This document shows positions 1 to 64,000 of a stretch of 64,000 nt of DNA, in pieces. Position numbers and translations under genes: made by a program. Every line of letters begins with the position of its first letter. Positions within the stretch are counted from its first letter, which is position 1. The stretch lies in contig JAPLIC010000024.1 in NCBI GenBank assembly GCA_026389315.1, positions 1 through 64,000 on the forward strand, written 5' to 3'. The notes beneath the pieces were generated by a model. That model made no database searches. It was not told the DNA's origin and was given only the letters and a program-made list of their open reading frames with translations. The DNA comes from Cyanobacteriota bacterium (GTDB taxonomy: Bacteria; Cyanobacteriota; Cyanobacteriia; PCC-6307; Cyanobiaceae).

Positions 1-142
1 CCGGCAGGCCGAGACGATCGAGCGCCACCACCAGCGCCGTGGGCTGCTGATGGCTGGTCACCAGAGCCATCGCGTCTTGCTCAGCGGCCCGCAGCACCGT
101 GGACGGATTGCTCTTGAGCTGGCGGATTGAAAAAGCCTTCAC
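1..142 (-). CDS. Phd/YefM-type antitoxin, 3' end outside window
   Basis: Read on the minus strand from a GTG at 142 (AGGA lies five bases upstream), the frame gives an N-terminus beginning MKAFSIRQLKSNPSTVLRAA and continues open through base 1. The pattern of a short beta strand, then a helix with N-P-S-x-V-L-x-x-A, then A-L-V-V-A-L-D-R-L-G is that of Phd/YefM antitoxins, which bind their own operator and neutralise a Doc, YoeB or PIN toxin. A partner toxin would lie beyond the window. Only 47 codons are visible. The family call is by motif only. Confidence 0.55.
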   Translation of the reverse strand, partial: MKAFSIRQLKSNPSTVLRAAEQDAMALVTSHQQPTALVVALDRLGLP

Positions 143-482
143 GATGTTCCTACACTCTGCGACTGTAGCGAGGGAGAACGCCGCCAGCAACGCCGATTGA
201 ACCAGCAGCTTCAAAACCACCAGGGGCCCGTGCTCGGCCCGGCAGACATCGCCCAGCCCCTTCCCCTGCTCCAGGAGCTGCAGAGCTCCTGGCGGCGGTC
301 CCGGTTCGGCCGCTCCGGCCGGCGCTCCAGCGGCTCCGGGGGCTACCTGCGTGAACTTGGTCGCGGGGATCGAGACTCCTGAGGCGCAGGACCCCACAAC
401 AGGGCAAGGCTCGAAACAGGCAACACCACGGCAACCGTATTACAATGATCGAATCCGTAAGACAGCATTGAGTCTGGGGTCC
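143..482. other. Intergenic region, no supported gene
   Basis: About 340 bases between two divergent toxin-antitoxin modules. Long open frames exist on both strands, including one in phase with the antitoxin at 1-142, but they are rich in Pro, Ala, Gly and Arg, lack good starts and resemble no known protein. It probably holds the divergent promoters. No operator palindrome stands out. Confidence 0.4.
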
Positions 483-749
483 ATGCCACTCACCGTCAGG
501 CTGGACAGCGAAACCGAACGCTGCCTGCAGGAGCTTCTGGCCGCCACAGGCCAGGACAAGAGCTCCCTCATCCGCCAGCTGATCCGCGATCGCTGGCAAC
601 AGCGCCGGCCAGCCCCCTCGATCACCGAGCAGTTGGGAGGCCACCCCGATCCCTTCCTCGACACCCTGCCACCGGGCAGCGCTGAACGCCAGGAGCGGCG
701 CCGCCTGCTCACGGAGCAGCTCCAGGCTCGCCGGCTGGAGCGCCGCTGA
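483..749 (+). CDS. Ribbon-helix-helix antitoxin (CopG/VapB-like)
   Basis: An 88-residue protein whose first 40 residues (MPLTVRLDSETERCLQELLA...) fit a ribbon-helix-helix DNA-binding domain: a short strand with alternating basic and hydrophobic residues, then two helices. The charged tail is typical of antitoxins that wrap the toxin. I chose the ATG at 483 because the domain begins there; an upstream extension from 351 is low-complexity. The stop overlaps the next gene's ATG by one base (TGATG), so the pair is translationally coupled. It likely represses its own operon and neutralises the PIN toxin that follows. Confidence 0.7.
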   Translation: MPLTVRLDSETERCLQELLAATGQDKSSLIRQLIRDRWQQRRPAPSITEQLGGHPDPFLDTLPPGSAERQERRRLLTEQLQARRLERR

Positions 750-1177
750 TGCGAAGGATCCTGATCGATTCAGGAATCCTGCTCAGCTACTACCAGCAGC
801 AGGAGCCCCTGCATCAGGCGGTGGTGGCCTTCTTTGATCACAACGCCGCCCAACTGATCACCTCGCCGATCTGCATCGCCGAGGTGCTCTGGCTGCTGGG
901 CAATCCCGGTGATCCCCGCGTCCTGAGCGCTCAGAACCACCTGCTCGGAGCCGTCAGCTGCGGTGGCATCGAGGCGATCAACCTGGTCCCGGAGGATTAC
1001 GCCCGCATCGCCGAACTCAACCAACGCCATGCCGATCTACCCGGTGATTTCGCCGATCTCACCCTGGTGACACTCTCGGAGCGCCTGGATATCGCCGACA
1101 TCCTCTCCCTGGACAGCGACTTCGATGTCTATCGGCGCTTCCGGCGACAACCCTGCCGCCGGGTTCCCCTCTCATAA
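749..1177 (+). CDS. PIN-domain ribonuclease toxin (VapC-like)
   Basis: A 142-residue protein with a full PIN fold. Acidic residues that would bind the metal are visible: D8 in the N-terminal strand (RRILIDSGILL), E45 in the I-A-E-V-L-W segment, and late aspartates in DFADLTLV and SLDSDFDVY. VapC toxins are Mg-dependent endoribonucleases, often cutting tRNA or rRNA. The start overlaps the stop of the ribbon-helix-helix antitoxin. Length and motifs look intact, so the module is probably functional. Confidence 0.75.
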   Translation: MRRILIDSGILLSYYQQQEPLHQAVVAFFDHNAAQLITSPICIAEVLWLLGNPGDPRVLSAQNHLLGAVSCGGIEAINLVPEDYARIAELNQRHADLPGDFADLTLVTLSERLDIADILSLDSDFDVYRRFRRQPCRRVPLS

Positions 1178-1192
1178 GCCATAGGGCTGGCT

Positions 1193-1993
1193 TCAAAGCG
1201 TCGCCCGGCCCGTGTCATAGACCTCAAACCCGCAGGCCTTTGCCGCCTTTTGCCAGGCCGCGTCGAAGCGGTCCCAGCGAAAGTTGCGGGGGTCATAGCG
1301 GCTGCGGCTGCGGTCGACGGCGGCGTGGCTGGTGACCCGGCTGAGGGGGATGCCGAAGCGGGCCTGCCAGAGCAGCACCTGGGCTGCGGCGCTGCGGTAC
1401 TGGGCGTCGCTGTAGCCGCTGTGGCTGGCCGTGTCGCCGCGGCCATCGGCCGGGGATTCGAGGCCGAGGTGCAGGGCCAGGTTGTTGATCGAGCCCACCG
1501 ATGTCGGACGGATGCGCACGGTCATGTCCCCCCATGCCGCCATGCCGGCGCCGTAGGCACGTTTATCGTCGTTCACCACCCGCAGGCGCTGGCCGCCGAT
1601 GTCTACCAGCACGTGATAACTGGCCTGGTCGTCATCATTGGGGTGGGGCGTGGCGAACATGCGCAGGGTGTCGGCGGCCCCGATCACGGTTTCGTGCAGC
1701 ACGATCAACTGGGGCCGGTTCGGCACCGCTCGGCCGTAGACGTCAAAGCCCTGGCGTTCGCCGAAGTTGGTGGCATCGGCGGGGGCGGCCCGTTCGGGAG
1801 CCAAGCCCAAGCGCACCTCGCATTGGCGTAGCGCGGCCTCCGGCTGGCGGGGCAGGGGGCTTTCGGCCAGCCACTGCACCGGCCAGGGGGGACGGGGGCC
1901 GCAGCCGGCGAGCAGGGCCGCGCTGGCCAGGGCCCAAGCCGCCGGCAGCCGGCGGCGGTGGTTGACCTTGGGAGGCGGTCCGGGGTGGGCCAT
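1193..1993 (-). CDS. N-acetylmuramoyl-L-alanine amidase, lipoprotein
   Basis: An Amidase_2/peptidoglycan-recognition-type enzyme expected to cleave the MurNAc-L-Ala bond. After an Arg-rich n-region there is a hydrophobic stretch ending in a lipobox (L-L-A-G-C), so the protein is probably lipid-anchored on the periplasmic side. The catalytic domain shows the first zinc histidine in L-I-V-L-H-E, then Y-H-V-L-V-D, and a late S-H-A-A-V-D-R segment carrying the second. The ATG at 1993 places the signal peptide correctly; another ATG at 2023 adds ten residues. Transcribed divergently from the dehydrogenase at 2076. Confidence 0.75.
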   Translation of the reverse strand: MAHPGPPPKVNHRRRLPAAWALASAALLAGCGPRPPWPVQWLAESPLPRQPEAALRQCEVRLGLAPERAAPADATNFGERQGFDVYGRAVPNRPQLIVLHETVIGAADTLRMFATPHPNDDDQASYHVLVDIGGQRLRVVNDDKRAYGAGMAAWGDMTVRIRPTSVGSINNLALHLGLESPADGRGDTASHSGYSDAQYRSAAAQVLLWQARFGIPLSRVTSHAAVDRSRSRYDPRNFRWDRFDAAWQKAAKACGFEVYDTGRATL

Positions 1994-2075
1994 CCGGTTA
2001 GGGAGAGACAAGCCAGGCCCCATCGTCAGCCATGGCCGCCCGTGGCACCGTGGTTACCAATGCGATCTTGGGCCC

Positions 2076-2984
2076 ATGACTGTTCCCGATTCTGGCTGGC
2101 CCCAGGTGTCTTTTCTTGGTCTCGGTGCCCTTGGGGCCCCCATGGCCGCCAACCTGCTGGCCGCCGGCGTACCCTTGACGGTGCACAACCGCAGCCGCGA
2201 TCGGGAACTGCCCCTGGAGGCCCTGGGGGCCAGCCGGGCCGCCCATCCGGCGGCGGCGGTGGCCTCAGCCGCGCTGGTCTGCCTTTGCCTGCGCGATGAC
2301 GACGCGGTGCGAGAGGTGCTGCTGGGGCCCGAGGGGGTGGTGGCCGGGGCTGCCCCGGGCACCCTGGTGCTTGATTTTTCGACCATCGCCCCCGCCAGCA
2401 GCGCAGCCCTGGCGAAGGCCCTGGCCGGGCATGGCCTGGCCTATCTCGATGCGCCGGTGACGGGCGGCACCGAGGGGGCCCGCGCCGGCACCTTAGTGGT
2501 GTTGGTGGGCGGAGACCCCGCGGATTTGGAGCGGGCCCGGCCGCTGCTGCAGGTGGTGGGAGGCGCCATCCACCATTTCGGGCCGGCGGGGGCCGGCCAG
2601 CGGGTCAAGGCGGTGAATCAGGTGCTGGTTGCCGGCAGCTATGCCGCCGTGGCTGAGGCGATGGCGTTGGGGGTGCGGTTGGGGTTGCCGATGGCGGCGG
2701 TGTGTGGCGCCCTGGAGGGCGGTGCGGCCGGTTCGTGGGCCTTGCGTCATCGGGCCGGCGCCATGCTGGCGGGCCAATTCCCACTGGGATTCAAGCTTGA
2801 GCTGCACCACAAAGACCTGGCCATCGCCCTGGCGGCGGCGGCCGAGGTGGGCCTGGAGTTACCCGTGTGCGAGCGGGTGGCGGCCCTGGAGGAGGCCCTG
2901 ATCGCCCGGGGCCATGGCGGCGAGGATGTGTCGGCCCTGGTGCGCTGGTTTGGGATGGGGACGCCTTCTATTCCTCCCGCCTGA
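2076..2984 (+). CDS. NAD(P)-dependent beta-hydroxyacid dehydrogenase family protein
   Basis: A 302-residue member of the 6-phosphogluconate/3-hydroxyisobutyrate dehydrogenase family. The N-terminal Rossmann fold has G-L-G-A-L-G-A-P-M-A. The substrate loop DAPVTGG lies at about residue 125, and the conserved catalytic lysine is in the G-Q-R-V-K-A-V-N-Q segment at about 175. The C-terminal half is the all-helical dimerisation domain with H-H-K-D-L. The ATG at 2076 directly precedes the nucleotide-binding strand. Cyanobacterial homologues are often labelled 3-hydroxyisobutyrate or glyoxylate/succinic semialdehyde reductase; the substrate cannot be read from sequence. Confidence 0.75.
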   Translation: MTVPDSGWPQVSFLGLGALGAPMAANLLAAGVPLTVHNRSRDRELPLEALGASRAAHPAAAVASAALVCLCLRDDDAVREVLLGPEGVVAGAAPGTLVLDFSTIAPASSAALAKALAGHGLAYLDAPVTGGTEGARAGTLVVLVGGDPADLERARPLLQVVGGAIHHFGPAGAGQRVKAVNQVLVAGSYAAVAEAMALGVRLGLPMAAVCGALEGGAAGSWALRHRAGAMLAGQFPLGFKLELHHKDLAIALAAAAEVGLELPVCERVAALEEALIARGHGGEDVSALVRWFGMGTPSIPPA

Positions 2985-3080
2985 ATCGATCGCGGTCAGG
3001 GTGGTTCAAGGTCAGGGTGTTATTGCCTGGGTAGGCAGGGGAAGGGTGGGGCAGGTGCAGGCGTCGCTGCGGCAGTTGGG

Positions 3081-4187
3081 TCATGGTTCCCATCGTTCGG
3101 CGTCGCGGGCCCACCAAAGCCCCGGGGCAGCGGCTGTGGCCAACATCAAGGCGGGTTCGTTCGGGCGCGGCAGCTCCACACTCCTGGCATGGAGCCTGTA
3201 ACCACCGTCGCCGGGCAGGGCTGCGGGCAGGGCGTCACCACCGGGCAAGTACAGCGGATCGCCCAACAGGGGCGCACCCGCCGCCGCGCAATGGATGCGG
3301 ATCTGGTGGGGGCGGCCGCTGCTGATCGCCACTTCCACCAGGTCGGCGTCGCGGCGCCGTTCGAGCAGGGTGAGTTGGCTGCGGGCGGCCAGGGCCGCGG
3401 GATCGTCGGGGGAGCCGGCGGCCCATAGGGTCCCAAGGCGCGGGTGGGGTTGGCGGGCGATCGGGGTGGTGATTTCGAGCTCCTCACCGACTTGGAGGCC
3501 CAGGGCGCCTGGCGCGAGCAAGGCCCGGTAAATCTTGCGGCCGCCGCTTTTCCCGGCACCGCTTGCGACGTCCATGGCCCCATGGCTGCCGGCAACGAGG
3601 GACGTGCTCTCCCGCAGCAGGGCGCTCAGCCAGGCCCGGCTGGCCGGACGGCGGGCGCAGAGCAGCAGGCCGCTGGTGAAGCGCCCCAGACGATGCACGG
3701 GCCGTGGCACTCCGGCAGTGTCGTTGGCGTGCTGCCGTTCGAGCAGCCGCATCAAAGTGTGCTCAAGGAAGCCGCCGGCGGGCATGACCGGCAGGCCACT
3801 TGGTTTGTCCACGGCCAGCAGGTCGCCGTCATCGAAGACGGTTTCCCAGCTCCCGGGGATGGCGGGCTCCAGCCAGGGGGGGCGATGCCAGGCCAACCGA
3901 TCGCCCCGGGCCAGGACGGCATCAGCTTGAAGCGGCTGCTCCTGGCGCCAGATTTCGCCGCCGGCCAGGCGCTGCTGCCAGGTCTTTCGGCCGCTGTGGC
4001 GATAACGCCGGGCGTAAAAGCAACTGGCGAGCTGACCCTCTGCGAAGCGCTCGACCCGGTCGCGATAGATCCAGCCGTCATTGAGAGCCGCAGGCCGCCA
4101 GCCAGGGGGTGTGGGGAATGGCGCGGCACTCACGGGGGCGGCAGGTAAGGCATGGCAGGAAAGTGGTGTTATTTGGCTCCATTCCAT
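3081..4187 (-). CDS. RluA-family pseudouridine synthase-like protein lacking the catalytic Asp
   Basis: The C-terminal two thirds match the RluA family: a DLLAVDKPSGLPV strand, the H-R-L-x-R-x-T-S-G-L motif, and a late RPHQIRIH segment with L-L-G-D-P-L-Y. RluA enzymes isomerise uridine in rRNA or tRNA. In the key motif the family has H-R-L-D, where Asp is the catalytic nucleophile; here the codon is GGG (Gly). I recall the same change in some plant and cyanobacterial relatives, so it may be a lineage trait. The start is uncertain: ATG 4187 is used, GTG 4133 is equally likely, and an upstream extension toward 4436 looks spurious. Confidence 0.7.
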   Translation of the reverse strand: MEWSQITPLSCHALPAAPVSAAPFPTPPGWRPAALNDGWIYRDRVERFAEGQLASCFYARRYRHSGRKTWQQRLAGGEIWRQEQPLQADAVLARGDRLAWHRPPWLEPAIPGSWETVFDDGDLLAVDKPSGLPVMPAGGFLEHTLMRLLERQHANDTAGVPRPVHRLGRFTSGLLLCARRPASRAWLSALLRESTSLVAGSHGAMDVASGAGKSGGRKIYRALLAPGALGLQVGEELEITTPIARQPHPRLGTLWAAGSPDDPAALAARSQLTLLERRRDADLVEVAISSGRPHQIRIHCAAAGAPLLGDPLYLPGGDALPAALPGDGGYRLHARSVELPRPNEPALMLATAAAPGLWWARDAERWEP

Positions 4188-4383
4188 AGCAAAACCATGG
4201 CAAAAACGGCCGAGTTTGGCTGGGTCGTTGGTTTTGGTAAAAATGTCAGGCGGAAGGTCCATGCCCATCGCTTGTTGTGGCTTGGCTTGCTCGCCAGGGG
4301 GAAGCCCCATCCTTGGCACCTCCCAGTCCCAGGCCGCCCCAGTCCCCCTTAGGCTCCCGCCAACGTGACTGCGATGAGCGCCC

Positions 4384-5118
4384 ATGCCCCCTGAGCCGAC
4401 CGTTGCCGCCGTCTCCGAGGCCCAAGGCGACCGCAAGGCGGCCGAAAAGGCTGAGGTGCAGACCTACTTCGAAACCAAGGGTTTTGAGCGCTGGAATCGC
4501 ATCTACAGCGACAGCGACGAGGTCAACAAGGTGCAGCGCAACATCCGCATCGGCCATCAAAAAACCGTCGATGCCGTGCTGGCCTGGCTGGTTCAGCAGG
4601 GCGATCTGGAGGGCCTCAGCGTCTGTGATGCCGGCTGTGGGGTCGGCAGCCTGGCCCTGCCCATGGCCCAGCTGGGTGCCTCCGTGGCCGCCAGCGATCT
4701 CTCCGCCGCCATGGTGGCTGAGGCGGAGCGGCGCGCCAGGGAGGCCGGCATCAGCGCCGAACGGCTGCACTTTGAGACCTCTGACCTGGAAAGCCTGTCC
4801 GGTCGCTACGACACCGTGATCTGTCTGGATGTCTTCATCCACTATCCCCAGGCGGCCGCCGAGGAGATGGTGACCCACCTGGCTGGGCTGGCCGACAAGC
4901 GCCTGATCGTCAGCTTTGCTCCCTACACCCCCCTGCTGGCGCTGCTCAAGGGCATCGGCCAGCTGTTTCCCGGCCCCAGCAAGACCACCCGCGCCTATCA
5001 ACTGCGCGAAGAGGGCATCGTTGCCGCCGCCACCGCCGCCGGCTTCAATCCCGTGCACCGAGAACTAAACCAGGCCCCATTTTATTTCTCACGATTGGTC
5101 TGCTTCGAGCGGGCCTGA
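4384..5118 (+). CDS. chlM: Magnesium-protoporphyrin IX O-methyltransferase
   Basis: A 244-residue SAM-dependent methyltransferase that converts Mg-protoporphyrin IX to its monomethyl ester, an early committed step of chlorophyll synthesis. The N-terminus has the family signature YFETKGFERWNRIY with the following HQKTVD. SAM motif I is D-A-G-C-G-V-G-S-L-A, followed by the acidic A-S-D-L-S loop and C-L-D-V-F-I-H-Y. Length is normal for the family. It is probably the first gene after a divergent promoter region shared with the RluA-like gene. Strong evidence for a phototroph. Confidence 0.92.
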   Translation: MPPEPTVAAVSEAQGDRKAAEKAEVQTYFETKGFERWNRIYSDSDEVNKVQRNIRIGHQKTVDAVLAWLVQQGDLEGLSVCDAGCGVGSLALPMAQLGASVAASDLSAAMVAEAERRAREAGISAERLHFETSDLESLSGRYDTVICLDVFIHYPQAAAEEMVTHLAGLADKRLIVSFAPYTPLLALLKGIGQLFPGPSKTTRAYQLREEGIVAAATAAGFNPVHRELNQAPFYFSRLVCFERA

Positions 5119-5172
5119 GCATCAACGCCCGCTGACGGGCGGGGCCCTCCAGCCACGGCGATAGCGGCGGCC

Positions 5173-6291
5173 TCAGCGGCGGGCGTCCTCCCCTTGGGCC
5201 AGCGCCACCAGCAGGTCCGCCAGCCGCCGGTCCGCATCCCGCACCGCCAGCTGCTCCATGCCCGCGCGCAGGCTGTCGAGCGGATCGCCCCCCCCGGCCG
5301 CTCCCTGGAACGCCACCGGGGCAGCCCCCCGCAGCCGCGGCCCCAGCAGTCGCCACACGGTGCGCTCCAGGGTGGGCTCCTCCGGTGGGTGCTGGGCGAC
5401 GATCACCGCCGCCCCCAGGGCCGCCGCCGCCTCGGCGTTGGCATCCTGGTGCTTCTCAGCGGCCTGGGGGTAGGGCACCAGAATCGCCGGGGTGCCGCAG
5501 ACGGCCAGCTCGCTGAGGCTGCCGGCCCCCGCCCGGCTGATGGCCAGGTCGGCGTGCTGCAGCAGCCCCGGCAGTTCATCGCTGAAGGGACGCTCCACCA
5601 CCCCCTCCAGCCGCAGCTGACCCGCCTCCGGATCGTTGCTGCCGGTGAGATGGACCACCCGGCAGCCGGCCGCCACCAACTTCGGCAGCAGCGGCCGCAC
5701 CATGCGGTTCAACCCCACCGCCCCCTGGCTGCCTCCCATGGCCAGCACCAGGGGGCCCGCTCCGCTGGGCACCCAGTCCGGTAAGGGGGCGGGTTCGAGG
5801 AAGGCGCGGCGCACCGGCGTGCCGGTCAGCATCGGCCGGCAATGGGGCAGCCGCTCGCTGGCCTGGGGCAGACCCACCGCCACATGGGTGCAGAAGCGCC
5901 CCAACAGCCGCGTCACCTTGCCGGGGATGGCATTGCTTTCGTGCAACACCACCGGCACGCCGCACCATCGCGCCGCCAGGATCGCCGGCGCCGCAATGTA
6001 TCCACCACTGCTGAACACGGCCGCGATGCGGCGGCGGCGAATCAGGGCCCGCGCCACCCGGGTGGCATTGAGCAATTGCGCCAGATTCCAAATCTGGCGC
6101 AGACCTCGGCCCTGCAGCCCACCGGCCCGCACCGTATGCAGTGGATAGGTTTCAGGCACCAATTGCCGCTCCATGCGGTCGGGAACCCCCAGCCATTCCA
6201 CCTGCCAATCCGCCGGCAGGGCTTGCGCCACCGCCAGGGCTGGAAAGAGGTGGCCACCCGTGCCGCTGGCGGCAATCAGGAGGGTAGGCAT
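5173..6291 (-). CDS. murG: UDP-GlcNAc:undecaprenyl-PP-MurNAc-pentapeptide GlcNAc transferase
   Basis: A 372-residue GT-B glycosyltransferase that makes lipid II from lipid I on the inner face of the cytoplasmic membrane. The N-terminal loop [10 protein letters not shown] is diagnostic, and the conserved H-E-S-N-A-I-P-G-K acceptor segment is at about residue 115. The UDP-GlcNAc site appears as [13 protein letters not shown] followed by P-A-I-L-V-P-Y-P. It faces chlM tail to tail with about 55 bases between them. Start ATG 6291 gives the normal N-terminal strand. Confidence 0.92.
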
Positions 6292-6362
6292 GGGAGAAGG
6301 GCGCGCGCGCGCCTAACTTAAAAGCCGGGTTCCGGCTCCTCTGCCCACCCATCGCCGCCCCC

Positions 6363-7136
6363 ATGCCGCCCGAGATGCGCCCCGCCCGGCCCCTGTCCCG
6401 TTTCTTCGCCGCCAGGGCACTGGCCCCCCTCTTCCTGGTGCTGACGACCCCTGCCTTTGCTGGCAGCCCTTCGGCGGGGCAGTTGCAGTCCCTGGAGACG
6501 GCCCTCAACAGTCCCGACGATGGGGCCCTCAACAGCTTGCTGCAGCCAGGACCTGGCCTGGATCCACGCCAGATCCGTGCTCGCCGCCTGACCTTGCGCC
6601 AGCAATTTCCCAATGCCCGTTGGCAGGTGCTGCCCGCCTCGCCCCTGCGCGATGGCCAAGCCACGGTCACCGTGACGGTCAGCGGCACCCGGACCGCCGG
6701 GGCCACCACCTATCGGCTCCAATCCGAACAACAGCTGGCCTTGACCAGTGATGGCCAGCGCATCAACGGCCAGACCGTGCTGCGGGAGCAGTCCCTTTTG
6801 CGCAGTGGCGAGCAGTCCCCCAGCGTCACCGTGCAGATCCCGGATGTGGTGCTGACCGGCCAGCGTTACGACGTCGACGTGATCTTTGATGAACCGCTCG
6901 ATGGGGCCCTGCTCGCCGGAGGGTTGGCGCCGGTCAGCCCCGAGCAGGTCGCGACCCAGGTCAGTCCCAACCTGGAGCTCACCACCCTCTGGGGTGGCGG
7001 CTTGTTCAAGTCGGTCCAGGCCCCCCTCAGCCCCGGCTCCCAGACTTGGGCCGTGCTGCTGGTCCATCCCAAGGGGGTGATCAGCGCCTCCAAGCTGGTG
7101 CGCGTCGTTGGCGATCGCCGCGCCATGCAGCCCTAG
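6363..7136 (+). CDS. Secreted cyanobacterial protein of unknown function
   Basis: A 257-residue protein with a classical signal peptide: an Arg-rich start, a hydrophobic core (ALAPLFLVL), then T-P-A-F-A-G, suggesting cleavage near residue 33. The rest has two parts: an alpha/beta N-terminal part that resembles NTF2-like export chaperone folds by eye, and a later all-beta part with P-S-V-T-V-Q-I-P and W-A-V-L-L-V-H-P. No catalytic motif is visible. It ends three bases before the response regulator, so the three genes probably form one operon, perhaps an envelope-sensing unit. Function not assigned. Confidence 0.6.
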   Translation: MPPEMRPARPLSRFFAARALAPLFLVLTTPAFAGSPSAGQLQSLETALNSPDDGALNSLLQPGPGLDPRQIRARRLTLRQQFPNARWQVLPASPLRDGQATVTVTVSGTRTAGATTYRLQSEQQLALTSDGQRINGQTVLREQSLLRSGEQSPSVTVQIPDVVLTGQRYDVDVIFDEPLDGALLAGGLAPVSPEQVATQVSPNLELTTLWGGGLFKSVQAPLSPGSQTWAVLLVHPKGVISASKLVRVVGDRRAMQP

Positions 7137-7139
7137 TCC

Positions 7140-7868
7140 ATGGCCGCTTCGCCACGGGTCTGGGTGGTGGATGACGATCCAGAACTGCGCCGCATGCTGG
7201 CCACCTACCTGGGTGATCTCGGCTACGAGGTGCGCACCCTCCAGGACGGGGCCCAGTTGCTGGCCCGCCTCCAGGGTCAACGCCCCGACCTGCTGGTGCT
7301 TGATCTGATGCTGCCCGGCGAGGACGGGCTCAGCCTGCTGCGGCGCCTGCGCGATGGCGGCGACACCCTGCCGGTGTTGATGCTGACCGCCAGGGCCGAT
7401 GGGGTGGATCGCATCATTGGCCTGGAGCAGGGCGCCGACGATTACCTCGCCAAGCCCTTCCTGCCCCGCGAACTCAGCGCCCGCATCGAGGCGGTGCTGC
7501 GCCGCCGCAACCCCCTGCCCCCAGGCAGCCCCGAGGCTGCCGCCGCCCAACCGCTTTGTTTTGGCGATTGCCGCCTGGATCTGGCCAGCCGCCAGCTCGA
7601 ACGGGACGGCCTCCCGGTGCCGATCACCAGTGGCGAGTTCGCCCTGCTGGCCAGCTTCGTCCAGCACCCCCATCGCCCCCTATCGCGGGAACGCTTGATC
7701 GAGCTGGCCCGCGGCCCCGGCAGCGAGACCGATAGCCGCAGCATGGATGTGCAGATTTCCCGGTTGCGCAAGTTGATCGAACCCGATCCGGCCCGCCCCC
7801 GCTTCGTGCAGACCGTCTGGGGGTATGGCTATGTCTTCGTGCCCGATGGCCAGCCCCGCACCGCCTGA
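7140..7868 (+). CDS. OmpR/PhoB-family two-component response regulator
   Basis: A 242-residue regulator. The N-terminal receiver has the acidic pair in V-V-D-D-D-P-E, the phospho-acceptor Asp in L-L-V-L-D-L-M-L-P-G-E-D-G, a Thr in M-L-T-A-R, and the switch Lys in D-Y-L-A-K-P-F. The C-terminal winged helix (about 140-235) has the recognition segment D-V-Q-I-S-R-L-R-K and ends in R-T-V-W-G-Y-G-Y-type residues (TVWGYGYVF). It overlaps the kinase gene by 23 bases, so the two are a cognate pair. The target genes are unknown. Confidence 0.88.
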   Translation: MAASPRVWVVDDDPELRRMLATYLGDLGYEVRTLQDGAQLLARLQGQRPDLLVLDLMLPGEDGLSLLRRLRDGGDTLPVLMLTARADGVDRIIGLEQGADDYLAKPFLPRELSARIEAVLRRRNPLPPGSPEAAAAQPLCFGDCRLDLASRQLERDGLPVPITSGEFALLASFVQHPHRPLSRERLIELARGPGSETDSRSMDVQISRLRKLIEPDPARPRFVQTVWGYGYVFVPDGQPRTA

Positions 7869-9273
7869 CATCACCCCTGATCTCCCCCCGGAGCCCCTGC
7901 CTGACGCCCCGCTGGCTGGCTGGCGGCGCCGGCTTGGCTATGGCGCCAGTACTGCCGGATTCACGGCCCTGGCCCTGCTGCTGTTGCAACTGCTGCTGGC
8001 CCAGCGGCTGGAGCAGCAACAGCGCCGCCAGCTCGCCACCCAAGTGGCCGGCAGCGTTCTGCTGGCTGAACTGGGCCTCGAACGCTTCAGCCCGGTCGCC
8101 CTCGCCGATCTCAGCGACATGCGCCTGGCGGTGGGGCCCCGCCCCCCGGCCGCCGCCAGCCCCGGCCAGCCGGCGCCCCTCGCCCTGCGCCAGCAAGCCG
8201 AAGCGCTCCGCAACGATCTCTGCCGCCGTTTGTCCCATTGCCCCCTGATCTGGCCGACCCAGCCAGGACCCACCCAGCCAGGACCCACCGGGCCAGGACC
8301 CACCGGGCCAGGCGCCCCAACACGGAATCCCGGCCGCGGCGCCTGGGTAGAGCTGCAGTCTCCCCTGGAAACCGTCTGGCTGTTTGCCCCCATCGCCCCC
8401 CGCCATGGCTGGCCCCCCGATCCCCAGTTGGCCTCCCTGGCCCTTGTCGCCGGCAGCCTGGCCAGCCTGCTGCTGTTTTTGGCCCTGGAGGTGCAGCGTC
8501 CCTTGGGGCGTTTAGAGGGGGCTTTGGCCAAAGTCGGGCTGGATTCGGATCGGCCCCAGCCCCCGTTGGTGGCCTCGGGCGGCACCGCTGCGGTGCGGCG
8601 CCTGACCCAGCGCTTCAACGCCATGCTGAACCGCATCGAAGCCACCAGCCAGGAGCGGCGCACCATGCTCGCCGGCCTGGCCCACGACCTGCGCAGTCCC
8701 CTGACGCGCCTGCAGCTGCGCTTGGCCAGCAGCGGCCCCCTTGCCGCCGACGAACGGCGCCGGGCCGAGGCCGATCTGGCGGCCTTAGAGCGAATCACCC
8801 GCCAGTTTCTGCAGTTCATTGGGGCCGAATCCCAGGAAGAACCTGTGCTGGTGCCCCTGGAGGCCCTGGTGGCCGAGGCCGCCAATGGCGTGGACCAGGT
8901 GCAGCTTGAGCTCGAACCGATGGGGCGCTGCGTGCAGCCGATTGCCCTGGCCCGGGCCATTGCCAACCTGCTCGATAACGCCGCAACCCATGGCCAGCCA
9001 CCGCTGCGCCTGGTGCTGCGATCGCTGGATCAGGAGGGCTTTGCGATCGAAGTCTGGGATGCTGGCCCAGGCATTGCTGAGGCCGACTGGGAGCGGGCCC
9101 TGATGCCTTTCCAACGGCTCGATCCGGCCCGCTCGGGGGTGGGCCACAGCGGCCTGGGAATGGCGATCGCCGCGAGGGTCGCCCAGGCCCATGGCGGCAG
9201 CCTGGAACGGCTGGCGCCCGCCCGGGGCGGCTTCGCCGTGGTGCTCAAGGGCCGCTCCCTGATGCGGCCTTGA
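7846..9273 (+). CDS. Membrane sensor histidine kinase (EnvZ-like)
   Basis: A 475-residue kinase. There is an N-terminal transmembrane segment at about 30-50 (A-L-A-L-L-L-L-Q-L-L-L), a periplasmic sensor region containing a Pro/Gly repeat, and a second membrane segment at about 195-215. A HAMP-like linker follows. The phosphorylated His is in the box LAGLAHDLRSPLTRLQ. The ATPase domain shows A-N-L-L-D-N-A (N box), D-A-G-P-G-I (G1) and G-L-G-M-A-I (G2). The start ATG 7846 lies inside the response-regulator gene, which indicates translational coupling. Signal unknown. Confidence 0.88.
   Translation: MASPAPPDITPDLPPEPLPDAPLAGWRRRLGYGASTAGFTALALLLLQLLLAQRLEQQQRRQLATQVAGSVLLAELGLERFSPVALADLSDMRLAVGPRPPAAASPGQPAPLALRQQAEALRNDLCRRLSHCPLIWPTQPGPTQPGPTGPGPTGPGAPTRNPGRGAWVELQSPLETVWLFAPIAPRHGWPPDPQLASLALVAGSLASLLLFLALEVQRPLGRLEGALAKVGLDSDRPQPPLVASGGTAAVRRLTQRFNAMLNRIEATSQERRTMLAGLAHDLRSPLTRLQLRLASSGPLAADERRRAEADLAALERITRQFLQFIGAESQEEPVLVPLEALVAEAANGVDQVQLELEPMGRCVQPIALARAIANLLDNAATHGQPPLRLVLRSLDQEGFAIEVWDAGPGIAEADWERALMPFQRLDPARSGVGHSGLGMAIAARVAQAHGGSLERLAPARGGFAVVLKGRSLMRP
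8257..8316 (+). repeat. Four 15-bp tandem repeats inside the sensor kinase gene
   Basis: Four units of ACCCAGCCAGGACCC or ACCGGGCCAGGACCC run in frame and encode T-Q-P-G-P twice, then T-G-P-G-P and T-G-P-G-A. They lie in the predicted periplasmic loop of the kinase. The unit is a multiple of three, so changes in copy number would alter loop length without breaking the frame. Confidence 0.85.
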
Positions 9274-9376
9274 TGGGGCCAGTCACATCTGGTCACACCT
9301 TGGCGCTGGCCAGTTGCAACTCAGTCCGATCTGCTTCGCAGGATGGAGATGTCACCCAGGGCTTAGCCCCTCTCCC

Positions 9377-9862
9377 ATGACCCTCCCTTCCCTTTGCCTA
9401 CGGCGCCCCGGTTCCCTGCGGCGCCTCAGCCTGGCCCTGGCCCTGGGCCTGGCCACCACCACCGCCCCCGCCTTGGCCCAGCCCGTCGCCCAACCGCTAA
9501 CCCAACCGACAATCCAGCCCGGCGCAGCCCCCACCGGTCAGGTGCCCCGCCAACAGCGCCCCCAACGCCTCACCCCCGAACAGCGCCAAAAGATCTTCCC
9601 CGAGCAGCGCAGCCTCGCCGTTCAAGACCACCAGGCCCGCATCGCCATCCTCGAAAAGGGCCGCCGCTGCCTGACTGCCGCCGCCAATGCCGATGCCCTC
9701 AGCGATTGCATGCGTCAGGAGCGCGAGGCGATGCAGAGCCAACGCACCCAGCACATGGCCAGCATGCGCGAGCTGCTGCAGCGCAATGGATTGCCCGTAC
9801 CCCAGTGGCGCCCGCTGCGCAGCAAGCCCGGCATGGGTAAGGGCACACCCCAGGCCATTTGA
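9377..9862 (+). CDS. Small secreted protein of unknown function
   Basis: A 161-residue protein starting at ATG 9377. An Arg-rich n-region is followed by a hydrophobic core (LALALGLATTTAPALA) and a likely Ala-x-Ala cleavage site. The mature protein is rich in Gln, Pro and Arg. It has a Q-P-x-x-Q-P repeat near its start, then a helical region with two cysteines (G-R-R-C-L-T and S-D-C-M-R-Q) that could form a disulphide. Similar short Gln/Arg-rich periplasmic proteins occur in marine and freshwater Synechococcus, but no function can be given. Confidence 0.55.
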   Translation: MTLPSLCLRRPGSLRRLSLALALGLATTTAPALAQPVAQPLTQPTIQPGAAPTGQVPRQQRPQRLTPEQRQKIFPEQRSLAVQDHQARIAILEKGRRCLTAAANADALSDCMRQEREAMQSQRTQHMASMRELLQRNGLPVPQWRPLRSKPGMGKGTPQAI

Positions 9863-9876
9863 GGCCCAGCTGCCTC

Positions 9877-10923
9877 CTAGACCGCTGGCCTGGAGGCAAA
9901 CAAATTCAGACCCAGGTGCTCGGAGAGATATTGGGCGGTGAGCTGGCCCCGCACGCTGTTGCCGGCGGCATCCAGCGGCGGTGAATAGGTGGCCAGCCCC
10001 CCCTTGCCGGGGATCACGGTGATCATGCCGCCGGAAACGCCGCTCTTGCCGGGCAGGCCGGTGTCGTAAAGCCAGTCCCCGGAGGTTTCATACAGACCGG
10101 CGGTGACCATCACCGCCAAGACGTGCTGACAGATCACCGGATCAACCACCTGATCGCCACTGACGGGCTGGCGCCCGCCATTGCCCAAGGTGGCGGCCAT
10201 CAGGGCCAGGTCCCGCGTGGTGATGCTCAAGGAGCACTGGCGGGTATAGAGGTCGGTGGAGATTTCGGGATCAAACCAGAGGCGCTCCTGGGCGCTCAGC
10301 AGGGTGGCGATACCCACATTGCTTTGGTTTGTAGCCCGTTATGAGGCATAGACAGTCGAGTCAATCTCTAACGGCCGACCGGCAAAGCGGGAGAAGCCCG
10401 CCTCAATGAAGGACCACTTCGCCTCGGCGGAATCCCCCGGCGCCAGGCTGGTGGCGGCGATGGCCCCCGCATTCACCATCGGGTTGGAGAGCCCCTCGCC
10501 ACTGCGCTCCACCGCCAGCACCGAATTAAACGGCAGGCCGGTGCTGTTCACCCCCAGTTTCTCTTTGGCCGCGTCTTCGCCGATCGCCTGGCAGATCAAA
10601 GCGAACAGAAAGGGCTTCGAGATGCTTTGGATGCTGAAGGACTGCTCGGCCTGCCCCGCTGCAACCAACTGGCCGTCGCTGGCGGCGATGCAGATGCCGA
10701 AATGATCCGGGTTGGCCGCCGCCAGGGCGGGAATGTAATCGGCGACCTCGCCATCACCCACGGCCGCAAAGAGTTGATGGGCAGCGTCGACTAGTTGCTG
10801 CACCACGGACTGCGTGGGGAGATGGCCGGTCGAAACCCAGTCGGGGTTTGTTGGCGGCGGGGTGGACTTCACGGGGATGGGGTGGATGGAGAGGGGATGG
10901 GGGGGGGGTAACACTATCGGCAA
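9877..10923 (-). pseudogene. glsA: Glutaminase interrupted by one in-frame TAA
   Basis: Two collinear pieces of a serine-dependent beta-lactamase-type glutaminase (L-glutamine to L-glutamate and ammonia) lie in one frame. The first (10923-10339) carries the catalytic S-I-S-K-P-F segment and S-N-P-M-V-N-A-G-A-I. The second carries V-T-A-G-L-Y-E-T-S-G-D-W and G-K-S-G-V-S-G-G-M. Between them V-Y-A-S is followed by TAA at 10341-10339, then R-A-T-N-Q in the same frame; the family has Glu at that codon, so a single GAA-to-TAA change explains the break. The start is a TTG at 10923 or GTG at 10872. It is a recent pseudogene, a sequencing error, or a rare readthrough case. Confidence 0.85.
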
Positions 10924-11098
10924 GGCAGGAGCTGGCGGCTCTGGACCTGCTGGTCAAGGGTCTCGGCGTCGTCTGCATTTCCAGGACCTTGCCGAGGGCT
11001 ATGGGTAAGTGGGCCTCCCCCACGGGCTGGCCTTAGGGGCGGAGGGTTGCGGCGGGGAGGGGGTCGCCCTGGAGGATGAGCAGCACGCGAGCCTGGAC

Positions 11099-11116
11099 GT
11101 TCACATGGACGTGAAC
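11099..11116. repeat. Inverted repeat GTTCAC-N6-GTGAAC
   Basis: A perfect six-base inverted repeat with a six-base spacer in the gap between the glutaminase pseudogene and the small winged-helix gene. It lies just beyond the 3' end of the latter, so it is either a chance palindrome or a protein-binding site. No T-tract follows, so it does not look like a terminator. Confidence 0.3.
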
Positions 11117-11133
11117 AAAGGGGCTTGCCGGTC

Positions 11134-11424
11134 TCAGCCTTGGTCTTTGGTCCCCGCCCCAATGAGAGCAGCCGCGAAAGCCGCGGCGCGGAAGGCTTCA
11201 TCGTTCCGCAGGCTGCGGGCCAGGGGGGTGAGCAGGAAGGTGGTGGATTCCTCCTGGCAAGCGAGCAGACCGCGCCGCACTAGGTCGTAAAAAATGGCTT
11301 TCGTCTCCTCCAGGTCCATGCCGAGGGAGTCCGCCACCTCGCGGGGCGTCGCGCCGCCGTTTTCAACCAGCACGAGCACCTCGAGGTCGTCAAAACTCAG
11401 GGTGTGGGCAAAGGGTTGGCCCAT
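11134..11424 (-). CDS. Small winged-helix-like protein of unknown function
   Basis: A 96-residue protein. Residues about 10-60 (FDDLEVLVLVENGGATPREVADSLG, then L-V-R-R-G-L-L) look like a winged helix of the MarR/ArsR class: a helix, an N-G-G-A-T-P-R-E-V-A helix-turn-helix, and a wing. The last third is Ala-rich and helical. It lacks ligand or metal residues, so its role cannot be stated. It sits alone between the glutaminase pseudogene and the integron, and reads away from intI. Confidence 0.5.
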   Translation of the reverse strand: MGQPFAHTLSFDDLEVLVLVENGGATPREVADSLGMDLEETKAIFYDLVRRGLLACQEESTTFLLTPLARSLRNDEAFRAAAFAAALIGAGTKDQG

Positions 11425-11526
11425 GGGTGGTGGCTAGCCCTACCGGGCGGTTGCTGATGAGTGCTACCAGCATGGAACCGCGGCTGCGGCTGGGAATGCT
11501 GAGAGGAAAGATCCGAGAGGATGGAC

Positions 11527-12528
11527 ATGACCACACCTGAACCCCCACCTGGGCCCCCGCCTGTTGGCGCCCGTCCGCCAGGTCTGATCCAGCGGTACAG
11601 AGAGCAACTGCAGGCCCGCCATTACGCCCGCCGCACAGTGGACACCTACGAGCAATGGCTGCGGCGGTTTCTGAGGTTTCACCAGCTGCGCCATCCGCGG
11701 GAGATGGGCAGCGCGGAGGTGAATGCCTTCCTCACCCATCTGGCGGTGGAGGGTCAGGTCAGTGCCTCCACCCAGAACCAGGCCTTATCGGCGCTGCTGT
11801 TTCTGTATCGGGTGCTGCTGGAGCGGGATCTGGATCTGGAGGGGGTGGTGCGAGCCAGGCAGAAGCGACGGCTGCCCGTGGTGTTGCCCCCGGGGGAGGT
11901 GCGGGCGGTGCTGGAACGGATGGACGGCGTGGAAGCGTTGGTGAGCGAAGTGTTGTACGGCAGTGGGCTGCGATTGATGGAAGCGCTGCGGCTGCGGGTA
12001 CAGGATCTGGATTTCGAGCGCCGAGAACTGACTGTGCGTGACGGAAAGGGCAACAAGGATCGGCGGACGATGCTTCCTATAGGGGTAGGAGAGCGGTTGA
12101 GAGTGCAGCTACAGAAGGTGCGATGCCTGCACGAGAAAGACCTTGCTGAGGGGTACGGAAGTGTGCAACTACCGGGTGCGCTCCGACGTAAATACCGTGA
12201 TGCGGACAAGCAGTGGTACTGGCAGTGGGTGTTCCCCCAGTACCAGCGCTGGCGCAATAACCAAACAGGAGAGCAGGGTCGGCATCATCTCGATCCGAGC
12301 CTGGTGCAAAAGGCGATTCGCCGCGCCGTGATCGAGGCAAAGATCAGTAAGGCCGCTACCTCTCACAGCTTCCGTCATTCTTTTGCAACCCACTTACTCG
12401 AACGTGGCCATGACATCCGCACGATACAGGAATTGCTCGGCCACAACGACATCCGAACCACCATGATCTACACCCATGTGCTGAACCGTGGCCCATTCGG
12501 CATCAGCAGCCCTGCCGACAACTTGTAA
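11527..12528 (+). CDS. intI: Integron integrase
   Basis: A 333-residue tyrosine recombinase. The N-terminal SAM-like core-binding domain spans about 20-105. The catalytic domain has the first Arg in Y-G-S-G-L-R-L-M-E-A-L, the H-x-x-R pair in HSFRHSFATHLLERG, His in E-L-L-G-H-N-D, and the nucleophile Tyr in T-T-M-I-Y-T-H-V-L-N-R-G. It also has the extra segment found only in integron integrases (about 205-235), with L-H-E-K-D-L-A-E-G-Y-G, L-P-G-A-L-R-R-K-Y and W-Y-W-Q-W-V-F-P. That segment separates IntI from XerC/D. ATG 11527 has AGAGG six bases upstream; ATG 11521 is too close to it. It should catalyse cassette excision and insertion at attC and attI. Confidence 0.93.
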   Translation: MTTPEPPPGPPPVGARPPGLIQRYREQLQARHYARRTVDTYEQWLRRFLRFHQLRHPREMGSAEVNAFLTHLAVEGQVSASTQNQALSALLFLYRVLLERDLDLEGVVRARQKRRLPVVLPPGEVRAVLERMDGVEALVSEVLYGSGLRLMEALRLRVQDLDFERRELTVRDGKGNKDRRTMLPIGVGERLRVQLQKVRCLHEKDLAEGYGSVQLPGALRRKYRDADKQWYWQWVFPQYQRWRNNQTGEQGRHHLDPSLVQKAIRRAVIEAKISKAATSHSFRHSFATHLLERGHDIRTIQELLGHNDIRTTMIYTHVLNRGPFGISSPADNL

Positions 12529-12542
12529 TCCAGTGCACACTG

Positions 12543-12644
12543 TCTAGGTGGATCCGACAAAGATGGTCGGCAATTTTTCCAGTTGCCCTGCGGCTTGGGC
12601 GGACGGCCAAAGGACCCGGGGGCAACTTGGGCGGATCCACTAGA
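12543..12644. repeat. Large imperfect palindrome downstream of intI
   Basis: The outer arms TCTAGGTGGATCCG (12543-12556) and CGGATCCACTAGA (12632-12644) pair over 12 bases with one bulged G. An inner pair, CAGTTGCCC and GGGGCAACTTG, is nested inside. Such a folded structure with bulged bases recalls attC architecture, but the expected AAC/GTT triplets are not at the arm ends, so I do not call it attC. Confidence 0.6.
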
Positions 12645-12825
12645 TCGGAGTTTGAAGGATCGCAGACGAGCAATACTAACAATATTGACAGGGCTATTTT
12701 CGCGAGCTTTAAATATCGATCAAAGCGAAACCGTTTGGCTCGCTTGATAATGAGGATAAATCTTGCCAAAAACTCATTATTGCCGCCTCAGCGGCTTCTC
12801 AGCACTTTTGTAACGCCACGAACAC

Positions 12826-12849
12826 ATCTTAGGCGGATCCGCCTAAGAT
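12826..12849. repeat. Perfect 24-bp palindrome
   Basis: The sequence from 12826 to 12849 is fully self-complementary, centred on GGATCC, with the half-site ATCTTAGGCGGA. It is the most symmetric of the six TRGGCGGA copies in this region. A dimeric DNA-binding protein could recognise it, or it could be a remnant recombination site. Confidence 0.85.
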
Positions 12850-12929
12850 CCAGCTGCCTTGGTCCTTGAGCCATGAGAACCATTGTGGCGCAATGCCTCT
12901 GCTGCCGGGCAGCCGGGCGAGAGCTGCGT

Positions 12930-12976
12930 CTTAGGCGGACAGCCGAGGGCCTCGGTGCGACATAGGCGGATCCGCC
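12930..12976. repeat. Third TRGGCGGA repeat pair next to attI
   Basis: CTTAGGCGGACAGCC starts at 12930 and CATAGGCGGATCCGCC at 12961, with an inner hairpin CCGAGGGCCTCGG between them. The arrangement matches the pair at 12594-12641 (CTTGGGCGGAC ... CTTGGGCGGATCC). It ends ten bases before the attI-like GTTATAC, so it could be part of the recombination platform. Confidence 0.5.
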
Positions 12977-12985
12977 CAAATAGAA

Positions 12986-12992
12986 GTTATAC
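12986..12992 (+). other. attI-like R box, cassette insertion point
   Basis: GTTATAC at 12986-12992 is the exact complement of the R'' box GTATAAC that ends cassette 1 (13941-13947), which identifies the crossover as between G12986 and T12987. The bases in front (AATAGAA) differ from those in front of the R boxes of the attC sites (AGC, GGC), as expected for attI. A second integrase-binding box of attI was not identified. Confidence 0.75.
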
Positions 12993-13020
12993 AGTCAAAC
13001 CAACCTGACCCAAAATTGCG

Positions 13021-13932
13021 ATGCAGCCGATTCCCCTGATACATCCGATATATCTTGATGTGCCTATGCTGGTTTCATTCGCCGCAGCAGTTCAAGGTGG
13101 CCTTTCTCTTGCCTCTGAGGTTACCGAGGAGAAAAAGCGAGCTACATCTGGCTCGGGGAGCTTCTCGGCTGAATTTAGCCTCAGCAACCTCTTCAAATCC
13201 CTTTTTGATGCTGGGGCAAAGGCGAGTATCGAGGGGAGCCTCAATAGCGAGACGCAGTTAGTTCGAAAAGAGTCTCGGTCATACACGGAGGCCTCAATCG
13301 CAATTATTCTCTATCATCAGCTAAAGGCACAGACAGGCAGCATTCTTGAAGTTGCCAGCATTGGAGACATTGCAAGCTTGCAGATTGGAGCACTCGTGGA
13401 AGTACCTGGCACAATCGAGAAAAACACTATTGACTCAATTATTGATTATGCGGCGGCGATAGATATTCTAAGTAGCATGGCGGGAGATCAGACGCCAGCC
13501 CCAAATCCTCAGCAAAAAGGCAAGCAAGGATTTGCGACAGTACCAAAAAAACAGAAGAGTGATGTTGCGCGAGTTGCTGAATGCCTAGATCAAGACAGGA
13601 AGAGAACGCCTATATCAAATGTCATGCTAAGAACAAAAGACTCAACAGATTTGAATGTGATCATTTCTCTTAGAACAGCTAACCTTCGCGATCTGACTTT
13701 AAGTGAGCTACACAAGAATAATGTTAGAGTAGTCGGAAAGGTTACAAGAGTAATCCCTGAAGGAGAAGAGATGGTTTCATTTGAGAATTATGGCATGGCG
13801 ATGATCGATCAAGATGTACTATCCAACTTGTTTTCTGGAATCACGTCTGCCGATGGTTTTGCCGGTGAGCTTAGCGATTTTGTTGTAAGCGGCCCAGCGA
13901 TCCAAATCCTTCCGCTAATGATCTTTGTGTAG
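13021..13932 (+). CDS. DUF6414-like protein, integron cassette 1
   Basis: A 303-residue protein that fills the first cassette and begins 34 bases after the crossover point. The start (IYLDVPMLVSFAAAVQGGLS then S-E-V-T-E-E-K-K) resembles the N-terminus of DUF6414 proteins as I remember them, in which a soluble N-terminal part is followed by a regulatory beta region. The middle has I-G-D-I-A-S-L-Q-I-G-A-L-V-E-V-P-G, and the C-terminus I-Q-I-L-P-L-M-I-F-V is hydrophobic. Codon use is AT-rich compared with chromosomal neighbours, consistent with capture from another genome. Function unknown. Confidence 0.6.
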   Translation: MQPIPLIHPIYLDVPMLVSFAAAVQGGLSLASEVTEEKKRATSGSGSFSAEFSLSNLFKSLFDAGAKASIEGSLNSETQLVRKESRSYTEASIAIILYHQLKAQTGSILEVASIGDIASLQIGALVEVPGTIEKNTIDSIIDYAAAIDILSSMAGDQTPAPNPQQKGKQGFATVPKKQKSDVARVAECLDQDRKRTPISNVMLRTKDSTDLNVIISLRTANLRDLTLSELHKNNVRVVGKVTRVIPEGEEMVSFENYGMAMIDQDVLSNLFSGITSADGFAGELSDFVVSGPAIQILPLMIFV

Positions 13933-13940
13933 ATGCCGCT

Positions 13941-14027
13941 GTATAACACCCAGATACAGAAGACGGGAACGTGAGTGGGTTGTCAATGCGTCAAGCCTCT
14001 TCCCGCTTCTGATCTGGAGCGTTAGAA
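13941..14027 (+). other. attC site of cassette 1
   Basis: The 87-bp site runs from R'' GTATAAC to R' GTTAGAA. The arms fold: CCAGAT, CAGAAG and CGGGAA on the left (13950-13969) pair with TTCCCG, CTTCTG and ATCTGG on the right (14000-14017). Two unpaired A residues on the left arm (13956 and 13963) would be the extrahelical bases that set the strand polarity of attC. Crossover is between G14021 and T14022. Confidence 0.85.
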
Positions 14028-14160
14028 GGATGCGTCGGAGGCTGAGGGGTCAGTCCTTTCGGGGCAGAGGCGTCCGGGCTCCCTTTCACAAGCAAGGAGA
14101 CCAACTCGATGGTTTCTTGGCTAAGGTGGCATCATATGCAATGGAGATCTAAGGAAAGAA

Positions 14161-14370
14161 ATGGAAAACCTCTATGATGCTGTTGTTGAGCCTGACGGAC
14201 GAATACGGCTCAATACATCAGTACATCTCCAAAAGGGCCTCAAGGTCTTGGTCGCAGTGCCACGAAGCGACAAGGATTCTGCGTTAAGCGGAATCGCATT
14301 GAGCGAACCTTCGCTTACAGATGATTGGCTCAATCCAGATGAAGAGGAAGCATGGGCGCACCTTCAGTAG
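14161..14370 (+). CDS. Antitoxin of PemK/MazF-type toxin, integron cassette 2
   Basis: A 69-residue protein. The N-terminus (MENLYDAVVEPDGRIRL, then K-G-L-K-V-L-V-A-V-P) has the strand pattern of an AbrB/VapB-like swapped hairpin, and the acidic tail (T-D-D-W-L-N-P-D-E-E-E-A-W) is typical of the toxin-binding end of antitoxins. AAGGAAAG precedes the ATG. It overlaps the toxin gene by 19 bases. Toxin-antitoxin cassettes are known to stabilise integron arrays. Confidence 0.7.
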   Translation: MENLYDAVVEPDGRIRLNTSVHLQKGLKVLVAVPRSDKDSALSGIALSEPSLTDDWLNPDEEEAWAHLQ

Positions 14371-14705
14371 GTGATGGAGTCATCATTCCATTCCCTTATT
14401 CCGATCTGTCGCAATCCAAGCGCAGGCCCGCCCTTGTCCTTGCTGAAGCGGGCAGAGGTGATTTTCTTCTTTGTCAGATCACCAGCAAGAAATATGGTGA
14501 TTTACATGCCTTGTCCCTCAAAGAGTCGGACTTCCTCTCCGGTGGCATCAAACGAGACAGTTTTATCCCTGGCGCCAAGCTATTCACTGCCAATGAGGCT
14601 CTTATTCTTGGAGTTGCTGGACATCTGACTCATTCCAAGCTTTCAGAAGTCATTTACCAACTTATTGAAATACTGTCTGCTTGCCTGAAAGATGACACCT
14701 TCTAA
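14352..14705 (+). CDS. PemK/MazF-family endoribonuclease toxin, integron cassette 2
   Basis: A 117-residue protein with the MazF/PemK beta-barrel signature: G-D-G-V-I-I-P-F-P-Y-S-D-L, K-R-R-P-A-L-V-L-A, then L-L-C-Q-I-T-S, and F-I-P-G-A-K-L-F-T. MazF toxins cut mRNA or other RNA at short sequence motifs. The stop codon TAA lies inside the R'' box TTCTAAC of the cassette's own attC site, so the gene fills the cassette to its last base, a common economy in cassettes. Intact. Confidence 0.78.
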   Translation: MGAPSVGDGVIIPFPYSDLSQSKRRPALVLAEAGRGDFLLCQITSKKYGDLHALSLKESDFLSGGIKRDSFIPGAKLFTANEALILGVAGHLTHSKLSEVIYQLIEILSACLKDDTF

Positions 14706-14784
14706 CATCCAAATCCAGAAGACGGCAGCAATGGCTGACTTCTGTGCCGAGATTCATGACCGCCGCTGATCTTGGGCGTTGGGC
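14700..14784 (+). other. attC site of cassette 2
   Basis: This 85-bp site runs from R'' TTCTAAC to R' GTTGGGC. Its R'' is the exact complement of GTTAGAA at the start of cassette 2. The arms share sequence with the first attC (CCAGAAGACGG on the left; CTGATCT then GGGCGTT on the right). The CCAA and ATC blocks of the left arm pair with GAT and TTGG on the right, with offset unpaired bases. Crossover is between G14778 and T14779. Confidence 0.82.
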
Positions 14785-14858
14785 GGACGCTGCATAGGTA
14801 CCGCCCCCCTGTTGCTGTCCTTGATTTCCGGCTAGAATTAACAGAGGAGCTATGTCTG

Positions 14859-15167
14859 ATGTCCATGCGCATTGACGAAAAGCGAGAAGAGATTGCAGAG
14901 GCTTGCCAGCGATACGGTATAGAGCGCCTATTCATCTTTGGCTCTGCTCTCAGAGAAGACTTCAGGCCTGGGGAAAGCGATATTGATCTTCTTGTTGAGT
15001 TTGGCCCTATAGATATTTCCAAGAAATTTCATACTTACCTAGAGGCTCGTGCTGCTTTTGGCAAGATCCTTCAGGCTGAGGTTGACTTGGTAATGAGCGG
15101 AGCAGTGAAAAACAAAGTCATCGCCGGCGAGATTGATCGAACGAAGAAGCTTCTATATGGCGCGTGA
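14859..15167 (+). CDS. MNT-type nucleotidyltransferase antitoxin, integron cassette 3
   Basis: A 102-residue minimal nucleotidyltransferase. The catalytic motif is F-I-F-G-S-A-L-R-E-D-F-R-P-G-E-S-D-I-D-L-L-V with G-S and D-x-D, followed by a further Asp in A-E-V-D-L-V. In MntA-HepT pairs this enzyme AMPylates the HEPN toxin and silences it. GAGGAG lies about ten bases before ATG 14859. It overlaps the HEPN frame by 11 bases. Because the HEPN gene is broken, this is now an orphan antitoxin. Confidence 0.78.
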   Translation: MSMRIDEKREEIAEACQRYGIERLFIFGSALREDFRPGESDIDLLVEFGPIDISKKFHTYLEARAAFGKILQAEVDLVMSGAVKNKVIAGEIDRTKKLLYGA

Positions 15168-15370
15168 TCTATCCGTATATTTGCAGGATATCTATGATGC
15201 CTGCGTTGCGATTGAAGAGGTGATTGAGGGTGTCACCTTAGATGATTGTCGTGGGTGGCGTGCCATCATTGATTTCAGAAACCTTCTTGCCCATGACTAT
15301 AGGGGCAGTTGATGACGATTCGGTGTTCGGGCTTGTCCACTCGGATCTGATTGTCTTAAAGGCAGAGGTG
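15157..15370 (+). pseudogene. HEPN toxin remnant (HepT-like), deleted and frameshifted
   Basis: The frame opens as an HEPN ribonuclease (MARDLSVYLQDIYDACVAIE), runs to L-D-D, then jumps straight to W-R-A-I-I-D-F-R-N-L-L-A-H-D-Y. The central helices are missing, by comparison with full HepT proteins. After the catalytic R-N-L-L-A-H-D-Y motif a stop occurs at 15310, and the expected C-terminal sequence (V-D-D-D-S-V-F-G-L-V-H-S-D-L) continues in another frame. So there is an internal deletion plus a frameshift, and the toxin is dead. Confidence 0.75.
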
Positions 15371-15383
15371 GGCCTTCTGCCTT

Positions 15384-15425
15384 GTTTGTTCACTCCTTGC
15401 GGCCAAGTTATGGCCAGCGTTCAAA
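15384..15425 (+). other. Possible attC remnant ending cassette 3
   Basis: GGCCA and TGGCC form a small hairpin (15400-15415) followed by AGCGTTCAAA, which resembles the 3' halves of the two intact attC sites (GAGCGTTAGAA, GGGCGTTGGGC). The R'' partner GCCCAAC expected for cassette 3 is absent, so the left half of the site appears lost. The chromosomal peptidase gene begins 50 bases later. Confidence 0.35.
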
Positions 15426-15476
15426 GAATCAAGAGCATGCCAATAGCATCTGCATGTGCATCCAGCCAAAGGCTTC

Positions 15477-16166
15477 TCACCTGCGTTGACGCAGCACAAG
15501 ATCGATCAGCTGCAGCAAGGATGCCGCCGCCGCCGCCACATAGGTGAGGGCGGCGGCATCCAGCACCCGCTTGACACCATCGGATTCCTGCTGGGTGGAC
15601 ACAATCCCCGTGCTCGCCAGCACCGCCTTCGCCCGGTTGGAGGCATTGAATTCCGTCGGCAAGGTGATGAGCTGAAACACCACCACGGCGGCGAACAAGC
15701 CAATGCCTGTCCAAATCAGCAGGGGTGAAAAGGAGAGCTGGCGCAGCAACATACCAGCCATGAAGGGAAAGATCCAGAGCAAGCTGCCCGCACTGCATAG
15801 GGGCACCAGGGCCGAACGCCACACCAGGGGCAGGTAGCCCACTTTGTCCTGAATGGCATGGCCGGCCTCATGGGCCGCCACGTCGACCGCGGCGATGGAC
15901 TGGCCGTTGTAGACGTGGGGCGAAAGGCGCAGGACCTTGGCGAGGGGGTCGTAGTGGTCGCTGAGGAAGCCTTGATGGCGCTCGATTCGCACACCCTCCA
16001 CCCCCGCGCTCTGCAGGACCGCCTGGGCGGCCTGGGCGCCGCTGTATCCGGATTGCACGCCTACTCTGGCGAAATGATGGAAGGTGCTACGCACCTTCCA
16101 CTGGGCCCAGAGGCTGAACAGCAGGGCTGGGATGGTCAGCACGACGTATTGAAGGTCGAAAAACAT
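15477..16166 (-). CDS. Neutral zinc metallopeptidase, YugP-like membrane protein
   Basis: A 229-residue membrane peptidase. It starts with a hydrophobic segment (F-D-L-Q-Y-V-V-L-T-I-P-A-L-L-F), has the zinc motif A-A-H-E-A-G-H-A-I-Q at about residue 110, and then three more membrane segments. The late motif L-P-T-E-F-N-A-S-N-R-A is characteristic of the YugP family. ATG 16166 is chosen because it begins the first membrane helix; an in-frame ATG at 16238 adds 24 unlikely residues. Substrate unknown. It marks the return to core chromosome after the integron. Confidence 0.8.
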   Translation of the reverse strand: MFFDLQYVVLTIPALLFSLWAQWKVRSTFHHFARVGVQSGYSGAQAAQAVLQSAGVEGVRIERHQGFLSDHYDPLAKVLRLSPHVYNGQSIAAVDVAAHEAGHAIQDKVGYLPLVWRSALVPLCSAGSLLWIFPFMAGMLLRQLSFSPLLIWTGIGLFAAVVVFQLITLPTEFNASNRAKAVLASTGIVSTQQESDGVKRVLDAAALTYVAAAAASLLQLIDLVLRQRR

Positions 16167-16315
16167 GGCGTTAAACCCGGGGAGGCCGGCGGCGATCGGG
16201 ACCAAATCATTGTTCTGCGGCCATCTGATCTCGGTCAATGATCGTCAGATGGAAGCCGCTGGAAGTCGATGGAAGAGGCAGGAAGAGGCCCCATTGGGTT
16301 GCAGGGGTGGCACTA

Positions 16316-16936
16316 ATGGATGGAGGTCTTTTCTGCTTCCCAGGCCTCCCTCCCCCCGGTGTGCCCCCAACCACCCCAGATCCCGCCCCGCCGCCTGTGG
16401 GCAGCGAAGAGCCCCTGGTTCTGCCAGAATTTGCAGCAACGCTTCGCCTCTGGTCCGGTCTCGACCGGCTTGGTCTAACTCAGTCCATCGGCGGCCTCGT
16501 CCTCGGCCTGATCGCCCTGTTCTCCTCTTATGACCACATCACCCTCGCCGGCCAGAGCATCAGCCTCCAGCAGCAATGGGGAATCCCTTGCATCTTTGCC
16601 TCGGTGGCGACAGTTTTTGTCGATTCTCAACTGGCGTCGCGATCCAGGCTACGAGCAGCGTATCAACGCGAAGTTGATCGAAATCGAGCAGATCAGGAAA
16701 GAAACCGAGCAGATCAAGAGCGACAGCGCGCAGATCAAGAAAGAAACCGAGCAGCTGAGGCGCGAGAACGCCAGGCTCAGGACGCTGAACGCCAGGCAGA
16801 AAGCCTTGAGCGCCTTGATCAAGCAGCACTGCTTTCCGCCCGAGTCCAACTCGACCCCAATCCCACCCATCGAGCCCGGCTCCAGTTCTTCCTGACGCTG
16901 ATGGATCAGAGATCGCTGCAGGATCCGGAAGCCTGA
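16316..16936 (+). CDS. Two-helix membrane protein with coiled coil, paralogue of 30735-31166
   Basis: A 206-residue protein: a Pro-rich N-terminus, a transmembrane helix (G-G-L-V-L-G-L-I-A-L-F-S-S-Y), a second (W-G-I-P-C-I-F-A-S-V-A-T-V-F), then D-S-Q-L-A-S-R-S-R-L-R and a repeated N-R-A-D-Q-E-R coiled coil. The locus at 30735 repeats the pattern: L-I-S-F-F-S-N-Y, then D-A-Q-L-A-T-R-L-R and a similar C-terminus. Within the coiled-coil part the codons of this frame look less typical than those of the +1 frame ORF at 16530-16895. The start is uncertain (ATG 16238 or 16316). Confidence 0.5.
   Translation: MDGGLFCFPGLPPPGVPPTTPDPAPPPVGSEEPLVLPEFAATLRLWSGLDRLGLTQSIGGLVLGLIALFSSYDHITLAGQSISLQQQWGIPCIFASVATVFVDSQLASRSRLRAAYQREVDRNRADQERNRADQERQRADQERNRAAEARERQAQDAERQAESLERLDQAALLSARVQLDPNPTHRARLQFFLTLMDQRSLQDPEA
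16530..16895 (+). CDS. Overlapping +1-frame ORF with coiled coil, paralogue of 30871-31116
   Basis: A 121-residue ORF nested in the membrane-protein frame. It opens with MTTS and then has L-P-R-W-R-Q-F-L-S-I-L-N-W-R followed by E-Q-R, and a long coiled coil with K-E-T-E-Q-I-K repeats. The second locus has MTTS, L-P-P-W-R-R-L-L-A-M-L-N-W-R and I-E-Q-R at the same offset. Third codon positions here are mostly G or C, as in real genes of this genome. It may be an independent protein or the product of frameshifting from the membrane frame. Confidence 0.5.
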   Translation: MTTSPSPARASASSSNGESLASLPRWRQFLSILNWRRDPGYEQRINAKLIEIEQIRKETEQIKSDSAQIKKETEQLRRENARLRTLNARQKALSALIKQHCFPPESNSTPIPPIEPGSSSS

Positions 16937-16987
16937 GGCGTTTTGGTCGCAGTGCAAAGGACTGCTGCCCTGGGTCGCGGTTCCAGC

Positions 16988-17749
16988 TCAGTCCGCCGCG
17001 CCGCTTTCCCAGGCGAATCGAGGCAGCCGATATAAAGCCTCCCGCTGGGCCTCGCTCCAGATATCAAACATGGTGGCCAGATCGGGATCGTCCGCTTCGA
17101 TCTTGCTTTGCTGGGCGATGGCCAGACTGCCGGCGGGAATCAGCGCCAACTCGAAGGGTGGGCCCACACTGAGGTTGGAGCGCTGGGTGAGGACCTGGGA
17201 GATCAAGCAGAGCCGGGCCCCATCTTCCAGGGAAAGGTTGGTGTTGCCGATGGTGTCGAGCGGCGGTTTGCCGTATTTGCTCTCGCCGATCTGCAGAAAA
17301 GGAGTTTCGGGCGCCGCCATGATGGCGTTGCCTTGGGGATAGATCAGATAGAGGCCATGGGCCTCGCTGCCGATCTGGCCGCCGAGGATGAAGGAGGCGG
17401 CGCCGCTGGATCCCGATTGCTTCAGGGCCGCTTCGTTTTCCTGCTGGACGGCCTGACTGACGCGACCGATGTAGGCCGCCGCTTCAAAGAGATAGTCGCA
17501 GTGCCGTAGATCTTTGCCGGCCCCGCGCTCTAAATCCGCATGGCGATCGAGGTCTCGGCGGATCCAACTGATCACCGCCTGGGTGGTGGCCAGGCTCCCA
17601 GCCGCCAGCAACACGAACAGTCGATCCGGAGCCGGCTGAAACCGGTGCATCTTGCTGTAACTGGAGATGTAATCGACTCCCGCACTGGTGCGGGAGTCTG
17701 AAGCCATGACCAGTCACTTCTCCAACCAGTAGCCGATGCAATAGGTCAT
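16988..17749 (-). pseudogene. Proteasome-type protease with in-frame TGA at codon 12
   Basis: From ATG 17749 the frame reads MTYCIGYWLEK, then TGA (17716-17714), then L-V-M-A-S-D-S-R-T-S-A-G-V-D-Y in the same frame. Members of this Ntn-hydrolase family begin with M-T-Y-C-x-G and continue through G-L-V-M-A-S-D-S-R-T-N-A-G-V-D, so a Gly codon GGA appears to have become TGA. The remaining 239 residues are intact (I-L-L-like core A-A-G-S-L-A-T-T-Q-A-V, then G-G-Q-I-G, L-I-Y-P-Q-G-N). Reinitiation at ATG 17707 is possible, since GGAGAAG lies nine bases upstream, but it would lack the first strand. Confidence 0.7.
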
Positions 17750-17794
17750 GCGTTTGCGAGCCTTCAGGCTGAATTCAGCCGAAGCTACCCCGGA

Positions 17795-19000
17795 TCAGGC
17801 CTCGTCCAGGGCCGCCACGCCGGGCAGCACCTTGCCTTCCAACAGCTCCAGGCTGGCGCCACCACCGGTCGAGATGTGGCTCATCTTGTCGGCCACACCC
17901 ACTTTTTCCACGGCGGCCACCGAATCACCGCCGCCGATGATGGTGGTGGTGCCGGTGGCGGTCAGGCCGGCGAGGGTGTGGGCAATGGCATCGGTGCCGG
18001 CGGCGAATTTGGCAAATTCGAACACCCCCATCGGCCCGTTCCAGATCACCGTTTTGCAGTCGGCCAGGGCGGCCTCAAAGGCCTTGATCGAATCGGGACC
18101 GATGTCGAGGCCCATCCAGCCATCGGGGATGGCGTCGATCTTGGCGATTTGGCTGTTGGCATCGGGGGCGAAATTGTCCGCCAGCACCACATCGGTGGGC
18201 AGCAGCAATTGCACTCCCTTGGCGGCCGCCTTGGCCTCCAGTTCGCGGGCCAATTCCAGCTTGTCCTCTTCCACCAGACTCTTGCCGACGGCCAGACCCC
18301 GGGCTTTGTAGAAGGTGAAGATCATGCCGCCGCCAATCAAGATCTTGTCGCACTTGTCGATCAGCGCCTCCAGCACGCCGATCTTGCTGCTCACCTTGGA
18401 GCCGCCCACGATCGCCGCCAGGGGCCGCTTGGGATCATCGATGGCCCCCTGCAGATATTGGAGTTCTTTTTCCATCAGGTGGCCGGCCACACTGGGCCGC
18501 AGGAACTTGGTCACCCCCTCGGTGGAGGCATGGGCGCGGTGGGCGGCGCCGAAGGCATCGTTGACATACACCTCAGCCAGGGCGGCCAGCTTTTCGGCGA
18601 AGGCCGGATCATTCTTTTCTTCCTCGGCGAAGAAACGCACGTTTTCCAGCAGCACCACGCCGCCATCGCCCAGGGCGGCCACCTTGGCCTCGGCATCGGC
18701 ACCGATGCAGCTGTCGGTTTTGGCCACCGGGATGCCCAGCAGGTCGCTCAGGCGGGCGACCACGGCGGTCAGGCGCATCCCCTCGTTCACCTGCCCCTTG
18801 GGACGGCCGAAATGGGCGGCCAGCAGCACCCGGGCGCCGTTGTCCCTCAAATAGCCGATGGTGGGCAGGGCGGCCCGGATGCGGGTGTCATCGGTGATGG
18901 CACCGGCGTCATCGAGGGGCACATTGAAATCCACCCGCACCAAGACGCGTTTGCCGCGCAGATCATCGGCGCCGAGGCTGGCCAGGGAACGCTTCGCCAT
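17795..19000 (-). CDS. pgk: Phosphoglycerate kinase
   Basis: A 401-residue enzyme that interconverts 1,3-bisphosphoglycerate and 3-phosphoglycerate with ATP, used in both glycolysis and the Calvin cycle. The N-domain has [11 protein letters not shown] and A-A-H-F-G-R-P-K-G. The nucleotide domain has G-G-S-K-V-S-S-K and the terminal [10 protein letters not shown], with S-T-G-G-G-A-S near the end. Full length, with no neighbour close enough to define an operon. Confidence 0.95.
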
Positions 19001-19257
19001 GGATACGGGATAGGGAAAGGCGGGGGGAGATTAGCCCCCGGGCGTCCCGGGCCTGGCCCATGGGCCCCGGATGGGAAGGGGGTCAGTGGGGTGGCAGCAT
19101 CAAAAACAGGCCCGCCTACAGATCAGGACGCTTCGGCTCCCCAGGCGCAGTTCCGCCAGCGGGGTGCAAAACGAAGCTGGCTGGTCCTGGGGGGGCGGTC
19201 TTCGCCCTGGCCCGCGGCCCCCTGGAGCGCTAGATCTTGGCTACCGCACCAGCCACC

Positions 19258-19638
19258 ATGTTCGAAACCGTCCTGCTGGCCATTGACCACAGCCCCGAGA
19301 CGACGGAGACGGTGGCGGTGGGCCTGCAACTCGCCCGTCAGCACGGCAGTCGGGTCGTGTTGCTGTCGGTGGTCGAGGAGGAAGGCACGATGCATGATCC
19401 CGTCGCCGTCACCCAACTGTTGGAGCAGGCCAGGGGCCGCTTTGAGCAAGCTGGTCTGGCCTGCGATGTCTTCGAGCGTCAGGGCAAACCGGCTTTTGTG
19501 ATCGGTGATGTGGCCGATGAGATCAATGCCGACGTGATTGTCATCGGCACCCATGGCATCACCTTGGAGGAGGATCAACACAGCACCGCCGCCAGGGTGA
19601 TTCAGTTGGCTCCCTGTCCCGTTCTTGTGGTGCCTTGA
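19258..19638 (+). CDS. Universal stress protein (UspA family)
   Basis: A 126-residue single Usp domain. It begins with the family strand M-F-E-T-V-L-L-A-I-D and ends with A-P-C-P-V-L-V-V-P. The ATP-loop region is only partly conserved (I-G-T-H-G followed by H-S-T-A), so nucleotide binding is uncertain. ATG 19258 fits the family start; a TTG at 19237 would add seven residues. The stop overlaps the start of the GTPase gene by one base (TGATG), so the two are cotranslated. Confidence 0.8.
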   Translation: MFETVLLAIDHSPETTETVAVGLQLARQHGSRVVLLSVVEEEGTMHDPVAVTQLLEQARGRFEQAGLACDVFERQGKPAFVIGDVADEINADVIVIGTHGITLEEDQHSTAARVIQLAPCPVLVVP

Positions 19639-20537
19639 TGACGGCTAGCGCCAGCCCCACTCCCCGCCAGGGGGCCCCCGGGGGCGGGGCGCCAGCGATT
19701 CAGTGGTATCCGGGCCACATCGCCAAGGCCGAAAAGGCCCTCACCGCCAGCCTGGAGAAGGTCGATCTGGTCATTGAGGTGCGCGATGCCCGCATCCCCC
19801 TGGCCACCGCCCACCCCAGGCTGCAGCGCTGGATCCAGGCCAAGCAGCATCTGTTGGTGGTCAACCGCCGCGACATGGTCAGCGAGGCCTCCCGCAAGGC
19901 CTGGGATCGCTGGTTCCGGGAGCGGGACCAGACCCCCTGGTGGTGTGATGCCCGCAGCGGCACCGGCGTCAGTCAGTTGCAGCAGGCGGCGATCCGCAGT
20001 GGCGAGGCGCTCAATGCCCGCCGGCTCGGTCGCGGCATGCGCCCCAGGCCGGTGCGGGCCCTGATGCTCGGCTTCCCCAACGTCGGCAAATCTGCCCTGA
20101 TCAACCGGTTGGTGCGCAAGAAGGTGGTGGAAAGTGCCCGCAAGGCTGGCGTCACCCGCAGCCTGCGCTGGGTGCGGCTGGGCCAGGACATCGACCTGCT
20201 CGATGCCCCCGGGGTGCTGCCGCCCCGGCTGGATGACCAGCAGGCGGCCCTGCGGCTGGCCCTGTGCGACGACATCGGCCAGGCCGCCTACGACACCGAG
20301 GCCGTGGCCCTGGCCTTTCTGCGGCTGTTGATCCAGCTGGAGCCCAACCCTGCCGCCGGGGTGGCCCTGGGGCTGCTGCAGGGACGCTATGGGGTGGCGG
20401 CCAGCCCTGCCGTGGAGGACTGGCTCAGCGCCGCCGCCGCCCGCCACACCAGCGGCGATACGCTGCGCATGGGCCAGCGGCTGCTGGATGACTTTCGCCG
20501 CTCTCTGTTGGGGCCGATCTCCCTGGAGCTGCCTTGA
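19638..20537 (+). CDS. rbgA: Ribosome biogenesis GTPase (YlqF/RbgA)
   Basis: A 299-residue circularly permuted GTPase needed for late assembly of the 50S subunit. The motif order is permuted: a G4-like N-R-R-D (about residue 75) comes before G1 (G-F-P-N-V-G-K-S-A-L at about 145) and G3 (D-A-P-G at about 193). The N-terminal I-Q-W-Y-P-G-H-I-A-K-A is the YlqF signature. G4 has N-R-R-D instead of N-K-x-D, a mild variation. Coupled to the upstream Usp gene. Confidence 0.88.
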   Translation: MTASASPTPRQGAPGGGAPAIQWYPGHIAKAEKALTASLEKVDLVIEVRDARIPLATAHPRLQRWIQAKQHLLVVNRRDMVSEASRKAWDRWFRERDQTPWWCDARSGTGVSQLQQAAIRSGEALNARRLGRGMRPRPVRALMLGFPNVGKSALINRLVRKKVVESARKAGVTRSLRWVRLGQDIDLLDAPGVLPPRLDDQQAALRLALCDDIGQAAYDTEAVALAFLRLLIQLEPNPAAGVALGLLQGRYGVAASPAVEDWLSAAAARHTSGDTLRMGQRLLDDFRRSLLGPISLELP

Positions 20538-20598
20538 GCTGGAGTTGAGATGGGTTGGCACAAAAAATCGGCAATCAACTTGTTGAGCACTGGAGGCC

Positions 20599-21543
20599 AT
20601 GGCGACATTCGGTGAAGGTGAAGGCGAACGGTTGACGCTCCACTACCCCAAACCGCTGCCGATGCGTTTGGACCGCTGGCTGGTGAGTCAACGTCCCGAG
20701 CAGAGCCGCGCCCGCATCCAGAAGTTCATCGACGCCGGCTTTGTGCGGGTCAATGGCGTCACCGGTCGCGCTAAAACACCCCTCAGGCCGGGCGATGAGG
20801 TGCAGTTGTGGATGCCGCCCCCCGAACCGCTTCCTTATCTCAAGGCTGAGCCGATCCCCCTTGATGTGCTGTACGAGGACGCCCACCTGATTGTGATCAA
20901 CAAGCCCGCTGGCCTCACCGTGCATCCGGCCCCCGGCAACAAGGACGGCACCCTGGTGAACGGTCTGCTGCACCATTGCCCCGACCTGCCCGGCATTGGC
21001 GGTGAGATGCGCCCGGGCATCGTGCATCGCCTCGATAAGGACACAACCGGCTGCATTGTCATCGCCAAAAGCCAGGAGGCCCTGGTGCGGCTGCAGCGCC
21101 AGATTCAGCAGCGCATCGCCAGCCGCGAATACCTGGCGGTGGTGCATGGGGTGCCGCTGGGGGAAGCGGGCAGCATCAATGGGCCGATCGGCCGCCACCC
21201 GGCGGATCGCAAGAAATATGCGGTCGTTGATGCCGCCAGTGGCCGAACCGCTTGCACCCACTGGCGGCTGATCGAGCGACTGGGGGACTATTCGCTATTG
21301 CGCTTCAAGCTGGATACGGGGCGCACCCACCAGATCCGGGTGCATTGCGCCCACTGGGGCCATCCGATTGTGGGCGATGCCACCTACAGCCGCTGCCGCA
21401 AGTTGCCGATTCCCCTGGCTGGCCAGGCCCTCCATGCCGTCCAGTTGGGCTTGGATCACCCCATCAGCCGAGAGCGACTTGTCTTTGAAGCACCCCTGCC
21501 CGAAGTCTTCGAACGGCTCTTGAATCAGTTGCGTTGCCGTTAG
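20599..21543 (+). CDS. Large-subunit rRNA pseudouridine synthase (RluD/RluA family)
   Basis: A 314-residue enzyme with an N-terminal S4 RNA-binding domain (R-L-D-R-W-L-V-S-Q to G-D-E-V-Q-L) and a catalytic domain. The active-site motif is intact, H-R-L-D-K-D-T-T-G with the catalytic Asp, unlike the protein at 3081-4187. R-T-H-Q-I-R-V-H and I-V-G-D-A-T-Y are also present. The layout is that of RluD, which modifies helix 69 of 23S rRNA in E. coli; the exact target here is inferred only from domain order. Confidence 0.87.
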   Translation: MATFGEGEGERLTLHYPKPLPMRLDRWLVSQRPEQSRARIQKFIDAGFVRVNGVTGRAKTPLRPGDEVQLWMPPPEPLPYLKAEPIPLDVLYEDAHLIVINKPAGLTVHPAPGNKDGTLVNGLLHHCPDLPGIGGEMRPGIVHRLDKDTTGCIVIAKSQEALVRLQRQIQQRIASREYLAVVHGVPLGEAGSINGPIGRHPADRKKYAVVDAASGRTACTHWRLIERLGDYSLLRFKLDTGRTHQIRVHCAHWGHPIVGDATYSRCRKLPIPLAGQALHAVQLGLDHPISRERLVFEAPLPEVFERLLNQLRCR

Positions 21544-21556
21544 CGAATTTTGCCGA

Positions 21557-23179
21557 TTAGGTCGTCACTGCCGAGGGCAGACGCGGGCAGGCTTCCACCA
21601 ACGTGCGGGTGATGGCGGCATGGGGATGGGCCAGCAGGTCGGCGCCCGGGCCCTCCTCCACGATGCGTCCCCCCTCCAGCACGATCACCCGGTGGCAGAA
21701 GCCGCTGGCCACGCTCAGGTCGTGGGTGATGAAGACCAGGCCCAGGCCCAACTGCCGCTGCAGCTGGCCCAGCAGCCCCAGGACTTCGGCCTGCACTTCG
21801 GCATCGAGCATGCTGACGCTTTCATCACACAGCAGCACCCGGGGTTTGAGGATCAGGGCGCGGGCAATGGCCACCCGCTGTTGCTGGCCCCCCGAGAGTT
21901 GGCGGGGCAGGCGCCGTTCGAAGTCCTCCGGGGGCGTCAGGCCCACCGCAGCCAGCTGGCGCCGGGCTTCTTGCCGGGCCTCGGCGGGACGGGCCAGGCC
22001 GTGGATCAGCAGCGGATCGGCGATGGCTTCGCCCACCGCCATCTGGGGATTGAGGCAGGCCAACGGATCCTGGAACACCATCTGCAGGCCGCGGCGCGCC
22101 CGGGCCAGTTTGGCTCCCCGCAACTGGCGCAGGTCCTGGCCTTGCAGGCGCACCTGACCGCCCCGCACCGGCACCAGGCCCATCAGGGCGCGACAGAGGC
22201 TGCTCTTGCCGCAGCCGGAAGCCCCCACCACCCCCAGGGTTTCCCCCTCGTGGAGCTGGAGGCTGATGCCATCCACGGCCTTCAGCCACCGCTGGCTCCA
22301 GGGGGGGGAGGGCAGGGGATGCCAGCTGCGCAGCTCCTGCACCTCCAGCAGCAGCGGCGAGGCCGCCGCCGCCTGGCGGTGCCCCCCCTCGCGCTGGCGG
22401 GCTGCCCGCACCAGGCGGCGCCCCACATCCGATACCGGCGCGGTCAAGAGCTGGTGGCTGGGACCCTCCTCCACCAGGCGGCCGTCAGCGAGGACGGCGA
22501 TCCGCTGGCACCAACGGCCGGCCATGGCCAGGTCATGGCTGATCAGCAACAGGGCGCTGCCCGCTTCGGCACAGAGGTCGCTCAGCTCAGCCATCACCTG
22601 GGCGGTGACGGCCACATCCAGGCTGGTGGTGGGTTCATCGGCGATCACCAGGGGCGGGTTCAGGGCCAGGGCCAAGGCGATGGCCAGCCGTTGGCGCATG
22701 CCACCGCTGAACTCGTGCGGATAGCTGCCATAGCGGGCGGGATCGATGCCGACCCGCTCCAGCAGGGCTTGGGCCCGTTCGAGGCTGCCCTGGCAGCGGT
22801 GGGCCTCCAGGGTGTCCCGCAGGTGTTCGCCAACGGTCATCAACGGATTGAGCCGGGTCATCGGGTCCTGAAACACCAGCCCCGCCGCCTGCCCCCGCAG
22901 CTGCTGCAGGGAGCTGGCGCTGAGGCGTCGGGGATCCTGGCCGGTGAGCTCGAGCCTGCCCTCGCAGCTGCTGCCCGGGGGCAGCAACTGCAATACGGCC
23001 CTGGCCACGGTGCTTTTGCCGCAGCCGGAGGGGCCCACCAGGGCGAGGGTTTCCCCCTGGTTCAGCCGCAGGTCCAGGCCGTCCAGCACATTGGTGGGGC
23101 TGCCCGGATAGCGCACCTTCAGGCCTTGGAGACGGAGGACTTCCCGGGGGGCACTGGGGGCCGCGGAACTGGGCGCCAT
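21557..23179 (-). CDS. ABC transporter ATPase with two fused nucleotide-binding domains (oligopeptide type)
   Basis: A 540-residue fusion like DppD-DppF or YejF. The first domain has Walker A G-P-S-G-C-G-K-S-T, signature S-G-G-M-R-Q-R and Walker B V-I-A-D-E-P. The second has G-A-S-G-C-G-K-S-S, S-G-G-Q-Q-Q-R and L-L-C-D-E-S. The C-terminal A-H-P-H-A fits the oligopeptide/nickel group. Permease and binding-protein genes are not adjacent, so its partners are elsewhere. ATG 23179 is preferred over 23266, which would overlap the divergent rel gene. Confidence 0.87.
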   Translation of the reverse strand: MAPSSAAPSAPREVLRLQGLKVRYPGSPTNVLDGLDLRLNQGETLALVGPSGCGKSTVARAVLQLLPPGSSCEGRLELTGQDPRRLSASSLQQLRGQAAGLVFQDPMTRLNPLMTVGEHLRDTLEAHRCQGSLERAQALLERVGIDPARYGSYPHEFSGGMRQRLAIALALALNPPLVIADEPTTSLDVAVTAQVMAELSDLCAEAGSALLLISHDLAMAGRWCQRIAVLADGRLVEEGPSHQLLTAPVSDVGRRLVRAARQREGGHRQAAAASPLLLEVQELRSWHPLPSPPWSQRWLKAVDGISLQLHEGETLGVVGASGCGKSSLCRALMGLVPVRGGQVRLQGQDLRQLRGAKLARARRGLQMVFQDPLACLNPQMAVGEAIADPLLIHGLARPAEARQEARRQLAAVGLTPPEDFERRLPRQLSGGQQQRVAIARALILKPRVLLCDESVSMLDAEVQAEVLGLLGQLQRQLGLGLVFITHDLSVASGFCHRVIVLEGGRIVEEGPGADLLAHPHAAITRTLVEACPRLPSAVTT

Positions 23180-23277
23180 GGGTTGGGGGAGGGCTGTCGG
23201 CGGGTTGATCGCCGTCCCCAGACATGGCGGTCCAGGTAGCGGCATTTGCATACCATGGAGCATCACCGTGGAACGAG

Positions 23278-25653
23278 ATGCTTAAAACCGTTCCCGAGCC
23301 CTCCACCACCGATCAGCCGCTAACGGATGGGTCGGCTATGGCCCTGGCGGCCCCGGCCTTGGCGGCCCCGGCCCTGGCTACCGACCCAATGGCCATTGCC
23401 GATCCTTCAGAAGCCTATGGGGTCAGCCTGCCGGCCTGGTTAAGGGATTCTTTGCGGGCAGCCCAGGGCCCCCAGGGCCTGGCGGAGGCTGCCAAGGCCA
23501 GCCGCAGCAACGACAGACTTTTGGCCGCCGCTTTCGATTTCGCCCACCAGCTCCACGATGGCCAGATGCGGGCCACCGGCGAGCCCTACATCGTCCATCC
23601 CATCGCCGTGGCCGATTTGCTGCGCGATATCGGTGCCGGCAGTTCGGTCATCGCCGCCGGCTTCCTCCACGACGTGGTCGAAGACACCCAGGTGACGCCG
23701 GAGGAAATCGAGGCCCAATTCGGCGCCGAGGTGCGGGCCTTGGTGGAGGGGGTCACCAAGCTGGGGGGCATCCATTTCACTAACCAGACCGAGGCCCAGG
23801 CCGAGAACCTGCGGCGCATGTTTCTGGCCATGGCCAGCGACATTCGGGTGGTGCTGGTGAAGCTCGCCGATCGGTTGCACAACATGCGCACCCTCGGGGC
23901 CCTCAAGCCCGAGAAGCAGCAGCGCATCGCCCGTGAAACCCGCGACATTTACGCCCCCCTGGCCAACCGGCTCGGCATCGGTCGCTTCAAGTGGGAACTG
24001 GAGGACCTCGCCTTCAAGATCCTGGAGCCGGAGGCGTTTCGGGAGATCCAGCAGCAGGTCGCCACCAAGCGCAGTGAACGGGAAGATCGGCTGGGGGTCA
24101 CCGTGCAGTTGCTGCGGGACCGGCTGGCTTCGGTGGGACTGGGCAGTTGCGATGTCAGCGGCCGGCCGAAACATCTCTATGGCATCTGGAGCAAGATGCA
24201 GCGCCAGCAGAAGGCGTTTCACGAGCTCTATGACGTCGCGGCGGTGCGCATTCTCTGCCCGACGCTCGAGAGTTGTTATCGCGCCCTGGCGGTGGTGCAT
24301 GACACCTTTCGGCCCATCCCGGGGCGGTTCAAGGATTACATCGGTTTGCCCAAACCGAATGGCTACCAGTCCCTGCATACGGCGGTGATCGGTCGCCATC
24401 GGCCGATTGAGGTGCAGATCCGCACCGTGGAAATGCATCAGGTGGCCGAATACGGCATCGCCGCCCATTGGAAATACAAGGAGGGGGGCTCTCCCGCCGC
24501 CACCGGTGGCGATGCCGAGCGCTTCAGTTGGCTGAGGCAGCTGGTGGATTGGCAGAAAGAGGGAGGCAGCGAGGACAGCAGCGACTATCTGGCCTCAATC
24601 AAGGAAGATCTCTTCGATGAGGAGGTGTTTGTCTTCACCCCCAAGGGCGATGTGGTGGGGTTGCGCAAGGGATCAACCTCCGTTGATTTTGCCTATCGCA
24701 TCCACTCCGAGATCGGCAACCACTGCCAGGGAGTACGCATCAATGACCGCCTCTGCCCTTTGGCGACACCGCTGAAAAACGGTGATTTCGTGCAGGTGAT
24801 CACCTCAAAGAGTGCTCATCCCAGCCTGGATTGGCTCAATTTTGTCGCTACCCCCACGGCCCGCAACCGCATCCGTGCCTGGTACAAGCGCAGTCACCGC
24901 CAGGACAACATTGGGCGCGGCACTGAGATGCTGGAGCGGGAGTTGGGCCGCGATGGCTTTGATGCCCTGCTCAACGGTGAGGCCCTCGCGCGGGTATCCC
25001 GGCGCTGCAATCTGGTGGGCACCGAAGACCTGCTGGCGGCCATCGGTTTTGGTGGGGTGACCCTGCAGCAGGTCGTCAATCGGCTGCGGGAGGAGGTGCG
25101 TCTGGCCACCGAGGCGGTGGCGGCGCCGCCCAGCAATGCAGAGGTGGCCGCTGGGGTCGTGGCCCGCCAGGAGTCGGCGACGCTGCCCCATCTGCCCAGC
25201 AGTGGTAGCCCGATCCTGGGGGTCGAGGGGTTGGAATATCGGCTGGGCGGCTGCTGCAGCCCCCTGCCGGGGGAGGCGATTGTGGGTTCGGTGGCCCTGG
25301 GCAATCACGGCATCACCATCCACCGCCAGGATTGCGGCAACGTGGCCCAGGTGCCGGTGGAACGCCGCTTGCCTGTGCGTTGGAATGGGCCGGTGGAGGG
25401 CCAGCAGCGGCGTTACCCGGTACGGCTGCGCATAGAGGTTCTCGATCGGGTGGGGGTGCTGAAAGACATCCTCACCCGTCTTTCCGATCACCGCATCAAT
25501 GTCAGCGATGCCCGGGTGCGCACCAGTGCCGGCAAGCCGGCCCGCATCGATCTACGGGTTGAATTGCATAGCGCCAACCAACTGCGCGACACGATGGACC
25601 AGATCCGTTCGATGGCGGATGTGCTCGATCTTTGCCGGACGGGGATTGGTTGA
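23278..25653 (+). CDS. spoT/rel: Bifunctional (p)ppGpp synthetase/hydrolase
   Basis: A 791-residue Rel/Spo homologue that makes and degrades the alarmone (p)ppGpp. The HD hydrolase part shows H-P-I-A-V-A and F-L-H-D-V-V-E-D-T. The synthetase part shows G-R-P-K-H-L-Y-G-I-W-S-K-M and Y-I-G-L-P-K-P-N-G-Y-Q-S-L-H. A TGS domain (V-F-V-F-T-P-K-G-D) and a C-terminal ACT domain (E-V-L-D-R-V-G-V-L-K-D-I-L) follow. Both catalytic halves look intact. A start at ATG 23224 would add 18 residues. The N-terminus contains an Ala/Pro repeat from two 15-bp units at 23347-23376. Confidence 0.92.
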   Translation: MLKTVPEPSTTDQPLTDGSAMALAAPALAAPALATDPMAIADPSEAYGVSLPAWLRDSLRAAQGPQGLAEAAKASRSNDRLLAAAFDFAHQLHDGQMRATGEPYIVHPIAVADLLRDIGAGSSVIAAGFLHDVVEDTQVTPEEIEAQFGAEVRALVEGVTKLGGIHFTNQTEAQAENLRRMFLAMASDIRVVLVKLADRLHNMRTLGALKPEKQQRIARETRDIYAPLANRLGIGRFKWELEDLAFKILEPEAFREIQQQVATKRSEREDRLGVTVQLLRDRLASVGLGSCDVSGRPKHLYGIWSKMQRQQKAFHELYDVAAVRILCPTLESCYRALAVVHDTFRPIPGRFKDYIGLPKPNGYQSLHTAVIGRHRPIEVQIRTVEMHQVAEYGIAAHWKYKEGGSPAATGGDAERFSWLRQLVDWQKEGGSEDSSDYLASIKEDLFDEEVFVFTPKGDVVGLRKGSTSVDFAYRIHSEIGNHCQGVRINDRLCPLATPLKNGDFVQVITSKSAHPSLDWLNFVATPTARNRIRAWYKRSHRQDNIGRGTEMLERELGRDGFDALLNGEALARVSRRCNLVGTEDLLAAIGFGGVTLQQVVNRLREEVRLATEAVAAPPSNAEVAAGVVARQESATLPHLPSSGSPILGVEGLEYRLGGCCSPLPGEAIVGSVALGNHGITIHRQDCGNVAQVPVERRLPVRWNGPVEGQQRRYPVRLRIEVLDRVGVLKDILTRLSDHRINVSDARVRTSAGKPARIDLRVELHSANQLRDTMDQIRSMADVLDLCRTGIG

Positions 25654-25798
25654 GGGCCTTCCATCAGCTAGCGCGGCAGCGCGGTGAGCATCTGCCCATC
25701 GGAGTGGGGGTGCTGGTGTCTGCTGTTACACCCGTCATGGGGCGCCATCTTTAGAAAACGTCGATTGAACCTTCTTCCGTCCCAGCGCCTTTCGTGAC

Positions 25799-25987
25799 AT
25801 GACCTCTGAACAGGCTGCCCAGCTGATCGACAACACCCTCGACCTGGTGCACCAGCGCCTGCTGGACCTGGAATCCCAGTCGATGCGGGCCGAGCAGAAC
25901 GCCCTGGCGGCCGAATTTCGCGAATGGCGCCAGCCGATCGGTGGCCACATCGACCTGATGGTGTTTCCTGGGCTGACCAACTCCTGA
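25799..25987 (+). CDS. Small conserved cyanobacterial protein
   Basis: A 62-residue acidic helical protein (MTSEQAAQLIDNTLDLVHQR then L-D-L-E-S-Q). It lies 145 bases after rel in the same direction and reads toward the DUF2062 gene. It has a good start, a chromosomal codon pattern and a length typical of small picocyanobacterial conserved genes. It could form a coiled-coil dimer. Function unknown. Confidence 0.6.
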   Translation: MTSEQAAQLIDNTLDLVHQRLLDLESQSMRAEQNALAAEFREWRQPIGGHIDLMVFPGLTNS

Positions 25988-26032
25988 ATGATTTGCCTCC
26001 TGAACCAATCCGGCCCAATCCCGGAGCGCATC

Positions 26033-26590
26033 TCACCGCGGTGGTGTGACCAGCCGCCGCCGGCGGAAGTGGAGCCACTGCCTGTAGCCCACACCGCTGG
26101 CCGCAGCGAGCAGTCCACCGACCAGCACCGAGCCCAGGATCAGCCGAATGGAGAAGGCCCAACCCAGGCCGGCCAGGTTGTCGGGGTTGAGATCCTTGAG
26201 TTGCAAGCCGGCCGCCCCCGGCCCCATCAACAGCGATCCCAGTTGATAGCTGAGCCAAAACAGCGGCAGGTTGGTGATGGGGTTGCTGATCCAGGTGCCT
26301 GCCATCGCCAGGAACCTGTTGCCGCGCATGGCGTTGGCCAGGCCCAAGCTGACGAGCATCTGTAATCCAAAGATCGGCAGGCAGCCGATGAATACCCCAA
26401 TTGCCAGGCCCCGGGCCTGGTGGCCGGGGCTACCCTCCTGGCGCCGCATCCAGGTGATGGCCTTGCGCAGGTTCTGGTGCAACCTGCGGCTCCAGATCCG
26501 CAAGGGGCGCCAGCGGCTGCCCAATACTTTTGGTCGGGCCGGGCCCACCGGCCGCCCTGGCGGCCGAGACTGGCTGGGATGACGGGGCAT
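26033..26590 (-). CDS. DUF2062 membrane protein
   Basis: A 185-residue protein. After a basic N-terminus come G-L-A-I-G-V-F-I-G-C-L-P-I-F-G-L-Q and G-T-W-I-S-N-P-I-T-N-L-P-L-F-W, both hallmarks of DUF2062, and then a last membrane helix (I-L-G-S-V-L-V-G-G-L-L). Function unknown; in other bacteria it is found with envelope genes. Start ATG 26590 overlaps, on the opposite strand, the ATG of mnmE at 26589, so at least one of these two starts is probably further inside its gene. Confidence 0.8.
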   Translation of the reverse strand: MPRHPSQSRPPGRPVGPARPKVLGSRWRPLRIWSRRLHQNLRKAITWMRRQEGSPGHQARGLAIGVFIGCLPIFGLQMLVSLGLANAMRGNRFLAMAGTWISNPITNLPLFWLSYQLGSLLMGPGAAGLQLKDLNPDNLAGLGWAFSIRLILGSVLVGGLLAAASGVGYRQWLHFRRRRLVTPPR

Positions 26591-28052
26591 GAAGGCTGTG
26601 GGCGCTGCAACATTCGGTGAAGGACTTGACCCTAAGGAGCCCCGGGGCCGTTTGGTTGCTGCTGGGGACACGATCGCCGCCATCGCCACCGCCGTGGCCC
26701 CCGGCCAGGGCAGCGTGGCGATTGTGCGGCTGTCGGGCCCCCGAGCGGAGGCCATCGGCAGGCGGCTGTTTCAGGTGCCGGGCCAGCAGGAGTGGGCCAG
26801 CCACCGGGTGCTCTATGGCCATGTGGTGGAGCCAAACAGCGGTGAACGGCTGGATGAGGCCCTGCTGCTGCTGATGCGGGCGCCGCGCAGCTTCACCCGC
26901 GAGGATGTGGTGGAGTTGCACTGCCACGGCGGCCTGGTGGCGGTGCGGCGGGTGCTGAAGGCGGTGCTGGACGCCGGAGCCCGGCTGGCGGCGCCGGGGG
27001 AATTCAGCCAGAGGGCGTTCCTCAATGGCCGGCTTGATCTGACCCGGGCCGAGGCGATCGCCGAGATGATCGCTGCCCGGGGGCAAAGGGCGGCCCAGCT
27101 GGCGATGGCCGGCCTGGAGGGGGGCTTGCAGCGCCGCATCACTGCGTTGCGGGAGCGCTTGCTCGACCAGCTGGCCGAACTGGAGGCGCGGCTGGATTTC
27201 GAAGAAGACCTACCCCCCCTGCAGCCCGAGGCCGTGATTAGCGCTTTGACCGCAGTGCGGACCGAACTGGAGGCCCTGGTGCGGGAGGCGGACCAGGGCC
27301 AGCGCCTGCGCGAGGGCTTGCGGGTGGCGATTGTGGGCCGCCCCAATGTGGGCAAATCGACCCTGCTCAATCGCCTCAGCCGCCAGGACCGGGCGATTGT
27401 GACGGATCTGCCCGGCACCACCCGCGACCTGCTGGAAAGCGAGCTGGTGCTCGACGGCGTGCCCCTCACCCTGGTGGACACCGCCGGCATCCACGCCACC
27501 GATGATCTGGTGGAGCGGCTGGGCATCGGCCGCAGCCAGGCGGCCCTGGCGGCAGCCGATGCGGTGCTGCTGGTCTTTGATGTGGCATCTGGCTGGGGCC
27601 CTGCCGATCAACGGGTGCGGGAGCTGGTGCCGGCTGGGGTGCCGTTACTGCTGGTGGGCAACCAGTGCGACCGCTGCGGCCTGGCGGCTGGGGCGGTGGA
27701 GGCTGGAGTTGGGGATGGTGCAGTTGTTGAGGCCGCAGCCCCCGCCCAGGTGTTGATCAGTGCCCTCAGCGGCGCCGGCGAGACGGAGCTGGGCCAGATG
27801 TTGCTGCAATGCTGCGGCGCCAGTGCCAGCGAGGGTTTGCAGGTGGCCCTCAATGACCGCCAACGCCAGCTGGCCGCCAGCGCCGCCGAATCCCTGCAGC
27901 GCAGCCTGGAGGCCGCCGCCGATGGCCTGCCCTGGGATTTCTGGACGATCGACCTGGCCGCCGCCGCATCCACCCTGGGGGAGATCACCGGCGAGACCGT
28001 GACCGAGGCGGTGCTGGATCGGGTGTTTTCGCGGTTTTGTATTGGGAAGTGA
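26589..28052 (+). CDS. mnmE: tRNA U34 modification GTPase
   Basis: A 487-residue GTPase that, with MnmG, installs the 5-substituent on wobble uridine of certain tRNAs. The N-terminal folate-binding domain starts at D-T-I-A-A-I-A-T-A. The G domain has G-R-P-N-V-G-K-S-T, D-L-P-G-T-T-R-D and D-T-A-G-I. The C-terminus ends in the conserved F-C-I-G-K, whose Cys is characteristic. The last bases of this gene are a known integration site for genomic islands (SGI1 uses them in Salmonella), and a decayed copy of this 3' end lies at 29641-29730. Confidence 0.94.
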   Translation: MKAVGAATFGEGLDPKEPRGRLVAAGDTIAAIATAVAPGQGSVAIVRLSGPRAEAIGRRLFQVPGQQEWASHRVLYGHVVEPNSGERLDEALLLLMRAPRSFTREDVVELHCHGGLVAVRRVLKAVLDAGARLAAPGEFSQRAFLNGRLDLTRAEAIAEMIAARGQRAAQLAMAGLEGGLQRRITALRERLLDQLAELEARLDFEEDLPPLQPEAVISALTAVRTELEALVREADQGQRLREGLRVAIVGRPNVGKSTLLNRLSRQDRAIVTDLPGTTRDLLESELVLDGVPLTLVDTAGIHATDDLVERLGIGRSQAALAAADAVLLVFDVASGWGPADQRVRELVPAGVPLLLVGNQCDRCGLAAGAVEAGVGDGAVVEAAAPAQVLISALSGAGETELGQMLLQCCGASASEGLQVALNDRQRQLAASAAESLQRSLEAAADGLPWDFWTIDLAAAASTLGEITGETVTEAVLDRVFSRFCIGK

Positions 28053-28084
28053 GGGGGGGTGTATGCAGTTAATGATTTCGAATA

Positions 28085-28657
28085 CTAACTGCCAAGAGTC
28101 AATCGATCAAGCTGAAGTGGTACCAATTGAAGATCTTGGAGAATGCTTGGATCCCAGAGACAGACTTGGAGGTGTTGGTCGGTATAAAAGTTGCCTTCTG
28201 CTGTCAGGGATGGACCGAGATGGAATGGCATCCTCAATCCGCATTTTCGGCTGCCTTGCAGCCTCCCCTGGACAGACTTCGCAATCTGGCAGTCAAGAAG
28301 GAACTGCTGTCTTTGTCTGTTGTTCGTAGATTGTCGGGTCCGCCGATTCGGGATCGCATCAAGCGCCAAAAGAGCCTCATCTTGAAAGAGAGCAGCGTCT
28401 TGACGATTGGTTAAATCAAGCAGAAGATCGAGATTTGCTTTCGCAGTCAGGATTAATCCATCAGCTTCTTCCTTGCGGGTGACCCAACGCTTCGAATACC
28501 ACCGTTCTGCCCATGTCAGGTCTTCCCAGCAATACACCCCATGGCCAAGCCAATTATCATCTCTGGCGCTCCATTGAAGACCCGCCCCATTTTGGGCTGC
28601 AACCGCAATGGTAATACTGTTGGCTGACCCAACATGATAAACCCTAACATTCGTCAT
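28085..28657 (-). CDS. ADP-ribosyltransferase-like protein, possible toxin
   Basis: A 190-residue protein. The opening V-Y-H-V-G-S, then W-L-G-H-G-V-Y-C-W-E and A-E-R-W-Y follow the layout of ART-fold proteins of the DUF3990 kind (Y-H-G-T...G-x-G-x-Y...A..WA). The late H-L-Q-V-C-L-W-D-P also matches the end of such proteins as I recall them. It overlaps the upstream small gene by four bases (ATGA), the arrangement of a two-gene toxin-antitoxin operon. The codon pattern is AT-richer than the core. The ART call is from motif shape only. Confidence 0.5.
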   Translation of the reverse strand: MTNVRVYHVGSANSITIAVAAQNGAGLQWSARDDNWLGHGVYCWEDLTWAERWYSKRWVTRKEEADGLILTAKANLDLLLDLTNRQDAALFQDEALLALDAIPNRRTRQSTNNRQRQQFLLDCQIAKSVQGRLQGSRKCGLRMPFHLGPSLTAEGNFYTDQHLQVCLWDPSILQDLQLVPLQLDRLTLGS

Positions 28658-28980
28658 TTCTGCGCTGGATATTGCGAATTCAGGTAGCTCAGTAAAGCGG
28701 TGCGCATCTGCCCTCGCTTATCAATCAAGAGTTGTATCGTATTAGCGATCTCCTCTGAATTGGCATCTCCTTGGGTTGCGGCACAGGAAGTTTCCCACCA
28801 TTCCGTATAGGTGTCAATAAACTTTGTCAGTAGGCCTGCCGCTAACTGGTCCTTGCTGCTGATTTCATCTAGTAGGTGTGCTTTGTCTTGGTCTGCGGAA
28901 AGGCCTAGTCGCTTTGCCACAATACGAGGTGCCTCATTGATGACTTCTTGATAATCTTGTTGGGTCATCGCTAGATACAT
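28654..28980 (-). CDS. Small partner protein of the ART-like gene, unknown function
   Basis: A 108-residue, mostly helical acidic protein (start MYLAMTQQDYQEVINEAPRI). No DNA-binding motif is evident. Its stop codon lies inside the ATG of the ART-like gene (ATGA), so both are made from one message, this one first. By position it would be the antitoxin or immunity partner. A second ATG four codons in (28968) is also possible. Confidence 0.5.
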   Translation of the reverse strand: MYLAMTQQDYQEVINEAPRIVAKRLGLSADQDKAHLLDEISSKDQLAAGLLTKFIDTYTEWWETSCAATQGDANSEEIANTIQLLIDKRGQMRTALLSYLNSQYPAQK

Positions 28981-29029
28981 GGCTGTTTGCTCGTTGGTTT
29001 AGTGTATGTTATTGGAGATAGGTTCCATT

Positions 29030-29123
29030 CAGCACCTGCCTTTTCGATAGGCCTGGCGATCACATGGTGGAGTCAGTGGCGCCATTGCTCCATCTGCGAC
29101 TGGGAATAGAGGAACAGATTCAT
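29030..29123 (-). pseudogene. MNT nucleotidyltransferase C-terminal fragment
   Basis: Read on the minus strand the segment gives N-L-F-L-Y-S-Q-S-Q-M-E-Q-W-R-H, a stop, then L-H-H-V-I-A-R in frame. This parallels the C-terminus of the intact MNT protein at 31953-32315 (D-L-L-L-Y-P-R-S-K-V-E-E-R-R, then S-H-V-I-A-Q-A). The catalytic N-terminal half is missing. It is a relic of another HEPN/MNT module. Confidence 0.55.
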
Positions 29124-29167
29124 ACAATAGGTGGGCTGGCTTTGGGGCGTTGGTGCTGCCACGAAAC

Positions 29168-29461
29168 TCAGCAACCCACCAATGGCTGGATGCGCTCTAG
29201 CTCGTCGACCAGCTCGGCACTGGCCAGCTCAGTGTCATGGGCGGCCTGGGCGCGCAACTAGTAACCGGGGCTGAGCCCCAGCACGCGGCAGAGCCGCAGG
29301 TCGGTGTCGGCGGTGATGGCCCGCTGGCCGGGGATGTTTTCGCTGATGCGGGAGGCGGGCACGCCGATCGCTTTGGCCAGGCGATATTGGCTGATGCCCA
29401 GCGGTTCGAGGAAGTCCTCCTGGATCAGTTCGCCGGGGGTGATGGGGGATAGGCGGTTCAT
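29168..29461 (-). pseudogene. higA: HigA-type antitoxin with in-frame TAG
   Basis: The frame from ATG 29461 gives an XRE-type helix-turn-helix protein: P-G-E-L-I-Q-E-D-F-L-E-P-L-G-I-S-Q-Y, L-A-K-A-I-G-V, then L-C-R-V-L-G-L-S-P-G-Y. TAG then stands at 29260-29258 where HigA has Trp, followed in frame by L-R-A-Q-A-A-H-D-T-E-L-A to the real stop at 29168. A TGG-to-TAG change is the simplest explanation. The truncated 67-residue product keeps the DNA-binding domain and could still bind DNA. Confidence 0.78.
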
Positions 29462-29470
29462 GGGGATGGC

Positions 29471-29515
29471 TCAGTGGTCATCAATTCATTGGTAATCAAC
29501 TCAGTGGTAATCAAT
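29471..29515. repeat. Three imperfect 15-bp tandem repeats at the higB-higA junction
   Basis: Three consecutive units, TCAGTGGTCATCAAT, TCATTGGTAATCAAC and TCAGTGGTAATCAAT, differ by one to three bases. The last unit holds the stop codon and final residues of the higB remnant (I-I-D-Y-H), so the array arose by repeated duplication of that tail. Confidence 0.8.
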
Positions 29516-29607
29516 GATCTCAACATCTTCCGGGCTGTTAAAAGCGAGACACGGCCCAACCACTAGAGAGAGGCCTTGATGTCGGCGTATCGGAACGACC
29601 GGATCAT
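29501..29607 (-). pseudogene. higB: HigB toxin remnant with large internal deletion
   Basis: The minus strand begins with MIRSFRYADIKA, the standard HigB (RelE-fold) N-terminus, and ends with S-P-E-D-V-E-I-I-D-Y-H and a stop, the standard HigB C-terminus. Only about 107 bases separate start and stop, so some 180 bases of the middle are gone. It precedes higA as in normal higBA operons. Toxin activity must be lost. Confidence 0.75.
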
Positions 29608-29640
29608 GGCTTCACAATAGTTCTGCCACGCAGAATGGTC

Positions 29641-29730
29641 GCCGCCGCCACCCTGGGGGAGAGCACCGGCGAGACCTTCTCCTAGGCGGTGCTGGCTCGG
29701 GTGATTTCGCGGTTTTGGATTGGCAGATGA
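29641..29730 (+). repeat. Decayed duplicate of the mnmE 3' end
   Basis: The 90 bases correspond to the last codons of mnmE (27960-28052), from the run encoding T-L-G-E to the stop. The copy reads T-L-G-E-S-T-G-E-T-F-S, a stop, A-V-L-A-R-V-I-S-R-F-W-I-G-R, then TGA. Substitutions are scattered along it. Such a displaced 3' end is what remains when an element inserts at the end of mnmE and supplies a new gene end. Confidence 0.8.
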
Positions 29731-29740
29731 GAGGAGTATG

Positions 29741-30035
29741 TCAACCGGATGGCGCGTAGTACCAGTTTTCCAAGTTCAGTCCGGGGATACGTTTGAATTC
29801 GCGCAGGTTGCGAGTTACGAGGGTCAGGCCACGCGCCAGGGCCTGCCCGGCGATGAGGATGTCTTAGGTGCCCATGGGAGTGCCGCGGGCGGCCAATAAG
29901 GCGCGAATCTCTACCGCATGGCGAGCGTCCTCTACCCACGTCAGCAGGCACCAGCGAGTGAAGACGGCTGGACAGGGGGCCGTTGGGTTCGTTCAGCGTT
30001 GCAATTACCGCATTGACATCAAGCAAATAGCGCAT
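29741..30035 (-). pseudogene. vapC: VapC toxin, frameshifted and with in-frame stop
   Basis: The first part (MRYLLDVNAVIATLNEPNGP then L-S-S-R-L-H-S-L-V-P-A-D-V-G) is a good PIN N-terminus. After a deletion and frame change the second half reads E-D-A-R-H-A-V-E-I-R-A-L-L-A-A-R-G-T-P-M-G-T, then TAA where Tyr is expected, then D-I-L-I-A-G-Q-A-L-A-R-G and L-V-T-R-N-L-R-E-F. The partner vapB at 30045 is intact, so only the toxin has decayed. Confidence 0.78.
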
Positions 30036-30044
30036 GCGGGACAA

Positions 30045-30320
30045 TCACCCGAATAACTGATCAAGCTCCGGGCGCTCCTGAGCGATGGGTTGCTCGTCGA
30101 CCGCGCGTTGGATATCCGAGTCAATCGGGCCGCTGAGGGAATCGAGCCAGGTCCAGTCTGTGGCGATTGGCTCCAGGATCACGGCGGCGCCGTGCCGACG
30201 AATGCGCACTTCAGTGCCATCCATGCGGAATGCCTTGGGCAGCCGTACAGCCTGGGAGCGCCCAGACCAGAAGAGCTTCGCGGTGTCTATGGCGCGCCTA
30301 AGGAACAGTATGGATATCAA
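30045..30320 (-). CDS. vapB: VapB-type antitoxin, orphan
   Basis: A 91-residue AbrB-like antitoxin: D-T-A-K-L-F-W-S-G-R-S-Q-A-V-R-L-P-K-A-F-R then V-R-I-R-R-H-G-A-A-V-I-L-E-P. Related proteins start at M-D-T-A-K-L-F; here that codon is ATA, so translation must start elsewhere, perhaps at 30320. It ends ten bases before the vapC pseudogene. The DNA-binding part appears intact and it may still act as a repressor. Confidence 0.7.
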   Translation of the reverse strand: MISILFLRRAIDTAKLFWSGRSQAVRLPKAFRMDGTEVRIRRHGAAVILEPIATDWTWLDSLSGPIDSDIQRAVDEQPIAQERPELDQLFG

Positions 30321-30324
30321 AAAG

Positions 30325-30390
30325 ATATATCAGGGCTGAGCCCCTTTGCGCGGCAGTGCCGCAGGTGTGTGTCGGCGGTGATCGCCTACT
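30325..30390 (-). pseudogene. Second HigA fragment
   Basis: The minus strand reads A-I-T-A-D-T-H-L-R-H-C-R-A-K-G-L-S-P, close to A-I-T-A-D-T-D-L-R-L-C-R-V-L-G-L-S-P in the higA gene at 29168-29461. Only the middle of the helix-turn-helix region survives. It shows that more than one higA copy once existed here. Confidence 0.6.
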
Positions 30391-30415
30391 GGCCATTTCC
30401 AGCTTGGGCGTTTGG

Positions 30416-30511
30416 TCATGGGGCAAGAGCCGTTGGGCTGTGGAAGGGATTCAGCAAGGCCCGCGAACCTTTGCGGGCTTCGCTGATCACATTGGTGTCA
30501 ACTAAAAACAT
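30416..30511 (-). pseudogene. PIN toxin N-terminal fragment (FitB/VapC-like)
   Basis: ATG 30511 opens MFLVDTNVISEARKGSRA, a normal PIN N-terminus with the first catalytic Asp. After about 18 residues the sequence stops resembling PIN and ends at 30416. The rest of the toxin is deleted. Its start overlaps the preceding antitoxin fragment by 14 bases, as in intact pairs. Confidence 0.65.
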
Positions 30512-30680
30512 CGGCGTCGTCCCCTCCTTCGGGCTGGCGCGCGAAATCGGTGTCACGCCCCACATCCGGCATGGCGGCCAGCAGTTCGGCCAGCTTGCGG
30601 CGGGGTGGGCTCAACAGCGCCGCCGCCAAGATCGCGCGGTGCGCCGCTTCGGCAGCCGCGCGCGCCGGCCACAGGCCGTG
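30498..30680 (-). pseudogene. FitA-like antitoxin C-terminal fragment
   Basis: The minus strand reads A-E-A-A-H-R-A-I-L-A-A-A-L-L-S-P-P-R-R-K, then L-L-A-A-M-P-D-V-G-R-D-T-D-F-A-R, the C-terminal pattern of FitA/VapB antitoxins. The DNA-binding N-terminus is not found; the upstream sequence at 30690-30735 is unrelated. With the PIN fragment it forms a dead module. Confidence 0.5.
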
Positions 30681-30734
30681 TGGAGAGGTACAAGAGTACT
30701 ATGCTGGTTTCGGCGACAGTTCGAGCTTGCTACG

Positions 30735-31166
30735 TTGACGCTTGATCCTGAAAGCCTTCAATGGCAGCCAGCTCCATCTCAGCCCCCTTGGCTGCCGGAT
30801 CGCCAGGGCTGGTCAACCCTTCTCGCTGGAGCTCTGCTGCTCCTGATTTCATTTTTTTCGAACTACGGCGATGACCACCTCCTCCAGTTCGGAAGCCTCC
30901 CGGCCTCAGACCAGATCGGAATGGGCCTCCACCTTGCCGCCCTGGCGGCGCTTGCTGGCGATGCTCAACTGGCGACCCGTTTACGACATCGAACAGCGAA
31001 CGAAGCAGCTCGAAATCGAGAACAAGCGTCTCGCCGCGCTCGAATCCAGGCTGGATTCCTTGTTGCTCAATGCCGATTCCTCCTCGCAGACACCTCCCGC
31101 AACCGGCTCCAACTGAGTGAAGCCCTGGCGGTGTTGCTGGAGGAGATCAGGCTGCAAAAGCCCTGA
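30735..31166 (+). CDS. Membrane protein, paralogue of 16316-16936
   Basis: From a TTG at 30735 the frame gives 143 residues. There is a transmembrane helix (L-L-A-G-A-L-L-L-L-I-S-F-F-S-N-Y), a second hydrophobic stretch (G-M-G-L-H-L-A-A-L-A-A-L-A), D-A-Q-L-A-T-R-L-R, a short charged helix, and a C-terminus ending L-L-E-E-I-R-L-Q-K-P. The same order occurs at 16316-16936. The start codon is not certain, since no ATG is in frame near the first helix. Function unknown. Confidence 0.45.
   Translation: MTLDPESLQWQPAPSQPPWLPDRQGWSTLLAGALLLLISFFSNYGDDHLLQFGSLPASDQIGMGLHLAALAALAGDAQLATRLRHRTANEAARNREQASRRARIQAGFLVAQCRFLLADTSRNRLQLSEALAVLLEEIRLQKP
30871..31116 (+). CDS. Overlapping +1-frame ORF, paralogue of 16530-16895
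   Basis: An 81-residue ORF nested in the membrane-protein frame. It starts MTTSSSSEASRPQTRSEWAS, then has L-P-P-W-R-R-L-L-A-M-L-N-W-R and I-E-Q-R, and a short coiled coil with E-I-E-N-K-R-L. The similarity to the ORF at 16530 is strongest in the W-R-x-x-L-x-x-L-N-W-R block. In both loci the ATG overlaps the codons that follow the first membrane helix, in the same +1 offset. Confidence 0.48.
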   Translation: MTTSSSSEASRPQTRSEWASTLPPWRRLLAMLNWRPVYDIEQRTKQLEIENKRLAALESRLDSLLLNADSSSQTPPATGSN

Positions 31167-31239
31167 GCTGGGCTTGAAATGCCACTCCCTAGAGGTATTG
31201 CCAGGCCTTGGTGTCAACCGACATCGATAACTGCACCAC

Positions 31240-31400
31240 TTAGGACACCGAAAAGTGTGCCACCCCCGTGGCGAAGAAATCGGCCGTGTTGCGTGTCACC
31301 ACGGAGAGGTCATGCGGAAGGGCAATCGCTGTCAAGGCCCAGCATTTGATCGCCGTAGACCTGAAACAGATGCAGCAGTCATTGTTCCAGAGCTTCAGCA
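31240..31400 (-). pseudogene. PIN toxin C-terminal fragment
   Basis: The minus strand ends with A-I-A-L-P-H-D-L-S-V-V-T-R-N-T-A-D-F-F-A-T-G-V and a stop at 31240. The block L-x-V-V-T-R-N-x-x-D-F is the last catalytic motif of VapC proteins. Upstream sequence drifts out of frame. No antitoxin partner is visible. Confidence 0.6.
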
Positions 31401-31583
31401 GGGCCTAATTGTCCTGCGACGATTAGGTAGGCGGGCGCCTAAGTAGTTGACACCGGGCAAATAGCCAGTGATCCGCCAGTAGCGGATGGCTTCCTGCAGA
31501 GCAGGCCGGTAGAAGCCCTCCAGCAGGTTGTCCTGGGAGCTGGTGAAGCTGTACTGCCAGTCGTGATCGCGTAGCTGTGTCAT
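31395..31583 (-). pseudogene. N-terminal fragment of a PLD-type helicase protein
   Basis: The 62-residue ORF opens with L-R-D-H-D-W-Q-Y-S-F-T-S-S-Q-D-N-L-L, then F-Y-R-P-A-L-Q-E-A-I-R-Y-W-R-I-T-G-Y. This resembles the beginning of large defence helicases with a phospholipase D-like domain (F-Y-x-P-A-L-x-x-A-x-R-Y-x-x-x-x-G-Y-F). The remaining protein, normally around a thousand residues, is missing. ATG 31583 overlaps the end of the HEPN gene by four bases (ATGA). Confidence 0.45.
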
Positions 31584-31966
31584 GGCGCGCGCCCTTCAAT
31601 CCTCATATCCACCTCATCCAGCAGGGCCTGCACCACCGTCAGCCAGTGCTGGCGATCGAGATCCAGAGACTCCGGTTCATCGTCGTAGCGGAGTTGAACA
31701 GCGAACAGGGTGAATTGCGAGAACTGGAGGTAGTGACTGATCTCGATGCCCTGTTCTCTCAGAATCTGCAGGAGATCGGCGATGTCGTGGGTAATTGGGG
31801 CTTTGAGATCGCGGCTGAGAATCCAGGCTTTGAAGGCCTTCTCAATCGCCTGCTGCAACTGGAAGCCCCAGCTGGCTTCATCGGCCTCGTCCACCGCCAG
31901 CAGCCGTGCTGCCCTGAGATCGCGCCGGGCGACGCGATGCATGGCCTGAGCTTCAGTGCGGGCCAT
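31580..31966 (-). CDS. HEPN-domain protein, second copy
   Basis: A 128-residue all-helical HEPN protein: W-G-F-Q-L-Q-Q-A-I-E-K-A-F-K-A-W, then I-T-H-D-I-A-D-L-L, and a C-terminal L-R-Y-D-D-E-P. In two-gene MNT/HEPN systems this is the toxin partner, usually a ribonuclease. It overlaps the MNT gene upstream by 14 bases. It is a paralogue of the HEPN protein at 32312, with the same landmarks at the same spacing. Confidence 0.75.
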   Translation of the reverse strand: MARTEAQAMHRVARRDLRAARLLAVDEADEASWGFQLQQAIEKAFKAWILSRDLKAPITHDIADLLQILREQGIEISHYLQFSQFTLFAVQLRYDDEPESLDLDRQHWLTVVQALLDEVDMRIEGRAP

Positions 31967-32315
31967 CCAGCACCCTTCCTTCCCGATGAGCTTGAGCGAT
32001 CACATGGCTGAGCCAGAGACGCCGCTCCTCCACCTTGCTGCGGGGATAGAGCAGCAGGTCCACCGGAACACGATGGTGGGCGAGCTTGTTCCAGAGCTGC
32101 CCGAGCACCTCAAACCAGTTGTGAGTGGCGTACCAGTCGTCGCTGACGGTAATCATCAGGTCCACATCGGAGCTAGGCCTGGCGTCGCCGCGCGCATGGG
32201 AGCCGAACAGGCGCACCTCGGCTTCCGGGATCTCCGCATGGATCTCTGCAGCCATCTGCCGCAGTTGGGCTTCGCTAACGGTGGCTCTGGGGGTGGCGCG
32301 GGGCGTGGTGGTCAT
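31953..32315 (-). CDS. MNT-type nucleotidyltransferase, second copy
   Basis: A 120-residue minimal nucleotidyltransferase with V-R-L-F-G-S-H-A-R-G-D-A-R-P-S-S-D-V-D-L-M-I (G-S and D-x-D) and a third acidic residue in V-D-L-L-L-Y. It is the likely antitoxin, acting by modification of its HEPN partner. It overlaps the preceding HEPN gene by four bases and the following one by 14. It is highly similar to the MNT protein at 32697-33053, so the pair arose by tandem duplication. Confidence 0.8.
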   Translation of the reverse strand: MTTTPRATPRATVSEAQLRQMAAEIHAEIPEAEVRLFGSHARGDARPSSDVDLMITVSDDWYATHNWFEVLGQLWNKLAHHRVPVDLLLYPRSKVEERRLWLSHVIAQAHREGRVLDGPH

Positions 32316-32704
32316 CGCAAGGCTGGGGGTGGAAGCATCGCTTCAAGAACGGTCACCAGTGCTTCGGCCCTGCCGTTCCAGTCGGATCGATCGAGGTTCT
32401 GTAAATCAGGCTGATCGTCGTAGCGGACCTGCACTGCAAAATCAGTAAAGCGGGCGAGATCGCGATAGCGGGCGATTTCGATGCCGGCTTCTTCCAACAG
32501 CTTGAGCAGGGCGACCAAGTCGTGGGTGAACGGAGGCTGCACACCAATGAGGTATAGCCAGGCCTTGAGAGCTTTCTCGATGGTTTGCTGCACCTGAAAC
32601 CCCCACACCGCCTCGTGGAACACGGTGGCATCCGTCATCCCCCTCGCGGCCAGCAGATCGCGGCGAGCGATGGACATGAGGCCGAGGGCATCGTCTTCAG
32701 CCAT
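32312..32704 (-). CDS. HEPN-domain protein, first copy
   Basis: A 130-residue HEPN protein with W-G-F-Q-V-Q-Q-T-I-E-K-A-L-K-A-W-L, F-T-H-D-L-V-A-L-L and V-R-Y-D-D-Q-P. ATG 32704 is used; a start at 32719 would add five residues and extend the overlap with the MNT gene upstream. It is the second gene of the four-gene MNT-HEPN-MNT-HEPN string. Its stop overlaps the next MNT start (ATGA). Confidence 0.75.
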   Translation of the reverse strand: MAEDDALGLMSIARRDLLAARGMTDATVFHEAVWGFQVQQTIEKALKAWLYLIGVQPPFTHDLVALLKLLEEAGIEIARYRDLARFTDFAVQVRYDDQPDLQNLDRSDWNGRAEALVTVLEAMLPPPALR

Positions 32705-33053
32705 CGAGCCGCAAGCCATGGGAGTAGGCCTGGTGCACCACGCTGCTGTGCAGCTGCTGGCGTTGCTCCACCTGTGAGCGGGAGAACAACAGCAAATCCA
32801 CCGGCCGGCGCGGCTCGCTCAGCCGCCATCGCAGGCGATCCAGCACCTCAAAGCGGTTGTGCTGGGCAAGCCAGTCATCGGTCACCGTGATCAACAGATC
32901 GATGTCGGAACCGGGCCGGGCGTCGCCGCGGGCATGGGAGCCGAACAGACGCACCTCGGCCTCCGGGATCTCTGCGAGGATGTCGGAGGCTATCTGCTGC
33001 AGCAGGGCTTTGTTGACGGTGCTTTCTGGGGTGGCGCTGGTGGTTATGGTCAT
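32697..33053 (-). CDS. MNT-type nucleotidyltransferase, first copy
   Basis: A 118-residue nucleotidyltransferase. Its core V-R-L-F-G-S-H-A-R-G-D-A-R-P-G-S-D-I-D-L-L-I is nearly the same as in the copy at 31953. The start (MTITTSATPESTVNKALLQQ) and the C-terminal R-S-Q-V-E-Q-R also align with it. It is the first gene of the doubled operon and overlaps its HEPN partner. Confidence 0.8.
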   Translation of the reverse strand: MTITTSATPESTVNKALLQQIASDILAEIPEAEVRLFGSHARGDARPGSDIDLLITVTDDWLAQHNRFEVLDRLRWRLSEPRRPVDLLLFSRSQVEQRQQLHSSVVHQAYSHGLRLDG

Positions 33054-33057
33054 GGCT

Positions 33058-33410
33058 TCACCTCCACTCTAAGTCTGCCGCCAGTTCCGCCAACACCAGC
33101 TCCAATTGCTTGGGCACCGGCACCTGCTCGGCCAGGGCGAGGCGGCGAAGGTTTTCCATAGCCTTGAAGTCGGACGCCGCTGGTGCAGCAGCTTTCACCG
33201 GATCGAAGCCGGTGTAGCGGGCGTAGAGGGTCAGCACTTCGAGCACGGCCTCCAGGGCGGTTGCTGATCATCGAGAGAAACAGCGACCACCGCGAAGCAA
33301 GGGGCGAGCGCCTGATAAGCCTGATGCACATCTTGGTCGGCCAGAAAGGTGTCGCGCACCTCTCGCCAGCTGGGGTGGTGTCTGGGGACGGAGTGTTCAG
33401 TGTTGCTCAT
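33058..33410 (-). pseudogene. Unidentified gene split by a frameshift
   Basis: From ATG 33410 one frame reads M-S-N-T-E-H-S-V-P-R-H-H-P-S-W-R-E-V-R-D-T-F, then L-A-D-Q-D-V-H-Q-A-Y-Q-A-L-A-P, and ends at 33231. A second frame overlapping it at 33246 reads V-L-E-V-L-T-L-Y-A-R-Y-T-G-F-D-P-V-K and ends at 33058, five bases before the MNT start. Both parts have typical coding composition. Either one gene with a frameshift near 33250 or two small overlapping genes. I do not recognise the family. Confidence 0.4.
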
Positions 33411-33442
33411 CTTAGGTGGTGGAGCCAAACCAACAGTGTTAA

Positions 33443-36400
33443 TCAGTTGCTCGACGGTTCGAATTCAAACACATCATCCAGAGAGCGGGCTGGCAAAAAG
33501 AAAGCTGGATTGTTGCCAGACGCAAGAGCTTTGAAGTGAGCCCTGCCACAATTGATTTTAGCACTTTCCTTATCGCGCAAGTCATCGGTGAACAAGCTGC
33601 TTTTTGTCTCCACGACGAGATAGAGCCTCTCCCCCTCAGGCTTATCAACCAGGACGGCCCAATCTGGGTTGTAGGGACCAAGGGGGGTGGGAACCTTGAA
33701 CCAGGCTGGGAGCTTGGCGTAAACCTTGATCGCCTCATTCTTTTCGAGGTCTTCGGCAAAAGACCGTTCGGTGTCCGATTGGTAAATCACTTGCTCGTGG
33801 ACCGATTTGTTGGCATCAATCATTGACTTGAGATAACCCGATAGCTCCTGGCTCTCGAATAATTGCTGGGCGTAGTAGGCATCATCTCCGATGCGCTGAT
33901 ATTTGATGCCATCCACCAAGGCCATGCGTTTGGTGCGGTTGATGATCTCAGCGGCCAGCTCGATGAATTGCTGTGGATTGCGTTTGAAATCATCTAGCTT
34001 CTTGCTGCCCACAAGGATGCGATAAATGCTGCGGCGTGTTAACGAGGTCTTGTCCTGAAGATCGGTCAGAATGTCGGGCAGTTCGATGTCGCTTTCTTCG
34101 AGGGTCACGGGAGCAGCGGCGGACTTCTCCGTTGCGTCCACACCTGAGCGGCCGATGGCGATGTCGGCCTTGCGCCATTGCAGGCGGGTTTTGGCGACGG
34201 CTGGTGCTTCTGCCAGCGCCTTGATGCAGTTGGTCAGCAGGGCCTCGTTGTCGAACTGCACCCGGTAGGTGGTCTTGTGCTTGATGCGATCCCAGAGGGC
34301 TTTGAAGTCGGCACCGTGTAGCACGGCCTGGCGGCTTTTCACTTGCCTGCGTTCGTCTGCGTTCTTGATCTCCAGGCGGCCGGCGAGCTTGCGCAGGATC
34401 TCCTTTACCTGGGGGAGCTGGGCCTTGAACGGCTCCGGCAGAATCAATGTGTCGTTCTTGAGTGCTGTACGCAATGCGTCTTGCAGCTTGCCTTGGGCAT
34501 TGAGAAATTTTTCAGACTTCAGGTATTCCCAGAGCTGTTTTGACTGCTCAAGCCCCAGCGGCGCGGGTTGGCCATCGGCCCCGATGATGGTGAGACCAGC
34601 GAACTGGTGGGCCTCAACAATGCCGAAGCGGATGCCTGTATCGGTTTCGATTTCTTTTTGGAGGTTTTCTGCGAACTGCTCGTAGCTCTCGGTGGCGATC
34701 ACGGTGAGCGTATTGGTTTCGAACCCGCGTAAGCGTTCACCCTGTTGATTCACGCAGAGGCGCAGGCCACGGCCGATGGTCTGACGGCGCTGCTGCTCGG
34801 AGGTCATCTCCCGCAGGGCGCAGATCTGGAAGACGTTCGGATTGTCCCAGCCCTCGCGGAGCGCGGAATGGGAAAAGATGAATTTCAACGGCGTATCAAG
34901 GCTGAGGAGCTTCTCTTTGTCACGCATGATCAATTTGTAGGTGTCGTCGTCAGCCTTGGTGGTTCCTTCACCCTTGGAATCTTTGAATATCTCCACAGTC
35001 TTTCCACCCACTTTCTTTTTGTCGATGGCAAAGTAGCCTTCGTGAACTTCTGCGGCCGCAGTTGTGAGGTCTACTTCCTGGAAGAGGGTCTGGTAGTCAG
35101 GATGATTGGCGAGGCGGCGGTATTCCTCCTCAAAGATGCGTGCATAGTCGCCATCCACCTTGTTGCCATCGGCGTCGTATTGACGATACTTCTCCACAGC
35201 ATCGATGAAGAACAGACTGAGCACCTTGATGCCCTGGGGGCGTAGCCGCTTCTCCTTGTCCAGATGTTCCTTGATGGTGCGTTTTATCATCTGGCGCTGG
35301 ATCGCGAGGGGTTCGACATCTCCATAGGCTTCGCCAAGGTGTAGAAACGTCTCACCACCGGGATAGCAAAGCTCAAGGAACTCGGTGCCCTTGGCTCCGC
35401 GTATTTCACCGATTCTGAAATCGTGGTACACGGCCCTTTGGGTTGTCATTTCCAGAAGATCTCCGTCTTCTACGTTGACTTCACGGCGTGCGACACCGGT
35501 ACCTACCTGCATGTCCAGCTCCACCTTGGCGCGAATGCCACCTTTGTTGCTGACGGATAGCAGCCGAACAAATGGCTTGTTAAAACCACCTTCAACTGAG
35601 GCCGCCGCCACTTCGATCTGCTTCACCAGCTTGCGCTCGTAAGCATCCACCGCATCGAGCTTGAACACCATGTGATGGGCCTGCTTTGGTGTGGCGGAGT
35701 AGCGCAGGTTGCACAGTGGCTTCATGCGCTCCATGGCCTTCTTGCCCTTGCCATCCAGCCCGCCTTCGACGCTTTGGGGCTCGTCAACAATCAGGATGGG
35801 GCAGGTTGCCCGGATCAAGTCAATGGGCTTCTCGCCGCCGGTTTTTTCGCTGGGGCGATACATCACATTCTTTGACTTTTCTCGTCGGGCGGTCTCGTCT
35901 GCTTCCTCTGTTTGCGCCTGCTGCTCATCGCCAAATTTGTTGATGGCGCCCACCGTCATCACCATGATCTGGATTTGGGGGCTGGTGGCGAAGTTGCGCA
36001 CCTGGCCCAGTTTGGCTGAGTCATAGATGAAGGAGTCGAAGGGTGTGCCTGCGTACAGCCCTTTGAGGTGTTCGCCTGCAGTCTCGATGGTGTGATAGAC
36101 ACCTTCTTTGATCGCCACAGAGGGCACCACGATCACGAACTTGGTGAAGCCGTAGCGCTTGTTCAGCTCGAATACAGTTCGCAGATAGACGTAGGTCTTG
36201 CCAGTGCCAGTTTCCATCTCCACAGTGAAGTCACCGGATGCGAGCGAAGCCGAGGGTGCGAGGCCGTGGCGGAGCTGAATGGCGTGCAGGTTATCAAGTA
36301 GCTGGTCATCGAGCAGGGTGAGCCGGTTGCCGATGCCAAGGTCGTTCTCCAGGAACGAAAGTTGATCACTGGAGGCTTCCCTTGTGACAGTGAACTCCGT

Positions 36401-36490
36401 CCGGCAGATTTCTTGCCCATGAAAGAGATCGCAGACTGCTTCGATGGCCTGCAGTTGGTAGTCGAGGTTGGGTTCGAAGTGGAGTTTCAT
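33443..36490 (-). CDS. res: Type III restriction enzyme, Res subunit
   Basis: A 1015-residue helicase-nuclease. The helicase has Walker A E-M-E-T-G-T-G-K-T, motif II D-E-P-Q, and late G-R-G-L-R-L. The C-terminal nuclease has Y-N-P-D-W-A-V-L followed by V-V-E-T-K, a PD-(D/E)xK site. Type III Res acts with Mod, translocates or slides along DNA after ATP hydrolysis, and cuts when two unmethylated sites are engaged. It is the last gene of the operon. ATG 36490 lies just after the 49-codon ORF. Confidence 0.9.
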   Translation of the reverse strand: MKLHFEPNLDYQLQAIEAVCDLFHGQEICRTEFTVTREASSDQLSFLENDLGIGNRLTLLDDQLLDNLHAIQLRHGLAPSASLASGDFTVEMETGTGKTYVYLRTVFELNKRYGFTKFVIVVPSVAIKEGVYHTIETAGEHLKGLYAGTPFDSFIYDSAKLGQVRNFATSPQIQIMVMTVGAINKFGDEQQAQTEEADETARREKSKNVMYRPSEKTGGEKPIDLIRATCPILIVDEPQSVEGGLDGKGKKAMERMKPLCNLRYSATPKQAHHMVFKLDAVDAYERKLVKQIEVAAASVEGGFNKPFVRLLSVSNKGGIRAKVELDMQVGTGVARREVNVEDGDLLEMTTQRAVYHDFRIGEIRGAKGTEFLELCYPGGETFLHLGEAYGDVEPLAIQRQMIKRTIKEHLDKEKRLRPQGIKVLSLFFIDAVEKYRQYDADGNKVDGDYARIFEEEYRRLANHPDYQTLFQEVDLTTAAAEVHEGYFAIDKKKVGGKTVEIFKDSKGEGTTKADDDTYKLIMRDKEKLLSLDTPLKFIFSHSALREGWDNPNVFQICALREMTSEQQRRQTIGRGLRLCVNQQGERLRGFETNTLTVIATESYEQFAENLQKEIETDTGIRFGIVEAHQFAGLTIIGADGQPAPLGLEQSKQLWEYLKSEKFLNAQGKLQDALRTALKNDTLILPEPFKAQLPQVKEILRKLAGRLEIKNADERRQVKSRQAVLHGADFKALWDRIKHKTTYRVQFDNEALLTNCIKALAEAPAVAKTRLQWRKADIAIGRSGVDATEKSAAAPVTLEESDIELPDILTDLQDKTSLTRRSIYRILVGSKKLDDFKRNPQQFIELAAEIINRTKRMALVDGIKYQRIGDDAYYAQQLFESQELSGYLKSMIDANKSVHEQVIYQSDTERSFAEDLEKNEAIKVYAKLPAWFKVPTPLGPYNPDWAVLVDKPEGERLYLVVETKSSLFTDDLRDKESAKINCGRAHFKALASGNNPAFFLPARSLDDVFEFEPSSN

Positions 36491-36493
36491 GCC

Positions 36494-36643
36494 TTAGCCC
36501 ACGCCCCGCTCGCTGCCACTGAACACCATTTTCGTGGCGTCACGAAAATGGTGAATCGGGTAAAAGTCGATTGGCCTGCAGGATTCGATGCGTGCAAGAG
36601 CATCAAACTGGATTTGCATCTTTTGTAGAAGATCTTTATTCAC
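36494..36643 (-). CDS. 49-residue ORF between Mod and Res
   Basis: A GTG at 36643 overlaps the Mod stop by four bases (GTGA), and the frame runs to TAA at 36494, just before the Res ATG at 36490. The product has K-D-L-L-Q-K-M-Q-I-Q-F-D-A-L-A-R-I-E, then F-Y-P-I-H-H-F-R-D-A-T-K-M-V. The H-F-R-D-x-T-K-M-V block resembles the middle of DinD/BRO-type proteins as I recall them, but the match is short. It may be a real small subunit or a decayed gene. Position and coupling argue for translation. Confidence 0.4.
   Translation of the reverse strand: MNKDLLQKMQIQFDALARIESCRPIDFYPIHHFRDATKMVFSGSERGVG
36524..36553. repeat. Strong hairpin between Mod and Res
   Basis: CACCATTTTCGTG and CACGAAAATGGTG are perfect 13-base inverted repeats around a GCGT loop. 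The hairpin lies within the 49-codon ORF and about 35 bases before the Res start. It has no adjacent T-run on the minus-strand message, so it is more likely an RNA structure that slows translation or decay between Mod and Res than a terminator. Confidence 0.7.
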
Positions 36644-38583
36644 AGGCTTTTCACGGTTTTCAGGCCGTGTTGCTGGAGGATGGCGGTGATGTTGGTCTTG
36701 GCCACGTCATCAGCGAAGGCGCTGTCGCGGAAGACGACAGTTGTGTCTCCGGCAGGTTTCAATTCCTGGTGCCATGCCACGAGGGCGAGAGCCAGGGGCT
36801 CTACGTCGGCCTGTGGGATCGATTGGGATAGGCAGACCAGCAGTGAACCTCCACCAATAGAGTGGAGGTCGTGGAATTGCTTTGCACTTCCTTCCACCTT
36901 TCGGGTTTCAATCGGCACGCAGAGATCAAGGCCAAGCTTGAGCAGCAGCTCAAAGAGGATGTCTTGCTCGGTCCGGTCAGTCTTGAGGTGCTCGATGGAG
37001 GCTTCGAGGGTTTCGGCGATTTTGTCGTTGTCTGGGTCCCATTCAACGATGTTTGTAGAGTCCAGCTTGAAGACGCGGAAACCGAGGTCGCCTGCGAATA
37101 ACGGGTTATCGCTTCTTATCTTCAACCCGGAACGACGTAGGCGTTCTTTCGTCAGCTCGGCTATAGTGCGAGGTTTTCCGATTCCGTCGCAGACTTTCGC
37201 CGCATTTATCTGTTCTGTGTTCTCAGTGCTGACAGGCTCGGGTAGTTGAACCAAGATAACGCGCAGGTTTTTTTGGTCCTTGACGTTATGTTGATATATT
37301 GCTTGAATAGAACTACCTGAACCTGCAAAAAAATCAAGAATAATATCGCTACCGCTTGCACCAGAAAGACTTACAAGATGTTGAATGAGTGCTGACGGCT
37401 TTGGAGTATCGAAAGGCACGCTGCCTTCGAAGAGATCTTTGAGTTCGCTGGCTGCGTCTCGGGTCGTACCAACATCTTTGCCAAACAGAATCGTTTCAGG
37501 AGTACGCCCGTCAAGGTTGTTCAGATAGATTTTCCGGATGATCCTCGACTCGTCCGCTGAAAAGATTATTTCTCCTGAATAAATCTTGTTGGCCATTGTC
37601 TCTTTGCTCCATCGCCATCCATTAGCAGGGGCAGGAATGTACTTTCCGGAGGGCGTTGTTACATTATAGATAAGGTTAGGACGATATAGGGCATTTCGCA
37701 CATCACCAGTGCGCCATGCGCCATTGGGATCGTTGTCTGGGTTCGAATAATTCTTATTATTTTCATCCGTTCGGCTTAGATTTATTAACTCAAAGTCTTC
37801 TCCTTTTTGATAGCAAAGAATGAAATTATGATGGACCGAGAAAGTGCCTGAATAGCCTTTTGGTTGGAGACTGTGCTGCCAAATGAGAATCCCTTGACAA
37901 TTCTCTTGCCCGAAGATCTCATCGCACAGGTTCTTTAGTCCAGTTACTTCATGATCGTCTATCGTGACGAAAATGACCCCATCATTTCGGAGTAGATTCC
38001 TCGCCAGCTTTAGCCGCGGATACATCATATTGAGCCAGTCGGTGTGGAAGCGTCCTGAGGCTTCTGTATTGGATGAGAGTTTCTTTCCACCCTCGCCGGT
38101 CTGTCCCGTAAGTACCAGGTAGTTCTTGATATTGTCCTGAAAGTTATCGGGATAGACGAAGTCTTTGCCAGTGTTATAGGGCGGATCGATGTAGATGAGC
38201 TTCACCTTGCCTGCATAGCTCTTCTGCAGGAGCTTGAGCACTTCCAGGTTGTCGCCCTCGATCATCAGATTCTGAGTTGTGTCCCAATCCACGCTGTCTT
38301 CCGGGCAAGGGCGCAGGGTGCCGGTGGAGGGGGTGAGGGCCAGTTGGCGTGCGCGGCGTTTGCCATGCCAGTTGAGGCCGTATTTCTCATCGGCATCGCT
38401 CACGGTCTTATCACCCACGAGCGCCTTGAGCACGTCGATATTCACCGCCACACCATCCGGCCCCTCGGTGATCAGTTCGGGGAACAGCGCCTGCAACGCA
38501 GCCAGGTTTTCCGCCACCAGGTCGGGGGAATGGGTCTCGGGGTCGGCGGCTGTCAGTTTCTGCATGGTGGCGTCGTGCTTCAC
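36640..38583 (-). CDS. mod: Type III DNA methyltransferase, Mod subunit
   Basis: A 647-residue adenine-N6 methyltransferase of the beta class. The catalytic motif I-D-P-P-Y-N-T-G-K-D-F comes first (about residue 130), and the SAM motif D-F-F-A-G-S-G-S follows (about 415), the order used by type III Mod proteins. The long variable middle region would hold the target-recognition domain. It overlaps DUF4391 by four bases upstream and the 49-codon ORF by four bases downstream. The recognised DNA sequence is unknown. Confidence 0.9.
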   Translation of the reverse strand: MKHDATMQKLTAADPETHSPDLVAENLAALQALFPELITEGPDGVAVNIDVLKALVGDKTVSDADEKYGLNWHGKRRARQLALTPSTGTLRPCPEDSVDWDTTQNLMIEGDNLEVLKLLQKSYAGKVKLIYIDPPYNTGKDFVYPDNFQDNIKNYLVLTGQTGEGGKKLSSNTEASGRFHTDWLNMMYPRLKLARNLLRNDGVIFVTIDDHEVTGLKNLCDEIFGQENCQGILIWQHSLQPKGYSGTFSVHHNFILCYQKGEDFELINLSRTDENNKNYSNPDNDPNGAWRTGDVRNALYRPNLIYNVTTPSGKYIPAPANGWRWSKETMANKIYSGEIIFSADESRIIRKIYLNNLDGRTPETILFGKDVGTTRDAASELKDLFEGSVPFDTPKPSALIQHLVSLSGASGSDIILDFFAGSGSSIQAIYQHNVKDQKNLRVILVQLPEPVSTENTEQINAAKVCDGIGKPRTIAELTKERLRRSGLKIRSDNPLFAGDLGFRVFKLDSTNIVEWDPDNDKIAETLEASIEHLKTDRTEQDILFELLLKLGLDLCVPIETRKVEGSAKQFHDLHSIGGGSLLVCLSQSIPQADVEPLALALVAWHQELKPAGDTTVVFRDSAFADDVAKTNITAILQQHGLKTVKSL

Positions 38584-39338
38584 AGGTTGGCGTGGGCGGC
38601 AGCCAGGGCTGCTTCCAGACGCTTGAGTTCCAGGTTCAGATCTACGCGCCGGGACATCTGCTTTTCCTTGGCGGCAGTGGCCCGCAAGCGGGCGATCTCC
38701 TTGTCCAGGCGTGCTGATTCTTGCAGAGCCTCGCGGCGGTGCTGAGCCTGCCCGGCGTTGCTCGGCACGGCAAAGGCACCTGTGACGTGAGCAGCCTGTA
38801 GGGCCAAGAGCGTATCGATCCAGCCCTGATACAACGCCTGCAGGTTGATGCGTGGCTGTTGACCTATGGCGAGCGCATCACAGAAGCCCGGCCAGCGTTC
38901 AGCCTCCTGCTCTGGGTGCCATTCAACGGATACCACGTTACCCTCCAGCACCGTTTTGCCCGCCTCAGCTTGAGACCAGCGTTTGGGGGCGGCAGATAGG
39001 CCAACAGTGGAACCCTGCTCGGCAATCAACAGCAAGGGATAGGGCACAGCGCGGTGGACCAGCTCGATCAGGCGGCCCGCCTTGGCCGTTGCCCGCAACG
39101 TGAGCTGCAGCACGGCAATCTCCAGTACCTCCCGCAACTCGTCGCGGTATTCCGCCACACCGATCGTGGTGGGCTTGAGGGCGGCCAGCCAGATGAGTTG
39201 CTCGATTCCCTCGTTGATTTGCCGCTTGTCGGCGGGCGTGGGCGCCCCGTGCTCCAGCAGCAAGGTCTTGGGCACCCGCTTGTCGACCCTGGCGGACGCG
39301 GGTAGATCGAGGGCATCAAGGAGCAGCGATGCCTTCAT
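38580..39338 (-). CDS. DUF4391 protein of the restriction operon
   Basis: A 252-residue protein. Its opening (L-L-L-D-A-L-D-L-P, then R-V-D-K-R-V-P-K), the middle I-Y-P-like L-V-H-R-A-V-P-Y-P-L, and a C-terminal coiled coil (L-D-K-E-I-A-R-L-R, then L-N-L-E-L-K-R-L-E) match DUF4391 in outline. No catalytic motif is visible. It overlaps its neighbours by four bases on each side, so it is made in step with the helicase and Mod. Its role in the system is unknown; a scaffold or regulatory subunit is plausible. Confidence 0.75.
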   Translation of the reverse strand: MKASLLLDALDLPASARVDKRVPKTLLLEHGAPTPADKRQINEGIEQLIWLAALKPTTIGVAEYRDELREVLEIAVLQLTLRATAKAGRLIELVHRAVPYPLLLIAEQGSTVGLSAAPKRWSQAEAGKTVLEGNVVSVEWHPEQEAERWPGFCDALAIGQQPRINLQALYQGWIDTLLALQAAHVTGAFAVPSNAGQAQHRREALQESARLDKEIARLRATAAKEKQMSRRVDLNLELKRLEAALAAAHANL

Positions 39339-42300
39339 GCTGGCTCCTCGGCCAGCACAACCAGGAAGGCCACCACTTCAAAATCGTTGATGCCTGCGAA
39401 TTCACCGGCCAAGGCATGGGTGCCGCCTGGGCTGAACAGACTTGCCACGGCGCGCTCTTCGCTTTTGCCCACCACAGAGGCCACGGCAGCGGCCAACAGT
39501 CGCTGGGCTTGGCGCATGTCTTCTCCGCCTTTTGTGACGCGATCAAAGTGCGCACAGGCGCCAGCATCGGGCAGATCACGCCCCAGGCAAACCCGCTTCA
39601 AACGATCCAGGATTTGCTTGGCCTGGGTATAGGGAAGCAACACGGCCCCGTCTTCGCCCACATGGATCAGGACGTTTGGGGCCAGGGGATAGCCACTCTC
39701 GCTGATCTGTTCGGCCGCCACTGCTTCCGCCCTAAGACAGAAGATCATGCCCGCTGGAATGTCAAGTTCGCTGCTGGTGGTTACGGCAAAAGTGCCCAGG
39801 GGCAGGGACTCCAGTAAGCCGGGATTGGCCTTGGTGAATTGGGCTAGATCAATGCGGAAATCGGTGAGGGTGAGGTCTGCAATCGAAACACCAGTGGACA
39901 GATCCTCCAGATCGATCACGGCATCCTGGAGCTTGATCAGCTGCTTGCGCCGATACTCCAGGTCATTCATCGGATTGCCCGATTGCTGTTCAATCAGGTT
40001 TTCCTCGCCAGTAGCCGAGATATCGAGCAGCACCATCCGACCGCTGACGCGTTGCTCTAAGTTGATGTACTCCTCCAGTTCTATATTGGGCCAGAAATTG
40101 GCGAGCTGGATGCAGGTATTCGGGGATCCAAGCCTATCGATGCGGCCAAAGCGTTGAATGATGCGCACTGGATTCCAGTGGATGTCGTAGTTGATCAGCC
40201 AATCACAATCCTGCAGGTTCTGGCCCTCGGAGATGCAATCGGTGGCAATCAGCAGATCGAGTACACCCTCCTCCGCCATGTCTTCGGGGCGTTCCTTGGC
40301 GCGGGGCGCAAAGGAGGTGAGGATGGAGGTCAGATCACGCCGTTGTTTCGGCAGGGTGGTGAGGTTGTTACCTGAACCCGTGACAAGGGCTGATTCAAGC
40401 TGTAAATCAGTCTTCGCCCAGTCGTTAAGTTGGTCGTAGAGGTAGCGAGCCGTATCGGCAAAAGCCGTAAAGATGATCAGCTTGCGGTTGCCCGGATTGA
40501 TTGGTGAATGGATCTTCTGGCGGATCATCGCCTTCAGTTCTTTCAGCTTTGCATCACGAGATGGTTCCACGGCCCGGGCGGCGGCGAGAAGGTTTGCCAA
40601 ACGGTTGCGGTCTTCCACCAGGTCTTGCTTCCAACGAATCAGATCAACGTCCTGGAGCAGCACTTTGATTTTTCGGCCCACCAACAAGCTCTCGAAGCCA
40701 GGATCGTCAAAATCAACATCGGCAATGTCGATTTCCTCTACTTCAAGGGTTTGCTCTTCAATCCGCTCCAAAGTGGCTTTAACATCCCGGAGTTGCCTCT
40801 CCACCGTCAGCGCGAAGGAGGCCACCGAGCTTTCCATCCGCTTGAGCACATTGACGCGGATCAGATGGATCAGGCTCTCCTCCCGGTCCACCTGGCGGAA
40901 CAAGCCCAGGCCTCCCTTTACCTCAACGCTGTATTTCTGATCGTAGGCCGCTTGCTTGTGGGGCAGCAAATAACGTAGCGGCGCATAAGATGCCAGGTTG
41001 AGCCGGCGGATTTCTAGATTGATATCGCCTATGGCAGGGAAGGTGCCGCTGAGATCTACATCGGCCTTGATGTTGATGGGCTTCAGCCGCTCTGGGAACT
41101 TGCCTGTTTCAGCGACTCCGTAATATTTCTCGACGTGCTTGCGTGAACGGGCAATGGTGAGTGTGTCCAGCAATGTGAAATAGTCAAAGCCCAGCATCTC
41201 CATCAAGAGCTGTGGCGTGCGTTTCATATCATCTAGATCCAGCCAGCGGTTGAACTGCTTCTGGGCCAAGCGGGTGGTCGCGTCGATGCTGCCAATCCCT
41301 TGCCCCAGTAGAGCCGCGTCGTTGGCTTCAGTGGCAAAGGCAATCTGATTGCGTAGGTCTGCCATCCGGTTGTTGACCGGGGTTGCGGAAAGCATCAGCA
41401 CTCGCGTTCTTACACCCTCTTGGATGATCTTGCGCATCAAGCGGTCGTAGCGCGTTTCACCGCCCATTTTTGGTGTGCGCTTGTTGCGAAAGTTATGAGA
41501 TTCATCAATCACGACAAGGTCGTAGTTGCCCCAATTGATGTAGCCAAGATCAATGTCTCCTGACAGGCCCCCTTCGCGGGAGAGGTCGGTGTGATTGAGA
41601 ACGTCGTAGTTGAACCGATCAGTTGCCAGGATGTTTCGGCGATCGTTGGCTTTATAGATCGTCCAGTTGTCACGTAGGCGCTTGGGGCAAAGTACGAGAA
41701 CGCGGTCATTGCGTAGTTCGTGGTATTTGATGATGGCCAGGGCTTCGAATGTCTTTCCGAGCCCCACGCTATCGGCAATGATGCAACCGCCAAACCGATT
41801 CAGTTTGTCGATGGCGCCAACTACGCCATCCCGTTGAAACTTGTAGAGTTTTTGCCAAACAACCGTGTCGCGAATTCCTGTTGCAGCATTGACAATCTGA
41901 TCCTCATCGAGCTGGTCTTCACGACTGCTAAAGAGGCAGTAAAGAATGAGGATGTAGACGAGATAGGGGTCGCGGTGACTCGCAATCTGCTGAAGTGAAT
42001 CAAGCAGGGATGTCTTGGCCTGCGGGTCTTCTGCAAGTCCGTTCCATTGCGACTTGAACCATGCATCGATCAGCTTGGCTTCCTCAGGGCTCTCCGATGC
42101 CTGAATCAGGCTGAGGGGATTACCTGGCGTGACCCCCAACCCGTCGCTGCTGAAGGCGAGTGAGCCGAGTAAGGCCTGCACCGGCCGGTCACTCCCCTCA
42201 CAGATGACCATGGCACCTTGGGGTACGCCTGCTGTGGCCCGCCGCAGCTTCACCTTGTTCGTGAGCCATTGGGCCAGTTGACCCGCCAGCCAACGGGCCT

Positions 42301-42532
42301 GGAGTCGGTTGCGAGCGGGCCGGTCAGCTGCGGTTCCCAGCAACTGGAGATCCGATCCCTCCGGAGGCAGAACAAGCCGGCATCGCTCAATCACCTGCAA
42401 CCCCGAGACCAGTTCGGCGAAGGCAAACATGGACAGGGCGGCACTCACCACACCCATGTCCTGTCCCGGCTTAAGCAGGGGCTTCACGAGGTCGATGACC
42501 CGGTCGTTGCCGGTGTTGCGGACTAGCCTCAT
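39335..42532 (-). CDS. SNF2-family helicase of the restriction operon
   Basis: A 1065-residue protein. The N-terminal 200 residues look like a PLD-like or DNA-binding accessory region. The SNF2 motor has motif I D-S-V-G-L-G-K-T-F, motif II V-I-D-E-S-H-N-F-R, S-A-T-P-V-N-N-R, and motifs V-VI in S-E-G-Q-N-L-Q-D then I-Q-R-F-G-R-I-D-R. A long C-terminal region follows. As the first gene it sets expression of the operon. Such helicases next to Mod and Res are not part of classical type III systems and suggest an additional DNA-translocation or sensing step. Confidence 0.88.
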   Translation of the reverse strand: MRLVRNTGNDRVIDLVKPLLKPGQDMGVVSAALSMFAFAELVSGLQVIERCRLVLPPEGSDLQLLGTAADRPARNRLQARWLAGQLAQWLTNKVKLRRATAGVPQGAMVICEGSDRPVQALLGSLAFSSDGLGVTPGNPLSLIQASESPEEAKLIDAWFKSQWNGLAEDPQAKTSLLDSLQQIASHRDPYLVYILILYCLFSSREDQLDEDQIVNAATGIRDTVVWQKLYKFQRDGVVGAIDKLNRFGGCIIADSVGLGKTFEALAIIKYHELRNDRVLVLCPKRLRDNWTIYKANDRRNILATDRFNYDVLNHTDLSREGGLSGDIDLGYINWGNYDLVVIDESHNFRNKRTPKMGGETRYDRLMRKIIQEGVRTRVLMLSATPVNNRMADLRNQIAFATEANDAALLGQGIGSIDATTRLAQKQFNRWLDLDDMKRTPQLLMEMLGFDYFTLLDTLTIARSRKHVEKYYGVAETGKFPERLKPINIKADVDLSGTFPAIGDINLEIRRLNLASYAPLRYLLPHKQAAYDQKYSVEVKGGLGLFRQVDREESLIHLIRVNVLKRMESSVASFALTVERQLRDVKATLERIEEQTLEVEEIDIADVDFDDPGFESLLVGRKIKVLLQDVDLIRWKQDLVEDRNRLANLLAAARAVEPSRDAKLKELKAMIRQKIHSPINPGNRKLIIFTAFADTARYLYDQLNDWAKTDLQLESALVTGSGNNLTTLPKQRRDLTSILTSFAPRAKERPEDMAEEGVLDLLIATDCISEGQNLQDCDWLINYDIHWNPVRIIQRFGRIDRLGSPNTCIQLANFWPNIELEEYINLEQRVSGRMVLLDISATGEENLIEQQSGNPMNDLEYRRKQLIKLQDAVIDLEDLSTGVSIADLTLTDFRIDLAQFTKANPGLLESLPLGTFAVTTSSELDIPAGMIFCLRAEAVAAEQISESGYPLAPNVLIHVGEDGAVLLPYTQAKQILDRLKRVCLGRDLPDAGACAHFDRVTKGGEDMRQAQRLLAAAVASVVGKSEERAVASLFSPGGTHALAGEFAGINDFEVVAFLVVLAEEPA

Positions 42533-42935
42533 TTGGTACCCTTTTTGAGGCTCCTAGCGAGTGGGGTGACACCTTACTATAGGCGAGATGTTAAAAATAA
42601 AAAATTGATGCGACTTAGCGATGGACAAAAAATAAGTAAAAAAGTATCTTGGGGTGGTGGTCGTGTTCATGCAAGGGCTCAATTGGTCCTTTTACAGAAA
42701 AGAGTGAGTTAATCTCTACAGATTGTTGCCTCCGCCTACAGGCTTCGGCTTTGCCCTGGGGGTCTCTCTCAAGCAATTGGCCGTCAAAAATGGTCAAAAG
42801 CCTTGCTGGAACTGCCTTGAAGTGCTGAAGCAGGGCCGCCAGGCCGCTGAGCGATCAAATGCCCAGCAAAAGCAGGAGTGGCTGCCGTGCAGGCAGTTTC
42901 GGTCAGCGATGGCCATGGGGAGCGGTGTCCCAGGA
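42533..42935. other. Intergenic region upstream of the restriction operon
   Basis: About 400 bases, AT-rich between 42570 and 42660 and GC-rich after that. It separates the restriction operon from the TacAT-like pair, both read on the minus strand, so it should contain the operon promoter. A 60-codon minus ORF (42797-42615) and a plus ORF (42723-42968) exist but resemble no known protein. Confidence 0.4.
42576..42581 (-). promoter_or_regulatory. Possible -10 box of the restriction operon
   Basis: TATAGT on the minus strand, about 44 bases before the helicase ATG, in an AT-rich stretch. The -35 region (TTATTTT-type) is weak. Proposed from position and sequence only. Confidence 0.3.
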
Positions 42936-43436
42936 TCAACCCCCCAACACTCCCCGCAGATCCGATAAACGCACCATCAGGGTTGCGGGGTCCAAGGGTG
43001 AGGCTTCAAACCCCATCTTCAGGTAAAAAGCGGTAGCCGCTGGTGATGCGGCCTGAACGAGGATCCAGCGCACCCCGATTGGCTCACTGGCCTGCGCCAC
43101 CCTTTCGAAGGCATCAGCCAGCAAGGCCCGGGCCAGCCCTTGCCCCTCCACGCTTTGGTCTACTGCCAAGCGCGCCAAGACCACGACGGGAATCGGATCG
43201 GGCATGTTGCGCCGAAACCGGCCGGGGCTTGCGGCCCCAGCCACGGCACCGGAGGCCAGCGCCACAAACGCCTTGACCATGCCCGCCCCATCGCAGACCA
43301 CGAAGGTGCGGCTGGCGCCGCTGCCTTGATTCGCCAGTGCCCGTTGCTGCAGCCAGCGGTTAAGGCCGTCATCGCCGCAATCGAAGCCAGCGGTGCTGTG
43401 CTGGGGCTCCAGGGGCTGGGGCGCCTGCAGGGCCAT
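42936..43436 (-). CDS. GNAT acetyltransferase toxin (TacT-like)
   Basis: A 166-residue GNAT protein. It begins F-D-C-G-D-D-G-L-N-R-W-L, the common start of TacT/AtaT toxins, has V-V-L-A-R-L-A-V-D-Q then G-Q-G-L-A-R-A-L-L (the acetyl-CoA loop, Q-x-x-G-x-G/A), and ends A-A-T-A-F-Y-L-K-M-G-F. TacT-type toxins acetylate aminoacyl-tRNA and stop translation. The preceding gene encodes a DUF1778 antitoxin, one base overlapping. Confidence 0.82.
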   Translation of the reverse strand: MALQAPQPLEPQHSTAGFDCGDDGLNRWLQQRALANQGSGASRTFVVCDGAGMVKAFVALASGAVAGAASPGRFRRNMPDPIPVVVLARLAVDQSVEGQGLARALLADAFERVAQASEPIGVRWILVQAASPAATAFYLKMGFEASPLDPATLMVRLSDLRGVLGG

Positions 43437-43708
43437 CAGCTCTGCCAGGGCCTCGGAGCGGCCATGGTGCGCCGCAGTCGTTCATTGGCGTGGGGCGGGG
43501 CATCGAGTGCGGCGGCAAAGCGCTCGAACGGTTCAGCTCCGACGCTGAGCCAGGTCTGCTCGATCAGCAATTCTTGGGCGGCCAAACGAGCCGCCTGCAG
43601 CACGAAGTCGGTGCGGGTGAGGCCCGAGGCGCTTACGGCACGGTCGATCAGGGCTTGATCCTCGGGTGTGACCCGCAGGTTCCAGCTCAGACGGGCGGAG
43701 GCGGTCAC
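43436..43708 (-). CDS. DUF1778 ribbon-helix-helix antitoxin (TacA-like)
   Basis: A 90-residue protein: N-L-R-V-T-P-E-D-Q-A-L-I-D-R-A-V, then L-T-R-T-D-F-V-L-Q-A-A-R-L-A-A-Q, the DUF1778 signature, with a C-terminal W-x-x-F tail (P-F-E-R-F-A-A-A-L-D-A-P-P) that would bind the toxin. It is the first gene of the pair, and its stop overlaps the toxin start by one base. It marks the end of the accessory region; nadC follows divergently. Confidence 0.82.
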   Translation of the reverse strand: MTASARLSWNLRVTPEDQALIDRAVSASGLTRTDFVLQAARLAAQELLIEQTWLSVGAEPFERFAAALDAPPHANERLRRTMAAPRPWQS

Positions 43709-43849
43709 GGCGCAGCTTGGAACTGGGGGCGATCCTAGCTGGGCTGGTAGACGGCGTCTATCACTGGGTTGGGGTTTTTCTGTCTGGGGCGGCTACAGAT
43801 TCACGCCGTCGTCTATGAACGATCCCAGCTCCCGGCCACGTAACCCCCC

Positions 43850-44716
43850 ATGCCCGGCCCCTTCCTCTCCTTCACGCCGGCCCTGGAGGCCCAGCTGCGC
43901 GCCTGGCTGGATGAAGACCTCGGCCGTGGTGATCTCACGGCCCCGGCCTTGGCGGGCCGGCCGGCCCGGGCCCACTGGATCAGCAAGGCGGGGGGGGTGC
44001 TGTGCGGCGGGCCCTTGGCCTTGGCGTTGTTTCGCCTATTAGACCCCCAGGTTGAGGGGCGCCTGCTGGTGGCCGATGGCGACCCTATGGCTAAGGGTCA
44101 GCGGCTGCTTGAGCTCTCGGGCGATGCCTCCGCGTTGGTGGCCGCCGAGCGCACTGCCCTCAACCTGGTGATGCGCCTCTCCGGCATCGCTACCGCCACT
44201 GCCGCCTTGGTGGCCCAGCTGGCCGGCAGTGGCGTGCGCTTGGCCGATACCCGCAAGACCACGCCGGGGCTGCGGGTGCTGGAGAAGTACGCCGTGCGCT
44301 GCGGGGGTGGCGTCAACCATCGCCTGGGCCTGGATGACGCCGCCATGCTCAAGGAAAACCACCTGGCCTGGAGCGGTGGCGTCGCTGCGGCGATTGCGGC
44401 GGTGCGCTCCCAGGCCCCCTGGCCCAGCCGCGTCATCGTGGAGGCCGAAACCGCCGCCGAAGCCGCAGCCGCCGTGCTGGCCGGCGCCGATGCCCTGCTG
44501 CTGGATGAATTTGCGCCGGCCGATCTGGCCGATCTGGTGCTGCGGCTGCGGGGCCTGGCGGCCGGCCGTTCGTTGGTGCTGGAAGCCTCCGGCATCCAGC
44601 CCGATCAGTTGCGCCTCTATGCCGCCAGCGGTGTTGACCTGATCTCCACCAGCGCCCCGGTGACGCGGGCCCCCTGGCTGGATCTATCGATGCGGTTTGA
44701 GGCGGTGATCGCCTGA
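43850..44716 (+). CDS. nadC: Nicotinate-nucleotide pyrophosphorylase (quinolinate phosphoribosyltransferase)
   Basis: A 288-residue enzyme converting quinolinate and PRPP to nicotinate mononucleotide in NAD synthesis. Key segments are E-D-L-G-R-G-D-L-T near the start, E-R-T-A-L-N-L, the D-T-R-K-T-T-P-G-L-R block, R-C-G-G-G-V-N-H-R, and the C-terminal E-A-S-G-I. Full length. It is separated by about 80 bases from argS in the same direction. Confidence 0.93.
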   Translation: MPGPFLSFTPALEAQLRAWLDEDLGRGDLTAPALAGRPARAHWISKAGGVLCGGPLALALFRLLDPQVEGRLLVADGDPMAKGQRLLELSGDASALVAAERTALNLVMRLSGIATATAALVAQLAGSGVRLADTRKTTPGLRVLEKYAVRCGGGVNHRLGLDDAAMLKENHLAWSGGVAAAIAAVRSQAPWPSRVIVEAETAAEAAAAVLAGADALLLDEFAPADLADLVLRLRGLAAGRSLVLEASGIQPDQLRLYAASGVDLISTSAPVTRAPWLDLSMRFEAVIA

Positions 44717-44796
44717 GGGCCGCAACGACCGGCGGGCCCGTCGCCTGACGGTGGATGATCGCTGGGTGTGCCTGCCGCCTCCAGAGCCTTCTCACC

Positions 44797-46686
44797 ATGC
44801 TGTCGGTTTTCCATCGCCTCTCCGAACGGCTGCAGCTGGCCCTGGATTTTTCCTTTCCTGAGCAAGCGGCGGCGGCCCGGGCGGCGGGTCGGCCTCTGGA
44901 TCCCCAGCTGGTGGCCGCCAGCAAGCCCGAATTCGGCGACTTCCAGGCCAATGGCGCCCTGGCCCTGGCCAAGCCGTTGGGGTTAAAGCCCCGTGCCATC
45001 GCTGAGCAGATCAAGGCCTGTCTGCAGGCCGATCCCGCCTTCACCTCCCTCTGCCTGGAGCCGGAGATCGCCGGCCCGGGTTTCCTCAACCTGCGCCTGC
45101 GGCCCGAGGCCCTGGCGGCCGAGGTGGCCGCCCGGCTGGCCGATCCACGGCTCGGGGTTCCTTGGGCGGGGACTGCCGCAGTCCTTGCCAGCGCCGCCTC
45201 CGGAGGTGATGCCGGGCTCGTTTCCCCAGCCGAACCCGTCATCGTCGATTTCTCCAGCCCCAACATCGCTAAGGAGATGCACGTGGGGCACCTGCGCTCG
45301 ACGATCATCGGCGATGCCCTGGCGCGGGTGCTGGAGTTCCGCGGCCACCAGGTGTTGCGGCTCAACCATGTGGGCGATTGGGGCACCCAATTCGGCATGC
45401 TGATCACCCATCTCAAGCAGGTGGCACCCCAGGCCCTCACCACCGCCGATGCGGTCGATCTGGGTGATCTGGTGGCGTTCTATCGCCAGGCCAAGGCCCG
45501 CTTTGATGCCGACGAAACCTTCCAGACCACCGCCCGCGAGGAGGTGGTGCGGCTGCAGGGCGGCGATCCGGTCAGCCGCCGGGCCTGGCAGTTGCTGTGT
45601 GAGCAATCGCGGCGCGAATTCCAGGCCATCTACGACCGCCTCGATATCCGCCTGACCGAACGGGGCGAATCCTTCTACAACCCCTACCTCGAGGCCGTGG
45701 TGGCCGATCTCGATGCGTCGGGGCTGCTGGTGCAGGACGACGGGGCCCAGTGCGTCTTTCTCGAAGGGGTGAGCGGCAAGGAGGGCAAACCGCTGCCGGT
45801 GATCGTGCAAAAAAGCGATGGCGGCTTCAACTACGCCACCACCGATCTGGCCGCGATTCGCTATCGCTTTGCGGCCCCACCCGCCGGTGATGGCGCCCGC
45901 CGCGTCATCTATGTGACCGATGCCGGCCAGGCCAGCCACTTCGCCGGCGTGTTCCAGGTGGCTCGGCGGGCCGGTTGGATCCCCGCGGGGTCGCGGCTGG
46001 AGCACGTGCCCTTTGGCCTGGTGCAGGGGGGGGATGGCAAGAAGCTCAAGACCCGCTCGGGCGACACCGTGCGCCTCAAGGATCTGCTCGATGAGGCCGT
46101 CGAGCGCTGCGAGGCCGACCTGCGCCGCCGCCTGGCCGAGGAGGGCCGCGCTGAGGGTGAGGAGTTCATCCGCCAGGTCGCCACCACCGTGGGATTGGCG
46201 GCGGTCAAATATGCCGACCTCAGCCAGAACCGCACCACCAACTACCAGTTCAGCTTTGATCGCATGTTGGCCCTGCAGGGCAATACGGCTCCCTATTTGC
46301 TGTATGCGGTGGTGCGTATCGCCGGCATCGTCCGCAAGGGGGGAGATGGGGTCGAAACAGGCATCCAGGGGCGCCAGCCGCTGGCGGCGAGCACCGCTGC
46401 ATCCGGGCCGCTCAGCTTCAGCGAGCCCCAGGAATGGGCCCTGGTGCGCCAGTTGCTCGACTTCGATGCGGTGATCGCCGCCGTGGAGGACGAACTGCTG
46501 CCCAACCGGCTCTGCGCCTATCTGTTTGAGCTCAGCCAGGTGTTCAACCGCTTCTACGACCAGGTGCCGGTGCTCAAGGCCCCGCCGGTGGCGCGCGAGT
46601 CCCGGTTGGCCCTCTGCCGCCTCACGGCCGACACCCTCAAGCTGGGTCTGGGTCTGCTGGGCATTGCCACCCTGGAGCGGATGTAA
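44797..46686 (+). CDS. argS: Arginyl-tRNA synthetase
   Basis: A 629-residue class I synthetase that charges tRNA-Arg. The N-terminal Add-1 domain is present. The HIGH motif appears as [12 protein letters not shown], preceded by S-S-P-N-I-A-K-E-M. The KMSKS counterpart is degenerate, [11 protein letters not shown], as usual for ArgS. The C-terminal DALR domain ends with L-G-L-L-G-I. ATG 44797 is used; an in-frame ATG at 44755 would add 14 residues. Confidence 0.94.
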
Positions 46687-46745
46687 GGCTGGGACCAGGA
46701 AGAGCGCGACCTACTGGAGCGGTCGGCTTAGGTGCTGCGCCGGGG

Positions 46746-47141
46746 TTATGGCGAGGCGATGCAGGTGCAGGAAGGCTGAGGCCGCTCCCAGAGCCAGCGG
46801 GTATCGCGTTGCAGCTCGGCGGCCATGCGCGAGCCGCAGGCTAGGAGTCGGGCGTGTTCCGCCGGAGTCAGCACCAGGGCATCACAGCTCAGGGGCAGCT
46901 CGGCCAGGGGCCAGATCAGCAGACGTTGTCCTTGGGTTCCGCTGGCGTTGGCATCCACCACCAGCAGATCCAGATCGCTGCCCACCCCTGCCTGACCCCG
47001 GCCATAGCTGCCGAAAACGCCCACCTTCTGGAGCCCTGGCTGAACGGCCCCCATCCGGGCGGACCAGGTCCTCACCTGGGCGAGCACCGCTGCCGGTTCA
47101 GGCCAGCGCAGCACCGATTGCGTCAACGATCGAACGGGCAT
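46746..47141 (-). CDS. MNT-type nucleotidyltransferase
   Basis: A 131-residue protein with V-G-V-F-G-S-Y-G-R-G-Q-A-G-V-G-S-D-L-D-L-L-V, the G-S and D-x-D signature of minimal nucleotidyltransferases, and a third acidic residue in S-C-D-A-L-V. It overlaps the upstream HEPN gene by 44 bases. Gene order here is HEPN then MNT, opposite to the doubled operon at 31.6-33.1 kb, so this is a separate acquisition. Confidence 0.75.
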   Translation of the reverse strand: MPVRSLTQSVLRWPEPAAVLAQVRTWSARMGAVQPGLQKVGVFGSYGRGQAGVGSDLDLLVVDANASGTQGQRLLIWPLAELPLSCDALVLTPAEHARLLACGSRMAAELQRDTRWLWERPQPSCTCIASP

Positions 47142-47499
47142 GGTTCAGGGCGTCCTCGCTCTGGAGTCGGCCGAAGTGGTCGGTTGGAGCTCCTTCCGGC
47201 AGGCTATCGGGATAGCGGGTCGGAATGTAAAGGGCATCGAGGATGCGCAGCCGATCCTCCAGGTCGGAAACATTGGCCGCCAGGGTTGCGGCCGTGTCTG
47301 CCGGAAGATCCCGGTAGGCGCGGCCGAGTCCATGGCCCCAGACCTGTTGGCCGAGATGCAGGTGCAGAGCCTTGAAGGCTTTTTCCACTCCTTGATGACA
47401 GGCAAAGCAGGCCCACTCATGGTGGCCAGCGTTGGCGCTTACCTGGGCCAGGTTGAGGTCGGCCCGCGCCTGATGCAGCCAATCGGCGGAGCGATTCAT
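47098..47499 (-). CDS. HEPN-domain protein
   Basis: A 133-residue HEPN protein: W-L-H-Q-A-R-A-D-L-N-L-A, E-W-A-C-F-A-C-H-Q-G-V-E-K-A-F-K-A-L, W-G-H-G-L, and the late Y-I-P-T-R-Y-P-D. These are standard landmarks of the larger HEPN subfamily. ATG 47499 is used over 47535 because the first helix begins there. With the MNT gene it forms a likely toxin-antitoxin pair. Confidence 0.75.
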   Translation of the reverse strand: MNRSADWLHQARADLNLAQVSANAGHHEWACFACHQGVEKAFKALHLHLGQQVWGHGLGRAYRDLPADTAATLAANVSDLEDRLRILDALYIPTRYPDSLPEGAPTDHFGRLQSEDALNHARSIVDAIGAALA

Positions 47500-47627
47500 G
47501 GAGCCATTGTGCCGGAGGTTCAGCCACTGATTCACCCCCTGGCTACAGCAAGGGTGACACCTTGCGAAACACGAGACAGGTCACCGAACACTCCTTGGCC
47601 GTGGGTCGCTTGAAAATGGTTGTTGGC

Positions 47628-48284
47628 TTAACCATCCCAGAGCTCCGCCAGCTCCAGCCGCAGCCCCGGCAGCAGGCCGCCGCCCTCCAGCACCTCGGCC
47701 GGCTCGATCCGTTGGATCTGCGGCGCAGCGGAGCCGTCCGCACTCGCCTGCCAGATCTCCACCGCCCGTTGCTGCGGGATCAACAGCCAGCCCAACCGGG
47801 CGCCATTGGCGAGGTAGGCGGCCAGCTTGCGGCGCAGGGCCTGGACGCCCCGGGGGCCCCCATCCGCAGGACTCACCAGCTCCACCACCAGATCGGGGCA
47901 CAGCGGCGGAAAACCGCTGCGTTGATCCGGCGTGAGGGCCTGCCAACGCTCTAGTCGCACCAGGGCCGCATCGGGGCTGAGCACCGAGCCATCGGCCAGG
48001 CGGAAGCCTCCCGAGCTGTCGAAGACCTTCCAGCCCCCCTCGCTGAGGGCCCAGATCTGCAGCCGGGTGTTCAGGAGGTTGTTGCGGGCGCTGGTCTCAC
48101 CCCCTGTCGGCGTCATCGCGATCACCTGGCCATCGGCCGTGAGTTCCAGCACCGCCCCGGGGTTCGCCGCACACACCAGGGCGAACTGCTGAGGCGACAG
48201 CCGCAGATCCGCTGGCAACAGCAGAGGCTTTAGCCCGGTGCCAGGGGCCTGCGGGGTGGCGGCAGCGGGTGGGGCGAGCGTCAT
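47628..48284 (-). CDS. Uma2-family endonuclease-like protein
   Basis: A 218-residue protein of the Uma2 family, a PD-(D/E)xK-fold group greatly expanded in cyanobacteria. It has F-x-L-V-C-A-A-N-P, L-E-L-T-A-D-G-Q-V-I-A-M-T-P-T-G, L-S-P-D-A-A-L-V-R, P-D-L-V-V-E-L-V-S-P-A-D, and L-A-A-Y-L-A-N-G-A-R-L-G-W-L-L. The D and E of P-D-L-V-V-E-L would be the active site. The biological role of the family is not well established. ATG 48284 starts the domain cleanly. Confidence 0.83.
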   Translation of the reverse strand: MTLAPPAAATPQAPGTGLKPLLLPADLRLSPQQFALVCAANPGAVLELTADGQVIAMTPTGGETSARNNLLNTRLQIWALSEGGWKVFDSSGGFRLADGSVLSPDAALVRLERWQALTPDQRSGFPPLCPDLVVELVSPADGGPRGVQALRRKLAAYLANGARLGWLLIPQQRAVEIWQASADGSAAPQIQRIEPAEVLEGGGLLPGLRLELAELWDG

Positions 48285-48340
48285 GTCCCCAACAAAGCAT
48301 GGGCCAAATTTTAGGCGGAGCCGCCACCTACCGTCTGGGA

Positions 48341-49702
48341 ATGGATCGACCCGCTGCACCCCGGGCGGCCCCGCCGTCCCCCCAAGCTGCCGAAGCCCCA
48401 CAGGCACCATCGGACCTCGCACCCCCACCGGCGCGACCCGAGGTGGAGAGCCTGCAGGCCTACAGCGCCCCCCTGGAGGGCCGGCGGGGAATGCTGCGGC
48501 TCGATTTCAACGAGAACACCGTGGGCCCCAGCCCCAAGGTTGTTGAGGCGATTAGGGCCATCCCGGCCGAGCATTTCTCCATCTATCCCGAATACGACGG
48601 CCTCCAGGCGGCGGTGGCGGCCTCCTTGTTGCGCACTTCTGGGTTGCGCACTTCTCGTTCGGCGGCGCCGGGCCGGAGGTTGGAGCCCCGCCACATCGGC
48701 CTGTTCAACGGCGTCGATGCGGCCCTGCACGCGGTGTTCCTGGCCTACGGGGCTCCCGGCGATCGCCTGCTCACCACCAGCCCCACCTTTGGCTACTACT
48801 CCCCCTGCGCCCGCATGCAGGGCATGGCGATCGAGGCGATCCCCTACCGCCAGCACGATTTCGCCTTCCCATTCGAGGCGATCCGCGCCGCCTTGACGGG
48901 GCCAAATCCTGATCCGCCAATGGCTGCCAGGCCCCAAGGCGCTTCGCAGGGCGCCGCAGCCCAGGCTGTCGCGCCGCAGGGCGATGCCGCTGTGCTGAAT
49001 GAACCCCAGCCCTGGGCCCCGCCGCGCCTGCTGTTGATCTGCAATCCCAACAACCCCACCGGCACCCGCCTGGCGCCCGAGCGGATCCTGGAGCTGGCGG
49101 CGGCCGCGCCCGCCACCCTCGTGGTCGTCGATGAGCTCTATGAGGCCTTCAGCGGCGACAGCGTGCTGCCCCTGCTGTTGGCTGGCGCCGCTGAAGACGC
49201 CGCCGCCGCCCAGGCGCCAGGGGCGGCCGGCCCCTTCGCCGCTTTCCCCAACCTGCTGGTGCTGCGCTCGCTTGCCAAAACGGCGGGTCTGGCGGGGTTG
49301 CGCATCGGCTTTGCCATCGGCCATCCCGCCGTGGTGGAGCGGGTCGGACGGGTCACCGGGCCCTACGACATCAACAGCTTTGCCGTAACCGCCGCCTTCG
49401 CCGCCCTCGACGACCAGGCCTATGTCGATGGCTTCGTGGCTGAGGTTTTGGCGGCCAAGGTCTTGCTGCAACAACGTCTGACGGCGGGAGGGTGGCGTCA
49501 CCAGGGGGAAGGGGGCAACTATCTGCTGCTCTGGCCCCGGGCCCGGGGGGCCGCCGCCGTCGAACAGCGGCTCAGGGATGCCGGCATCCTGGTGCGCTCG
49601 ATGGCGGGCAAGCCCCTCATCGACGGCAGCCTGCGGGTCAGCATCGGCACCCGCGCCCAGATGGAGCAGTTCTGGAGCGCCTGGCAACAGGCCGATTCCT
49701 GA
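48341..49702 (+). CDS. hisC: Histidinol-phosphate aminotransferase-like enzyme
   Basis: A 453-residue class I/II PLP aminotransferase. R-L-D-F-N-E-N-T-V-G-P-S-P and I-Y-P-E-Y-D-G-L begin the catalytic domain. The PLP sites are C-N-P-N-N-P-T-G-T, V-V-D-E-L-Y-E-A-F, and S-L-A-K-T-A-G-L-A-G-L-R-I-G-F with the Schiff-base Lys. It is about 90 residues longer than usual: a Pro/Ala-rich N-terminus and an Ala/Gln-rich insert at about 185-228. Those inserts look like low-complexity growth. It could be hisC or a related tyrosine/aspartate aminotransferase. Confidence 0.78.
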   Translation: MDRPAAPRAAPPSPQAAEAPQAPSDLAPPPARPEVESLQAYSAPLEGRRGMLRLDFNENTVGPSPKVVEAIRAIPAEHFSIYPEYDGLQAAVAASLLRTSGLRTSRSAAPGRRLEPRHIGLFNGVDAALHAVFLAYGAPGDRLLTTSPTFGYYSPCARMQGMAIEAIPYRQHDFAFPFEAIRAALTGPNPDPPMAARPQGASQGAAAQAVAPQGDAAVLNEPQPWAPPRLLLICNPNNPTGTRLAPERILELAAAAPATLVVVDELYEAFSGDSVLPLLLAGAAEDAAAAQAPGAAGPFAAFPNLLVLRSLAKTAGLAGLRIGFAIGHPAVVERVGRVTGPYDINSFAVTAAFAALDDQAYVDGFVAEVLAAKVLLQQRLTAGGWRHQGEGGNYLLLWPRARGAAAVEQRLRDAGILVRSMAGKPLIDGSLRVSIGTRAQMEQFWSAWQQADS

Positions 49703-49817
49703 ACTCCCCTGGCCGGTACGCCGGTGCTCCAGGGTCTTTGTCCCCTCGGGGGGTGCTGTTTCAGGGCCTCTGCTCGCTTGGGGGTTGCGCTTCAGGATCT
49801 CTGCCCCTAGGGGCGCG

Positions 49818-51065
49818 TCAGGCCTTTTGCACCTGGGGTGGTCGCCTGCGGCCGGTGCGCTCGCTGACGCTGCGGCTGCGCTGCTGGTAGCCATGCACCA
49901 CCGGCAGGCGTTCGGCCTCGTAGGCGGCCAGGGCGGCCCCCGGGTCGGCGCCACTGGCCAGGTGGCGCGCCAGGCTCACCGCATCCTCCAGGCCGGCGGT
50001 CATCCCGCGCGCCTGGCTCGAACTCATGGCATGGGCGGCATCGCCGACCAGGGCCACCCTGCCGTCCACCAGGTGGGGCAGGGGGTCGATGTCGAACGAC
50101 CAGTTGGCCACCACATCCTGCGGCGGCGTGGCCCGCATCAGGGCCGCCAGATCGGCCGGCAGCTTAGCCAACGCCGCCTCCGGCACCGCTTCGCCCAGCA
50201 GGCGCCGCTGCTCCTGGCGATCGGCCGGCAGGGGCTCCTCCTGGAACAGGCCCCAGTGGGTGAGGGGTTGGCCCGCAGCGTCCAAGCCCAGGTCAAACAC
50301 ATTGGCGTAGACCCCCCGGCCGCGGGCATAGACGAAGAATTCGCCGTCGCGGCAGAAGGTGCCATCGCGCACCACCCCCCGCCAGACCCGATCGCCCAGG
50401 TAGTTGAGGTGGCGCCGGGGATCCAGCAGGGGCGCCACCTTCGAAAACAGGCCGTCGGCCCCCACCAGCAGGTCGCCCTGCCAGCGCCCCCCGTCCGCCA
50501 ACACCAGCTGCACCGGCCCCTCTTTTGCCGGCTCGCAGCTCGCTGCGGGAGCGGCTGCTGGGGGAGCCTCCTGGCGCCAACTCAGCAGTTCGGCGTCGCC
50601 CACCAGCACCCCTGGTTCCAGCTGGGCCGCCAGCGCCTCCAGGATTGCCCGGCGCGGCACCAGCAGCGAGGGCAGCTCGCCTGGCTCCCTTGCTGCAGGG
50701 CTGCTCTCGATCAGATCGCCACGCAGATTGCGCACGACAAAGCGGCTCACCGGCACCCCCGCCGCCAGCACCCGCTCCAGCAGCCCGGGCAGCTCGGCCG
50801 CCGCCACGGCCTCCACCCCCGATTTCACCAGCAAGATGCCGCAGCCGTCGGTGCGTACCCGGGGCGCCCGCTCCAGCAAGCTGACCCGATGGCCCTGGCG
50901 CTGCAGCAGCGCCGCCAGCAGCAGGCCGGCGCTGCCCGCCCCCACGATGGCAATGCTCCACGGGGGGCCCGGGAGTTCGGCCGGTGGGTGCGCAACCTGC
51001 GGCGACGCTGATGGGTGGGGCGCTGGCGGTTCCGACGCGGAAAACTCGGACGGGGACGGCGACAC
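49818..51065 (-). CDS. FAD-dependent monooxygenase (PHBH/UbiH family)
   Basis: A 415-residue flavoprotein. The Rossmann fold has I-A-I-V-G-A-G-S-A-G-L-L-L-A, the second FAD motif is D-L-L-V-G-A-D-G-L-F-S, and the third is V-A-L-V-G-D-A-A-H-A-M-S. A low-complexity Ala/Glu insert lies between. Related enzymes hydroxylate aromatic substrates or epoxidise carotenoids; the substrate is not evident. Transcribed on the minus strand toward hisC. Confidence 0.78.
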   Translation of the reverse strand: MSPSPSEFSASEPPAPHPSASPQVAHPPAELPGPPWSIAIVGAGSAGLLLAALLQRQGHRVSLLERAPRVRTDGCGILLVKSGVEAVAAAELPGLLERVLAAGVPVSRFVVRNLRGDLIESSPAAREPGELPSLLVPRRAILEALAAQLEPGVLVGDAELLSWRQEAPPAAAPAASCEPAKEGPVQLVLADGGRWQGDLLVGADGLFSKVAPLLDPRRHLNYLGDRVWRGVVRDGTFCRDGEFFVYARGRGVYANVFDLGLDAAGQPLTHWGLFQEEPLPADRQEQRRLLGEAVPEAALAKLPADLAALMRATPPQDVVANWSFDIDPLPHLVDGRVALVGDAAHAMSSSQARGMTAGLEDAVSLARHLASGADPGAALAAYEAERLPVVHGYQQRSRSVSERTGRRRPPQVQKA

Positions 51066-51185
51066 AGGGGGGCGGCGGTGGCTTGGTGTCTGGGGAACTT
51101 ATGGGTTGGTTTGGGGGAGACCTGTAACCGGGACCACTGGTCGAGGGACCACTTGGGGTCAGGGCCGTCGTCCAGCGCCGGCGCT

Positions 51186-51779
51186 TCAGGCCGCGGCCTG
51201 GGTCAGAAAATTGGCCAGCAACTGGTGCCCCCCCTGGGTCAGGACGCTTTCGGGGTGGAATTGCACCCCCTGCAGGGCCGGGTGCTGACGGTGTTTCAGG
51301 CCCATGATCGTGCCGTCCTCCAGCCAGGCCGTCACCTCCAAGCACTCCGGCAGACTGGAACGCTCAGCGATGAGGCTGTGGTAGCGGGTGGCCGTGAGGG
51401 GATCGGGCAGACCCGCGAAGACTCCCCCGTTGTCGTGGTGGACGGGGGATGTTTTGCCGTGCATCAGCTGGGGCGCCCGCACCACCCGGCCTCCGAAGGC
51501 CTGGGCCAGGCACTGGTGGCCCAGGCACACCCCCAGAATCGGCACCCTGCCCCCCAGCTCCTGGATCACCTCCAGACAAACCCCGGCCTGATCAGGGTCC
51601 CCCGGACCCGGTGAGATCAAAATCGCGGCTGGATTGAGGCCCCTGATCGCCTCCAGGCTGAGGGTATCGTTGCGCTCCACCCTTACATCGGCCGCCACGG
51701 GATGGTCGGCGGCTAATTCGCCGAGGTATTGGACCAGGTTGTAGGTGAAGCTGTCATAGTTATCAAGAACCAGAAGCAT
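51186..51779 (-). CDS. trpG: Glutamine amidotransferase subunit of anthranilate/aminodeoxychorismate synthase
   Basis: A 197-residue class I glutaminase. Its N-terminus [17 protein letters not shown] is the TrpG/PabA hallmark. The catalytic Cys is in G-V-C-L-G-H-Q, with His/Glu in F-H-P-E-S. It supplies ammonia to TrpE or PabB. Neither partner is nearby. TrpG and PabA cannot be separated by sequence alone; many cyanobacteria use one for both. Confidence 0.92.
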
Positions 51780-51810
51780 GGGGCGCCACGGCGGGCGAGG
51801 GTGCCCCCAT

Positions 51811-52272
51811 TCAAAGCCCGAGGCGGGCCATCAGGGGCGGCAGCAGCAGCAGAACTGCGATCAGCATCGAAGCCAGGGCCGCCACCAGCACGGCGGCGGC
51901 GGCGCAGTCCTTGGCGATGCGGGCCAAGGGGTGATATTTACGGCCAATCGCCAGGTCGACCACCGCTTCGGTGGCGGTATTCAGAAGTTCCAGCACCAGC
52001 ACCGCCGTCACGGTCAGCACCAGCAGGGCCAGGCGATCGAGGCTGAGCTGCAGCCACAGGCCCAGGCCGAAGGCGACGCTGCCGATGAAGACATGGATGC
52101 GGAAATTCCGCTGGCTGACAAAGCCATAGGCCAGACCCTGGGCCGCATAGCGAAAGCTGGAGGGCAGGTCGCCGGCCACCTTCCAGGCTGTGTGGCGGCC
52201 ACGGCCTTTTTGGGGCTGGCTGTTGCCGCTCACAGCGCGCAGGTGATTTGTAAGGTCATCGGAAGCAAGCAT
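51811..52272 (-). CDS. dgkA: Diacylglycerol kinase/undecaprenol kinase family protein
   Basis: A 153-residue membrane kinase. It has [18 protein letters not shown], the active-site helix [14 protein letters not shown], and three hydrophobic helices. The E-L-x-N-T-A-x-E motif is diagnostic. In Gram-positive bacteria relatives phosphorylate undecaprenol. It lies between ybeY and trpG and is probably cotranscribed from the ybeY side. Confidence 0.88.
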
Positions 52273-52351
52273 GAATCACTCGCCGGCCGGAGTCGACGCC
52301 AGAATATGGAGCAAACCTTAAGCCCATTTCTGCGCCAAAAATGGCGTCGAA

Positions 52352-52930
52352 TCAACCTTGCGAGGAGATGGGAACACCCGCCTTGGCCAGCAGCTGCTCC
52401 TGCCGCGCCAGCATGCGCTCCAGGCTGGCGCCATCGGGGTGGTCCCAGCCGAGCAGATGCAACAGCCCATGGCTGGCCAGAAACCGCAGTTCCCCTGCCA
52501 GGTCATGGCCTTGGTCCCGGGCCTGCCGCGCCGCAGTCTCCAGGGAAATGACGATGTCCCCCAGCTCTAGGGGTTCGTCCTCCCCCAGTTCGGCCAGGGC
52601 GCCGGGGGGTAGGGGCGCCTCCTGGGCGGCGAAGGCCAACACATCGGTGGGGCCCTCCTGCTGGCGCCACTCCCCGTTCAGCACCGCCATGCTGTGGTCA
52701 TCGGTGATCAGTAGACCCAGGCTGTAGGCCGGGGCCCGCAGCTCCGCCGGCAGCTCCGGGGCCAGTTGGCCCAGCCAGTCACCCAGCAGGGCCTGCCAGT
52801 GGCCCTCGGCCTGGTCGCCAGAGGTGAGGGGGGCCGCTGCCGCCAGCTGGGGCGCCAAGGCGGAGCCCAGGGGGGAGCCATCGCCACCCTCCAGCCGCAG
52901 GGACAGCTCCAGGCTGGGTGCGGATGTCAC
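52352..52930 (-). CDS. ybeY: rRNA maturation endoribonuclease YbeY
   Basis: A 192-residue metal-dependent RNase required for 16S rRNA 3' processing and 70S quality control. The zinc motif H-G-L-L-H-L-L-G-W-D-H gives H-x3-H-x5-H. L-N-x-x-x-R-like L-N-G-E-W-R, then D-V-L-A-F and E-L-G-D-I-V-I-S are also family marks. It overlaps DUF3285 by four bases, so prfB, DUF3285 and ybeY form a run. Confidence 0.92.
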   Translation of the reverse strand: MTSAPSLELSLRLEGGDGSPLGSALAPQLAAAAPLTSGDQAEGHWQALLGDWLGQLAPELPAELRAPAYSLGLLITDDHSMAVLNGEWRQQEGPTDVLAFAAQEAPLPPGALAELGEDEPLELGDIVISLETAARQARDQGHDLAGELRFLASHGLLHLLGWDHPDGASLERMLARQEQLLAKAGVPISSQG

Positions 52931-53112
52931 TGGGGCAGGTTGGGGCGACCGAGCCAGGCGATCAGCAGCAGAAAAGCCGCCAGCCCCACGGCGGTCAAGC
53001 CGAAATGGAACAGGCTCTGGCGGCCCTTGCGCACCATGTTGCGCATGGCCAATTTGATGAAACCGGCGTCGGCTTCCGGCCCGTTGATCGGCGGTTGTTC
53101 GTCAGCGTTCAT
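52927..53112 (-). CDS. DUF3285 single-pass membrane protein
   Basis: A 61-residue protein: [14 protein letters not shown], then H-F-G-L-T-A-V-G-L and a C-terminal membrane helix. DUF3285 is a small cyanobacterial family that typically sits between prfB and ybeY, as here. It overlaps both by four bases. Function unknown. Confidence 0.85.
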
Positions 53113-54234
53113 GCGGCCTCCCCAGCACCCACCTCCACACCCTGGCGCAGCAGCGACTGGATGAAGGGGTCGAGATCGCCGTCCATCACGCCTTGCACGT
53201 CGGTGGTCTCCTCGCCGGTACGCAGATCTTTCACCATTTGGTAAGGGTGAAACACATAATTGCGGATCTGGTTGCCCCAGGCCGCCTCAACGATGTCGCC
53301 GCGGATGTCGGCGATCTCGGCGGCCCGTTGCTCCTGGGCGATCACCAGCAATTTCGCCATCAGCAGGGCCATGGCCTTTTCCTTGTTCTGCAGCTGGGAG
53401 CGCTCCTGGGTGCAGCGCACAGCCAGGCCGGTGGGGATATGCAGGATGCGCACCGCTGTTTCCACCTTGTTGACGTTTTGGCCGCCGGCGCCGCCGGAGC
53501 GGGAGGTGGTGACCTCCAGGTCTTTTTCGGGGATGTCGAGCTTCACATCCTCATCCAGCTTGGGCATCACCTCGACACCGGCAAAGCTCGTCTGCCGTTT
53601 GTCATTGGCGTTGAAGGGCGAGATGCGCACCAGGCGGTGGGTGCCCTTCTCATTGCGGAGGTAGCCATAGGCGTAGCGCCCGTCGATTTCGATGGTGCAG
53701 CTTTTGATGCCCGCTTCTTCCCCTTCGGAGAGTTCATCGACGCTGACCTTCATGCCGTGGTCTTCGGCCCAGCGGGTGTACATGCGCATCAACATCAGGG
53801 CCCAGTCCTGGGCATCGGTTCCCCCGGCGCCAGCGTTGATGGAGATCACCGCCCCTTCCTTGTCGTAGGTGCCCGCGAGCAACCGTTCCAATTCCCAGCG
53901 GTCCAGGTCGCAGCGGAGGCTTTGCAGGCCGCTGTGGGCTTCTTCGAGCAGGTCGTTGTCGGGTTCGAGGTCGTAAAGCTCGAGGGTGGCCCGGCCGTCG
54001 TCGATCAGCCCCTGCCAGCGGCTGAGCTGGGTCAACTGGGCTTTCACCTCGTCGAGCTGGCGCATCTGCTTTTGGGCATTGGCCTGATCCTCCCAAAACG
54101 TGGGCTGGGAGGCGAGCTGCTCCAGATCCCGCTGGCGGGCCTTCAGGGCCGGTACGTCAAAGGCAGTCCTGGGCATGGCCCAGGCGGTCAGTGAGCTCGG
54201 AAAGGTCGCGTTTGAAATCCGTGAGGTCGAGCAC
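53109..54234 (-). CDS. prfB: Peptide chain release factor 2, with programmed +1 frameshift
   Basis: Translation starts at GTG 54234 (AAGGA upstream) and reads [14 protein letters not shown], a typical RF2 start, up to C-L, then meets TGA (54159-54157). After a +1 shift at CTT-TGA-C, reading continues as [12 protein letters not shown] to the end. RF2 marks are the S-P-F tripeptide (R-I-S-P-F) and [10 protein letters not shown] with GGQ. RF2 terminates at UGA and UAA, and the frameshift autoregulates its level. An apparent continuous ORF from 54248 is an artefact of the wrong frame. Confidence 0.95.
54156..54162 (-). promoter_or_regulatory. prfB programmed frameshift site
   Basis: The minus-strand heptamer CTTTGAC contains the CTT slip codon, the in-frame TGA at codon 26 and the following C, as in E. 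coli prfB. An AGGA lies six bases before CTT, at a suitable place for the Shine-Dalgarno-like stimulator. When RF2 is scarce, the ribosome pauses at TGA and shifts +1. Confidence 0.93.
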
Positions 54235-54343
54235 GGGTGGTCCTTCATGGATGAAGTTGAACGTACCAGTGGGCCGGGGTCCCCCAGCCGACCGTTGCCG
54301 GTGACTTGCCTACGCTGAGGGGAGGTTTGCCGCTAATTGACCC

Positions 54344-54658
54344 ATGTCCCAGACCACGATCGGGCAGGAATCCTCCGCTTCGGCCTCCGGGCAGCCACCC
54401 AAGGTGGAGATTTACACCTGGCAGTTCTGCCCCTATTGCATCCGCGCCAAGGCGCTCCTTGACCGCAAACACGTGGTCTACAGCGAATACCGGATTGATG
54501 GCGATCAGGAGGCCCGCAGTCGCATGGCCCTCCGCGCCACCGGCCGCACCAGTGTCCCCCAAGTGTTTGTCAATAACAGGGGGGTTGGTGGCTGTGACGA
54601 TCTGTACGCCCTCGAGCGCAGTGGCGAGCTCGATGCCCTGCTGGGCCGGCAAGCGTGA
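54344..54658 (+). CDS. grxC: Glutaredoxin 3
   Basis: A 104-residue glutaredoxin with active site C-P-Y-C in [11 protein letters not shown], the T-S-V-P-Q-V-F-V cis-Pro loop, and G-G-C-D-D-L-Y-A-L. It reduces disulphides with glutathione. The stop overlaps the GTG start of gshB (GTGA), so the reductant and the enzyme making glutathione are coexpressed. Confidence 0.93.
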
Positions 54659-55683
54659 TCACCACCGGCGAGCGTCAAGGGGCCCAGCTTTTTGTGGTCG
54701 ACCCGATCGAGCGACTGCGCCCGAGCAAGGACTCCAGCGTGGCGCTGATGCAGGCGGCCCAGAGGGCCGGCCTTGAGGTTTGGGTCTGCACCCTTGCCGA
54801 CCTTTCCGCCCGCGCCGATGGCGCCCTTGCGGCGGCTGGCCACCGTGCCCATGGCTGGGTTCGTCGCCTCACCCTGGCGCCCATGGCCTGCGAGGGCGGC
54901 CAGTGGCAGGTTCCAGACCCCTGGTTCAGCGCCGCGGAGGCCCAGCTCCTGCCCCTTGATCGTTTCGGCTGGATCTGGATGCGCAAGGATCCGCCGGTGG
55001 ATGAGGCTTATCTCTATGCCACCCATCTCCTCGACCTGGCCAGTGCCAGGGGCGTGCGCGTCCTCAACCGTCCCGATTCCCTGCGCGGCCACAACGAGAA
55101 ATTGAGCGCCCTGCGCTTCAGTTCCCTGATGGCCCCGTCGTTGGTGAGCAGCCGGGTCGACCAGCTGGCCGCCTTCGTGGCCGACCACGGGGAGGTGGTG
55201 CTCAAGCCCCTCGGCGGCCGCGCCGGCCAGGGGGTGGTGTTTGCCGCCGCCGGGACGCCGGGGCTGCGGGCCCTGCTGGAACTGGTCACCAACCAGGAGC
55301 AGTTGCCAGTGATGGTGCAGGCATTTCTAAAAGGTGTCGCGGCCGGTGACAAGCGCATCCTGCTGGTGGACGGCGAGCCCCTCGGGGCTGTCAATCGCTT
55401 GCCGGTGGCTGGTGACTTCCGCAGCAACCTGGCCGTTGGTGGCATTCCCCGGGCCTGTGACCTCAGCGAGCGGGAGCGGCAGATCTGTGCCGAGCTCGCC
55501 CCCTGGTTGCGGCAGGAGGGTCTGTTCTTTGTCGGCATTGATGTCATCGATGGCCACCTCTCTGAAATCAATGTCACCAGCCCCACCGGCATCCGGGAAG
55601 TGGAGCGCTTGGCCGGTGTTCCCCTGGCCGATCTGGTGCTGGAACGCCTGTTGCAGGGCGCGGCCCCCCTGGTCGCCGTCTAA
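54655..55683 (+). CDS. gshB: Glutathione synthetase
   Basis: A 342-residue ATP-grasp enzyme joining gamma-glutamylcysteine and glycine. N-terminal V-V-D-P-I-E-R-L and M-R-K-D-P-P-V-D mark the prokaryotic GSH synthetase fold. [15 protein letters not shown] is the ATP-grasp loop, and [11 protein letters not shown] is the C-terminal signature. GTG 54655 is the start, translationally coupled to grxC. Confidence 0.93.
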
Positions 55684-55687
55684 CCCG

Positions 55688-57094
55688 TCAGCAGGGGGCC
55701 AGGTCGTGGTTGGCATCGCCCAGCAGGTGCAGTTGCTGCTGCAGAACCCCCAGCTTCAGGGCCACCTCCTGCAGTTCGCGCTCGGGCTGGGAGCCGCAGA
55801 CCAGACCGGCCCCGGCCGTCAGTTCCAGTTGGTCTCCGCGCAGGATGCCGCTGCGGATCGCCACCCGCAGGTCGGCATCTCCCTCACTGTCCAGCCAGCC
55901 GATGGGGGCGGCGTAATGGCCCCTCTCGAAGGGTTCCAGCGTGCGCAGCCAGGCCATCGCTTGCCGACGGGGCAGGCCCGCCACGGCGGGGGTCGGATGC
56001 AGGGCTTCCGCCAGGGCCAGGGGGTGCTGCCCCCCCAGGCGGGCGGTGATTGGCGTGTGCAGATGCACCAACGCTCCATGGCGCGCCAGGCGCGGGTGGC
56101 GCGAGCGCCGGGGGGTCAGACCCGCCGCCTGCAGCACTTCGGTGATCGTGTCCACCACCAGCTCGTGTTCATGGCGGTCCTTGATGGAGCGCAGCAGGTC
56201 GGGGGCGGCTTCCCCCTGGGGGGCGGTGCCGGCCAGGCCGTCGCTGCGTAGCTGTCCCTGACGCACCGTCAGCAAGCGTTCGGGAGAGGCCCCCAGCAGG
56301 GCTTCGCCAGGCCCGCGCTGCCAGAGAAAACGGCAGCTGCCGCTTTGGCTGTGGCGCAGCTCGGCCAACAGGGTCAGGGGGTCGGGGGCGGATTCCAGCC
56401 GTAGCTGCTGGCGGGCCGCCAGCACCAGCTTGCGCAGGTCGCCGCCCCGCACCAGTTCGAGGGCCTTCTCAAGGGCCTGCCGATAACCCACCTGCCAGGA
56501 GGGCTCGATGGCCAGTGGTGTCGCCCGCAGCTTGGGGGCACGGCCGGGGGGATCGCTTGTGGCGGCGCACCTTTCGAGCTGCCGGGCCATCTCCCACAAT
56601 TCTTCGGCCAGCCCCCGGGGTGTGACGCCGCCACCCAGTCCCCCCTGCAGCCGCAGCCAGCAACGGTGCCCCTGGCGACTCAGCTGCCAGCGGGGCAGCA
56701 CCGCCTGCACCCCCGGGGCGCCGCCGCCCGGCAACAGGGGGCTGGCGAAGAAGGCAAAGGCCAGCAGCAGCCGCGGCCTGGCCAGCGCCGGGCAGGGCAG
56801 GGGCCCGCTGGCCAGGCGGCTGAGGGTGAGGGCACTGAAGCGCTGGGCCAGCTCAAAGCGGCGCGGGCCGCTGAGTTCGAGGTGGTGGGCGCGACCGCTG
56901 GCCGCTAGGCAGAGGCCTGGACTGCCATCCCAGAGGAAGCGAAAGCCCTCGGCATCCTGCAGCTCGGGCAGCACCCGCAGGGGATCGACGGGGGCGAGGG
57001 GCATGGCCAGGCTGATCAGCCCGTCTTCGTCGAGACCTGCGGCCAGCCGGGTGGCCTCCGCGATCAGGTCGGAGAAGGACGCAGGAGCCAGCAC
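55688..57094 (-). CDS. menF: Isochorismate synthase
   Basis: A 468-residue chorismate-binding enzyme. The C-terminal half has A-R-Q-Q-L-R-L-E, S-P-E-R-L-L-T-V-R, L-A-G-T-A-P, then E-H-E-L-V-V-D-T-I, T-P-A-V-A-G-L-P and Y-A-A-P-I-G-W-L. These are shared by MenF, EntC and PabB-type proteins. Clustering with menA, menC and menE on the same chromosome segment favours isochorismate synthase for phylloquinone. It faces gshB tail to tail. Confidence 0.88.
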   Translation of the reverse strand: MLAPASFSDLIAEATRLAAGLDEDGLISLAMPLAPVDPLRVLPELQDAEGFRFLWDGSPGLCLAASGRAHHLELSGPRRFELAQRFSALTLSRLASGPLPCPALARPRLLLAFAFFASPLLPGGGAPGVQAVLPRWQLSRQGHRCWLRLQGGLGGGVTPRGLAEELWEMARQLERCAATSDPPGRAPKLRATPLAIEPSWQVGYRQALEKALELVRGGDLRKLVLAARQQLRLESAPDPLTLLAELRHSQSGSCRFLWQRGPGEALLGASPERLLTVRQGQLRSDGLAGTAPQGEAAPDLLRSIKDRHEHELVVDTITEVLQAAGLTPRRSRHPRLARHGALVHLHTPITARLGGQHPLALAEALHPTPAVAGLPRRQAMAWLRTLEPFERGHYAAPIGWLDSEGDADLRVAIRSGILRGDQLELTAGAGLVCGSQPERELQEVALKLGVLQQQLHLLGDANHDLAPC

Positions 57095-57325
57095 CGGGGA
57101 ACCTCGAAACCGGGGAGAAGGCTCGACAAATGTATGGGGCTTTGTCGGCTCCCAGGCGGGTGATCGGCTTGGAAGGCCCCAGGTCGTCGCAAGCCGTTAC
57201 GACCCAGGCGGGTGGCTATGCTTGTGCTGGAGCCACACTTTTCCAGCTGAAGTGGCTAAGATAAAGTTCAAGAGCGTGATTTGTTTGAATTTTGCTAGAT
57301 TTTTTCGGGTGTGGGCCCCGCTTTG

Positions 57326-58210
57326 ATGGCCTCCTATTCCCGTTGGACTTTATTCGGCTATGGGCTGGGTCCTTTTTTTATCATTCTCAGCCACGTCGGT
57401 TGCCTCTTGCTGCTGGCCACCGGCCTCAGCCTGGGGGCCATGGCCTGGGCCTTGGGCCTCTACCTGATCCGCATGTTGGCCACCACGGCCATCTACCACC
57501 GGTTGCTGACGCACCGCTCCTACGACACCTCCCCCACCCTGTTGCGCCTGGGGTGTGTCGTGGGTGCCAGTGCCGGCCAGATGGGCCCCAGTTGGTGGAA
57601 AGCCCATCACCTGGCCCACCACCGCAGTCCCGATGCGGCGGCAGACACCCATTCGCCGTTCCAGCCCCACGTCGGTTTCAGGGGGTTCCTTTGGTCCCAG
57701 GGAGGCTGGTTGCTGTCACCCCAATTCCTGCCCCGGGCCTTGCCTGCCGATGTGGAGGCGGATCCCGTGCTGCGGGCCATTGACCGCCTCCACTTCGTGC
57801 CGCTACTGCTGCTGGCCCTGCTGTCGTATCAGATCGGTGGGCTGGCCTATCTGGGGGCCTTCTTTCTCAGTACCACCCTGCTGTTTCACGGGGTTCAAAC
57901 GGTCAATTCCCTCAGCCACCTCTTTGGCAGCCAGCCCTTCCGCACCACCGACAACAGCCGCAACAACGCCTTGGTGGCCTTCCTCACCCTCGGCGAAGGC
58001 TGGCACAACCTGCACCACGCTTTCCAGCATTCGGCCCGCCATGGCTTCAGCTTCCGCGGCGATCACCTGGTGGCTCTGGTCGATCCCACCTTTGGCTTCA
58101 TTCGCCTGCTGGAGGCCCTGGGCCTGGCCTGGAACGTGAGGTTGCCCAATAATCGCCAGCTTCAACTGCGGCGGCTTTGCGGGGATTCTCCAGGACCACC
58201 ACCGAAGTGA
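57326..58210 (+). CDS. desC: Acyl-lipid fatty acid desaturase (delta-9 type)
   Basis: A 294-residue membrane desaturase with three His boxes: H-R-L-L-T-H-R-S, H-H-L-A-H-H-R-S, and H-N-L-H-H-A-F. Two pairs of membrane helices surround them. The first box HRxxxH-type and the G-E-G-W-H-N-L-H-H form fit delta-9 desaturases acting on membrane lipids. ATG 57326 begins the first hydrophobic region; a start five codons earlier is possible. Confidence 0.87.
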   Translation: MASYSRWTLFGYGLGPFFIILSHVGCLLLLATGLSLGAMAWALGLYLIRMLATTAIYHRLLTHRSYDTSPTLLRLGCVVGASAGQMGPSWWKAHHLAHHRSPDAAADTHSPFQPHVGFRGFLWSQGGWLLSPQFLPRALPADVEADPVLRAIDRLHFVPLLLLALLSYQIGGLAYLGAFFLSTTLLFHGVQTVNSLSHLFGSQPFRTTDNSRNNALVAFLTLGEGWHNLHHAFQHSARHGFSFRGDHLVALVDPTFGFIRLLEALGLAWNVRLPNNRQLQLRRLCGDSPGPPPK

Positions 58211-58292
58211 TGCGGGGCTGGTCCCCGTCCTGACCGGGGGGTGGGCCAGGGCTGCTCAAATGGTCCGGATCCAGCCGTTGTCTCCCTCCTTC

Positions 58293-59270
58293 ATGTCGGA
58301 TCCCAGGCCCGAGCGGCGGCGCCTCTGGAAGGCCGCCATCAAGTGGCCCATGTATGCCGTGGCGGTCATGCCGGTGCTGCTGGCGGCCGGCTGGCGCCGC
58401 AGCCAGGGGCTGCCGGTCAGCCAGTCCCAGCTGCTGTTGTTTCTGCTGGCGGCGGTGTTGCTGCTGGCCTGGGAAAACCTGGCCAACGATGTCTTTGATG
58501 CCGACACCGGCGTGGATGCCAACGGCAAGCCCCACTCCCTGGTCAATCTCACCGGCCGGCGGGATCGGGTGGCAGGCTGGGCCAATGGGGCCCTGCTGCT
58601 TGGCCTGTTGTTGATGGCGCTGGTCGCTTTGCGCAGCACCCCGGCGGTCTTTGGCCTGGTGCTGCTGTGTTGCGGCTTGGGATACATCTACCAGGGACCG
58701 CCCTTTCGATTGGGCTACCGCGGCCTGGGGGAACCCCTCTGCTGGCTGGCTTTCGGCCCCTGCGCCACCGCCGCAGCCCTGCTGGCCCTGGCCCCCGCTC
58801 AGCCGGCCGCTGCCCCTGGCGGCGGCGCCATCCCCTGGGGCACCGCCCTGGTGCTGGGCAGCGGTCCGGCCTTGGCCACCTGCCTGGTGCTGTTCTGTTC
58901 CCATTTCCATCAGGTGGCCGAGGACGCCTCCCATGGCAAACGCTCGCCGGTGGTGCGCCTGGGCACCGCCCGGGCCGCCGGTCTGGTGCCCTGGTTTGTC
59001 GCCACCTCCCTGGCCCTGCAGTGGGCGCCGGTGCTGCTGGGATGGTGGCCCCTTTCGGCCCTGCTGGGGGCCATCGGCCTGCCCCCCGCCCGCGCCCTGA
59101 TCCAATTGCTGGGCCAGGCCCATGACCAGCCCGAGCGCATCAGCGGCAGCAAGTTTCTGGCCCTGCGCTTCCAGGCCCTCAGCGGCCTGGGCCTGGCGGC
59201 GGGCCTGGCCCTGGCCCCCTGGCTGGCCCGGATCGGTGCCGCTGGGCTTGGTCCTGTCCAAGGGCCATGA
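58293..59270 (+). CDS. menA: 1,4-dihydroxy-2-naphthoate phytyltransferase
   Basis: A 325-residue UbiA-family prenyltransferase that attaches the phytyl chain in phylloquinone synthesis. The first Asp-rich motif is N-D-V-F-D-A-D-T-G-V-D, and the second is H-Q-V-A-E-D-A-S-H-G-K-R-S-P-V-V-R-L-G, both standard for MenA. Eight or so hydrophobic helices follow. Start ATG 58293 is preferred over 58260. Its end overlaps menC by four bases (ATGA), so menA-menC-menE is an operon. Confidence 0.9.
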   Translation: MSDPRPERRRLWKAAIKWPMYAVAVMPVLLAAGWRRSQGLPVSQSQLLLFLLAAVLLLAWENLANDVFDADTGVDANGKPHSLVNLTGRRDRVAGWANGALLLGLLLMALVALRSTPAVFGLVLLCCGLGYIYQGPPFRLGYRGLGEPLCWLAFGPCATAAALLALAPAQPAAAPGGGAIPWGTALVLGSGPALATCLVLFCSHFHQVAEDASHGKRSPVVRLGTARAAGLVPWFVATSLALQWAPVLLGWWPLSALLGAIGLPPARALIQLLGQAHDQPERISGSKFLALRFQALSGLGLAAGLALAPWLARIGAAGLGPVQGP

Positions 59271-60280
59271 AGGCCAGCGGCGCCGGGGTCGATGCGCTGC
59301 TGCGTCTGAGCTGGCGCCCCTTTTCTTTTGTGCTGCCGAGGGAACTGGTCACGGCCCATGGGGCGGTGAGCGAGCGGTGTGGCTGGCTGCTGCGACTGGA
59401 AAACGCTGAGGGCGCCGTGGGTTGGGGGGAGGCGGCGCCGTTGGGGTTGTCTCTGCAGGCCCCCGGGCGGCCTTGCCCAATCACGGCGGCCGCCCTGGCG
59501 GATCTGGGCTCCGTGCGAACCCGTCTTGAGCTGGAAGGGTTGCTGCCGACCCTGCCGGCGGCACTGGGCTTTGGCCTCGGCTCGGCCCTGGCCGAACTGG
59601 AGGGACGGGTGGGGCCCGGTGCCGGCGGATGGCGGCCGGCTCCCGCGGCGGCCTGGCTGTTGCCCGCTGGACAGGCGGCCCTGGCCGAAGTCGACCGCTT
59701 GCTGGCCAGCCAGGGCTCCCTGCGCCCTGGCCTGACCTTCAAGTGGAAGGTGGCCGCGACCGGCGATGGGCTGGAGCGGGCTGTGTTGGAGGAGCTGCTG
59801 GACCGCCTGCGCCCCCCAGACCGGCTGCGAATTGATGCCAACGGCGGCTGGGATCGGGCCACCGCAGCCCGCTGGGCCGATCGGTTGGTGGGCGAGCCCC
59901 GGCTGGACTGGATTGAGCAACCCCTGCCCCCCGAGGATGGGGAGGGATTGGGGGCCCTGGCCGCTCGCTTGCCCGTCGCCCTGGATGAATCCCTGCGGGC
60001 CGATCCCGGCTTGTGTCACCGCTGGCCGGGGTGGCAGGTGCGGCGGCCGGCTCTGGAGGGCGATCCCAGGCCCCTGCTGGCCCAGCTGACCGCGGGGGTG
60101 CCGTGGCTGATGGTGAGCACCGCCCTGGAAACGGGGGTGGGCCGCCGCTGGATCCACCATCTGGCGGCCCTCCAGGCCGAAGGCCCCACCCCCACAGCCC
60201 CGGGGCTGGCGCCCGGCTGGACCCCTGAGGGGCCCTTGTTTGCGGCCGATCCCGAGCGGGTGTGGGAGGCGGTGGCATGA
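59267..60280 (+). CDS. menC: o-Succinylbenzoate synthase
   Basis: A 337-residue enolase-superfamily enzyme that dehydrates SHCHC to o-succinylbenzoate. The barrel residues are visible: K in T-F-K-W-K-V-A, D in R-I-D-A-N-G-G-W-D, E in W-I-E-Q-P-L-P, and D-E in A-L-D-E-S-L. It overlaps menA by four bases and menE by four bases (ATGA at 60277). Full length. Confidence 0.88.
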   Translation: MKASGAGVDALLRLSWRPFSFVLPRELVTAHGAVSERCGWLLRLENAEGAVGWGEAAPLGLSLQAPGRPCPITAAALADLGSVRTRLELEGLLPTLPAALGFGLGSALAELEGRVGPGAGGWRPAPAAAWLLPAGQAALAEVDRLLASQGSLRPGLTFKWKVAATGDGLERAVLEELLDRLRPPDRLRIDANGGWDRATAARWADRLVGEPRLDWIEQPLPPEDGEGLGALAARLPVALDESLRADPGLCHRWPGWQVRRPALEGDPRPLLAQLTAGVPWLMVSTALETGVGRRWIHHLAALQAEGPTPTAPGLAPGWTPEGPLFAADPERVWEAVA

Positions 60281-61500
60281 GGGGGGCGGATCCCCTGGTG
60301 CTGGAGGCGGCAGGCGAGGCGGGCCCCCTGGTTCCCCGGATCCTCGCAGCCTGGGCGGAGGGCCGGCCGGTGGCCCTGGCCGCTCCCGTCGATCGGCAGG
60401 AGTTGGAAGCGGCCCTGGGCGACGGCAGCAATTGGCCTTCACTGGCCCCCTCCGTTGTCCTGGGCAGTGGCGGTAGCAGTGGCCGGCGCCGCTGGTGCCT
60501 GCAACCCCTCGCCCACCTGGAGGCCTCGGCGGCGGCCAGCGCCGCTCTGCTGGTGGGCCAGGGCCTGGATCCAGCCACCTGCCTCCACCTCAATCCCCTG
60601 CCCCTGCACCACGTCAGCGGCCTGTTGCCCCTGGTGCGCACGCGCCAGTGGGGCGCCCAGCTGGGCCTGCTCCCCGCCGCCTGGATGCGCGACCCTGACC
60701 TGCTGGCCCTGGCGGCGCCGCTGCCTGTCCAGCGTCCCGTGGTGTTGTCGCTGGTGCCCACCCAATTGACCCGCTTGATGACCACGGCGACGGGTGTGGA
60801 TTGGCTGCGCCGCTGCGCCGTGATCTGGGTGGGGGGCGCGGCCCTGGCGCCAGCGCTGGCGACCCGGGCGCGGCAGCTGGGACTGCGGCTTTCCCCTTGC
60901 TATGGCGCCACCGAAACCGCCGCCATGGTCTGTGCCCTGGCACCCGACCGCTTCCTGGCCGGCGAATCTGGCTGTGGGCCGGCCCTCGTCGATGTGGCCC
61001 TGCGCCTGGATGGGAAGACGGGGGCGTTGGAGGTGCGCACGGCGCGGCTCGCTTGCGGTTGGCTGGAGGCCGGTCGGCTGATCTCCCTGGCCCCAGGAGC
61101 TGGCGGTTGGTGGCGCAGTGGCGATGCCGGCCGCCTGGACCCCGGTGGCTTGACCGTCCTGGGCCGTCTGGATGGTGCCCTGCAGAGCGGCGCTGAAACG
61201 GTCTTCCCTGAGGAGTTGGAGGGGCGGCTGGCCGCGGCGGCCCTGGGGCGCGGGTTGCCCCTGGAGGCCGTGTTGCTGCTGGGGCAGCCGGAAGCGGAGT
61301 GGGGCGAGCGGTTGCTGGCCCTGGTGCGCCCCCAGCCGGGGGCCGATGGTGCCGCCCTGATCACCGCCTTGCAGCAGTTGACGGCCCGGTGGCGGCCGGC
61401 GGATCGCCCCCGCCGCTGGCACCTCTGCGGCGAGCTGGCCCCCAATGCCGCCGGCAAGTGGGAACGTTCGCGCTGGCGGCGCTGGTTAGCCGAGGCGTGA
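60277..61500 (+). CDS. menE: o-Succinylbenzoate-CoA ligase
   Basis: A 407-residue adenylate-forming ligase. The P-loop-like V-L-G-S-G-G-S-S-G-R-R-R, L-S-P-C-Y-G-A-T-E-T-A-A, W-W-R-S-G-D-A-G-R-L-D, and L-G-R-L-D-G-A-L-Q-S-G-A-E-T are the A3, A5, A7 and A8 motifs; the late N-A-A-G-K-W-E-R supplies the A10 Lys. It is somewhat shorter than most MenE proteins but all motifs are present. It is the last gene of the men operon. Confidence 0.86.
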   Translation: MRGADPLVLEAAGEAGPLVPRILAAWAEGRPVALAAPVDRQELEAALGDGSNWPSLAPSVVLGSGGSSGRRRWCLQPLAHLEASAAASAALLVGQGLDPATCLHLNPLPLHHVSGLLPLVRTRQWGAQLGLLPAAWMRDPDLLALAAPLPVQRPVVLSLVPTQLTRLMTTATGVDWLRRCAVIWVGGAALAPALATRARQLGLRLSPCYGATETAAMVCALAPDRFLAGESGCGPALVDVALRLDGKTGALEVRTARLACGWLEAGRLISLAPGAGGWWRSGDAGRLDPGGLTVLGRLDGALQSGAETVFPEELEGRLAAAALGRGLPLEAVLLLGQPEAEWGERLLALVRPQPGADGAALITALQQLTARWRPADRPRRWHLCGELAPNAAGKWERSRWRRWLAEA

Positions 61501-61681
61501 GGGGTGATCGCCAAAGTCAACAATGTTGTCGTTGACGTGGCTGAAGGGCCCGGAATTTGGGTGAGTGACGTTAACTTGTTTTGGCGCTAAAATTGCGAGG
61601 GGCTCTGCGAGTCGTATCCCTGCATGGCACTGCGGGGTGAATCAATTCACGTTTTTTGGCCATTTTGCATTCATTCCACTA

Positions 61682-62845
61682 ATGAATTCTTTTGCTCTGT
61701 CTTCTGGTCCTGCGGGCGACCTGCAGACGTTTCGGCCCCTGGCCAACGGGGGGCTTCCCTCAGATTCTCTGTCCTACAAAAGCACGCGCCTGATGGCCCG
61801 TGCCGTCAATGGGATGCAGATGGCCCTGGCCGAGGCCTACGTCAATGGGCTGGAAATTCCCGATTCTTTGTATCGGGCCATGCTGCATAGCACGATGCCA
61901 ACCCTGTTTCGGAGTTTCCCTGGCCTGCTGGCTCCCTATGAATGGGTTTTGACGGAATCAGATCGCCTGGCGGAGTCATCCGGTGAATTGATGAAGATTC
62001 AATATGACCTTCCCCAGACGATGCTCAATAAGATGCTGGGCGATTGGGAGCCGATTTATCCCAAGTACAGCATGGGGCTTTGGGAAAATGGGGCTCAAGA
62101 TCTGGAGGAGTCGCAAAAACAAATGATCGACCAGCTGATCGAGAGGCTTGGTATTGAGGATGGCGATCAGATTCTTGACTTCGGCTGTGGTTGGGGTTGC
62201 GTGCCCAACTACATCATGACCAAGTTTGCCAATGTTCGCTTTACTGGTGTCAACCTCAGCCACCAGCAATGCACTTATATGCGCACCAAGATGAACGATC
62301 CCCGCAGCCAGCTCAGCTCGGGAAGGTTCACTTTGGTGGAAGGGGACCTAAATGACATTGAGTTTGCCGAGAAATTTGACAAGATCGTTTCGGTGGGTGT
62401 TTTTTGCCATGTGGGCAACCTGACCCAGTCCCTGCAGAAGTTGGCCTCCTTGCTCAAGCCCAAGGGCCGGGCATTGATCCATATCATCACGGTGCGAATC
62501 CCGAATAATATGTCGTCGGGGTTCACCCATAAGTACATCTTCCCCCATGGCAGGTATTGGAACCATGACGCCATCCCAAGTCATAGTCGTGACTTGAAAA
62601 CAGTGAAGCGCTGGTATCTCAATGGTATGAACTACCACCAGACCCTCACGCAATGGTTGCATCGCTTTGATGCCAATCAAAGTGAGTTTCAGAGTCTTGA
62701 TTATGGAATGGATTATGCACGCTTTCGGCGCATCTGGCGTTTTTATCTCCTGCTGCTTGGTACGATTTTTGCCACCTGTGATGGTGAGTACAACGGCAAT
62801 GGCCAGTACCTGCTGACCCATGCTGATGCCTCCGGGCTGGCCTGA
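61682..62845 (+). CDS. SAM-dependent methyltransferase, cyclopropane-fatty-acid-synthase-like
   Basis: A 387-residue protein. The N-terminal 120 residues are helical. The SAM domain has Y-D-L-P, Y-S-M-G-L-W-E-N, motif I I-L-D-F-G-C-G-W-G-C, G-V-N-L-S-H-Q-Q and V-S-V-G-V-F-C-H-V-G. These match the CFA synthase/mycolic acid methyltransferase group, which methylates double bonds of membrane lipids, although other substrates are common. Third codon positions are less GC-rich than in the men genes. ATG 61682 fits; upstream ATGs lie in non-coding sequence. Confidence 0.75.
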   Translation: MNSFALSSGPAGDLQTFRPLANGGLPSDSLSYKSTRLMARAVNGMQMALAEAYVNGLEIPDSLYRAMLHSTMPTLFRSFPGLLAPYEWVLTESDRLAESSGELMKIQYDLPQTMLNKMLGDWEPIYPKYSMGLWENGAQDLEESQKQMIDQLIERLGIEDGDQILDFGCGWGCVPNYIMTKFANVRFTGVNLSHQQCTYMRTKMNDPRSQLSSGRFTLVEGDLNDIEFAEKFDKIVSVGVFCHVGNLTQSLQKLASLLKPKGRALIHIITVRIPNNMSSGFTHKYIFPHGRYWNHDAIPSHSRDLKTVKRWYLNGMNYHQTLTQWLHRFDANQSEFQSLDYGMDYARFRRIWRFYLLLLGTIFATCDGEYNGNGQYLLTHADASGLA

Positions 62846-62976
62846 TTGGGTGGGTCGTTGGCGATTAAGTTTTGTATCTCGCGCTTCCATACTGAGATAG
62901 CTCCCCTACCGTATTGGAGGTAATATTTTTCCAATAAATTCTTTTCTCCCCATTTTTTCTCCCCGCCAACACGCCC

Positions 62977-63648
62977 ATGTCAAATGTAGCAGGCAAGGCC
63001 TACGCGATGACCTTGATCACCCCCATGCGGCCGTCCCGGACCTGGATCAACCGTTTCGTGTTTGCTGTGGGGAGGTTGGAGCCGGCATTTTTGCGTGGAT
63101 TATTAAACCTTTCCATTATTCATTTTGCCCGTTGGGTTGTTATTCCCCGGGATCGCTGGCCGGGGATTAGGCCCGAAATGGTTCCAGCCAATGATTCCAT
63201 GTTATTTGTCAGTAATTTCAATGGCACCTGGGATCAATATATTGACAGCTTTTCCGATGGCATTCCCAACGGGCTGGATTTGTTTTGGTACAGCAGCACT
63301 GCCTATCCCGGATCCATTCCCATTACCCCTTTTAAGAATTATATAAAACATAATCAAATTGGTACGGACTATTATTATAATTCTACTCCGGGTTCGGCCC
63401 AGCGGGACATCAAATCAGCCCTGCGCATCTGGGCCGGTATCGATGTCTTGACCCAAGCGCTTCCCAGTGCGGATCCAGAGGCCTTTTCCCTGCTCTACGC
63501 CAGGGTGACCCAGGCGCTCCAGAACAACCTCGCCGCCTCGGGTCCGGCGCCCATTGCCAGTACGGATACCCAGAAGGCGGATGCCAACCGCAGGCAACTG
63601 ACAGCCAAGTTTTACGCCACCCGCGCCGCCTCCCGTTCGCTTTCTTAA
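62977..63648 (+). CDS. Conserved protein of unknown function
   Basis: A 223-residue protein. An Arg/Trp-rich N-terminus (M-R-P-S-R-T-W-I-N-R-F) is followed by a hydrophobic stretch, then S-M-L-F-V-S-N-F-N-G-T-W-D-Q-Y-I and I-P-I-T-P-F-K-N-Y-I. These blocks look like a conserved bacterial family found with peroxidases, as I recall, but I cannot name it. It lies between a lipid-type methyltransferase and another unknown gene in the same direction. Confidence 0.55.
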   Translation: MSNVAGKAYAMTLITPMRPSRTWINRFVFAVGRLEPAFLRGLLNLSIIHFARWVVIPRDRWPGIRPEMVPANDSMLFVSNFNGTWDQYIDSFSDGIPNGLDLFWYSSTAYPGSIPITPFKNYIKHNQIGTDYYYNSTPGSAQRDIKSALRIWAGIDVLTQALPSADPEAFSLLYARVTQALQNNLAASGPAPIASTDTQKADANRRQLTAKFYATRAASRSLS

Positions 63649-63654
63649 CTCCCC

Positions 63655-64000
63655 ATGCCTAATTTTGACGGTGGCCACTATTTCCTCACGGCCCTGATCC
63701 CCGTGCGCCAAACGGACCCTGCTGGTACGGACAGGATCCTTTCCCATGTCCATGCCATCAAGGAGGTGTTGGCCAGCCTGCCTACCGAGAACCAGGATCC
63801 CTACGGCTCGGCAGAAGCCAATCTCGCCGAGGGCATGCTGACGACGGCTCCCTTCAGTCGGGACCTGCGCACCCATCTGGCCCGTATGGTGGTGATCGAC
63901 GATGTTGCCTATAACGGCCGCCAACATCAAGATGCCATTCGCACAGCGATACGCGGCCCCAATCCGGTCCTGACCGAAGCGGTCGACCACCTGCCCTGGT
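63655..64000 (+). CDS. Unknown protein, 3' end beyond window
   Basis: From ATG 63655 the frame is open for 115 codons to the window end (M-P-N-F-D-G-G-H-Y-F-L-T-A-L-I-P-V-R). It starts six bases after the previous stop, so they share an operon. The opening recalls proteins that pair with the preceding family. Nothing more can be said from the visible part. Confidence 0.55.
   Translation, partial: MPNFDGGHYFLTALIPVRQTDPAGTDRILSHVHAIKEVLASLPTENQDPYGSAEANLAEGMLTTAPFSRDLRTHLARMVVIDDVAYNGRQHQDAIRTAIRGPNPVLTEAVDHLPW

Follow-up and report, generated by a model that had tools for sequence, protein, structure and literature searches.

The window, the whole stretch of 64,000 nucleotides analysed here, contains a true integron cassette at 12987-14021 with a DUF6414 gene as its sole gene. 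By sequence comparison, the encoded protein falls into a stand-alone branch, separate from the phage-borne members of its family, which are encoded in a conserved three-gene operon. We tentatively suggest that the most likely single function of the window protein is that of a stand-alone accessory anti-phage protein. The integron setting of the gene is ordinary, and the more promising lead is the DUF6414 operon.

The integron and its first cassette consist of the following features.
11521-12528, forward strand: intI, the integron integrase gene, upstream of the cassettes (TIGR02249 integrase_gron, 444.8 bits, E 1.7e-133).
12529-12986, no strand assigned: the attI region from intI to cassette 1, in which GGCGGATCCGCC-type palindromes recur, read from the sequence and with attI placed to the region only.
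12986-12992, forward strand: the left core site GTTATAC, the 5' boundary of cassette 1, cut after the G (12986/12987).
12987-14021, forward strand: gene cassette 1, 1035 bp, G+C 0.465, with core sites and an attC fold.
13021-13932, forward strand: the DUF6414 gene of the stand-alone branch, an intact ATG-to-stop open reading frame of 303 aa with a full-length match to PF19952.
13941-14027, forward strand: attC1 of cassette 1, an imperfect hairpin with R'' GTATAAC and R' GTTAGAA and of an attC kind typical of the genus.

In an integrated cassette, the R' of the attC belongs to the next cassette. The left core GTTATAC and the R'' GTATAAC of attC1 (13941) are exact reverse complements (7/7), as expected if a circular cassette carrying attC1 was inserted at GTT with the cut after the G. 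As single-stranded DNA, attC1 folds far better than expected from its composition (z -4.90 vs shuffles, with 0/200 shuffles as good), and sites of its kind, CAGAAGACGGG...CCCGCTTCTGATCT..GCGTTA, also occur in the integron arrays of congeneric genomes. Relatives of IntI at E <= 1e-60 are present in 24/40 related genomes. The initial annotation had described an integron cassette filled by one gene, and both parts hold: the cassette comes with an attC of its own, core sites that match and a neighbouring IntI, and the gene accounts for 88% of the 1035 bp. The G+C content is 0.465 in cassette 1, 0.611 in intI and 0.637 in the window, and the low value of the cassette points to its acquisition from elsewhere. 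Because cassette 1 is next to attI, and from how integrons work, this attI-proximal cassette in the chromosomal integron of a picocyanobacterium is probably the one last gained. A promoter scan returned no sigma-70-like promoter upstream of it.

The several GGCGGATCCGCC-type palindromes at 12529-12986 may be part of attI or an interspersed repeat. In the classical integron layout, intI is divergent from the cassettes; intI has the same direction as the cassettes in the window (11521-14021) and in the loci L043, L048, L049, L050 and L054. Two more integron integrase genes are present in the same genome, near the starts of contigs C11 (L051) and C81 (L052), and are 75% and 64% identical to that of the window; the corresponding arrays may have been broken by the assembly. 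In integron arrays of the genus (L043:2422-6886, L049:10370-11776, L050:2837-4021 and L054:851-2778), PADLOC matched a type II methyltransferase and an AriA/PtuA-like ATPase; further proteins there, unmatched in PADLOC, resemble by eye MORC-like and other AAA ATPases, DUF4062 proteins and HNH nucleases.

The identification of 13021-13932 as a DUF6414 gene, also proposed in the initial annotation, was borne out by a Pfam search, in which PF19952 matched the window protein with 112 bits (cut-off 25; E 5.9e-32) over the whole profile (1-283/283). The window protein also has all of the family-invariant residues Y11, L12, G27, G239 and P298 (20/20 aligned members). Membership in DUF6414 is firm on the evidence of the protein sequence. 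Compared with L002-L004, the loci of its closest relatives, substitutions in the window open reading frame amount to 0.57-0.63 at codon position 3 and 0.23-0.27 at position 2; because they fall mainly at third positions, genes of the window type are maintained as coding genes in these relatives. The earlier statement that DUF6414 lacks a firm function was likewise right: the family is unmentioned in the literature searched, a search of the PDB by sequence returned no relative, and the PADLOC models gave 0 families at E up to 1 for the window protein. An identity as RuMP_HxlAB was rejected as a chance NCBIfam match (16 bits vs a cut-off of 500).

Starting from a distant cyanobacterial DUF6414 protein (P0002, from locus L009), tblastn found Vibrio phage 10N.286.54.E4_PE001, in which the DUF6414 gene lies between cI and the integrase gene, and scans of viral contigs gave 11 distinct DUF6414 loci. 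At 12/12 of the phage or viral DUF6414 loci found, as well as at L009, DUF6414 is preceded by genes for a membrane protein of ~145 aa and a small protein with one helix, usually 40-63 aa long; the membrane and one-helix character was assigned by hydropathy. This three-gene operon is located as follows.
L012:11385-12918: Vibrio phage 10N.286.54.E4_PE001.
L020-L030, about 5370-6950: prophages of several types.
L009:7374-8866: a cyanobacterial chromosome.

The profile E-values of the partners are 1e-37 to 1e-75 for the membrane protein and 4e-4 or better for the small open reading frame. The membrane protein was found in 0/291 other cyanobacterial genomes and, therefore, its linkage to DUF6414 in L009 is unlikely to be due to chance. 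Thus, the three-gene operon is firm for the phage branch. By eye, the operon is carried by P2-like prophages, by other tailed prophages and, at one locus (L029), alongside Zot-like genes of filamentous phages. The cI-integrase site of K139-like P2 prophages in Vibrionaceae is a described defence hotspot (Rousset 2022, PMC9122126), and in the Vibrio P2-like prophages the operon lies between cI and int, matching this site. There, the DUF6414 genes are found beside defence-type genes, namely those for KAP NTPases (PDC-S20, about 300 bits), an AriA-like AAA_21 ATPase, a Schlafen AlbA_2 protein and a PD-T7-4-like protein. The conserved operon appears to be a candidate defence or exclusion system of a kind not yet described. 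Compared with this arrangement, the window gene differs in that it is in an integron and is without the two operon partner genes.

Both branches match PF19952 over its full length, and the window protein shares the invariant residues of the family; however, the two branches lie far apart. The window protein is only 12-19% identical to phage-branch proteins, and hhalign aligned the two branches over 47 N-terminal columns with a probability of 1.8%, using shallow alignments. Searches for homologues of the operon membrane partner in the window, in the window's genome (assembly ~84% complete) and in those stand-alone relatives that were covered were negative, and none of the open reading frames of the window matched the 40-63-aa one-helix partner. 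As a result of the absence of the partner, use of the phage-type membrane partner by the window gene was rejected for the window's genome.

The AlphaFold2 model of the window protein, built from 14 sequences, had a pLDDT of 39 and was left out of the fold search. The model of a phage member (pLDDT 61.5, pTM 0.54) has a helical N-terminal half, followed by strands at 106-116, 200-207 and 210-217, a helix at 225-232 and strands at 239-247 and 291-302, i.e. a beta-beta-beta-alpha-beta-beta order around a helical insert. In this model, the strand order would fit an OB barrel in which strand 1 is followed by a helical insert, which is only a lead. Many of the weak Foldseek matches are OB folds, all at E > 0.8, and nothing significant was returned from PDB and BFVD (all E > 0.1).

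In the function that we propose for the window protein, DUF6414 would be soluble, its N-terminal half helical and its C-terminal half rich in beta strands and possibly OB-like, as modelled with medium confidence for a distant phage relative. It would respond to an invading phage or to phage nucleic acid, contact with nucleic acid being our guess, and this response would stop the infection, while the gene would be gained and lost via cassette shuffling. We infer this defence role by association with the phage relatives, carrying it over from the phage branch to the stand-alone branch. It is favored by the patchy distribution of DUF6414 (5/390 genomes of the class, 7/386 of the phylum and, in the genus, 1/37 genomes, namely the window's own), by the true cassette with low G+C, by the phage relatives in a hotspot beside defence-type genes and by the type II methyltransferase and AriA/PtuA-like ATPase in other integron arrays of the genus. 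By contrast, the missing PADLOC match, the distance to the phage branch, the missing partners, the location of the closest relatives outside clear defence islands and the lack of window-branch members among the phages, viral contigs and plasmids searched argue against it. The phage-defence role raised in the initial annotation is thus supported in part, and indirectly, by the relatives in the published hotspot, while those relatives are of the other branch, their partners are missing here and no PADLOC model matches. Anti-phage systems in integron cassettes have been described (Kieffer 2025 and Darracq 2025 (Science), as cited in a passage of PMC13092281). Cassette 1 resembles the cassettes of that account in consisting of one small gene and an attC of its own, downstream of an integron integrase, and it differs from them in matching no known defence system in PADLOC. 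On a broader view, DUF6414 may be the core of an undescribed anti-phage system that exists in prophages as a unit of a membrane protein, a one-helix membrane protein and DUF6414, and in cyanobacteria as a stand-alone form spreading in chromosomes and as an integron cassette; we regard this as possible, if doubtful.

The closest relatives of the window protein, in Alkalinema (L002), Tildeniella (L003) and Limnothrix (L004), are 50-57% identical to it and are encoded by single chromosomal genes outside clear defence islands, with no integron integrase seen beside them; in L003, the gene sits among core genes. No members of the window branch were found in plasmids, phages or viral contigs. Two of these three relatives have a DUF6972 gene (L002:2840-3178 and L004:6829-7236) immediately upstream of the one for stand-alone DUF6414, and a link between the two genes in L002 and L004 is possible. 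An accessory role unrelated to phages, in stress, regulation or the cell surface, with the gene being one of the many kinds that integrons collect, would be in line with defence neighbors not being common to all members of the stand-alone branch, with the position between core genes in L003, with the rarity and scatter of DUF6414 and with the many functions encoded by integron cassettes according to a passage in PMC10963911. We consider such a role somewhat unlikely; against it, phage-branch members of this Pfam family occur exclusively at accessory loci of prophages, the known defence hotspot among them.

Downstream of cassette 1, the array continues with the following features.
14022-14778, forward strand: gene cassette 2, with core sites, a 69-aa open reading frame and a PemK/MazF-like toxin gene.
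14161-14370, forward strand: the 69-aa open reading frame, upstream of the PemK/MazF-like gene; no family matched.
14352-14705, forward strand: the PemK/MazF-like toxin gene, with a marginal match to PF02452 (24.5 bits, cut-off 23.1).
14699-14784, forward strand: the degenerate attC of cassette 2, with core sequences and CAGAAGACGGC / CGCTGATCTTGGGCGTTGGGC arms.
14779-15320, forward strand: the remainder of the array, with an MntA-like nucleotidyltransferase gene and a shortened HepT-like open reading frame.
14772-15167, forward strand: the MntA-like nucleotidyltransferase gene (PF18765/PF01909; PADLOC PDC-S09, 90.5 bits).
15160-15309, forward strand: the HepT-like open reading frame, shortened to ~50 codons (22 bits, with the match limited to residues 27-48).

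The attC of cassette 2 folds no better than shuffles (z 0.32), and no third attC was recognized in 14779-15320. Downstream of the MntA/HepT-like pair the array stops and ordinary chromosomal genes begin. The HepT-like open reading frame (within 14772-15313) has lost its middle part and kept the RNLLAHDY motif, and the MntA-like gene beside it may be an antitoxin that no longer has an active toxin. Of the toxin-antitoxin cassette that the initial annotation placed next door, the PemK/MazF-like gene in cassette 2 stands, while its match is marginal and its 69-aa partner has no family. Toxin-antitoxin cassettes are frequent in integrons, and because they are so common there, this adjacency is weak evidence for a defence function of cassette 1.

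The same neighborhood bears on whether the DUF6414 gene is itself a toxin or addiction-type gene that stabilizes the array, like the adjoining MazF-like cassette. The toxin-antitoxin cassettes directly after cassette 1, the DUF6972 gene just upstream in L002 and L004, and the ParE-like, PIN or PemK-like genes near L009, L010 and L019 (L019 by eye) would agree with such a role. However, cassette 1 has a single gene without an antitoxin partner, and proximity says little given how often variable regions of cyanobacteria contain toxin-antitoxin genes; we find this explanation improbable. A superinfection-exclusion or membrane-acting factor, suggested by the constant linkage of phage-branch genes to those for the membrane and one-helix partners, is more improbable still, because it needs a membrane partner, which would have to be an unrelated one encoded elsewhere in the genome given that homologues of the phage-type partner are absent from the ~84% complete genome and the stand-alone relatives searched.

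Returning to the anti-phage reading, the DUF6414 family combines a fixed three-gene operon, present in several types of prophages and at a published defence hotspot, with a one-gene form in an integron. Of these findings, the conserved operon at prophage defence hotspots most deserves a test. If a test for defence were positive, it would provide a function for DUF6414 and add a new small defence system.
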